In this document: one piece after another, positions 1 to 36,344 of the stretch
How positions within the stretch are numbered: the first letter of the stretch is position 1
Layout: each line of letters opens with the position of its first letter
Source of the DNA: a virus
Length of the DNA stretch: 36,344 nt
Direction: 5' to 3' (one strand)
IMG/VR virus record: IMGVR_UViG_3300010370_000103
Coordinates: 1-36,344 of that record
The notes under the pieces: generated by a model
Database searches by the model: none
Told to the model about the DNA's origin: nothing
What the model saw: the letters and a program-made list of their open reading frames with translations, nothing else
Position numbers and translations under genes: made by a program

Positions 1-1061
1 CCAACCTTACGACACTTCACCAGAGCACCTGATGCATATGCGGAAGGCCAAACATCATAACGTGACTTAACCTTGTTGTAACAGGCATCCTTTGATCCAC
101 TACCACTACCTTTCTTATCTTTAGCTTCGTTAATACTTCCTTCTAAACATTGACATGGATCATGCCCACAAACGGGACAGGCAACTCCCTCTTTATTCAT
201 CTCACCACTATCTACATAGTCCGCTGCACTGTCCAGATAGTCTGCGGCTTTTGTGATCTTTGACTGAACCCAAGCTTCAATATTACCTTCACCTTTACCC
301 ATTTTAGACTTAAGTCTTCTTGCGGCACTCATGATTGTAGATAACTCAGATCGTGCCATTGAGTATTCGTGATCTTTTGCTTCGTTCATTTTCTTCTTGG
401 GTTTGTCAGTTGAAACGTAAGTGGGTTTTGCGGCGCCACTCTTCTGTTGTTGCCCCTTGTCAGCCTTCTTCTTCCTTCTTGAAGCAGAAAGTCTTTCTGC
501 CTTTGTCATACTAGCTCTCTTCTCTGAAGAGACGCACTTAGGAACACCCTCACCAGGTTCATCACTTGCACATGTTCCACCAGTAACGACGTTAACCCAA
601 CCAGGTTTTCCGTCTTTTGATTTGGAACCCTTAAACCATTGATGAAGATTACCTTCAAAGGCAACTCCACGTCTGGTGTGTTTCAATTCACCTTTTTGTT
701 TTTTCATCAACTGTTTGGAAACTTTATCAAAGTTTGCCTGTGGATTTTCATCTGGTGTTTTCTTATCAAAAACATCCACATCTCCATCTGCATCAAGATC
801 CACATATTGCATGGTTGCATGATGAACAAGTTGTTTTGTATCAACGTTAGGATCCAACTGATGTTGAATACCTTTTAAATGTTTGGTTTTATGTGAGAAC
901 TTTGCGAACTTCACACCCTTCACATCTTCATTAAAAGGAGACTTTGATTTGGTCTCTTCACCAGCTCTTCTTTTATTTCGAGCCTGACAATGAGCTCTTT
1001 GTGAGAAACCTTTGGGGTTATCACAATCAATTGATCTCTTGTATTTACCAGACCAAGACAT
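1..1061 (-). CDS. Conserved cyanophage protein with Cys motif, 3' end cut by window edge
   Basis: An open frame runs from ATG at 1059-1061 leftwards to the window edge without a stop, giving 353 codons, so the C-terminus is missing. The protein is hydrophilic and Lys/Ser-rich. It starts MSWSGKYKRSIDCDN. It has an acidic stretch (DLDADGDVDVFDKK) near residues 92-105. A conserved-looking central block runs from about residue 138 to 220 and includes LHQWFKGSKSKDGKPGW, TGGTCASDEPGEG and MTKAERLSASRRKKK. A CPVCGHDPCQC motif near residue 300 looks like a small metal-binding knuckle. Close to the window edge is KDACYNKVKSRYDVWPSAYA. From memory these two blocks resemble the phage domains of unknown function DUF6321 and DUF5872; I have not checked this. 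Function is unknown. It is read divergently from the exported plus-strand cassette, with a late promoter box 22 nt upstream. It is not gp17 as far as the visible part shows. Confidence 0.8.
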   Translation of the reverse strand, partial: MSWSGKYKRSIDCDNPKGFSQRAHCQARNKRRAGEETKSKSPFNEDVKGVKFAKFSHKTKHLKGIQHQLDPNVDTKQLVHHATMQYVDLDADGDVDVFDKKTPDENPQANFDKVSKQLMKKQKGELKHTRRGVAFEGNLHQWFKGSKSKDGKPGWVNVVTGGTCASDEPGEGVPKCVSSEKRASMTKAERLSASRRKKKADKGQQQKSGAAKPTYVSTDKPKKKMNEAKDHEYSMARSELSTIMSAARRLKSKMGKGEGNIEAWVQSKITKAADYLDSAADYVDSGEMNKEGVACPVCGHDPCQCLEGSINEAKDKKGSGSGSKDACYNKVKSRYDVWPSAYASGALVKCRKV

Positions 1062-1082
1062 TACCGACAAGAACTCTTTTTA

Positions 1083-1090
1083 TTATTTAG
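1083..1090 (-). promoter_or_regulatory. Late promoter box CTAAATAA
   Basis: The minus strand reads CTAAATAA 22 nt upstream of the ATG at 1061. It resembles the T4 late box TATAAATA. The same box recurs in front of other units in this window (19695-19702; CTAAATAG at 4726-4733 and 7342-7349), which supports it as the local late promoter form. It lies back-to-back with a plus-strand copy at 1103-1110. Confidence 0.6.
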
Positions 1091-1102
1091 AACTTGGTAA
1101 AA

Positions 1103-1110
1103 CTAAATAC
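1103..1110 (+). promoter_or_regulatory. Late promoter box CTAAATAC for the exported cassette
   Basis: The plus strand reads CTAAATAC 22 nt upstream of the ATG at 1133. The spacing equals that of the minus-strand box at 1083-1090, so this is a divergent late promoter pair with only 12 bp between the boxes. It implies that the plus-strand cassette is expressed late, together with the structural genes. Confidence 0.55.
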
Positions 1111-1132
1111 ATCAGTCCCATACTCTATAAAA

Positions 1133-1627
1133 ATGAAAAGACTAATTTTAGCCTTTTCGTTATTCTTAACTACACCAGTCTTTGCAGGGGAAATCACCCA
1201 TAAGATTGTTGATTCGGTGCAACTAACTGTTGATGGTGCTGCGTCTGCTGCAACCAGAATCGGTTCTTCATATTCGGTAAGTGGAAGTAATATTGATGTT
1301 ACAACTTTGGGTGGTCTTACTGCTCCTGCAAGTGCCACTGCAGCAGCTACCCAAATTCAGGGTTCTTATGATGTAAATACTGCGGGTCAGGCATTCAGTT
1401 TTTCTGAATCCTTTACCGTTGGTGATGCTGTTTCCAATGGAACAACTGTAACCTCTGGTGTTGTGAGTTCTCTTCCTTCATTTGGAAGTGTAACTACTTC
1501 TTCTGGTGGTGTTGCTGGTTCCCTTGCTGGTTCTCTTTCTGCTACTGGTGTTCCTACCGTCACTGCTGGTGGTGCTGGAACTCAGGCAGTTGCTCAAAGA
1601 AGCGTTGAGTTGAGCGTATTTAAGTGA
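1133..1627 (+). CDS. Exported Ser/Thr/Gly-rich protein 1 (164 aa, signal peptide)
   Basis: The frame is open from a TTG at 1094, but the ATG at 1133 is chosen. It starts exactly at a Sec-type signal peptide (MKRLILAFSLFLTTPVFA, cleavage after residue 18), and the late promoter box lies upstream of it. The mature part is low in charge and rich in Ser, Thr, Val, Ala and Gly. It contains SYSVSGSNIDVTT near residues 47-58 and GQAFSFSESFT near 85-95. The next gene has the same two blocks (SYTVTGTNIDV and AAFQFSES), so the two look like diverged tandem copies. The stop codon overlaps the GTG start of gene 2 (GTGA). No known family was recognised. It is probably exported to the cell envelope late in infection; its role is unknown. 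Confidence 0.8.
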   Translation: MKRLILAFSLFLTTPVFAGEITHKIVDSVQLTVDGAASAATRIGSSYSVSGSNIDVTTLGGLTAPASATAAATQIQGSYDVNTAGQAFSFSESFTVGDAVSNGTTVTSGVVSSLPSFGSVTTSSGGVAGSLAGSLSATGVPTVTAGGAGTQAVAQRSVELSVFK

Positions 1628-1986
1628 AATTTATAACTCCCGTTTTGATCGTATCTGCGGGACTTATAACTCCCGCGATGGCAGTACCAGTCACACCCAA
1701 CTTTACTAGTGGTACGATGACCTCCCATACGGAGTCAACAACAACGATAAATGAAACCATTCGTCAAATTGATTATCAAACAGGATGGAGTTACACAGTC
1801 ACAGGAACAAATATCGATGTTCCCTCAACACCACAAGTAGGAACACCCTATGCGATTATGGAAAATGGTGCGGCATTCCAGTTCTCGGAGAGTTATTCTG
1901 GGCCAGGAATGATTATGGATACAACTGTCAATCGCACAACTACCATAATGTCGGTGACAGATACAACCTCCGTGTTCACCCAATAA
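1624..1986 (+). CDS. Exported Thr-rich protein 2 (120 aa, signal peptide), paralogue of gene 1
   Basis: It starts with GTG at 1624, in a 4-base GTGA overlap with the stop of the upstream gene, which suggests coupled translation. A signal peptide covers residues 1-20 (MKFITPVLIVSAGLITPAMA). The mature protein is about 100 aa and Thr-rich, with NFTSGTMTSHTESTTT near residues 26-41, SYTVTGTNIDV at 56-66 and AAFQFSES at 83-90, and it ends TTSVFTQ. The NIDV and FSES blocks match the upstream gene, so I infer a duplication. From memory, proteins of this kind (signal peptide followed by an NFTSG(S/T)MTS-like start) occur in other marine cyanophages, without a known function. Confidence 0.8.
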   Translation: MKFITPVLIVSAGLITPAMAVPVTPNFTSGTMTSHTESTTTINETIRQIDYQTGWSYTVTGTNIDVPSTPQVGTPYAIMENGAAFQFSESYSGPGMIMDTTVNRTTTIMSVTDTTSVFTQ

Positions 1987-2708
1987 AATGTCTTCGCACA
2001 ATAGCATCCATCCTTGTCCTAGGTGCCTTTGTGACCCCTGTACATGCGGAAGGGGATACTCCAATCACTGCGGTTGCCAATCCACAGGCAACTTCAACAG
2101 GAAGTGTAACCAATCAAGCAGTGCAAGTGTTGCAAGGACCCTACGTTACCAATTCTTACGGTGGTGGCGTAAGTTGTCAAGGCCCAACATTTAATCTAAC
2201 ACCATTTCTCACAACCACTAATAGTGGTCAAACTCCTTTTGAAGATTATGCTGATATTGATAATGATCCAACAACGCCTCCAGAGAGAACTGGTCAAAAG
2301 AATAACTGGGCAAAAAACTTTGGTATTTCTGGCACAATCTCAATCCCCTTAGACGGGGGATTGCAGGAACGTTGTAAGTCATCAGCAGAAGTATGGACTA
2401 ATCGACAGAAGGCGGAGACTGATAAGGCACGTCTCGATTTCGAACTCGTCCGCCTCTTGAAATGCGGGGAAGCCATGAAGGCAGGAATTCATTTTCATCC
2501 TCAGTCTCCGTATGCAAAGATTTGTGCAGACGTTGTTGTTGTTCCCAGTGGAGGTACTGTTCCTTCTTCTGTATCTTCAATTCCTTCTGGAAAGTCTTTA
2601 CGATCTTCTTCTTCAAATCCAACTGGGCAGCGAAGTCAACCTGTAACTCATAAGGCGTCAGGTCTTGGTGGAGCCGTTTCTTTGCCTGAACGTACACCTG
2701 TTGAATAA
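1983..2708 (+). CDS. Exported protein 3 (241 aa, signal peptide, four Cys), apparent ATA start
   Basis: The frame contains a clear signal peptide that begins at the ATA codon 1983-1985 (read as MKCLRTIASILVLGAFVTPV, then HA, cleavage near residue 22). Between the upstream in-frame ATG at 1785 and this point there is no ATG, GTG, TTG or CTG in frame. The ATA overlaps the stop of gene 2 as ATAA, mirroring the GTGA overlap one gene earlier. The mature protein has Cys at 65, 131, 161 and 181. A charged helical stretch covers residues 135-166 (AEVWTNRQKAETDKARLDFE and onward), followed by GIHFHPQSPYAKICADV at 168-184. Residues from about 189 on are Ser/Pro-rich and lie opposite the 265-aa minus-strand gene, so the true C-terminus is less certain. 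No known function. Confidence 0.68.
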   Translation: MKCLRTIASILVLGAFVTPVHAEGDTPITAVANPQATSTGSVTNQAVQVLQGPYVTNSYGGGVSCQGPTFNLTPFLTTTNSGQTPFEDYADIDNDPTTPPERTGQKNNWAKNFGISGTISIPLDGGLQERCKSSAEVWTNRQKAETDKARLDFELVRLLKCGEAMKAGIHFHPQSPYAKICADVVVVPSGGTVPSSVSSIPSGKSLRSSSSNPTGQRSQPVTHKASGLGGAVSLPERTPVE

Positions 2709-3195
2709 TAGGTTTCATTTTCTTTACCATCCATTCCACCATTGACTTGCCAACAATAGCCGCAGCAACGGAAGCAGTAGCAGTAGTCCCAGCAAGAATA
2801 ACTTGTTCTTTAGGGGGAACTGGGACTTCTCCGATGAAGGGTACTTCAATTACAGGCACTCCTAAATTTGTTGTTGATGGTGGTGGAACTACCTCCTGAG
2901 TGCTAGGGGTTTGAACTGCTGGTGGTAGTTGAGGGGTAGTAGGAGGAGGAAGTTGTCTAGACTTCTCCTCAGTTTCTTCTTTCTTTTCTTCGTTCTGTCG
3001 TTGACCCTCAACCATCTGTTTCCATTGTTCCGTTGTTGGAACATCAATTGGTTCATAATAAGGAAGTTCAGCAGTAGGAACTTGAACTACAGGTTTCTGT
3101 AGAGTTCTTATTGATGGTATCAAGACAACAGGTGGTTCTAATCTACGAACAACTGGAACCTCAACTTCTTGAACTTGTATCTCTGGAATTTCCAT
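2398..3195 (-). CDS. Proline-rich protein with hydrophobic segment (265 aa)
   Basis: It starts 5 nt after the gp16 stop and is probably co-transcribed with it. The N-terminal half (residues 1-130) is rich in Pro, Val and Glu, with a charged stretch at 60-80 (KQMVEGQRQNEEKKEETEEK). Residues 131-157 form an Ala/Val-rich hydrophobic segment (VILAGTTATASVAAAIVGK) that could cross a membrane or pack in a coiled bundle. A basic, helical, Lys/Gln-rich tail follows (residues 160-225). The last 103 codons overlap the exported gene 3 on the other strand; residues after about 225 may be only the shadow of that gene. No family recognised. In T4, gp17 (large terminase) would be expected directly after gp16, and this protein does not resemble it. 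Confidence 0.75.
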   Translation of the reverse strand: MEIPEIQVQEVEVPVVRRLEPPVVLIPSIRTLQKPVVQVPTAELPYYEPIDVPTTEQWKQMVEGQRQNEEKKEETEEKSRQLPPPTTPQLPPAVQTPSTQEVVPPPSTTNLGVPVIEVPFIGEVPVPPKEQVILAGTTATASVAAAIVGKSMVEWMVKKMKPIIQQVYVQAKKRLHQDLTPYELQVDFAAQLDLKKKIVKTFQKELKIQKKEQYLHWEQQQRLHKSLHTETEDENEFLPSWLPRISRGGRVRNRDVPYQSPPSVD

Positions 3196-3200
3196 TCATT

Positions 3201-3620
3201 CTAATCATCCAACTTTCCTTTCTTCAATAACTTTTGGAGTTCGGCTGTTGATCCAACAAAAAGTGCGTTTGTCACATTACTTGGACCTTTCTCCTTAGGA
3301 TCTTCAATATCTCTCATCTTCTTTTGGAGATCCAACAACTTGTCAGTTGCGTCCGCTACACTCTTGATCAACTGACCAGTGACTTCATAAGCCCTTGCAG
3401 ATCCTTGTTCTTGGGAAATTTCCATTATCCCATCAATGGCCTCCTGACCTTTTTCGATCAACGAATACAACTGACCTCTTGTGTATTCGTAATCTCTTCT
3501 TAGGTCTGGTTTTTCTTCTCTTGATTTTGGGAGTGAAACATCGCCGCTAATAGGGGCAATCTCACTGCATCCATCATCTTTAAGAATGTCAAGTGCTTTC
3601 CCGATATCATCAAACGCCAT
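3201..3620 (-). CDS. gp16: Small terminase subunit gp16 (139 aa)
   Basis: This is the DNA-recognition subunit of the packaging motor, which works with the large terminase gp17. The layout and several blocks match T4 gp16 (164 aa). An acidic N-terminus is followed by DLRRDYEYTRGQLYSLIEKG (residues 39-58), corresponding to the T4 PDLEDDYGVVRRN region. Two long helices follow, with LIKSVADATDKLLDLQKKMRD aligned to the T4 TNKEILKLHKDMKDI region. The end (NVTNALFVGSTAELQKLL) matches T4 NATVFMGSPTELMD. The ATG is preceded by a purine-rich AGGAA at 3626-3630. It lies 15 nt downstream of gp15. The large subunit is not next in line. Confidence 0.9.
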   Translation of the reverse strand: MAFDDIGKALDILKDDGCSEIAPISGDVSLPKSREEKPDLRRDYEYTRGQLYSLIEKGQEAIDGIMEISQEQGSARAYEVTGQLIKSVADATDKLLDLQKKMRDIEDPKEKGPSNVTNALFVGSTAELQKLLKKGKLDD

Positions 3621-3635
3621 TTCTGTTCCTCACTA

Positions 3636-4715
3636 TTAAACATCAGTTCCTTGTGATGGGGAATAAGTCTTATAATCCTGATAGAAAGATATCAACTCAT
3701 TAAATCCAAAATCATCGCCAGACACAATAAGAGCATCGTCGCCTGTAAGTGGTAAGGATGCATCTCTAGATCCACTAATAATATCTATAAGAGATCCAGC
3801 AGTATGATCAGATACGGTAGTTCCATCAACTCCTCTGTAAACGGTGACATTATTTCCGCTGATGGAACGGATCTGCATATTCTCGCTATCAATAACAATG
3901 TAATCGTCAACGCTAAATCCTGATGCATCGTTCACTGACATTTGAGTTTGTTCTGCAGTAAAATCTGCGTTAATAGCCGTTGTGTTATCGTCATTATAAT
4001 CTTTAATTGCTCTTGGAGTTGCAGCATATCTTTGTACTCTTTTTGCAGAAACTCTATTAGAATCATCAAAATAATCAACCTGAACTCTCTTAATAAGACC
4101 ATCCGAATTATCGGCAATTTTACCAAAGAGGTAGGTTTTTGCAGTAAATGTTAATGTGGAAATCATCGCACGACGATTATCAAAACTTCCCTCATAATCA
4201 TCGGTCATATTAATGTTCTCAAGAATAATTGGAACATCTCTTTTTTCACCAATGGAAGAGACGAGATTAATAGTAATATTTAAACCAGGTTGAAAATATG
4301 GAAGAATTTGTTCCAGAATCTGCAACATATCATCATTTAACTTTGTTGCGATACTAAGTTGGAAAGAAATATTATAGGGAACTGGCATATAAACTTTTTT
4401 CAAGTTTGATGATGCACCAGTTCCACAAGTTTTAAAGGTCTGTGTTATAGAAGCCTTTCTGGATGAATCATAAGAAATGCCTGTCATTTCAAACGACATA
4501 CGTGGCAAAGTGATCGCAGGTCTTCCTTTTAATGATGGTTGTTGTTCAATTTTAGCCAAAAACTTTTGCATTGGCCCATAAGCCAAAGGCACTTTCATTG
4601 TACTTTGAACACTATTATTATCATCAGAGTGACGTACTTCAATATCATTGAATAATGTGCCAAAACCAATTACGGTTTTTCTCAAAATTTCGTGGTAAAA
4701 ATATGATCCTAACAT
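3636..4715 (-). CDS. gp15: Tail sheath stabiliser / tail terminator gp15 with inserted module (359 aa)
   Basis: gp15 forms the ring that caps the tail tube and sheath and joins the tail to the neck. The match to T4 gp15 (272 aa) is clear: an N-terminal GSYFYHEILRKTVIGFGTLF with the T4-like FYxxxxR pattern; KVPLAYGPMQKFL at 41-53; and LSIATKLNDDMLQILEQILP with YFQPGLN just after (120-146), near-identical to T4 LSIFTRYEDDMFQIVEQILP. RDVPIILENINMTDDYEG follows. The protein is about 87 residues longer than T4 gp15. The extra part includes residues 250-313, an unrelated repeat module (MSVNDASGFSVDDYIVIDSE, then TVYRGVDGTTVSDHTAGSLI) that also occurs in the two giant baseplate proteins. A late promoter box lies 11-18 nt upstream. 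Confidence 0.93.
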   Translation of the reverse strand: MLGSYFYHEILRKTVIGFGTLFNDIEVRHSDDNNSVQSTMKVPLAYGPMQKFLAKIEQQPSLKGRPAITLPRMSFEMTGISYDSSRKASITQTFKTCGTGASSNLKKVYMPVPYNISFQLSIATKLNDDMLQILEQILPYFQPGLNITINLVSSIGEKRDVPIILENINMTDDYEGSFDNRRAMISTLTFTAKTYLFGKIADNSDGLIKRVQVDYFDDSNRVSAKRVQRYAATPRAIKDYNDDNTTAINADFTAEQTQMSVNDASGFSVDDYIVIDSENMQIRSISGNNVTVYRGVDGTTVSDHTAGSLIDIISGSRDASLPLTGDDALIVSGDDFGFNELISFYQDYKTYSPSQGTDV

Positions 4716-4725
4716 TGTTTTTTAC

Positions 4726-4733
4726 CTATTTAG
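4726..4733 (-). promoter_or_regulatory. Late promoter box CTAAATAG overlapping the gp14 stop
   Basis: The minus strand reads TTTCTAAATAGG just upstream of the gp15 ATG (4715). The TAA stop codon of gp14 (4730-4732) lies inside the box. The same arrangement is seen at 7342-7349 and 19695-19702. Confidence 0.55.
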
Positions 4734-6193
4734 AAATTACCAAAAGGATTTGTCTCACTGAAGTCAACAATACCACCATCAGCAGCGTTCTCAATGGGAA
4801 TATTTTCTGCATAATCATCATATAGATCGTCATATTGAATAACCTTAACAGAATATCTTCCTGTTGTACCAATACCAGGGTGACTTACTGTCGTTGCACT
4901 ACCAACGATAATTTCTCCAAGAGCAAAGTTTCCAGAAAGATTGGAAATCTTGAGAATTCTATTTTTACTATCCCAAGACTTAACACGAGCAGTAGAAAGT
5001 GAACTCTCTCCAGTAATAACTTCATTGAGTACAAAGTTACCAGTACCAACACCAGAACCAGAAGCGGATGGAGCTGCGATTGTAATTGTTGGTGCCACGG
5101 TGTATCCAAATCCAGCATTACTAAATCTAAGTCCAGAAATGGTTCCTGCAGCACTTACAACAGCAACAGCAGTAGCATTTGCAGTAGAGAGACCAGCTGG
5201 TGAAGTTGAGATAGAGACAACTGGTGCAGTGGTGTATTGAGAACCACCAGTCAAGAATCCAACAGCATCACCTCTAATGTATACAACACCCATCGATCCA
5301 ATACCAGCCCTAGCCTGTGCCCCAGACCCGCCAGCACCACTGAAAGTGATTGTTGGAGGTTGTGTATAGCCATAACCAGGATTGGTAATCAAAACTTGTT
5401 TAATAGAATAGGTAGTAGATCCTGCACCAGAGTTACTTGTTGTAATAGCGACTGCTGTTGCGTTAGCTTCAACTGCACCATCAGGAGAAGTTGAAATTGC
5501 AACAGTAGGTGGACTACTATATCCATATCCATCATTAATAAGGATAATTTGGTTGACTGCACCTGTGTAAATTCCTGTAGATGCAACTGCGGTTACACCA
5601 ATACCCGCCAAAGTAAGAGTTGCGATATATCCCAAATCCTCAACGTTATCATCTATTTCTTCAATAGTTGTATCGATAACTTCATCCTCATATTCAAATA
5701 ACTCACACTTGAGTTCATACATGAATAACTTACCAAGTTGATAGAATGGGTTTTCATGTTCTACAAATTTGATTTCGAATAAACTATCGGATAGTGGGAA
5801 GTATATTAAATCACCCTCTTTCGGTCTAGGTAATCCATAATTTTTAACTCCAGTCACACTATTAGTATCGGCAATTTGAAATCCAGTAATGAAATCCTCA
5901 AATCTTTCTTGAGAAATTACAAGTGTTAATTCATCTGTTGTTCTGATGCCAAACTTGGTCATCAAGTCCCCAGAACCCTGAAAACCCTCATAATTTTGAA
6001 CATAGGCCTCAATAATAAAATTATCTGTAAATCTTGCTAAGACGTTTTCCTTTATGATAGTTTTGGTGCCCAAATATTCTCTGGGCATGTAATAAATCTC
6101 AACCCCAAACATTCTCAACTGTTCGTTGATGAGATCTTGAATTAATCTTTGTTCCGATGCGGAACCTTGTTGAAAGAAAGGATTAAGAGCCAT
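4730..6193 (-). CDS. gp14: Neck protein gp14 with large inserted beta-repeat region (487 aa)
   Basis: gp14 makes, with gp13, the neck to which head, tail and whiskers attach. The N-terminal 170 residues match T4 gp14: LINEQLRMFGVEIYYMPREY (21-40) against T4 ESIQMRGVECYYVPREY, then NYEGFQGSGDLMTKFGI (67-83) against T4 SFEGYEGAKSFFSNFGM, then TDELTLVIS. T4 gp14 is 256 aa. Here about 250 residues (roughly 195-445) are added, made of four copies of a beta repeat with the pattern I-x-(D/N)-x-G-(Y/F)-G-Y-x-x-x-P-T (for example INDGYGYSSPPTVAIS, ITNPGYGYTQPPTITF, SNAGFGYTVAPTITIA). The C-terminus (ADGGIVDFSETNPFGNF) looks like part of the core again. The start overlaps the gp13 stop by one base (TAATG). 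Confidence 0.93.
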   Translation of the reverse strand: MALNPFFQQGSASEQRLIQDLINEQLRMFGVEIYYMPREYLGTKTIIKENVLARFTDNFIIEAYVQNYEGFQGSGDLMTKFGIRTTDELTLVISQERFEDFITGFQIADTNSVTGVKNYGLPRPKEGDLIYFPLSDSLFEIKFVEHENPFYQLGKLFMYELKCELFEYEDEVIDTTIEEIDDNVEDLGYIATLTLAGIGVTAVASTGIYTGAVNQIILINDGYGYSSPPTVAISTSPDGAVEANATAVAITTSNSGAGSTTYSIKQVLITNPGYGYTQPPTITFSGAGGSGAQARAGIGSMGVVYIRGDAVGFLTGGSQYTTAPVVSISTSPAGLSTANATAVAVVSAAGTISGLRFSNAGFGYTVAPTITIAAPSASGSGVGTGNFVLNEVITGESSLSTARVKSWDSKNRILKISNLSGNFALGEIIVGSATTVSHPGIGTTGRYSVKVIQYDDLYDDYAENIPIENAADGGIVDFSETNPFGNF

Positions 6194-7320
6194 TATCCAA
6201 TCATATCCATTGGGGGAAGTTCATAATCAAATGTCATTCTCTGTTGAATTTCTGCCAGTTCTCTAAGTGCATCTTCATAGATTTGACGACCATTTAGTTC
6301 AACACCACCAGGAAGTTTTACCCCCTGGAACTTACTCATATTAGCTCCCCACTGTTTCTTGATTAAAGCTGTAAGATATTTCTTTAAGAAACTATCATTA
6401 TAAATTTTTTCATTCTCCGATGGGTCTAAGACACGGAAACAATCGATAACAATGTACTCATTTGCAGCAACACCTTGCCAATCAAGATCTAGATATAACC
6501 TATTTCCTCTCTTATTATATCTAATCTTTTTATCTGGACTTACCAAAAATTGAATTGTTTCCAAGTATTCTTTAGTCATTGAATATGTCAACAACTCAAT
6601 AGAACTAAAGTTGTAAACATCGTTCAAGAAAATCTGGTAAGAAATACTGAACATGTTTTGAGTGATGGTATTATCATCAAATCTAAATATACCATTAATA
6701 CCAATTACATGATCTGGGATTTCAATATAATTTCTTGCTTCCGTAAATTCCGTTTTTGTTGCAAGAAAATGAGTTGATCCAATACCAGTACTTCCTGTAA
6801 AGGTAATTGCAACTCCTGCAGATGCATCTGCAGCATTTCTAGCTAATCTAATTTGATTTCGATTATCTACGATTGCGTTAAGTTGCACACTGTCCGTAGA
6901 AATACCAAGAAAACTAGTAGTGCCAACACCTACCAAAGATGTTGTTGCAATACCGATTGATGTAGAACCCAAACCAAAAGTATAGTAAACTGGAGTGCCA
7001 GTTACAAGACCATGATTGGGAATAGTAATATTACTTGCATTAATATTTAAAATACCAGAGGCTTCTGGATTAAAAGTATCCGATTTAATACCAGTAGATG
7101 CAATAACATTACTTCTAGCTGCATCAATATCAGATTGAGAGATTTGATGTTTGAGATACATTTTCTCAACACCATCAAAATGTCTCTCTTGAAAATATTG
7201 GATGGCATCATCGACAAGATCATCGATTTGATCATCATCGACATTGATTTCCAAAACAGGCTCACCCAACTGTCTTAGGCAATAGTCAATAAGTTCTTGT
7301 CTAGTGCTAGGTTTCGCCAT
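6193..7320 (-). CDS. gp13: Neck protein gp13 with inserted module (375 aa)
   Basis: Neck protein, partner of gp14. The N-terminus (RQELIDYCLRQLGEPVLEIN, then DDDQIDDLVDDAIQYFQERH, then FDG) follows the T4 gp13 pattern of [20 protein letters not shown] followed by a DQI helix and Y-x-E-Y-HFDG. After residue 190 the core continues (YIEIPDHVIGINGIFRF, then YSMTKEYLETIQFLV, then CFRVLDPSENEKIYNDSFLK). Residues about 80-188 break the core with a Gly/Thr-rich stretch (ITIPNHGLVTGTPVYYTFGL, GVGTTSFLGISTDSVQL, FTGSTGIGSTHF). That stretch is the same module type found many times in the 3885-aa protein; T4 gp13 is 309 aa. A late promoter box lies 22-29 nt upstream, so this gene probably opens the neck/terminase unit. 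Confidence 0.9.
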   Translation of the reverse strand: MAKPSTRQELIDYCLRQLGEPVLEINVDDDQIDDLVDDAIQYFQERHFDGVEKMYLKHQISQSDIDAARSNVIASTGIKSDTFNPEASGILNINASNITIPNHGLVTGTPVYYTFGLGSTSIGIATTSLVGVGTTSFLGISTDSVQLNAIVDNRNQIRLARNAADASAGVAITFTGSTGIGSTHFLATKTEFTEARNYIEIPDHVIGINGIFRFDDNTITQNMFSISYQIFLNDVYNFSSIELLTYSMTKEYLETIQFLVSPDKKIRYNKRGNRLYLDLDWQGVAANEYIVIDCFRVLDPSENEKIYNDSFLKKYLTALIKKQWGANMSKFQGVKLPGGVELNGRQIYEDALRELAEIQQRMTFDYELPPMDMIG

Positions 7321-7341
7321 GAATATAATACTAGCTTTTTA

Positions 7342-7349
7342 CTATTTAG
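7342..7349 (-). promoter_or_regulatory. Late promoter box CTAAATAG before gp13
   Basis: The minus strand reads ACTAAATAG 22-29 nt upstream of the gp13 ATG. The TAG stop of the 70-aa gene is the last part of the box. Spacing and sequence agree with the boxes at 4726, 19695 and 1083. Confidence 0.6.
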
Positions 7350-7554
7350 TGGTAGTTTTTCTGGTAGTAGTGGATTCATTCCACCCTTCGGTTTTATTTT
7401 TCAAAACCTCATATTCAATCTTTAATTTATCATATTCTTGACGAAGACCAATAAATTTAGCCTCCGCCAAGATTACTTGTTTCTGTAATTCAATTACTTT
7501 GTTAAGTGCGAGTTCGATAACAACATTCGCATCAATATTAGAATTGTCCACCAT
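7342..7554 (-). CDS. Small coiled-coil protein (70 aa)
   Basis: The start lies 17 bp inside the end of the fibre-like gene, so translation is probably coupled. Residues 10-56 form a heptad-rich helix (ELALNKVIELQKQVILAEAK, then LRQEYDKLKIEYEVLKNK) that predicts a coiled coil. The tail is Thr/Lys-rich (TTTRKTTTK). No family recognised. The position between the fibre-like protein and the neck genes, where T4 has wac (whisker fibritin, a trimeric coiled coil), makes a virion or fibre-assembly role possible. This is inference from position only. Confidence 0.75.
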   Translation of the reverse strand: MVDNSNIDANVVIELALNKVIELQKQVILAEAKFIGLRQEYDKLKIEYEVLKNKTEGWNESTTTRKTTTK

Positions 7555-9721
7555 CGATTGTGTCTGTCCATGAAGGAACGCCAGAAGCGTTCGTTGTCAA
7601 AATAAAGTTAGAAGTTTGAATACCTGCACTTGGAGTTGCGGTTGAAGTTACTTGACCAGATGCATCAAAGTATGCAACACCGTTAGTGTTTGTTCCTGTG
7701 GAAAGGAACAATGATGCAACAGTAGAAACACCAGTTACTCTAAGATTTGTGAAAGTAACATCACCCGCATCGATGCGACTACCAGTAGCAACGATATTAC
7801 CACCAGTCAGTGTAGTATAATTTAGATTTGTAAATGTACCGACAGCAGAAGATGCAGCACCGATAGTAGTACCATCAATATTACCAGCATTAATATCAAC
7901 AGTAGCTAAAGTTGATGTTCCCCCACTAGTAATTGTATTTACATTTAAAGTTGTAAATGTAGCAGCTGCAGAAGATGCAGCACCAATAACAGTGCCATCA
8001 ATATTACCACCATCAATATTTGCAGTACCAATAGTTCCTACACCACTTACATTTAAACTATCAACATCTGCTGTTCCGTTAATATAAAGATCTCTCCACT
8101 GTTTAGTGGACGATCCTAAATCATAAGTATCATCCGTGCGTGGTAACCAAGACTGATTTACTTCAAAAGAACCACTAGTGTTGTACCAGAAAATTTCTTT
8201 ATTACCATCACCACCACCGTGAACAAAGAAACCACCACCATCAGCAGTTGTATTGTTTGCAGTGGATGTGGAAGCAACACCAACTGTCTTATCTTGAACA
8301 TCTAAACGTTCTACATTAATGATGGTCTCAGTTCCCTCAACAGTCAAGTTGCCATAAACTGTTAACGCACCACCAACTCTAGCGTCATTAGTAACACTTA
8401 AATCTGTAGTTGTTAATGTTCTGCCACTAAATGTAAGATCTGCATCATCTTCGACGGAACCACCCGTTCCTGCAATAAGAACTCTACCACTGGTTAAGTC
8501 TACAACTTTAAGGGAGTTTGTAGAAAGATCTGTTCCATCATATGTAAGATTTACATCATCTTCAAGAGCACCAGAAGTACCAACAACAACAATACGATTA
8601 TTTGTGAGATCACTAACTGTTGCAGATGAAAGTACTGCTTCTCCACCAGATACATCCAGTCCAGCGTTAGCGTCAATTGGACCACTGAATGTGGAAGAAG
8701 CAGATACTACAATGTCATCAAAGATGCCCTGACCATCTACATCAATCGTCCCAGAAATGGTTACATTGTTGTCAATATCAACAAGACCGATAAAAGTAGA
8801 CGCTGCAGATACTACAATATCATCAAAAATACCTTGTCCATCTACGTCAATGGTTCCACTGATAGTTTGATTACCAGTTACTGCTAGAGTAGTACCATCA
8901 AATGTTAAATTACCACTATCTTCTAAAGCGCCAGAAGTACCAACAATAACAACACGATTATCAGTAAGGTCGCTTATAGTAGCTGATGAAAGAACTGTCT
9001 CTCCACCAGAAACGTCAAGACCACCATTCATATCAACAGCACCAGTGAAAGTCGATGCTGCAGATACTAGAATGTCATCAAAGATTCCTTGGCCATCTAC
9101 ATCAATATTGTTTGTAAAGAAAACATTATTACTAAATGTCGAAGCCCCAGATACATTAATGCCATCAGCACTAATTATTAATCCAGAACCACCAGAAATG
9201 TTGGCACCACCATTCACATCCACTATGCCCGTGAACGTAGAGATGCCTGAAACCAACAACGCTGTGTTGAGAGTTACATCTGTGTTAAATCCAGTTCTTG
9301 AATTTACAGTGAGAGTATCAAGGTGACTATTACCAACAGTAACATCACCATTTAAGAAAAATCCACCTTCAAACGTAGATACTCCAGTGACATTTAAATT
9401 TGTCGTTACTAAATCAGTAATGTCTGTTCTGGTAGCAGTAAGGATGCCAGCAACACTCCATCCATTAATTTGTCCACCACTATCAACAATGGCAACAGAG
9501 GAGTTGGTTAGTTCCCCATGGGGGTGATCCATGAGTTTATAGGTGTATTCTCCACCAATCTCAACTGGATTACCAGATGCGTTACCAATAAAAAGTCGCC
9601 CAGCTTTATTAGCTGAAGTACCGGCGGTGCCTTGTTCAATAGTAACGGCAAGTTCGCCATATTCCAGAGAACCAGGAGCAGTCGCACCAGTAGATCTAAA
9701 AATCCTAATCTTACTGGCCAT
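7538..9721 (-). CDS. Fibre-like repeat protein (727 aa)
   Basis: Probable tail-fibre or other slender virion protein. The N-terminus (ASKIRIFRSTGATAPGSLEY, then GELAV and RLFIGNASGNPVEIGGEYTY) resembles the attachment ends of cyanophage fibres. Residues about 90-460 are beta repeats of the type VSAASTFTGAVDMNGGLDVS and GTIDVDGQGIFDDIVVSAAS, plus two copies of a longer unit (SDLTDNRVVIVGTSGALED and SDLTNNRIVVVGTSGALED). A block at about 465-580 (LTVYGNLTVEGTETIINVER and TYDLGSSTKQWRDLYINGTA) is common in phage fibre and needle proteins. Two copies of GNIDGT(V/T)IGAASSA follow. It ends in TIDGGQF. It lies at the gp10-gp12/wac position of the T4 map. No S74-type chaperone domain is visible. The ATG overlaps the stop of the upstream gene by one base. 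Confidence 0.82.
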   Translation of the reverse strand: MASKIRIFRSTGATAPGSLEYGELAVTIEQGTAGTSANKAGRLFIGNASGNPVEIGGEYTYKLMDHPHGELTNSSVAIVDSGGQINGWSVAGILTATRTDITDLVTTNLNVTGVSTFEGGFFLNGDVTVGNSHLDTLTVNSRTGFNTDVTLNTALLVSGISTFTGIVDVNGGANISGGSGLIISADGINVSGASTFSNNVFFTNNIDVDGQGIFDDILVSAASTFTGAVDMNGGLDVSGGETVLSSATISDLTDNRVVIVGTSGALEDSGNLTFDGTTLAVTGNQTISGTIDVDGQGIFDDIVVSAASTFIGLVDIDNNVTISGTIDVDGQGIFDDIVVSASSTFSGPIDANAGLDVSGGEAVLSSATVSDLTNNRIVVVGTSGALEDDVNLTYDGTDLSTNSLKVVDLTSGRVLIAGTGGSVEDDADLTFSGRTLTTTDLSVTNDARVGGALTVYGNLTVEGTETIINVERLDVQDKTVGVASTSTANNTTADGGGFFVHGGGDGNKEIFWYNTSGSFEVNQSWLPRTDDTYDLGSSTKQWRDLYINGTADVDSLNVSGVGTIGTANIDGGNIDGTVIGAASSAAATFTTLNVNTITSGGTSTLATVDINAGNIDGTTIGAASSAVGTFTNLNYTTLTGGNIVATGSRIDAGDVTFTNLRVTGVSTVASLFLSTGTNTNGVAYFDASGQVTSTATPSAGIQTSNFILTTNASGVPSWTDTIDGGQF
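8569..8747 (-). repeat. Internal fibre-gene repeat, copy 2
   Basis: This stretch aligns with 8931-9106 with few changes, at an offset of about 360 bp. Both encode SGALED at one end and GQGIFDDI at the other, with SDLT(D/N)NR(V/I)V(I/V)VGT between. The shared DNA suggests recent internal duplication in the fibre gene; it could also vary in copy number by recombination. Confidence 0.7.
8931..9106 (-). repeat. Internal fibre-gene repeat, copy 1
   Basis: Partner of 8569-8747. A third, partial copy covers about 8803-8850, where the GQGIFDDIVVSAAS segment is repeated again. Confidence 0.7.
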
Positions 9722-9948
9722 TAGAAGGTTCCTCCATTAACATCTAAATTTCTTGTGTTGCCTGGTGTTAGAGTGTTTGTAGCTACCCACTGATTAGTGT
9801 TAGCGTCATAAACTAAGACGGATCCATTTTCAGCTGCACTAGTATCCGTGTCGGTTAAAGATGCTAACGTTCCAGAGCTACCTCCAGTGGAAGTAGATGT
9901 AACTTTTACGGCATTCTGTTGTCCAACACGAACTGTGATGTCAGGCAT
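9721..9948 (-). CDS. Small virion-type protein (75 aa)
   Basis: It has a good ribosome binding site (AAGGAGT, 9954-9960, 5 nt before the ATG). The protein is Thr/Ser/Gly-rich. It contains LASLTDTDTSAAENGSVLVY (residues 29-48), then DANTNQWVATNTL, a beta motif often seen in phage fibre proteins. It ends in LDVNGGTF. That C-terminal -GG-x-F end is shared with the next gene (DGGQF). It overlaps the fibre-like gene by one base. Probably a small structural or fibre-associated protein; exact role unknown. Confidence 0.78.
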   Translation of the reverse strand: MPDITVRVGQQNAVKVTSTSTGGSSGTLASLTDTDTSAAENGSVLVYDANTNQWVATNTLTPGNTRNLDVNGGTF

Positions 9949-9951
9949 TCT

Positions 9952-10293
9952 TTACTCCTTGGTCGCTCCTTCTCTCACTAAGACAGAACCCTCAACTACT
10001 CTTTCTTTCAAACCATTAGCATCAGTTAAAACAATATCATAGATATACCTTCCAGGTTTAATTCTCCTGGTAATAGTATCTGTTAATGCAATTCTCACTT
10101 GACCATTAACTCGATCTGGGAATGAAACAGTAAAACTATAAAATGAACTACTACCCGCATGTTTGCGAAGTTGAGCTGCCCCAGTGTAGTCTGTCAAGAC
10201 TAAAGCAGAGCCCGTTACCGTGCTCTGCAAATTGAAGTTTTGGCTAAAATCCACACCCTGATCAATCACCAAATTTACAACATATACGGACAT
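9952..10293 (-). CDS. Small beta-sandwich virion protein (113 aa)
   Basis: The sequence pattern (VIDQGVDFSQNFNL, ALVLTDYTGAAQLRKHAGSS, FTVSFPDRVNGQVRIALTD, IKPGRYIYDIVLTDANG, EGSVLVREG) matches a widespread phage family of about 100-aa predicted Ig-like or BppU-N-like proteins, found near tail-fibre and baseplate genes. I recognise the pattern but have not checked it. It is the first gene after the perfect late promoter at 10320-10327 and is followed after 3 nt by the 75-aa gene. It likely forms part of the tail tip or fibre attachment. Confidence 0.8.
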   Translation of the reverse strand: MSVYVVNLVIDQGVDFSQNFNLQSTVTGSALVLTDYTGAAQLRKHAGSSSFYSFTVSFPDRVNGQVRIALTDTITRRIKPGRYIYDIVLTDANGLKERVVEGSVLVREGATKE

Positions 10294-10319
10294 TCTTTAG
10301 ATTTTAGTTCGTCTATGTA

Positions 10320-10327
10320 TATTTATA
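10320..10327 (-). promoter_or_regulatory. Late promoter TATAAATA
   Basis: A perfect T4-type late promoter box on the minus strand, 27-34 nt before the ATG of the 113-aa gene and just after the stop of the 67-aa gene. It should drive the 113-aa, 75-aa, fibre-like and 70-aa genes. Confidence 0.75.
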
Positions 10328-10328
10328 A

Positions 10329-10532
10329 TTAGAGTTTATCAACCAACTTTTGAAGAAGAGACTTGATTTCACCAACCTCATTTTCAAGATTATCAAGTCT
10401 CTCTTGTTCCTTTAGTTTTTGTTTTTTCATCAAAATATAGTTTTGATAGGCAATTTTATCATTATTAATAACTGCCCCGTTTCCCAAATCTCTCACAAGA
10501 TCAGAATGACCTTCAACTTTTCTATATTCCAT
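10329..10532 (-). CDS. Small protein with C-terminal coiled coil (67 aa)
   Basis: The N-terminus is YRKVEGHSDLVRDLGNGAVI (residues 3-22). Residues 35-67 form a charged heptad helix (MKKQKLKEQERLDNLENEVG, then EIKSLLQKLVDKL) typical of a short coiled coil. The start overlaps the stop of the 2511-aa gene by one base (TAATG), so it is translated with it. From memory similar small proteins sit next to structural genes in other cyanophages. Role unknown; perhaps a linker or assembly factor for the large protein. Confidence 0.78.
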   Translation of the reverse strand: MEYRKVEGHSDLVRDLGNGAVINNDKIAYQNYILMKKQKLKEQERLDNLENEVGEIKSLLQKLVDKL

Positions 10533-13500
10533 TATGCAAACGCGATTGCTCTAAAGTCTCTAATCTTAGGCACATAAGCTTGATTTGTACCAGTCATAAT
10601 GACTTTAATTTCAAATCCAACAAACTCTGGGAGATTTGATGCACTGAACTGGTAATCAAGGAAATTATCTGGACCATTGGATGCAGAAACAAATCTATCA
10701 GGTTTACCATTATTCAATTTTGGATCGACTACCTGATCTCCATATCCATCACCAGTAGTATCAATCATATTGTCATAACCAGGGAAGAGTTCAAACAGAG
10801 ACTCTTGTGAAAGAGTATCCGATCTAATAAGTCTGTAGAGAACTCTAATATCACTGGATACTGGTCTAACGGCTGCAAACTGAACTTGTAAGAACGTTGC
10901 TGGATTTTCAAGATTGACTGTCTTTGTAATATAGACCGCTGAGTTTGGATCATTATATCTTTCATTTACCCTTGGATCATCGGGATAATTTGTAATTCTT
11001 TGATCCAATCTGTTTGTGGTAGTAATAACGGATAATCTATCCGTATCAATCATAGGAGAAACATTCTGGTCCTGTGTACCCATTACCAATTCCATTGTGA
11101 AAGACTTATTACCAGGCAATGAAGTCAACTGATTCTGTTCATTAATCTTAGATGCAATAATTCTTGGACTATTGAGATAGTTAGTGCCATTGATAGACAC
11201 ATCTTCAAATCCTTGATCTTGGAATGAAATCTCAGATCCACTTGCACTGGTTCCCGAAACAGTTCTAATTCTTCCTCCAAGAGAAGTATCTCTTGGTGCC
11301 AAGAATTCCACCACAGGAGTTAAGGCTTCAAACTGAATGTTTTGTGTGGCGTTTACTTTTGAACCACCAGAGATTTCTGTTTCACTGATTTTCAGTTTTC
11401 TGAAACTGTTGGTTCCGTCTCTAGCCGTACCAATTCCAGAAGAAGTTGTATCAAGTTTGATGAAATAAGTATCAAGAGTGAGTTCATTCGAATTATTTAC
11501 GTTGGCAAAAGAATGAGTTGTGTTAATTCTTCTGAGAGAAACACCAGATGATTCATATTTTCTAACAACATCACCAACAAGGTGTGTTTGTGCAACGGTG
11601 TTGTCAATACCTCTTGTAATACCAGTCAGCCGTTGTGGAGTTGCGGCTGCATTTGTTCCAGTGTAGGAAATGATTTCATCATTAATTTTGACATAACCTG
11701 GATTGGTAGTAGAAACTCCTACGTTTTCAAAACTAGAGAATACTGCAACAGATCCAACACTAAGATCTGTTGTTGATGTATTTGAATACTGAGCAGAAAC
11801 CGTAGTTGATGTGGTTACACCAGTTACACCAGAGATAGTAACTCTGTTATTTCTGGCGTGCATACCATGGTTTCTATGGTTAACCTTGATATGCAGTCCA
11901 TCCTTATATGTTTCGGTGTTAGTAATTGTAGATGGTTGAGAACCTGGCAAAGTTGATGCAACACCAACTGCGTTGATGGTCATCAGTTCACTTGAAGTGG
12001 TAAATTCACCTTGAACTCTGTCAAGAATAATACTGTTAGTTGCTGAAATGATACCAACATTAAATCTTGTATTTGAACCAGTTTCTCCAAGATCACAACC
12101 AAGAATATCACCAACCGAATATCCAAAACCACCACTGGTTACTGTTACAACACCGATTGAACCACTGACAACTTGAATATTTGCAATGGCACCAGATCCA
12201 TTACCAGTAATACTGGTGAGTGCAATACCAGTATATGTAAAGTTAGATGCTGAAGGTGTTAGACCAGTTCCAACTCTGTTTGTTGTAATTCCACCGGCTT
12301 CAGTTGCGGAAGTATTAATCTTAATTGCACCAAGAGACTTGACCAAATGACCTTCTGCACTAGTATTGCCAACCTGAGTAAATCTAGAACCAGTGCTAAA
12401 GTCTCTTGTCGCAACAGTGCTTCCAAATCCAACCTTGATTTCATGTGAGAAGAATTCAAGTGGATCTGGTCTCAGTTGTGGAAACTCAACATTACCAACA
12501 CCCAGTTCTGGGTTGTACAGTTTCAGAGTTCCTGGACCTGGAACGAACTTACACTTATTAAGTGTGAACTTAAGGTCTTCAAGTTGACTTGGATCCCAAG
12601 TAGAACCATTCTGTGACTTGAACAGTGAACCCATATAGGGTTGTTGAGAAACGATGATTCTTTCACTTTCTGGAAGATTGAGTGAACTAATGTCTTCCTC
12701 ACCCATTCTAGAAATATAAACTCTGTAATTATTGGAAGCAGAAAGAAGAACCAAAGCGTATTCTTTCTTTCCTTCCAAATAAACGGGTGATGGGAAAACA
12801 AACTTTGTAGCTACAGATCCATCTTCAGAAACATTAATTTGGGATGGTTCGTAAATTACTTCACCAAATGGTAAAATTGTGTTGGTGGGCAGACCAGTTT
12901 GCATTGTCCTGATCTGAAGTGTTACTGGAATTGAACTATCCTTTGTCTGGAAGAAGATGTCACATGACGAAACAAATACGCCGTTTTCATCAACGACTTC
13001 GAAGGATTCTGCAAGTGGATCATACCACTGGTTTTGAGAAATCGTTCGTTCTTCGAAAGATGTAGTTTGAACCGTTCTGGTAATCGTTCCACTAGTTACA
13101 GTACTATCTGATACGGTCTCTCTTTGTACATCAGCGTTTCTAACTCCAACCACATCTTCTTGTGTGGTCGTAAGAATACCTTCAGCGTAGAAGGAAACTT
13201 CTGCGGTGGAAGGATTATCTACGGGACTAAGTGAATTAACTGGACTACTTGTAAGTCTGAAGGTCTTGGTTCCAGTTGTAAATTGAGGTGCTGTTTGAGA
13301 TAATGTTGAGTCCGCAATAAAGAAACTACCAATTAAGGATCCTTTTTCATCACTGATAAGTCTCAAATCAGAAACTGTAGCTTCTGCACCACTTGTTTGA
13401 CCAATCAATCTCATGTTTTTGGCTGCATACCCATTAAATGTGCCAAGAACTTCGGCCTGAAGTGAAGCAGTGTCGATATTCAGTACAGAACTGGTTGCAG

Positions 13501-16500
13501 AATAAACGGATCCAAATCCAACAGAATCTGAGTATGGATTTACATCATAAACAATACTTGGAGAATCATATGCACCGTACTTGTGATTTAGTTGTGCAAC
13601 TCTAAATGTAATCTTTGGTAATTCACCAGATTGATCTGCATTTGAAATAGTTCCAACAACAGTTTCACCAACTTGGAATACGCCTTGGGACATAGAAATC
13701 TCAAGGAGTTTTGGAGTTACATATTTTGTTACATCTTGATCATCGAAAAAGACGTAGAAACGAGTTCTAGGTTTAATTCTGTTAGAAACAAATTCAATGT
13801 TTCTGGATCTCATGTAAGGAATAACTTCCTGACTTATTACTTTAGTTCCAAGAGACTGTGAATCAATAGTTTCATTAACTTGAATTTGAACACCAGATCT
13901 TGTAAGACCTTGATCAACAACTATGGTTTCTTCATTAGTAACCTCAACGGCGAACATCATTTCAACGTCTCTAGTTCTAGAGACTGCACCTGCACTTTCC
14001 GTAGGAAGTTGCATTGCACCTTCTGTATATCCTTTAGCCCACGCACCATACTCAACTTTAGCGCCTTTAATTTGTCTATCAACTTCTGTTGTGCTTGTAT
14101 CGACAGAAGTCCATTCTGTTTCCCATGCATCCCAATCAATTGGAGCAAATCCTGTATTTGGATCAACAGCATAAGCGTCCATAAACTGTTGATAACTACC
14201 CTCTATGACAACATTATTAACTTGAAGTTGATGCTCATCAAACCAAACATCACTTGAAGGATTGAGTTGTGCAACACCGACCCAATTAATAACAGCAAAT
14301 GGGTTTACATTTTCTGTTCTGGTTGCAAAATTTTGTTTGACAAAAACAGATTCGGTGTAATCCAAAGTAACTACATCGCCAGTTCTTCTCAGGTTATTAG
14401 ACTGGAGATCAGATACCTGTGTAAGATCTGCATTTGGATTTGATGTTGTTCCAATACCAATAACTTGTTCGGATCCAAGAAGGAGATCTATAGCATGAGT
14501 ATAGTGCATTGGTCTAAGTTGACCAGTAGCCGCATCAATTGATGATCTAAAGTTTGGATGTGAAATATTATGCGAAGCATGACTTCTAAAATTATCTACA
14601 AAGAAACCAGATTTAAACCTATCCAATCCAGTTACAGGATCTTTAACACTTAAGTTAGCAGTATCTGTTTCTAAAAGTGACAACTGCGTGTAGAACTCAA
14701 CATTCTTAAGTCTAGACTCAAGTCTAGAAATGTCGAACATTGTATATCTTTTGTGTGTGCTAAGTACTACAGTACTTTCTTGTTTTGCATTATTCAGGTA
14801 TGGTCTATTAAAGATTGTTGCAACCGTAAATGCACCTGCAGGACTTTCTGGAGCAACTGGATTGACAGCAGAAACTCCTTTCTTAAGTTCAAAGAATCCA
14901 TCTTTGGACATAAAGATTTTATCAATCCTAGCCATGTAGTGAGAATAACCAATGGTCAAACTCTCATCACCAACAAGAATGTTTGGAACGAAACTTGATG
15001 ATGAGCTAAAGTCTCTAAAATCATACTCAAAAGGAGAATCGGTATCCACCGAAAGGTTATAACCTTTAACTCTAGGTCTTATATCAATGTATTGTGAAAC
15101 ATTCTCTCCTTTAAAACTAGACATATCCTGTCGATATGCACTGGTTGGATATGAATTTACTGTGACAAGATCGCCACCATCTCCAGAAACAGTATAATTG
15201 TCAAAAATAATTGCAAGTTGTTTCTTTGGTTCTGGATTACTTTCCGATCTAATAATTCTGCAATAGTCATAAAACTCATTTCTCTGACCATTATCAAAAG
15301 TGAAATTAGTGACAATGTTCTTATCACCAACAACAACAGAAGAAACTTCTCCAGAAATACCAGAGGATTGGAATGTTACAGTCTCTCCAACTATAAATCT
15401 AAGTTCATTTTTATAAACAAAATCAACATTAGATACTGCAGAAGTTACAACTCTTGCAGCAGCTCCACTAGTACCACCAATAAGGAGTTCACCTTGAAGG
15501 GTATTGGTAAGATCAGATGATCTGTTTACAAGTGTAACATTTGGAAGAGTTGGGGCTCCAGTTGTGCTGGACTCAAACACTGCATGAACACGAAGTCCAT
15601 CAGGAACATTAAGACAAATTTCTCTGTCTTGTACTCTAGTTCCATATACAGTGTTATATGTCAGTCCATCATTAAACGTATCTGCAGTAGAACCAGAATA
15701 CTCATACTTGGATCTGTTTACTACTAACTTAGTGCATCTATTAAGAGTTTTGTTTTGTGCAGCTACGTTAATTTTCTTTAAAGTTGCAATCAAGATTGCA
15801 TTGGTGTCAGTTGCCTTACTTAATCCAACCAAAGTAACGACTTTGAAGTCTGAACTAAATGTGACTTTTTGTGATGTTAATGGTTCTACCGTTCCATCGG
15901 AATATACAAGGTTATATCTTTCCTCATCAAATGGTTGGAAGAACTGATTTGTTGCAGATTCAGTTACTGATCCTCTTGATGAAGATATGTTGAGAACAAA
16001 CTGTTTTCTAATTTGAATTTCGGATGAAGACAGGTCTACATTCGAAATATAAGGAACAGGAAGTCTAGTTGCAAGAGTAGACTTATCTGCATTTACAAGA
16101 TTGGGTTTGAGAAGCAGAAAATCACTTGTTTGAATTTGATTTGTTGTAAGTCCACCATCACAAACACCAGAAACACTGGCACCTAAAGAAACCAGAGTAA
16201 TTGTAGATCCATCTGCAGATATAGAATTAACTTTATTGAAAGTTGGAACGGAGAAACCATCTCTATTGTATGTGACAATATCTCCTGTCTTAACACCAAC
16301 AGAGAATCTGTTTCCTGTACAAGTTACAATACCAGCAGTACCAATGGTGAAATTGGTTCCTGGAGGAGCCAGATAATATCCATTGGGAAGAGTCAAATCT
16401 GCATTAAAAGTATTGATGCCTACTGTTTGGTGAATTGACTTAATATCATCAAAAGAATATTCCCTTACAGAAGTTACAACCCTCGTATTTTCAATACCGT

Positions 16501-18067
16501 TAATGATAATTGGTTCATCAATAATAAACTGTCCGTTTGTGGAAGTTAAAGTTAGTGTTTGTGAATTAGAAACATTTGATTTTAAAAATCCTCTTGCACC
16601 ACTTCTAGCACCTTCAATAAATGCAGGCGTTGTTTGTGTAATATTAGAACTTACTGTGATAGTGGTGAAGGTCTGCACATCATACAGATACACTTCATAC
16701 TTGGAAGCATCATTTGAATATGCAGATGCTTCTAATTTGTAGTCATATACTTTGGCATTACCGATTTCAATACCAGCTGCACTGGAAGCTGTTGTACCAA
16801 TTCTCTCACTTCTGAGACTTACAACTGCTGTTGTACCAAATCCAACTACAGGAGATCCATATACATTGTTCGTCTTAATATAATTAACACCATTAAAAAC
16901 AAATGATTCAGACGATACTGTTTTTGTATCTCTTGGTTTTTCTACATCAATGTAAGTTGTATTTACTTTTTCAATATCAAAACCTTTTACATATGCTTTA
17001 CCAGGAGATACCTTATAAAGCATCAAATCTTGACTAGGTGTACCACCTTGGGATGTCTTTTGATTTGGAAGATATATACCACCATTGCCAAGTCTATTGT
17101 TCAGTGATTCAACCACCTCAACTTGGAATGGTTTTACATAATAATCTCCACTCTCATCATATGTTCTTCTTGCTAATTCATCACGGATGAGGTTGTAATC
17201 GGTTTTTTCAACAAACTTTTGTAATTGTCCATTCTCAAGTCTCATCAATTCAACGAAATTTGCATCATTGAATTCATCCAATCCCTTTTTAATCAGGGTT
17301 GTTTTAATTTGGAATCTATCTGCACCAGGGGCGGAAGCATTAGAAAATCCAGCTGCATTGTCAAAAAGACTTGCATCATCATAGGCAGTTACAACATTCT
17401 CATCAATGAATAGACCAACTCTATAATTTGGAGTTGCATCATATTGATCGAGGATCACTGTCTGTGAGAGTACCTTTACAAAAAATCCACGAATAAAATA
17501 AACACCCTCCTGGATTGCGGCTGCACATCCAGTGGAAGTTGCACCACTTGCAATACAAGTCGCAAATGGATTGTTAGCTACAATACGAGAAACACCATAT
17601 TCAATATCACTAAACGCAATTAGATTTTCACCATCTTCAAACGTTTCCGTTGCAAAGTCATTTCCTGACTTAGAATATTTAATATAAAGTGTATTATTTC
17701 CTTTATCAGAATCGGTATTAAGAATATAGTTGACTACTGTTGCTTCAACACCAGAGTTTGATCCTCTGATGACCTTTCCAACAAGTTGTGGAAGATATGT
17801 AGAGACTGGAATGCCCAAGAAACTTTCATTGATCTGTACTGCATAGTACAGTGGGTCATATGCAATTTGGCCGGGAATGACCATTGCACCTTCTTTAAAG
17901 AAGTGCTGACCAAACCTTTCAATTTGATTCTGGAGAATTGTCTGAATCTGAGTTAACTCTCTTGCCTGTACTGGAGTAGCAGGTTTGAACAGTACCCTAT
18001 TGAAGTTCTTATCCTCATTGAAATCATCAAAATATGGAGAAACATTAAGGTTAGTCTCTTGGGGCAT
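10532..18067 (-). CDS. Giant baseplate/tail structural protein, DUF4815 type (2511 aa)
   Basis: The N-terminus (NLNVSPYFDDFNEDKNFNRV, then LFKPATPVQARELTQIQTIL and IERFGQHFFKEGAMVIPG) is the signature of the phage DUF4815 family, which I recognise from other cyanophage virion proteins. The main body carries a further conserved stretch near residues 1680-1830 (DPLAESFEVVDENGVFVSSC, then DIFFQTKDSSIPVTLQIRT and PSPVYLEGKKEYALVLLSAS). The region around residues 1930-2250 is decorated with GGFGYSVGD-like and IDNTVAQTHLVGD-like beta modules also found in other proteins here. The C-terminal block (about 2300-2511) ends in QAYVPKIRDFRAIAFA. It occupies the gp9-gp10 region of the T4 map and is far larger than either. 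It likely forms peripheral baseplate arms or a fibre base. Start 4 nt after gp8. Confidence 0.85.
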   Translation of the reverse strand: MPQETNLNVSPYFDDFNEDKNFNRVLFKPATPVQARELTQIQTILQNQIERFGQHFFKEGAMVIPGQIAYDPLYYAVQINESFLGIPVSTYLPQLVGKVIRGSNSGVEATVVNYILNTDSDKGNNTLYIKYSKSGNDFATETFEDGENLIAFSDIEYGVSRIVANNPFATCIASGATSTGCAAAIQEGVYFIRGFFVKVLSQTVILDQYDATPNYRVGLFIDENVVTAYDDASLFDNAAGFSNASAPGADRFQIKTTLIKKGLDEFNDANFVELMRLENGQLQKFVEKTDYNLIRDELARRTYDESGDYYVKPFQVEVVESLNNRLGNGGIYLPNQKTSQGGTPSQDLMLYKVSPGKAYVKGFDIEKVNTTYIDVEKPRDTKTVSSESFVFNGVNYIKTNNVYGSPVVGFGTTAVVSLRSERIGTTASSAAGIEIGNAKVYDYKLEASAYSNDASKYEVYLYDVQTFTTITVSSNITQTTPAFIEGARSGARGFLKSNVSNSQTLTLTSTNGQFIIDEPIIINGIENTRVVTSVREYSFDDIKSIHQTVGINTFNADLTLPNGYYLAPPGTNFTIGTAGIVTCTGNRFSVGVKTGDIVTYNRDGFSVPTFNKVNSISADGSTITLVSLGASVSGVCDGGLTTNQIQTSDFLLLKPNLVNADKSTLATRLPVPYISNVDLSSSEIQIRKQFVLNISSSRGSVTESATNQFFQPFDEERYNLVYSDGTVEPLTSQKVTFSSDFKVVTLVGLSKATDTNAILIATLKKINVAAQNKTLNRCTKLVVNRSKYEYSGSTADTFNDGLTYNTVYGTRVQDREICLNVPDGLRVHAVFESSTTGAPTLPNVTLVNRSSDLTNTLQGELLIGGTSGAAARVVTSAVSNVDFVYKNELRFIVGETVTFQSSGISGEVSSVVVGDKNIVTNFTFDNGQRNEFYDYCRIIRSESNPEPKKQLAIIFDNYTVSGDGGDLVTVNSYPTSAYRQDMSSFKGENVSQYIDIRPRVKGYNLSVDTDSPFEYDFRDFSSSSSFVPNILVGDESLTIGYSHYMARIDKIFMSKDGFFELKKGVSAVNPVAPESPAGAFTVATIFNRPYLNNAKQESTVVLSTHKRYTMFDISRLESRLKNVEFYTQLSLLETDTANLSVKDPVTGLDRFKSGFFVDNFRSHASHNISHPNFRSSIDAATGQLRPMHYTHAIDLLLGSEQVIGIGTTSNPNADLTQVSDLQSNNLRRTGDVVTLDYTESVFVKQNFATRTENVNPFAVINWVGVAQLNPSSDVWFDEHQLQVNNVVIEGSYQQFMDAYAVDPNTGFAPIDWDAWETEWTSVDTSTTEVDRQIKGAKVEYGAWAKGYTEGAMQLPTESAGAVSRTRDVEMMFAVEVTNEETIVVDQGLTRSGVQIQVNETIDSQSLGTKVISQEVIPYMRSRNIEFVSNRIKPRTRFYVFFDDQDVTKYVTPKLLEISMSQGVFQVGETVVGTISNADQSGELPKITFRVAQLNHKYGAYDSPSIVYDVNPYSDSVGFGSVYSATSSVLNIDTASLQAEVLGTFNGYAAKNMRLIGQTSGAEATVSDLRLISDEKGSLIGSFFIADSTLSQTAPQFTTGTKTFRLTSSPVNSLSPVDNPSTAEVSFYAEGILTTTQEDVVGVRNADVQRETVSDSTVTSGTITRTVQTTSFEERTISQNQWYDPLAESFEVVDENGVFVSSCDIFFQTKDSSIPVTLQIRTMQTGLPTNTILPFGEVIYEPSQINVSEDGSVATKFVFPSPVYLEGKKEYALVLLSASNNYRVYISRMGEEDISSLNLPESERIIVSQQPYMGSLFKSQNGSTWDPSQLEDLKFTLNKCKFVPGPGTLKLYNPELGVGNVEFPQLRPDPLEFFSHEIKVGFGSTVATRDFSTGSRFTQVGNTSAEGHLVKSLGAIKINTSATEAGGITTNRVGTGLTPSASNFTYTGIALTSITGNGSGAIANIQVVSGSIGVVTVTSGGFGYSVGDILGCDLGETGSNTRFNVGIISATNSIILDRVQGEFTTSSELMTINAVGVASTLPGSQPSTITNTETYKDGLHIKVNHRNHGMHARNNRVTISGVTGVTTSTTVSAQYSNTSTTDLSVGSVAVFSSFENVGVSTTNPGYVKINDEIISYTGTNAAATPQRLTGITRGIDNTVAQTHLVGDVVRKYESSGVSLRRINTTHSFANVNNSNELTLDTYFIKLDTTSSGIGTARDGTNSFRKLKISETEISGGSKVNATQNIQFEALTPVVEFLAPRDTSLGGRIRTVSGTSASGSEISFQDQGFEDVSINGTNYLNSPRIIASKINEQNQLTSLPGNKSFTMELVMGTQDQNVSPMIDTDRLSVITTTNRLDQRITNYPDDPRVNERYNDPNSAVYITKTVNLENPATFLQVQFAAVRPVSSDIRVLYRLIRSDTLSQESLFELFPGYDNMIDTTGDGYGDQVVDPKLNNGKPDRFVSASNGPDNFLDYQFSASNLPEFVGFEIKVIMTGTNQAYVPKIRDFRAIAFA

Positions 18068-18071
18068 TTTC

Positions 18072-19676
18072 TTAGAACTCTAGTACGATTTTAATGTCTT
18101 CTTTCTGAGTGGCACTGCGTTGAATCGCTGCCCTGTTATCTATGTATAAGATCTCACCAGAATATTTTTTAACTTCTGGTTGAGCAATACCCTCAACAAA
18201 ACTTTGACCCAATGGAACAAATGCACTACCAACGGTAGTTGCTGTGCCTGGACTTGCAGAACTACCGAAACTAGTCTCGATACCAAGAGCATCTCCTGCA
18301 GTTTGACCATTAATAATATATGTTCCACCTGCACCAATCTGTGATGCAAAATCTACAAGTCTAAATCCATAGGTTGTAGAACCAAGACCAACTGGATTAT
18401 AAAGTTTAAGAACACCAGTTGATGAATCCCAATTTGCAACATACCCAACAGCAGTAGAGCCAACACCAATCTGTTGATATACAGGAGTATCGACAGTATA
18501 TGTTGTGTTAGAAATGTCCCCTCCAGTAAATGATTTAAGTTTTAAGGCAACCAAAGCACTGGCTTTAGACTGTGTTAACAAACTTCCTGATTGAGTTTGT
18601 GGATTGTGAATTACACCAACTCTTGCAAAATCATTTCCAGTGATAAAATCTGGATTAGTTGGGTCGTTTTCATAACGAGAATAAAGAAGAACTCTAAATG
18701 CACCAAGTTCTTTATAAACATCAAATCCATGCCCACCTGGGGGTGGAATTACAACGTCAAACTGAGCGATAGATGTTGTTCCAACACCTATCGCAGACAA
18801 ACCAGAGATTGGCCCACCAATTTCAGATCCAGGAGCGCCTGGATAAAACTGAATAGTACCTCTTGTATATCCAGTTCCTCCATTCGTAATGGAAATATTA
18901 GATACTTTACCTTGTGAATCAACACTTACACTTGCTTTACCACCAGTTCCATCACCAAGAATAGGAATATTATTAAAAGTGGTGGAAATGGGTTGATACC
19001 CACCACCAGGTTGAACAATTAGTGCTGTTTCAATTTTTCCATCAACTGCATTGTTTTTGACATCTGCAGTATCACCTGTTCCCCAGTTTTCTGGAACTGG
19101 AATATAATCAATGGAATCGAATTTGATGATATCTGTAGGGGAAATTGTGTACAGATATTTCCACAAGTATCCATCACCACTTGCGCCTGCGGCTTTTGGT
19201 TCCAAATCCGTAAACGTTGGTTCGTCAAGGGAACGAGACCCTAGTGGACTTTCTGGACTTTGACCGTTATTGATACAAATGTAAACTTTGTACTGGCTGT
19301 TTACAACATAGTACTTTGCATCATAAAGATTAGTAGATGAAGTCTGAGGACTTAAATTACTTCTACTATAGTTATTCTTGTACATCTCATACACAGTACC
19401 AGATGTCCAAAAGTACTTTCTAACCAGTCTCTTTACATCACCAGTTGTTAGTTTTTTCAATGCGATCATGGTATCATAATCGTCATTGTATTCTCTAAAC
19501 CCGTCCTTTGGAGCTGGTGTATTTGTATTCCAATCGGTAGTGCCATAACCAGAACCAACATCATTGGAGTTTGGAAGTCCAATAAACGTATAATATGATT
19601 GTGAAGTGCTACCTACACCAGCGACAAAATTCGCAGCATTTAATATTCTAAATTGATCTGAAATAATCGCAGGCAT
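18072..19676 (-). CDS. gp8: Baseplate wedge protein gp8 with inserted repeats (534 aa)
   Basis: T4 gp8 (334 aa) is a wedge component that binds gp7 and gp10. The best match is GDGYLWKYLYTISP at residues 168-181 followed by DYIPVPENW (190-198), against T4 GDGYVWEYLFEIPP and EYIVVP. The N-terminus (SDQFRILNAANFV) fits T4 TSKFRTEKMLNFY, and YKVYICINNGQSPESPL fits the T4 block before it. About 200 extra residues after position 205 contain ALIVQPGGGYQPI and SNISITNGGTGYTRGTIQFY, the same GGxGY module as in gp14 and the giant proteins. A late promoter box lies upstream at 19695-19702. Confidence 0.87.
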   Translation of the reverse strand: MPAIISDQFRILNAANFVAGVGSTSQSYYTFIGLPNSNDVGSGYGTTDWNTNTPAPKDGFREYNDDYDTMIALKKLTTGDVKRLVRKYFWTSGTVYEMYKNNYSRSNLSPQTSSTNLYDAKYYVVNSQYKVYICINNGQSPESPLGSRSLDEPTFTDLEPKAAGASGDGYLWKYLYTISPTDIIKFDSIDYIPVPENWGTGDTADVKNNAVDGKIETALIVQPGGGYQPISTTFNNIPILGDGTGGKASVSVDSQGKVSNISITNGGTGYTRGTIQFYPGAPGSEIGGPISGLSAIGVGTTSIAQFDVVIPPPGGHGFDVYKELGAFRVLLYSRYENDPTNPDFITGNDFARVGVIHNPQTQSGSLLTQSKASALVALKLKSFTGGDISNTTYTVDTPVYQQIGVGSTAVGYVANWDSSTGVLKLYNPVGLGSTTYGFRLVDFASQIGAGGTYIINGQTAGDALGIETSFGSSASPGTATTVGSAFVPLGQSFVEGIAQPEVKKYSGEILYIDNRAAIQRSATQKEDIKIVLEF

Positions 19677-19694
19677 TTTAACAGACTTTTTGTT

Positions 19695-19702
19695 TTATTT
19701 AG
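19695..19702 (-). promoter_or_regulatory. Late promoter box CTAAATAA before gp8
   Basis: The minus strand reads CCTAAATAAAAC 19-26 nt before the gp8 ATG. The TAA stop of the 3885-aa gene (19699-19701) is inside the box. Same arrangement as at 4726 and 7342. Confidence 0.6.
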
Positions 19703-22700
19703 GTGGTCTGATCAAAGTCACTGTAATTCTCAGTAAGTCCTTCAATTCTTGTGATTAAAGGTGATGTAGTGAGTCCAGTGTATCCATTACTATTCACGAT
19801 TTGGAAGGCCTTTGGATCGGTAACACTTCTCGTGAAATTGTAAAATCTTCCCCAACTATAATAACCAATTCTAGGACTGATACTGGTAGTTCCAAGTCCC
19901 GCGAGAGATCTTACATTACAGTGAACGGTAACAATACCAGAAACTCCATTATTATCAACTTGATCTGCACGATAGACATTATCGATGAATGTAGTTCCAA
20001 TACCAATTGCCGAATTTTTTGTAGTGATTGAGGTTAATCCATTACCAACAATGGAATCGTGAATGACAAAATAGTAACCATTTTGAATACTAGATCTTTG
20101 AATGTTTCCAAAACCAGCTTGATTAAGGAATGAATCTGCATCCAATTCGAACATAACTTTTGGACTTGTTGTGTTAATACCAGTTGCACTAGTAGCAACG
20201 CCAACAACAATACCAAAATCACCTTCACAATCAACACTAGTAATGGTTTCTTGAGTTACTCCTTCAATAGAGAGAAGAACAATGACTGGTTTGGTGGAAT
20301 CATATCCAAAACCACCATCATTTAGAGTAATTGCAGAAACAGTTCCACCAGCGGAAACTGTTGCGGTGGCAGCTGCTGAAACCGTTTCGAATTCACTGTA
20401 GTAAATATTGGAAGAAAGTCCAACAGTGACAAGTTTATTGTCAGCGTAGATGAGTCCATTAAAGTCAGTTCCAACACCAACAAATCTTTGATACCAATTA
20501 TCAGTGTCAACAGAATTAAGAACAACTCCACTTTGGCCAACTGCAACCCAAACATTGTCTTGATAGTAAACAGAGTTAAGATTAAAAGTTCCACCAGAAG
20601 AAACAACACTCCAGTTGAGTCCATTGTCAACAGATCTAATGATTGATCCTGCAGCACCAACAGCAATCCACTTACTGTCACCATAGACAACATCATTCAA
20701 TCTAGTTGTGATTGCGGTGGTTGTTACACCAACCCAAGTTTCGGCATTATTGGATCTAAGAATTTCTCCACTGTCACCAACGGCAATAAAGATATTATTA
20801 TTGTATCCAACACCACGAAGGTTTTGAGATGAATATTTTGGAGTAATCGTAAAGGCTGTTCCAAGTCCACCAGGACCACTTTCGGTGAACAGGATTGTTC
20901 CACCCGCTCCAACAACAACACCTTTAGAAGATCCAGCAACAACAGCATTTAGATCTGATGTGATAGTTGTATCTGTATAGTCATAAAGGAATCCATTTAG
21001 TGTTCTGCTATAGATAATTGCCTCACCGAATGAGAAATTACCAGTAGCGACTGCGATAGTTCCACCAAGACCAACCGCAATGATATTTGTGGACATTCCA
21101 ACAACATCAAAGAAAGTTCCAAATCCACTTGGACTTGCATCATACCAAGTTGTTCCATCAGTTGATGTATTAATACCAGAGCTGCTTCCAACTGCAATAA
21201 AGGTTCCAGAAGTATAAGCAATTCCTTGATATTCAACATCAGTATTGGATAGTGATTGTGTCCACGTTTTACCAATTTCTTTGATTTGATAATAAGTTGT
21301 TGCAAAGGAAACGGTTGGAACGTTCACATATCCAAAACCACCATCTGTAATAGTTACAGAGGAAACTTTTCCACCAGCAGATACAGTTGCAGATGCTTGA
21401 GCTCCATCAACATCTTCTACTGTTTGAATTTTGATACCAACTCCAGGAACAGTATTTCTGTCTGAACGGTTGTCATACGCACTAAAGATGGGGAATGCAT
21501 TTTGTACAAAAATTTCATTTGATGTAATACCAACGTTTTGAATGATTGTAGTTGTTGGTTGAATTTTTGCAATCAAAGTGTCTCTTGATTTAGAAACATC
21601 TATACCATCTATGATTCTGTCAGCTGTTTGTTTTTCCCAAGAAACACTTCTAGTAAAGTCAGGGCTGGTGTTAATACCAGGACCACCATAAATGTTTGTT
21701 TCAACTTTATTTACACCTGTAATATCCAAAACCGATCGTTGAGGAGATTGTTGTACATAATTTTGTTCTCTTTGAAGAGCAAGTTTATCACCGATTTTTA
21801 CTGTTTGAAGGACATTTGGATTGCCATCAACATCTACATTAGATCCTCTATAGAAAATCATTTGGAATTTACTACCTGCTCTTGGAGCTTCAGTAAACTC
21901 AATCTGTGTACCTCCAGCAAAGATATAATTTTCACCAGGTCTTTGCAAGACATCATTTAAGAAAATGAGAAGGTTGTTTGCGGGTTTTATGGAAGTATCA
22001 TCCGCACTAATGTTAATGATATTTCCAAGCGTTGTTCTAATTGTAAACACCCTTCTAATGTTATCAAATTCACTAGAGAAATCATACAATGGTAATAATT
22101 GTCCAAAACTAAATCCAGCAAATTCATCAGTGTAGATTGAATCTACGGTGAAGTTAAAGGTGCTAAATGCGGCTCCAGCACTTGCATCTGTTGGAATACC
22201 CGCGACAGTAAGAACATCACCATTTGCATATCCAATACCTCTTTCAGTAATATTAAAGTCAATTACACTTCCACCAGTGCCTACCACAATTGTAGCCTTA
22301 AGACCACTGCCTTGACCGCCAGTGAAGGTTACGTTGCTGTATGCAGTAGGGATACCTACAATGATTATTGGTGGATTAGTTGATGCATATCCAGAACCAC
22401 CACTGATAGTTGTGATGCCAGTAATCGTGCCAGCGGATCCAACAGTTGCAGAAAGAACCGCAGTAGATCCAATTCCAAGTGGATTTAGAACTTGAATATC
22501 AACAGAATCTGAAGATCTGTATCCAGAACCACCACCAGTTACGGTGATTGATTCAATTGCACCAGCACCATTTATAACTGCAGTTGCCGCGGCAGGAGTT
22601 AAGTTCTGATATCCAGATCCAAATCCAACAGTTACGTTATTTACAATACCACCTTTGGGCAAACTTTCTCTATCCGTTCCAGTGAAGAAAATTGAAGCTC

Positions 22701-25700
22701 CAATTCCAGGAGATTGAGCCTCATCCATATTGTAATCAATGATTGGTCTCTGGAAAATATTATTAATCAAAATTATACCATTGTTAATGACTTCTCCGCT
22801 TCCACCACTACCTGATTTTGTGGTAACAATACCAGTTGTGTTTTGACCATCCTCAAGAAGAGTAAATGTCTTACCAACTCCAGTAAACTTATCAGAAATA
22901 TCATCAAAGACAAAGTTCGTAGTTGGATCTTGTCTATTGAAGATACGTCCAGCAAAGCTGGAAGATGTAGAAATACCTGGATTAAATGTACTAAAACCAG
23001 TTCTACCGTATGGAGGATCAGTGAAGAAGATAACGTCCTTGACAATGTGGAAATCACCACCCTTCATAGTTACTGCAGCACCTACAGTGTGTGCGGCCGC
23101 AACAGTTCCAAGAAGATTACGTTCCACTGCAAGAACATTTGTTGATCCAAATCCAACAACAGTAACTCTCAGAATTTCACTATCAATCTGAAGAAGATTA
23201 TTAACAGAAATTGATGTGACACCGACAACTTTAATTGTTGTAGATCCAACACCAACGGCTTCGGTGAGTGCAACAGCTACGTTTTTCTTGTACAGTGGTG
23301 ACTGAATGATGTCATCGATAGTAATAATAACTCTCTCGTCTGGGTTAAAGACATCAAATGAGTGTGAGGTTCCACTTCCCACAGCACGGAATATAAGTGG
23401 ATCAGTTGTAACTGTGGTTGAAAGACCCGAAAGAGAGAACCTATTGTTGTCTATTTTACGAACAAACAGTTCATTTGGTAAGAAGTCTGTAGAAACACCA
23501 CCAATTACATTATTAGTTGTTTCAATTCCAACTCTATTTGCACCATAAGTCCCAGCTTGATCTGGATCATATTTAATTTTTTCACCAGTTTGGAAATTAT
23601 GATTATTAATTCTTATAATAGAAGAACCAACTGAAATAACACTGGAACTTGATCCATCAAATATTTTGGTGAAGGGAATTTGAGTGCCATTTTCAATTGA
23701 AATCCTAAATGATGTTAATCCAACAAGATTTGCGGATGTTGTAGTTCCAATACCAGTGAACTGACCAGCAATATCATCAATATCATCAACTTTGTTTGAA
23801 ACGATGTTAATGTATGATGTAATTTTTCTATTTTCAAAAGTAATAAACTTGGACAGTCCATTTGCAAGAGTTTCTTCACTGGCAAGATCAAAATCATCTC
23901 TAGTGTAGAAAGATTTAACATTATCGATATTAATAAACAATGAAGTATCAGCTGCACCAGCTTGAACTTTTAGATTAGTGCTTCTAGCAAAACCAGCGGT
24001 AGAAACAGAAGTGACTACCAAATCAGAGAACTTCTTATAACCAGATGGGTGAATAATTGCATCTACTGCACTATTCCACTCAGTCTCTTGAACTTCACTC
24101 TTGATTGAGTATGAGAAGTTCTGATAATAATCATTATCCTCAATCTTTTGGAAATCATCATTCAGTTTACCAGTGTCTTTTTGCCAACCCTTTGGTCTTT
24201 CGGACTTGTAATTTGTATTAAAGAACTTAGATGATGAATTTATCGTAGAAACAGTTCCCTGAGCACCAGAATCAGATCCCTTAAGAACTTGTCCAACACC
24301 AACCTCAGGACTTTGTGATACCAGTCTAACCGTGTTAGTTACTGGGTCATATCCATCGTTGGCAACAAACGCAAAACCACTAGAAGAATAAGTTACTCTT
24401 TCTCCTGGTAAAAATTCGTCTGGTTTGTAATTAATACTAAAGGTTGGGAGATCATCCTGTTTAATAACTCTGCCAGAACTATTTGCAGAATCATATTGTC
24501 CACCAGTTGTTCCAATACCAGCAATGGAGTATGTAATCTGCGCAGAAGATGGAGTTCTGGATGCAACCGTAAAGAATGTATAGTTATAATCTGAGGAATT
24601 ATATCCACCCGTAGATAACAGAGCAGTTGTCAGACCGACATTCTCAACAAAAATTCTATCACCAACAGCAAATGGAAAATCAGATCCGTCAGCCTTGTAT
24701 CCGTTTAGTGGTTGTTTAATTGTAAGGAAGTTTGTGTTTCCATTGGAACTTGCAGAAACAATACCAACACCATTAGTATTGTTAACTGCAAAAACTCTAC
24801 AAGAATTTTGACTATTATCAAATCCACGAATTGTACCAAACAGATTTGCAGAAGTAACAGATGTCCCCTCGATGTTTGCAAATATAGAAACATCTGGTCT
24901 TCCAACAACAATAAGATCTGGGGGTGTTAGGTAATTCTTGCCAGTGGTTACAACACCAATTGAATCAACTTTATAATTATTAGAAAGTGTTACAAAACTA
25001 GGAATATCAACGGTTGGTTTTACAGATCTATCGGATGGATAATCAAATCCAATTTTTGTGACCTCAGTAAATGATGGTCTTCCAATTTTGTCATCTTCTA
25101 CACGCAACAGAGCGTTAATTCCTCTATTAGTTGATACTGTAGAAATTCCAGGTGTTCTTTCATAGTCAACACCACCAAAAGTAACTTCAACTTCATTGAT
25201 TGCACCCAATGCGTTTGCCGAAGTCGTTACATATCTAAAAGTTGTTACTCCAGATGACGTATATGATGTGGATTCTGGTTCATTTCTAGATTGATACTTA
25301 AATGTGGTTGCAGATGTTGTTGTAATACCAAAAGTACCACCATAAAGACTTTCAACAATATCCAGTCTAGATCCTCTAACTACATCATCATCTGGATTAG
25401 CAGCTCTTTTATCAACAGAAATAGTATCAAGATTAAATGGAGTGAGTTTGTAATAAAGTGTAGAAGGAACACTATCAGTCAACTGCAAATTGACTAAAGC
25501 ACCAGAAGATCCAGGAGCTCCACTTCTAACAAGTTCAGTACCGATACCAATACCTTCAAATCTGTTGATGTAGTCTTCGTCTCTAAAAAATTCAAGTTTT
25601 AGATCAGAAAGGCTGACATCAGAAACAGCAAATCCAATAGTTTGTCCGCGATATGCAGTCAAAGCTGGATTGATTTTTGCAAGTTTGTGTACTCCAGATC

Positions 25701-28700
25701 CATATGTAGTGATACCGACATAATTATCATTAAATTTAATTGCATCAATATAGGTATTTGATAATCTGAACCTATCATCATCAATCTTCTTGATATAGTA
25801 TTCACCTCTATTAATCAAAGGTGAAGCTGGATTGGAAGAGATATAGAGAATTTTGTCACCATCTTCAAATCCATGGCCATTTGAAGTAAAGATAGAAGAA
25901 GTAGTTCCAACTCCAATTGAAGTTGCACCAATATATACTGGATCAACAATAGTTCTTCTGGAAGTTGTATCATATTCAATTGACTTTGAGAGAGTAGAAT
26001 TGGGTCTAACAGAAATCGTTACACTATCATCAGTCTTCAAATTGTGATCAATATCAGTGGTTACAGTTACATTAAATCTCTTAACATAACCGATATATGC
26101 CTTGTTCTTAGTTGTAAATGAATGTTCAACTCCCATATTCGATAAAACTGGGATGAAATACAAGGAAGTTGCAGTTGTACCAATACCAGTCTGTGTTGTA
26201 GTGATACCAAGGAGGTCTTTTCCTTTGTTTACAGCATATACAGTTTGACCTTCAACAAGACTGAATGGATTACTCAAATTTAAATTATTTGAAACAGTGA
26301 GAGCAATTCCAGCAAATCCTTTACTATATGTCAATTCTTCACCATTTACAAATCCATGGTTAACCAGAGTGATTGTGTTGTCTGCTGTTGAACCAATAGG
26401 TGGCAGATCATGATTAGACAGAACAGTTCCATCATAAGCCTTAGTTCTGATTGCAGTGGTTGTTCCAACACCAGCAACAGTAAGGACAACCACAGTCGTT
26501 CCAATACCAATAGAATTTTGTGGATTAAAAACAATTGTTCTATTTGGATCAATACTCAAATCAGTATTAATACCAGTGATAAACGTAAACCTACTTTGAT
26601 CAACTGTAACAAGTTGTCCGGCATCGTGAGATGTTACCAGTCCAGCCTGACGACGAACTCTATACTTGTTATTAGTCTTATCGATAGAAAGAACTGTTAG
26701 CTTTTCTGGTGTAGATCCAATGAGTAGGGTATCATTGACATTAATTAATGTACCACTTGCGGATGTTTCAAGTTGTAAGGTAGTCGTAATACCCGTTGAT
26801 CCACTTGTACCAATACCAACATCAAGTCTGGATGTTACAGAAGAAACTGCAATAGTTCTAACACCTTCGATAAACTTGAGTTCGCCAGTTCCAATACCTG
26901 TTACGGTTACAATGTCACCATTACTGAGACCATGGGATGTGGTGGCAATACCAGTTACCACCTGATTGTCAATTACGAAAGAAATATTGGAAACAGTTGT
27001 CACACCAACTGCAATGGTTCCAATACCAACACCAGATAGTGTTTTAACTTTGGCAGCCGCTGAGTTTCCACCAGAGTTAGTATTGTTAAACAAAACTCTG
27101 TCACCTACCTTATATCCTTCACCACCCTGAACAACAGTTACTGTAGAAATGCCGACTTTTTTAACGGCTTTTACTGTGAGTTCCGTGTCAACTACATTAT
27201 TAGTTACAAGATAATCATACTCAGAATTTGCAAATCCAAATTTGTATGGATATGTGTTTCTTACCAGATCACCACTGTTAATAATTGGATGCGTTTGAAT
27301 TGAACTTGGTTGTTCGTTAAATGCATTCTTTTTGTATTTGAACCCATTAACAACATATGGGAACAAAGGTTCTCTTCTTTGAGAGAAAGGCAACTCTGAC
27401 CCATTAGATGCGGTAATCGTACAGAAGTATGCATAAACACCATCTGGAAATTCTGGCGTCTTACAATATCTACCATTGTATTCATCAAGATCACCAGTGT
27501 TGGTAAATTCCCAATCATTTGTAAAGAAACCCTCTGGATATACTGAAGTTGGTGGTCTATTTGACTTAGACTGCAATGTATATCCAGGACTTAATCTGCG
27601 GACAGTGCCACCAGTTTGTGTTGCATATCCATAAGGTCCATAGATAGGACTTCCATCATAAGCCCATCCAACAATAGGTGAGTGAGAAACTGAGGACTTT
27701 TCGGAAAAATCACCCTCCACGTTATCATTAAGGATAAGTCTTAATTTACTAGAGAGATATGCATTGACAAATCTATTTCCATAATCACTGTTTTGGCTAG
27801 GCAGAATTACGCCATCATCATTTTCATTTATTGTTTTCTTATATCTTTGAACAAAGTCAACATTCCATTTGTAAACATTTGCTGTTAACTTGGATCCACT
27901 TCCAACTGGAGATATAGTAACAGTTGTATTTTTTTGCAGATAATCTTTGCCACCATCAACAATAGTGACACCAGTTATTACACCGTCTGTGAGGTTTGCA
28001 ACAAGTTTTGCATATTTACCATCTCCATTCACTGTCAATGTTGGTGGCGTTACATATCCCCCACCACCATCAACAATTTTTGTTGTTATAATTTTTCCAT
28101 CTAAAATAATTACACTAATCAATGCACCACTCCCATTTGAAATGGTCACATTTGGTCTTCTGTGTACATTAAATGTATCGGTTACACCGTATCCAGATCC
28201 AACACTTGTGAGTTGAACATCTGAAATAGAACCACTACAAAAAGGTCTAAGTGTTGGAGTAGAAATTGATGTATCAGCAACACCAGAATTTACATCAATA
28301 CTTACGTGAATATCTGGATACTTAAATGTATGTGTCCCAGCTCCAACTGATTGGAGATCTACATATTGATTTTTAAGATAATTCAGTTGTGTTGCAGTTG
28401 TACCTACTCCAGCATTTGCAACTCTAAAAGTATCTTTATCAATATTGATAACATAATAAGTTAAACTTGTAGAAAGTCCACTAATTGCAGTACCCGTTGT
28501 TGAATATTCAATCAAATCGCCAGAGTTAAATCCATGGTTTCTAAAGAAAATATAGTCATCGGAGGTGTTAATACCACTTCTAATTTCTTCGCCAAATGTG
28601 GATGAAGGATATATTGAAGAATTAATTAATACTTTTCTATTCGAATATCCAGATCCAGGATTATCAATTACAACACTATCGAGTACATTTCTTTCGTTTA

Positions 28701-31356
28701 CAGATACAAGACTGTTTGATCCAATTGATTTTGAAGTTAAGTCAATTGGATTAATTCCAGCAACTGCATCATCATATGTGTTCATCAATTGAACAATCGT
28801 ATTACTTACCTTGTGTAGGTAGTAAACAGATCCATCTATAAGACCACCAACAGATGCATAGTTGTCAGCCTTATTATAAACTACAGTCTCACCGTTAAAG
28901 AATAAATGGTTTGAAGTAAATACAATCTGGTCATCAGTTGTATTGACATCAATATCAGCATTAAACAATTTTGTATTGTTTATTCTTCTCAGTCTAGCCT
29001 GTGCAGTTGCACCAGATCCATTACCACCAGTAATTCTAATAGATGGAACTTCTTTAATATCATATCCACCATATGTAATATCAATTCTTTCAAAGAATCC
29101 ATTCTCTACAATTGCATAAGCAGTTGCACCAGATCCAACACTGTCATAGATGTTGATATTTGGTGGTGTGATTACATCATATCCAGAACCACCATTTTCA
29201 ACATCGATGTCTGTGATAGTTCCATAGAAAATGGCATCTCCAGACTTATTCGAATAAATCTCGACACCATTTCTAAACAATCCAACGTTCTCATTTTTGA
29301 ACTCTGGTTCAAATTCCTTTACTTCTGGAACTACTGGGAATTCTCTCAAATAGTTTTGGTATTGAATATTCTTACCGACTAAGTTTGCAGGTACGATCTC
29401 ATGAGTTGTGCCTGCACCAGTCAGTGAAATAAATCTTTTCTGAGAAGCATCAAACCTACTCAGTGAAAGAGAAATTATATTTGTATCAATTTTGGTTACG
29501 GTATAAGTAGTATTGGTTGTGAGACCAACAATAACACTTGTCCCAATACTTACAGGAGAATATTTAATTATATCTCCACTCTGGAAGCCATGATTATTGA
29601 TTGTAATAGTGGTTCCAGATACATCATCGGAAGTAAATGTTTTTCTTCTATTGGTTGCGTAAACAGAATAACTAGGTAAAGAACCTGTTGTTACATAATA
29701 CTTGTCCTGGGAAGTATTGATATAGGTGTTTTGTACGTTGGATACAAAATTTCCAAGATTTTCTGTATTTGGAAAACCATTGGAAACAAAACTTAAATTC
29801 TTTCTAACACTATAAGTTTTAGAAGTATCTACTGTGCCAGAAGAAATAGAAATTTTAAATTTGGTATCACTGATGATTTGAGATACTGTTCCTTCAACAT
29901 TAGAGGCAATTGCAGAACTTTCATCAATCAAAGTTACCGAATCTTCAAGATATAGAAGGTGTGGACTTGCCGTAGTTACGTTATTATTTGCATCAATTAA
30001 CGATGTATTATTATCAATTTGTTTTGCAACTTTTGTTTTGGTTTTAATGTTGTGTATCCAAGTATTCAGTCTATAATTTGAAGCCTCAGACACACTACCA
30101 AGTTGTTTTACTCCAATTCTGTCACCAGAACGTAAAAATCCAGTTACTGAAAGATCTGCATCAGAAACTACCGATGTAAGTCTAAAGTAAACTGGTTTTG
30201 TAATATCTCCATTTTCATATGCAAAGATAGTCTTATTTCCTCTTACAAATTCACCATTTGTATATGCAGAGCTAATACCAGTTAGTCCAAAAAATTGAGT
30301 TGAAGATCTACTGTCATAAGTTGCAATTCCAACAGTTTGTCCGGCTCCAATATAGATCGAACCACTATTGGCAAATCCAACAGTAGAATCTACAGTTACA
30401 ACTGTTGCACCAATTGCAACATTTTCAACAAGAACTGATGATTCGGTTACACTAAAACTACCTTTTTCGGATCCCTTACTTAAACTGAGCGTATAGTACT
30501 CTCTATTATTTCTTTCTGTTCTTTGAACATTAAAAATAGATGCAGATACACCACTATTGTCAGTTTGATACAGTGTTTGTCCAATCACATTAGATGGATT
30601 TCCACTGATTAACTCAGCAACTAAATCTTCAGTAACAACATAATCAGCATCCGATGGAGCTAACAAAAATTCAATAGGTTTGATAACTTCAGATCTCTTA
30701 TTAAAGAGAACGTTGAAAAGAATTTTTACTGCTTCATCAGTTCCTTTCGAAGCATAAAAATCTTTAGCCTGACGTAAGAAATTGGCCTTGTCTACTGCAT
30801 TATCAAGGGTACGATCTTCAAATCCAGGCAAAAATTGAGTTTTTGTCTTTTTCCAAAACTCTTGAAGGAAAAGATTACTTAAATTGTCAACTCTTGAAGA
30901 AACAATGTGACTAGAAGACTCAGATTCGGTAAATACTAAACTTTCTGGTTGTGTTGATTTATGGAGATTATCAACACCGATAAATCCACGGATACAACCA
31001 GTAAATGAATTTGTAGTTATTCCCGTATATGTAATAATCTCATTGTCAATCTTTAAAAGACCATACTTATCCGGCCATCCATTTGTGGACGTTACGTTAA
31101 TCGTCGCATCGTAAGATGTGACTTCAGACGTGCAAGTAGTAAACCCAATTAAGTTATCATTTCCACTAAAAGTTTCAACTTTTTGATAATCATTAAAATT
31201 TGTAATGATATCGATTGGACCACCTTGGAATTCTTGCGAAAGGTAGTACTGTTTTAGAAAATCAATGAAAAGTGGACTTTCTTCTTGAACAAAAGAAGGT
31301 AATTGACTTCTAACGATCTGATTGATCTGGACTTTCTTGGAAGCGGTGTCGATCAT
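19699..31356 (-). CDS. Giant baseplate protein at the gp7 position (3885 aa, YHYH and beta-propeller regions)
   Basis: It is the largest gene here, 11.7 kb, between gp6 and gp8 where T4 has gp7 (1032 aa). The N-terminus (QLPSFVQEESPLFIDFLKQY, residues 18-37, and then FLPGFEDRTLD and FLRQAKDFYASKGTDEAVKI, 193-212) is a pattern I know from tail/baseplate proteins of many T4-like phages. Residues 230-3350 are mostly repeated beta modules of three kinds: NHGFxSGDxIxY, GGxGYxxPPxxxxxGxGAxA, and DxExxxxTGxxxxxxxVxRG. Near residue 1226 is VGWAYDGSPIYGPYGY, the mark of YHYH-domain proteins. Residues about 3365-3655 hold repeated GxxWxAVGxxGxIxxSxDG blades, like a Ycf48/sialidase-type beta-propeller. 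The start overlaps the gp6 stop (TAATG). A gp7-like role is inferred from position and from the propeller. Confidence 0.85.
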   Translation of the reverse strand: MIDTASKKVQINQIVRSQLPSFVQEESPLFIDFLKQYYLSQEFQGGPIDIITNFNDYQKVETFSGNDNLIGFTTCTSEVTSYDATINVTSTNGWPDKYGLLKIDNEIITYTGITTNSFTGCIRGFIGVDNLHKSTQPESLVFTESESSSHIVSSRVDNLSNLFLQEFWKKTKTQFLPGFEDRTLDNAVDKANFLRQAKDFYASKGTDEAVKILFNVLFNKRSEVIKPIEFLLAPSDADYVVTEDLVAELISGNPSNVIGQTLYQTDNSGVSASIFNVQRTERNNREYYTLSLSKGSEKGSFSVTESSVLVENVAIGATVVTVDSTVGFANSGSIYIGAGQTVGIATYDSRSSTQFFGLTGISSAYTNGEFVRGNKTIFAYENGDITKPVYFRLTSVVSDADLSVTGFLRSGDRIGVKQLGSVSEASNYRLNTWIHNIKTKTKVAKQIDNNTSLIDANNNVTTASPHLLYLEDSVTLIDESSAIASNVEGTVSQIISDTKFKISISSGTVDTSKTYSVRKNLSFVSNGFPNTENLGNFVSNVQNTYINTSQDKYYVTTGSLPSYSVYATNRRKTFTSDDVSGTTITINNHGFQSGDIIKYSPVSIGTSVIVGLTTNTTYTVTKIDTNIISLSLSRFDASQKRFISLTGAGTTHEIVPANLVGKNIQYQNYLREFPVVPEVKEFEPEFKNENVGLFRNGVEIYSNKSGDAIFYGTITDIDVENGGSGYDVITPPNINIYDSVGSGATAYAIVENGFFERIDITYGGYDIKEVPSIRITGGNGSGATAQARLRRINNTKLFNADIDVNTTDDQIVFTSNHLFFNGETVVYNKADNYASVGGLIDGSVYYLHKVSNTIVQLMNTYDDAVAGINPIDLTSKSIGSNSLVSVNERNVLDSVVIDNPGSGYSNRKVLINSSIYPSSTFGEEIRSGINTSDDYIFFRNHGFNSGDLIEYSTTGTAISGLSTSLTYYVINIDKDTFRVANAGVGTTATQLNYLKNQYVDLQSVGAGTHTFKYPDIHVSIDVNSGVADTSISTPTLRPFCSGSISDVQLTSVGSGYGVTDTFNVHRRPNVTISNGSGALISVIILDGKIITTKIVDGGGGYVTPPTLTVNGDGKYAKLVANLTDGVITGVTIVDGGKDYLQKNTTVTISPVGSGSKLTANVYKWNVDFVQRYKKTINENDDGVILPSQNSDYGNRFVNAYLSSKLRLILNDNVEGDFSEKSSVSHSPIVGWAYDGSPIYGPYGYATQTGGTVRRLSPGYTLQSKSNRPPTSVYPEGFFTNDWEFTNTGDLDEYNGRYCKTPEFPDGVYAYFCTITASNGSELPFSQRREPLFPYVVNGFKYKKNAFNEQPSSIQTHPIINSGDLVRNTYPYKFGFANSEYDYLVTNNVVDTELTVKAVKKVGISTVTVVQGGEGYKVGDRVLFNNTNSGGNSAAAKVKTLSGVGIGTIAVGVTTVSNISFVIDNQVVTGIATTSHGLSNGDIVTVTGIGTGELKFIEGVRTIAVSSVTSRLDVGIGTSGSTGITTTLQLETSASGTLINVNDTLLIGSTPEKLTVLSIDKTNNKYRVRRQAGLVTSHDAGQLVTVDQSRFTFITGINTDLSIDPNRTIVFNPQNSIGIGTTVVVLTVAGVGTTTAIRTKAYDGTVLSNHDLPPIGSTADNTITLVNHGFVNGEELTYSKGFAGIALTVSNNLNLSNPFSLVEGQTVYAVNKGKDLLGITTTQTGIGTTATSLYFIPVLSNMGVEHSFTTKNKAYIGYVKRFNVTVTTDIDHNLKTDDSVTISVRPNSTLSKSIEYDTTSRRTIVDPVYIGATSIGVGTTSSIFTSNGHGFEDGDKILYISSNPASPLINRGEYYIKKIDDDRFRLSNTYIDAIKFNDNYVGITTYGSGVHKLAKINPALTAYRGQTIGFAVSDVSLSDLKLEFFRDEDYINRFEGIGIGTELVRSGAPGSSGALVNLQLTDSVPSTLYYKLTPFNLDTISVDKRAANPDDDVVRGSRLDIVESLYGGTFGITTTSATTFKYQSRNEPESTSYTSSGVTTFRYVTTSANALGAINEVEVTFGGVDYERTPGISTVSTNRGINALLRVEDDKIGRPSFTEVTKIGFDYPSDRSVKPTVDIPSFVTLSNNYKVDSIGVVTTGKNYLTPPDLIVVGRPDVSIFANIEGTSVTSANLFGTIRGFDNSQNSCRVFAVNNTNGVGIVSASSNGNTNFLTIKQPLNGYKADGSDFPFAVGDRIFVENVGLTTALLSTGGYNSSDYNYTFFTVASRTPSSAQITYSIAGIGTTGGQYDSANSSGRVIKQDDLPTFSINYKPDEFLPGERVTYSSSGFAFVANDGYDPVTNTVRLVSQSPEVGVGQVLKGSDSGAQGTVSTINSSSKFFNTNYKSERPKGWQKDTGKLNDDFQKIEDNDYYQNFSYSIKSEVQETEWNSAVDAIIHPSGYKKFSDLVVTSVSTAGFARSTNLKVQAGAADTSLFINIDNVKSFYTRDDFDLASEETLANGLSKFITFENRKITSYINIVSNKVDDIDDIAGQFTGIGTTTSANLVGLTSFRISIENGTQIPFTKIFDGSSSSVISVGSSIIRINNHNFQTGEKIKYDPDQAGTYGANRVGIETTNNVIGGVSTDFLPNELFVRKIDNNRFSLSGLSTTVTTDPLIFRAVGSGTSHSFDVFNPDERVIITIDDIIQSPLYKKNVAVALTEAVGVGSTTIKVVGVTSISVNNLLQIDSEILRVTVVGFGSTNVLAVERNLLGTVAAAHTVGAAVTMKGGDFHIVKDVIFFTDPPYGRTGFSTFNPGISTSSSFAGRIFNRQDPTTNFVFDDISDKFTGVGKTFTLLEDGQNTTGIVTTKSGSGGSGEVINNGIILINNIFQRPIIDYNMDEAQSPGIGASIFFTGTDRESLPKGGIVNNVTVGFGSGYQNLTPAAATAVINGAGAIESITVTGGGSGYRSSDSVDIQVLNPLGIGSTAVLSATVGSAGTITGITTISGGSGYASTNPPIIIVGIPTAYSNVTFTGGQGSGLKATIVVGTGGSVIDFNITERGIGYANGDVLTVAGIPTDASAGAAFSTFNFTVDSIYTDEFAGFSFGQLLPLYDFSSEFDNIRRVFTIRTTLGNIINISADDTSIKPANNLLIFLNDVLQRPGENYIFAGGTQIEFTEAPRAGSKFQMIFYRGSNVDVDGNPNVLQTVKIGDKLALQREQNYVQQSPQRSVLDITGVNKVETNIYGGPGINTSPDFTRSVSWEKQTADRIIDGIDVSKSRDTLIAKIQPTTTIIQNVGITSNEIFVQNAFPIFSAYDNRSDRNTVPGVGIKIQTVEDVDGAQASATVSAGGKVSSVTITDGGFGYVNVPTVSFATTYYQIKEIGKTWTQSLSNTDVEYQGIAYTSGTFIAVGSSSGINTSTDGTTWYDASPSGFGTFFDVVGMSTNIIAVGLGGTIAVATGNFSFGEAIIYSRTLNGFLYDYTDTTITSDLNAVVAGSSKGVVVGAGGTILFTESGPGGLGTAFTITPKYSSQNLRGVGYNNNIFIAVGDSGEILRSNNAETWVGVTTTAITTRLNDVVYGDSKWIAVGAAGSIIRSVDNGLNWSVVSSGGTFNLNSVYYQDNVWVAVGQSGVVLNSVDTDNWYQRFVGVGTDFNGLIYADNKLVTVGLSSNIYYSEFETVSAAATATVSAGGTVSAITLNDGGFGYDSTKPVIVLLSIEGVTQETITSVDCEGDFGIVVGVATSATGINTTSPKVMFELDADSFLNQAGFGNIQRSSIQNGYYFVIHDSIVGNGLTSITTKNSAIGIGTTFIDNVYRADQVDNNGVSGIVTVHCNVRSLAGLGTTSISPRIGYYSWGRFYNFTRSVTDPKAFQIVNSNGYTGLTTSPLITRIEGLTENYSDFDQTT

Positions 31357-33239
31357 TACTGTCTGATATAATTTCCGTTGGAGAAGCTAGAAGTGGAAAT
31401 GAACCTAGTACCTGCAGTATCTGCACCAGTAGAAATAATATCTTCAACTGTGGTAATAGTACTATTTCCAACAGAAAGTTGAACGTAAAGGTCTTTCAAA
31501 CCAATGACATCGTTGGATTCAGGAATTGCCTGAATTTCAATCACATTGTTCGCCTTAACTGTTGACAAAATCCTTATTGTATCTATAAGGATTTCACCAA
31601 CGTCATATTTGACAGTTCCAGCGTTGTTAACAACGACTTCTGGTTCACCAACACTAGACAAACGGAAGATAAAAAGACGACCTCTTGTAGGACTTTCCCA
31701 AGCATCACCAAAATAAAGAGTTCCTCTAATTCCATCTACAACAAATCCACTAGATTTGATTGTGAAACCTTCTCTGCGAGCATGGAACTTGTTTCCATAA
31801 CACAATTCATATTGTGCAAAATTTGCAGTATTCGCTTCAAGGTCTCTACGCATCAAAACCTTGGTAATGTTTGAAGTGATTGCAATATCAGTCTCATCAA
31901 TAACTTTTTGAGCTTTACTATACTTAAATCTACCACCAAACTTATTAAGGTCTGAAGAATTTGAGTAAGTGGTCAAAGAATTGATTACTTTTGTTTGTAA
32001 ATCAGAGACACTAGTGGTTGCATTTGAGTTATAGTAAACAGTGCTGTTTAATTCAACAAACAAGTACTTGAGATCAATGATTTCTGGTCTGATTCCAGCA
32101 ACAGAGTAATTTTTTAATTTCTGTAAAAGATTTCTCTTGTCAAAATCTGAAATAAATTGACCATTTTTTGGCTTAATAGAGAGAAAAACTTTTCCAAACT
32201 GAGGTGGACTTGCATCTTCACCACCATATGCAGTTACAGTATCTGCATTTGAATAAATTGTTGGAATGATAGCCTCATAATCACTTGCAGTCACAGCTCT
32301 ATACTGAGATGCATAAACTCTAGGTGCTAAATTCTTGATTGTACTAATACTTTCAATTTCAGATCCATTTCTGGATGGTTGATTTGTGGTAATATCAGAA
32401 ATTCCAGTGGTGATCAGTCCACCATCATTATTGACCAACTTTCCAGCAAATGCAAAGTTGGCAACACCATTACCATTAGGACCATCACAGACAATGTATG
32501 ATGCACTTACAACATTACCACTTGATAATTTCTTACCAAATACTCCATCACCAAAAATTAACTCATATTTTTCATCTTGAACCTCTTGGATTAGATATTT
32601 TTCAGAGGTGGTTGTAATCCCAACAATATTGTCGATTAAACCGTAAGTTTTTACAGTGGAAGAACTTGCAGTATCCTTAACCTTTACTCTAATTGTAGAT
32701 GTATCAATAAATGGATTTGGAAGAATGAACCTTTGGTTTGATTGAGCAGTGTTTACAGTGAATTCTTTGGTTAGATATGTTCCTTGTTTAATATCTAATG
32801 TAAAAGATGCAATTCCATCAACAACTGCAGCAGTTACGTCTTCGGAAATTGTAAAGGTATAGTTCGTATTTGCAAAGTCTCCAACAGCCACAAGACCTGC
32901 TTTGAGGGTTACACTAGATTTAGTGGTTCCAGATCCCAAATTAACAAAAAAAGTTATATTCGCGGTTGAAGCTCTTCTTGATGCAGGTACATAACCAATA
33001 TTTCTAGCTAATGCAACTACGTTTTCACGCAAAGTAGCACTATCAATGAAAGCTTCGTTCGCAACCATATTAGCATTATAGTTCGTAATGTACGAATTAT
33101 AAGCCAAAGTATCAATAAGAATGGAAAGGTTAGATCCTTCAAAGTCAAAATCTGTAAAATTTGAGTTTGACCTCAAATATTCACGCAAAGAAACTTTGAT
33201 TTGTTCAAAGTCTAAGTTTGTATATTGAGTGAACGCCAT
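31356..33239 (-). CDS. gp6: Baseplate wedge protein gp6 (627 aa)
   Basis: gp6 dimers form the inner baseplate ring that links the wedges. The length (T4 gp6 660 aa), the position next to gp25 and the N-terminal region support the call: FEQIKVSLREYLRSNSNFTD (residues 11-30), then FEGSNLSILIDTLAYNSYIT with NEAFIDSATLRENVVALARN and IGYVPASRRAS. This is the pattern of gp6/baseplate-J-like proteins. A J-like core continues (AVTASDYEAIIPTIYSNADT followed by YGGED, about residues 321-345). Unlike gp8 and gp13-15 it is not enlarged and has no obvious inserted module. It overlaps both neighbours by one base (TAATG), so gp25, gp6 and the giant protein are translated in a chain. Confidence 0.92.
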   Translation of the reverse strand: MAFTQYTNLDFEQIKVSLREYLRSNSNFTDFDFEGSNLSILIDTLAYNSYITNYNANMVANEAFIDSATLRENVVALARNIGYVPASRRASTANITFFVNLGSGTTKSSVTLKAGLVAVGDFANTNYTFTISEDVTAAVVDGIASFTLDIKQGTYLTKEFTVNTAQSNQRFILPNPFIDTSTIRVKVKDTASSSTVKTYGLIDNIVGITTTSEKYLIQEVQDEKYELIFGDGVFGKKLSSGNVVSASYIVCDGPNGNGVANFAFAGKLVNNDGGLITTGISDITTNQPSRNGSEIESISTIKNLAPRVYASQYRAVTASDYEAIIPTIYSNADTVTAYGGEDASPPQFGKVFLSIKPKNGQFISDFDKRNLLQKLKNYSVAGIRPEIIDLKYLFVELNSTVYYNSNATTSVSDLQTKVINSLTTYSNSSDLNKFGGRFKYSKAQKVIDETDIAITSNITKVLMRRDLEANTANFAQYELCYGNKFHARREGFTIKSSGFVVDGIRGTLYFGDAWESPTRGRLFIFRLSSVGEPEVVVNNAGTVKYDVGEILIDTIRILSTVKANNVIEIQAIPESNDVIGLKDLYVQLSVGNSTITTVEDIISTGADTAGTRFISTSSFSNGNYIRQ

Positions 33240-33643
33240 TATTCTCTAGTTGGTTGAAGAATAAATGTTACTTCTTGTGTCGGTAACGGTAATCCAATAA
33301 TATTGTAGGTAATTTCTACCGTAATTTCATTAGTATCGGGTGGATGCGATGCCAAAACCGACCTTAAGTCCACTCTTGGCTCAAAGTTTTTGATAGAAGT
33401 TTCAATTTCTACCTCCAATCTTGTCAAAATGTCACGATCAGCAGGTTCGAAAAAACTACTTCGAACTTCAGAACCAATTAACGAGTTAAATGGTCTTTCA
33501 TTATTAGTAGTTTCGACAAGATTACGGATAGATCTCTTAATTGCATCCTCGTTTGTGATCGCAACTACATCATTAGTTACAGGATGCCTTCTAAAAGACA
33601 ACGAAATATCCTTAAATCGACGTGACGTGCGAACGACAGGCAT
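33239..33643 (-). CDS. gp25: Baseplate wedge protein gp25 (134 aa)
   Basis: It is a GPW/gp25 family protein, part of the baseplate core that contacts the sheath and gp6. Length agrees with T4 gp25 (132 aa). Signature parts are FKDISLSFRRHPVTNDVVAI (residues 10-29), AIKRSIRNLVETTNNERPFN (34-53) and SLIGSEVRSSFFEP (54-67); the ERPFN-x-x-x-G-S block is the family hallmark. The end (VEITYNIIGLPLPTQEVTFI) is the usual beta pair. It is the first gene after the late promoter at 33667-33674, so it opens the baseplate operon. Confidence 0.93.
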   Translation of the reverse strand: MPVVRTSRRFKDISLSFRRHPVTNDVVAITNEDAIKRSIRNLVETTNNERPFNSLIGSEVRSSFFEPADRDILTRLEVEIETSIKNFEPRVDLRSVLASHPPDTNEITVEITYNIIGLPLPTQEVTFILQPTRE

Positions 33644-33666
33644 CTAACGATACAATTTTTCTGCTA

Positions 33667-33674
33667 TATTTATA
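33667..33674 (-). promoter_or_regulatory. Late promoter TATAAATA before gp25
   Basis: A perfect T4-type late box on the minus strand, 24-31 nt before the gp25 ATG and starting right after the stop of the 63-aa gene. It separates the accessory block on the right from the baseplate operon. Confidence 0.75.
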
Positions 33675-33866
33675 CTACTCATGCCAACGCTCTACAAAAT
33701 CATCAAAACCGCCAGCACCTCCACACGGTCTTGACATCCTATCTTCGGGAATTTGATACTTTTGGTCATGTACTTTCTTCAAAAGTATGTCAGATGACCG
33801 ATGAGTGATCAGTCTCATCCCTTCTTTAATAAAATCTTTACCTAAATCGACTGGATTGATAGCCAT
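33675..33866 (-). CDS. Small conserved cyanophage protein (63 aa)
   Basis: MAINPVDLGKDFIKEGMRLI, then SSDILLKKVHDQKYQIPEDR and SRPCGGAGGFDDFVERWHE. It is compact and charged, with one Cys in a CGGAGG turn near the C-terminus. It lies directly before gp25. I recall similar small proteins at this place in other cyanophages, but no function is known. It does not resemble gp5 or gp53, which flank gp25 in some T4-like phages. Confidence 0.78.
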   Translation of the reverse strand: MAINPVDLGKDFIKEGMRLITHRSSDILLKKVHDQKYQIPEDRMSRPCGGAGGFDDFVERWHE

Positions 33867-33898
33867 TTTTGTCTTTCTGAGGATCAGTCAGAACTTTT

Positions 33899-34552
33899 TT
33901 AGGGGTTGCTATCCCTTTCTTTAGTATCTATGTCAGTTATTTCATACATGTAATGGTCTGATGTCTCAATTTTTCTTTTATTTTCGACTGAATAGACCGT
34001 TAAATCAATTTCATAACCTGGATTTTCGGTAATTCTATTAAAAGTCCATGCGTTATCATACCAAATGATACGATTATTTGGATATGCATAATAATTTCCA
34101 GTCTCAACCTTGAATAAATGAGCGCATTTGTGTTCTGGTGTCTCTGAAAAATTAAGATCTGGAACACCCTTATTCTCCCAAGACCAATCAAGAGTGAACA
34201 TGTATTCACCAATGACTTTTTTTCCGTCTGGTTTGATTAGTTGAGCTTGTAATCCTGCAAGTCTATTACGTCTTTGAACATCAATGTATGGTGAGAAACA
34301 ATCCCAATACATAATATCCCCAAGAGGTTCAATCTCTGCATCGGGTTTCCAACAAAAAGCGTGAAGAGGACGACGAGTCCAATTCACGCCATTTTCCAAG
34401 AATGCCTCAAAAAGAGGAACTCTTTTCTCAATACTAGCAACGCAATGAACATCACACTTGGTTACTTCACCATGGCCTTTTTTGTGATTGTAAAGGAACT
34501 CATTACGAATGTAACAAGACCAATCAGGAAGACTATGGTTTAGATAAGCCAT
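33899..34552 (-). CDS. Conserved protein of unknown function (217 aa)
   Basis: Rich in aromatic residues (many Trp and Tyr), with blocks SLPDWSCYIRNEFLYNHKKG (7-26), VTKCDVHCVASIEKRVPLFE (30-49), RRPLHAFCWKPDAEIEPLGD (60-79) and IMYWDCFSPYIDVQRRNRLA. The later part has beta-like strands (YMFTLDWSWENKGVPDLNFS, then HLFKVETGNYYAYPNNRIIW). Five Cys are visible. It is one base from the 29-aa ORF (TAATG) and thus coupled to the ferredoxin chain. No family recognised; it shows no LysM or gp53 signature. Confidence 0.82.
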   Translation of the reverse strand: MAYLNHSLPDWSCYIRNEFLYNHKKGHGEVTKCDVHCVASIEKRVPLFEAFLENGVNWTRRPLHAFCWKPDAEIEPLGDIMYWDCFSPYIDVQRRNRLAGLQAQLIKPDGKKVIGEYMFTLDWSWENKGVPDLNFSETPEHKCAHLFKVETGNYYAYPNNRIIWYDNAWTFNRITENPGYEIDLTVYSVENKRKIETSDHYMYEITDIDTKERDSNP

Positions 34553-34641
34553 TACTTTTTCTTTTTAGGTTTATTCTTTTTGGGTAATGTCCGTTTATCA
34601 ATTTTAGACTTTCCATTCTTATGGATCCAACGAGGAGCCAT
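34552..34641 (-). CDS. Tiny basic peptide (29 aa)
   Basis: [20 protein letters not shown] followed by KKNKPKKKK; more than a third of residues are Lys or Arg. The start overlaps the ferredoxin stop (TGATG) and the stop overlaps the start of the next gene (TAATG), so the frame is exactly fitted between two real genes. That fit is the main reason to call it. It could bind nucleic acid, or act only as a ribosome bridge between its neighbours. Confidence 0.55.
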   Translation of the reverse strand: MAPRWIHKNGKSKIDKRTLPKKNKPKKKK

Positions 34642-34928
34642 CAGAGTTCTTCTTCAACATCCGTTTGAATGACAAGATCACTAGTTGGACGAGCCACGCA
34701 AAGGAGTGCGTAACCGGCTTCCATTTGTTCATCATCAAGGAAGGTTTGATCCTCGTTGTCCACAGTTCCTTCAAGAATCTTACCGGCGCAAGTAGAACAT
34801 GCACCAGCCCGACAAGAATACGGAAGATCGACGCCTTGTTCGTCGGCTGCATCAAGAATGTAAGTATCTTCATCACAAGTGATGGTTGTGGTGCCTTCAG
34901 GAGTACGAAGTTCGATGTTATAACTCAT
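34641..34928 (-). CDS. petF: Plant-type [2Fe-2S] ferredoxin (95 aa)
   Basis: It carries one-electron transfer, in hosts from photosystem I to NADP reductase and other reductases. Phage copies are thought to redirect host electrons, for example to phage bilin reductases or ribonucleotide reduction. The four cluster ligands are present at Cys39, Cys44, Cys47 and Cys77 (C-x4-C-x2-C-x29-[15 protein letters not shown] and ALLC). The usual C-terminal [14 protein letters not shown] is also there. The protein is strongly acidic, as cyanobacterial ferredoxins are, and full length. It overlaps the 48-aa gene (ATGA) upstream and the 29-aa ORF downstream. A weak CTAAATAT at 34979-34986 could be a private late promoter. 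Confidence 0.95.
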
Positions 34929-35071
34929 TTGCCTTGACCTCTGTAACGTTTACGTGCTTTGTTTCTTGAAGTTGCGGCATATTTAGTATTTTGACCGCAA
35001 CCTTGGCGAGTATTTTTGGGTTTTGATTCAATAATCTTTTTTCCCGTAAGGGATGCTTTCAGTTTAGCCAT
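34925..35071 (-). CDS. Small basic conserved protein (48 aa)
   Basis: [20 protein letters not shown], then [20 protein letters not shown] and KRYRGQGK. Highly basic, with an R/K-rich tail. I recall close relatives as unnamed small proteins in many T4-like cyanophages. It is joined to ferredoxin by an ATGA overlap and to the 58-aa gene by an 8-bp overlap. The charge suggests binding of nucleic acid or an acidic protein; ferredoxin itself, encoded next, is acidic. That is speculation. Confidence 0.75.
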
Positions 35072-35240
35072 ACTCAGGAATTCTTTCTAAGGTAATGGTG
35101 GACGGATCAGGTGAACCCGTTTCATAATATTGTACTGATAGGTCCTGGATCATGTCAAGGGCTTCATCTTCATCACCCGAGAAGACTACGCGCCCTTCAA
35201 CACAAATTCTATAAAACTCAGATGATTCTGGTTTTTTCAT
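35064..35240 (-). CDS. Small acidic conserved protein (58 aa)
   Basis: MKKPESSEFYRICVEGRVVF, then SGDEDEALDMIQDLSVQYYE and [18 protein letters not shown]. It starts 23 bp inside the end of the glycosyltransferase-like gene and ends 8 bp inside the next. The pattern FYRICVEGRVVFSG-x-DEDEA suggests a small alpha/beta fold. From memory similar proteins occur in other cyanophages; function unknown. Confidence 0.72.
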   Translation of the reverse strand: MKKPESSEFYRICVEGRVVFSGDEDEALDMIQDLSVQYYETGSPDPSTITLERIPEYG

Positions 35241-35970
35241 GGCCTACACGAATACGAGGGTCACACCAGATCTCAAAGCCTTCTTTCTTTGCATCGAGAC
35301 AGAAACTGACATCCTCACCACACATGTCCTGTACATCACCAGATTCAAAGACTTGCATTTGAGGTGCAAACCAAGGATACTCAAGGTTCTCAAAGACACC
35401 TTTCTTAATTAGAACCCATCCAAAACCAGTGTAATCAACGGTGAAGGGCTTACGACGCTTACTCATCGTCTCCACAGTTTCATGGTTCATTACACCTTTA
35501 TTGGCTTTGAATTCTTCCTCTTCCAACCAGTGAGCTACGGAAGTTGTGTGACCATCTTCAGTGGCATACCAACCACATGCAATTTCCTTCTCCATCGCCA
35601 ACTGATAGAGACGCCAGAAACTTTCACTGTTGAAAACAATGTCATTATCAATCCACAACTGATAGTCGTACTCCAGTTTCCCATCCCAAGGGATTTGGTG
35701 TTTTCCACGCAGTACGTTAGCTCCAAGAACCTTACAACGTGCAAAGTTCACCATTGAAGAATAGTCTTGACTAATCTGAATGGATGCACCAGATTGAACT
35801 AAATCAAAACACAGTTGAACAAAGTTCTTCAGAAACGTATATGAACAACCGCGTCCTGGAAGACAGAATACAATTTTTTTACCTTTGATATCTTCTCTAC
35901 ATGCTTCAATATCAAAGTCATCTACAGGCGCAGTTGGAGTTGCTGCCTGCACTCTAAATCCTTTTGCCAT
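35218..35970 (-). CDS. Glycosyltransferase-like protein, GT-A type (250 aa)
   Basis: It has features of GT-A family transferases: a beta strand KKIVFCLPGRGCSYTFLKNF (31-50), SSMVNFARCKVLGANVLRG, and a DxD-like motif LWIDNDIVF with DND at 108-110 for metal/nucleotide-sugar binding. VDYTGFGWVLIKKGVFENL follows at 178-196. A late acidic motif GEDVSFCLDAKKEGFEIWCD (218-237) and then P-x-x-RVGHEK has the usual place of the catalytic acid and the His near the C-terminus of family-2-like enzymes. Substrate unknown; it might modify phage DNA, virion proteins or host glycans. A sigma-70-like promoter lies 26-55 nt upstream, unlike the late boxes of the structural genes. Confidence 0.78.
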   Translation of the reverse strand: MAKGFRVQAATPTAPVDDFDIEACREDIKGKKIVFCLPGRGCSYTFLKNFVQLCFDLVQSGASIQISQDYSSMVNFARCKVLGANVLRGKHQIPWDGKLEYDYQLWIDNDIVFNSESFWRLYQLAMEKEIACGWYATEDGHTTSVAHWLEEEEFKANKGVMNHETVETMSKRRKPFTVDYTGFGWVLIKKGVFENLEYPWFAPQMQVFESGDVQDMCGEDVSFCLDAKKEGFEIWCDPRIRVGHEKTRII

Positions 35971-35995
35971 GAAAATTTCTCAGTGGTTTAATGAA

Positions 35996-36025
35996 ATCAT
36001 ACCCTGTATATAGGCTTCCTGTCAA
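35996..36025 (-). promoter_or_regulatory. Sigma-70-type promoter (TTGACA-18-TATGAT)
   Basis: The minus strand has TTGACA (36020-36025), an 18-nt spacer and TATGAT (35996-36001). The -35 is a perfect consensus and the -10 has one mismatch. It drives the glycosyltransferase-like gene. The TGA stop of the 54-aa gene overlaps the -35 box. It looks like an early or middle-type promoter read by host RNA polymerase. Confidence 0.65.
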
Positions 36026-36186
36026 TAGGAGCCATCAGTGTTTTTTGACAGTTCTAACGGTTGTATCTCATCTTCTCCAATGTTTATCTTCTTGGAGATA
36101 ATGAGGTCCTCCAGTTGGTCCACTGTCAGATTGTGCGCTTTGACCTTGTTATCTTTTTCGTAGACGTGAAAAATTAAGTCGCTCAT
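36022..36186 (-). CDS. Small conserved protein (54 aa)
   Basis: MSDLIFHVYEKDNKVKAHNL, then TVDQLEDLIISKKINIGEDE and IQPLELSKNTDGSY. ATG at 36184-36186 with AAAGGT just upstream as a ribosome binding site. A small alpha/beta protein, charged. I recall near-identical small proteins in other T4-like cyanophages, without known function. It is the first gene at the right edge, with a possible -10 box TATAAT at 36211-36216. Confidence 0.72.
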   Translation of the reverse strand: MSDLIFHVYEKDNKVKAHNLTVDQLEDLIISKKINIGEDEIQPLELSKNTDGSY

Positions 36187-36344
36187 AGTACCTTTGCGGC
36201 TTACGGAGTAATTATAAAGGTTGTGGCGTCTTTGTGGCCCACGGAAATTTTTTTGAGGGCCACGGAATGACTTTGCGTTTTATATTGAGCTCGCGTTGGT
36301 AAAGGTTTATAGATTAAAGGGACCCAGCGGTTTTATATACGGTA
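36187..36344. promoter_or_regulatory. Non-coding leader with possible -10 box and inverted repeat
   Basis: No gene is visible in these 158 bases. The minus strand has TATAAT (36211-36216) 25-30 nt before the 54-aa gene, without a good -35. A perfect 7-bp inverted repeat, GTGGCCC (36234-36240) and GGGCCAC (36257-36263), lies just upstream of it, with a 16-nt loop. The stretch likely carries the promoter of the right-edge transcript. Confidence 0.4.

Follow-up and report, generated by a model that had tools for sequence, protein, structure and literature searches.

The outer-membrane step of lysis is supplied in other phages by spanins. Two-component spanins, exemplified by Rz/Rz1 and by gp18.5/18.7 of T7, pair an outer-membrane lipoprotein that has a lipobox (o-spanin) with a type II protein of the inner membrane that has a periplasmic coiled coil (i-spanin); in two of the three known architectures, their genes are embedded or overlap out of frame. 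The unimolecular spanin combines an N-terminal lipobox and a C-terminal transmembrane domain (TMD) in a single protein. A spanin survey found none in 20 phages isolated on Prochlorococcus or Synechococcus and raised the question of whether an outer-membrane step is needed at all for those phages (Kongari 2018, PMC6139136). In cyanomyoviruses, T4-GC 218, 219, 234, 235, and 237 have been described as a possibly mobile hypothetical cluster with no function assigned, present in all phages of that study except S-PM2 (Sullivan 2010, PMC3037559).

Here, we analyze a three-gene cassette in a 36,344-base virus record; this whole stretch of DNA is referred to as the window. Most of the families concerned are already known as the mobile cluster of Sullivan 2010—gene 1 is T4-GC 237, gene 3 is T4-GC 235, a partner gene is T4-GC 234, and DUF6450 is T4-GC 218—to which T7-like phages, an internal start in the −1 frame, a holin-like member, and a linkage to lysozyme are added here. 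It is new that the proline-rich partner with one transmembrane (TM) segment and, in relatives, the two-TM DUF6450 protein also belong to the unit; that T7-like cyanophages have the set in the slot of the T7 holin, with tail fibres on one side and terminase on the other; and that lysozyme lies upstream of DUF6450 in freshwater T4-like phages, with at least 16 carriers on the spanin-less list. The cassette resembles two-component spanins in its exported/membrane protein pair, in an out-of-frame overlap (the start of gene 3 lies within gene 2), in the proximity of holin-like and endolysin genes in cassette relatives, and in the proposed outer-membrane task. In contrast to them, it features no lipobox lipoprotein, no recognised i-spanin, and no sequence match. 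Compared with the unimolecular spanin, the partner has a C-proximal TMD but no N-terminal lipobox.

Organization and distribution of the cassette

The window harbors T4-like neck, sheath-stabiliser, terminase, and baseplate genes. Gene 1 (1133–1627, 164 aa, ATG start), gene 2 (1624–1986, 120 aa, GTG start), and gene 3 (1785–2708, 307 aa, ATG start) reside on the plus strand and the other long open reading frames of the window on the minus strand, as the initial annotation had stated. Its description of the three genes as chained by stop/start overlaps holds for genes 1 and 2, which share a 4-bp GTGA overlap, and fails for genes 2 and 3, which overlap by 202 bp. A further conserved gene, absent from that annotation, is the partner (2398–3195, minus strand; phrog_9426/phrog_570), which converges on gene 3 and overlaps it by 311 bp. 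Next to it lies the terminase small subunit gene (TerS; 3201–3620, minus strand; phrog_445, E 3.5e-49), a neighbour outside the module. Within the tail-to-tail overlap of gene 3 and partner (2398–2708), the non-conserved tail of each gene covers part of the conserved region of the other, and similar overlaps of about 300 bp occur in freshwater relatives, e.g., L008 and L009. At 3636–6193 on the minus strand, additional regions occur in the gp15-like as well as the neck proteins; their best matches are families of tail fibres, baseplates, and virion structural proteins.

None of the three proteins had been seen to match a known holin, spanin, or endolysin. They are no orphans: all three belong to large cyanophage families, the function of which is, as had been proposed, uncharacterised. 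Gene 1 matches phrog_564 (E 2e-40) and is labelled 'OMP1' in some records, among them S-RSM2, where it lies beside psbA; gene 2 matches phrog_650 (E 8e-35) and the Pfam family PF19847 (DUF6322; 70.7 bits, cut-off 30.6); and gene 3 matches phrog_848/1755 (E 4e-72 for phrog_848). In the P-SSM2 and P-SSM4 records, genes 1, 2, and 3 are annotated as T4-GC 237, 236, and 235, respectively. By tblastn, gene 3 was matched in 445 phage records, gene 2 in 319, and gene 1 in 195, all named as cyanophages, marine single-cell viruses, or uncultured phages. Conserved co-occurrence in related phages, proposed earlier as a check, was found: the order 1-2-3 is kept across 160 loci anchored on T4-like gene 3. 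The structural gene block, in which the cassette had been placed, is not inherently its site: it moves as a unit in relatives, where psbA, hsp20, talC, or TerS are its neighbours. The cassette is a widely conserved, real envelope module of cyanophages.

A host origin of gene 3 was considered and rejected. Its 17 matches in genome_contigs all keep the phage module order and are most likely phage contigs for that reason; no free-standing host copy was seen among them. The cyanophage module also occurs in contigs L257–L260, L265–L268, L271, and L272, which are filed as Bacteroidetes, Nonlabens, an archaeon, and others; these probably come from phages and were misbinned in the genomes concerned or contaminate them.

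Late-type boxes upstream of gene 1

The genes had been proposed to start from a late-type box placed back-to-back with one on the other strand. Two back-to-back CTAAATA boxes (1084–1109) do sit between gene 1 and the divergent gene, one per strand, at 1103–1109 on the plus and 1090–1084 on the minus strand. At gene 1, the late box in its exact T4/S-PM2 form, (N)ATAAATA, is not present, and it occurs twice in the window against 10 expected. Upstream of gene 1 in 90 unique relatives, TAAATA was found in 76 (14 expected), CTAAATA in 44 (2 expected), and ATAAATA in 30 (5.4 expected), expectations being derived from mononucleotide shuffling; in 44 of the 90, a TAAATA box is found on the opposite strand, too. 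This recurrent box closely resembles NATAAATA, which PMC2984593 cites as the late box of S-PM2.

Export signals and relatedness of genes 1 and 2

Of the three signal peptides assigned by the initial annotation, those of gene 1 (MKRLILAFSLFLTTPVFA↓G, ending VFA↓G) and gene 2 (...LITPAMA↓V) stand, and gene 3 has no simple N-terminal signal peptide in this lineage. A home-made rule for signal peptides was passed by all 101 unique gene 1 and all 177 unique gene 2 relatives. No lipobox was found in genes 1–3, the signals ending VFA↓G, AMA↓V, and VHA↓E without a cysteine at +1. Genes 1 and 2, suspected earlier to be tandem duplicates, are diverged tandem paralogues: the blocks NIDV and F-x-FSES are common to both, and hhalign matches the profiles of their families (probability 93.6%, E 2e-7, 61 columns). 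Gene 1 is missing from the T7-like version of the cassette.

The predicted structure of the gene 2 protein is a long two-stranded beta-hairpin with strands of about 24 residues (pLDDT 85, pTM 0.38). Foldseek gave weak PDB matches for it (best E 0.008), some of them tail knobs of phages and others the stems of pore-forming proteins, the hairpin being about equally like tail-knob/collar hairpins (Andhra, E 0.008; P68, TMq 0.40) and pore stems; pore formation is therefore put forward as a suggestion. Confident viral matches of the model are mostly unnamed or cyanophage proteins.

An internal start and a conserved domain in gene 3

In gene 3, a hydrophobic segment with a cleavage-like site, KCLRTIASILVLGAFVTPVHA↓E (V-x-A↓E, here VHA↓E), is preceded by an N-tail of about 65 residues. 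There is no ATG, GTG, or TTG at this signal-like segment, where codon 1974 is GTT, and in many T4-like relatives the gene 3 frame lacks a start codon at this place, too. The conserved start is ATG 1785, located inside gene 2 in the −1 frame, and each of the T4-like lineages without a start at the signal segment has an upstream ATG in the −1 frame of gene 2. This internal ATG is built from a gene 2 codon ending in A and a Trp codon. The position of the Trp in gene 2 varies between lineages, and still the wobble base before it is A throughout three T4-like groups (13/13, 18/18, and, with two exceptions, 59/61 unique sequences of gene 2, counted with kinship ignored). Because several sites are equally invariant in both freshwater groups, the marine group carries this test; there, the wobble site ranks second of 59 four-fold sites, whose largest-base share averages 0.64. 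The PHROG profile of gene 3 reaches into the N-tail, and 67 of 68 T7-like relatives have an ATG, GTG, or TTG within the overlap of genes 2 and 3. A programmed −1 frameshift leading out of gene 2 to the gene 3 frame was also considered, since the signal segment has no start of its own. Inspection by eye of the sequences that were read revealed no slippery heptamer towards the gene 2 end, and the idea was dropped because the conserved in-frame ATGs account for the gene 3 frame.

In one freshwater group, the ATG of gene 3 directly follows the stop codon of gene 2 and opens a classical signal peptide, MKCLKIILALSVFTLPVYA↓EGDTP; gp31 of P-SCSP1u, its gene 3, has a classical signal peptide as well. 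Judging from these sequences, the gene 3 domain is likely to be exported across lineages. The simple signal-peptide rule recovers gene 3 in 88 of 196 relatives because the start is internal, and this count was left out as evidence for export in the present lineage. The conserved domain (about 2049–2543) contains four invariant cysteines, and the tail beyond it is not conserved. The model, poor overall (pLDDT 63.6), combines a beta part with a 42-residue helix (helix pLDDT about 80–88). A sequence search of the PDB and Foldseek for gene 3 gave nothing usable, and no convincing structural homologue was found. The N-tail, the hydrophobic segment, and the predicted 42-residue helix could fit an i-spanin, but the conserved signal-peptidase-like site suggests cleavage.

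The wider module and its link to lysis genes

In T4-like loci, the partner gene usually follows gene 3, on either strand, and DUF6450 lies beyond it. The partner encoded in the window has a proline-rich region and a single C-proximal hydrophobic segment (residues 131–149) with a basic side after it, and neither an N-terminal signal nor a lipobox. Of 281 partner relatives, 273 have a C-proximal TMD that is followed by more basic residues than precede it. In T7-like phages, 65 of 80 loci show the order partner, DUF6450, gene 2, gene 3, TerS, the rest having fewer members, and in P-SSP7 the set (gp42–45) lies between the tail fibres and TerS. In T7, the gp17.5 holin gene occupies the place between tail fibre and TerS. 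The divergent 37.9-kb P-SCSP1u keeps DUF6450, gene 2, and gene 3 in this order, with the partner flipped so that it converges on gene 3 as in the window. Loci anchored on DUF6450 give the same picture as those anchored on gene 3. The members thus stay together through such rearrangements, which argues for a joint function.

DUF6450 proteins range from 58 to 100 aa or more and end in a charged C-terminal tail. By a simple hydropathy rule, 232 of 237 have two hydrophobic segments, in line with the P-SSP7 record ('2 transmembrane regions predicted by TMHMM'). Small size, two hydrophobic segments, a charged tail, and the lysozyme upstream in freshwater relatives are likenesses to class II holins, from which DUF6450 differs in having only insignificant matches to named holin families (E 0.22–0.37; Pfam gives DUF6450 alone) and in not being encoded in the window fragment, where only chance-level scores were obtained. 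The 36-kb fragment contains no lysozyme gene either, and the phage itself would carry both DUF6450 and lysozyme elsewhere in its genome. By organism name, gene 3 and DUF6450 occur in near-equal numbers of records (445 and 444); both are present in Syn9, and neither was found in S-PM2, Syn5, or S-SZBM1, a matched distribution that could stem partly from common phage ancestry. S-CREM2 lacks gene 3 and has only a sub-threshold DUF6450 match.

In all 36 freshwater T4-like loci that have both DUF6450 and a PF00959 lysozyme gene, the lysozyme gene is upstream of DUF6450 on the same strand, the gap being within 150 bp in 28 of them. Twelve T7-like loci have lysozyme on the strand of gene 3, at 1.1–2.5 kb downstream of that gene. 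Among 80 marine T4-like loci, the flanks of up to 4 kb revealed no lysozyme. In the freshwater locus L036, the minus strand encodes, in this order, a C39 peptidase, lysozyme, DUF6450, a one-TM protein, an SNase, and the partner, which faces gene 3. At least 16 phages on the spanin-less list (Kongari 2018, PMC6139136) match module genes, yet S-PM2 and Syn5, listed there as well, are without the cassette. The module is not universal, given these two phages and S-CREM2 without gene 3.

Several further observations concern the surroundings of the module. The lysozyme and C39-type peptidase of L036 (4280–7080, minus strand) stand in tandem and have a similar N-terminal domain of about 50 residues. 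In L009 (7777–9357) and L003 (8043–9692), both on the minus strand, a protein of 526–549 aa with a signal-peptide-like N-terminus is encoded between lysozyme and DUF6450; it has no Pfam match in L009 and is labelled autotransporter-like in DSL-LC03. A 71-aa cyanophage protein near the cassette in L005 (8341–8556, minus strand), with one N-terminal TM segment, is annotated 'plasmid stability', a label that looks unreliable. In Syn5 (gp47–gp48; L091, 6393–6836), the cassette-free slot between tail fibre and TerS holds two uncharacterised proteins, one of 86 aa with an N-terminal hydrophobic stretch and a charged, helix-like rest, the other of 56 aa.

Possible roles of the module

The initial annotation had listed lysis, envelope change, superinfection exclusion, and virion decoration as possible functions, among which the evidence now favours lysis. 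We give a chance slightly above even to the reading that the cassette, the partner, and DUF6450 constitute a lysis/egress module of picocyanobacterial phages in which exported proteins do the outer-membrane step. Upon late transcription of the cassette, DUF6450—as a putative holin—and lysozyme would open the inner membrane and the peptidoglycan. The exported, probably oligomeric beta-hairpin proteins of genes 1 and 2 would act at the outer membrane, as would the exported gene 3 protein with its four conserved cysteines and long helix, and the proline-rich one-TM partner would perhaps couple these proteins to the inner membrane. In this manner, the module would supply the step that spanins supply in other phages. 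A more specific version, possible but doubtful, is a non-lipoprotein spanin replacement in which the hairpin proteins of genes 1 and 2 form outer-membrane pores or tubes and, acting with the proline-rich inner-membrane protein and gene 3, break through the outer membrane of the cyanobacterium.

It seems unlikely that the exported proteins instead coat or plug the outer membrane late in infection, modifying the envelope so as to block other phages or to protect released virions, with the linkage to lysis genes being incidental. Export and the late-type box would fit such a role, and the cassette shifts between sites and strands like accessory modules and lies beside psbA in some phages. However, genes 2 and 3, the partner, and DUF6450 are kept even in the 37.9-kb genome of P-SCSP1u, the families occur in very many records, unlike most exclusion genes, and the linkage extends to a holin-like gene and, in two phage types, to lysozyme. 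Slightly less probable still is a virion role, in which decoration, tail, or knob proteins with signal-like N-termini would be assembled. The likeness of the gene 2 hairpin to tail-knob and collar hairpins, about as close as that to pore stems, is consistent with it, as are the tail fibre genes adjoining the T7-like copies and the neck and tail genes by the cassette in the window. Against this stand the signal peptides of genes 1 and 2, which in every relative tested have a site like that of signal peptidase I, and the cryo-EM model of P-SCSP1u, which comprises gp19 as the only capsid protein and gp16, gp22, gp23, and gp28 in the portal-tail complex, whereas genes 2 and 3 are gp32 and gp31 of that phage. 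The virion tables of S-SZBM1 and S-CREM2 do not decide the matter because both phages lack gene 3.

The least probable role is an outer-membrane secretion or uptake channel serving infection rather than exit, as suggested by exported beta-rich proteins, the weak resemblance to pore stems that Foldseek gives for gene 2, and the csgG/csgF genes of pelagiphages (PMC7029224, PMC9599517); the linkage to holin-like and lysozyme genes speaks against it, and no substrate gene was recognised. CsgG/CsgF resemble the cassette proteins as exported envelope proteins of marine phages common to several phage families; they encode the curli pore, and a lysis role has also been proposed for them (PMC9004378). 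They differ in lacking homology to the cassette: genes 1–3 gave no CsgG/CsgF Pfam match, and a curli/CsgG relation was rejected.

The lysis/egress reading bears on outer-membrane breakage by Prochlorococcus and Synechococcus phages, a step for which the cassette is a concrete candidate: it occurs in several hundred phage records and with two unrelated tail types. For the cell exit of these spanin-less viruses, no better candidate has been put forward so far. If the spanin-replacement version is true, such a replacement would be spread over T4-like as well as T7-like phages that infect the most abundant photosynthetic cells. The lysis/egress reading would also give a function to the DUF6322, DUF6450, phrog_564, phrog_848, and phrog_570 families.
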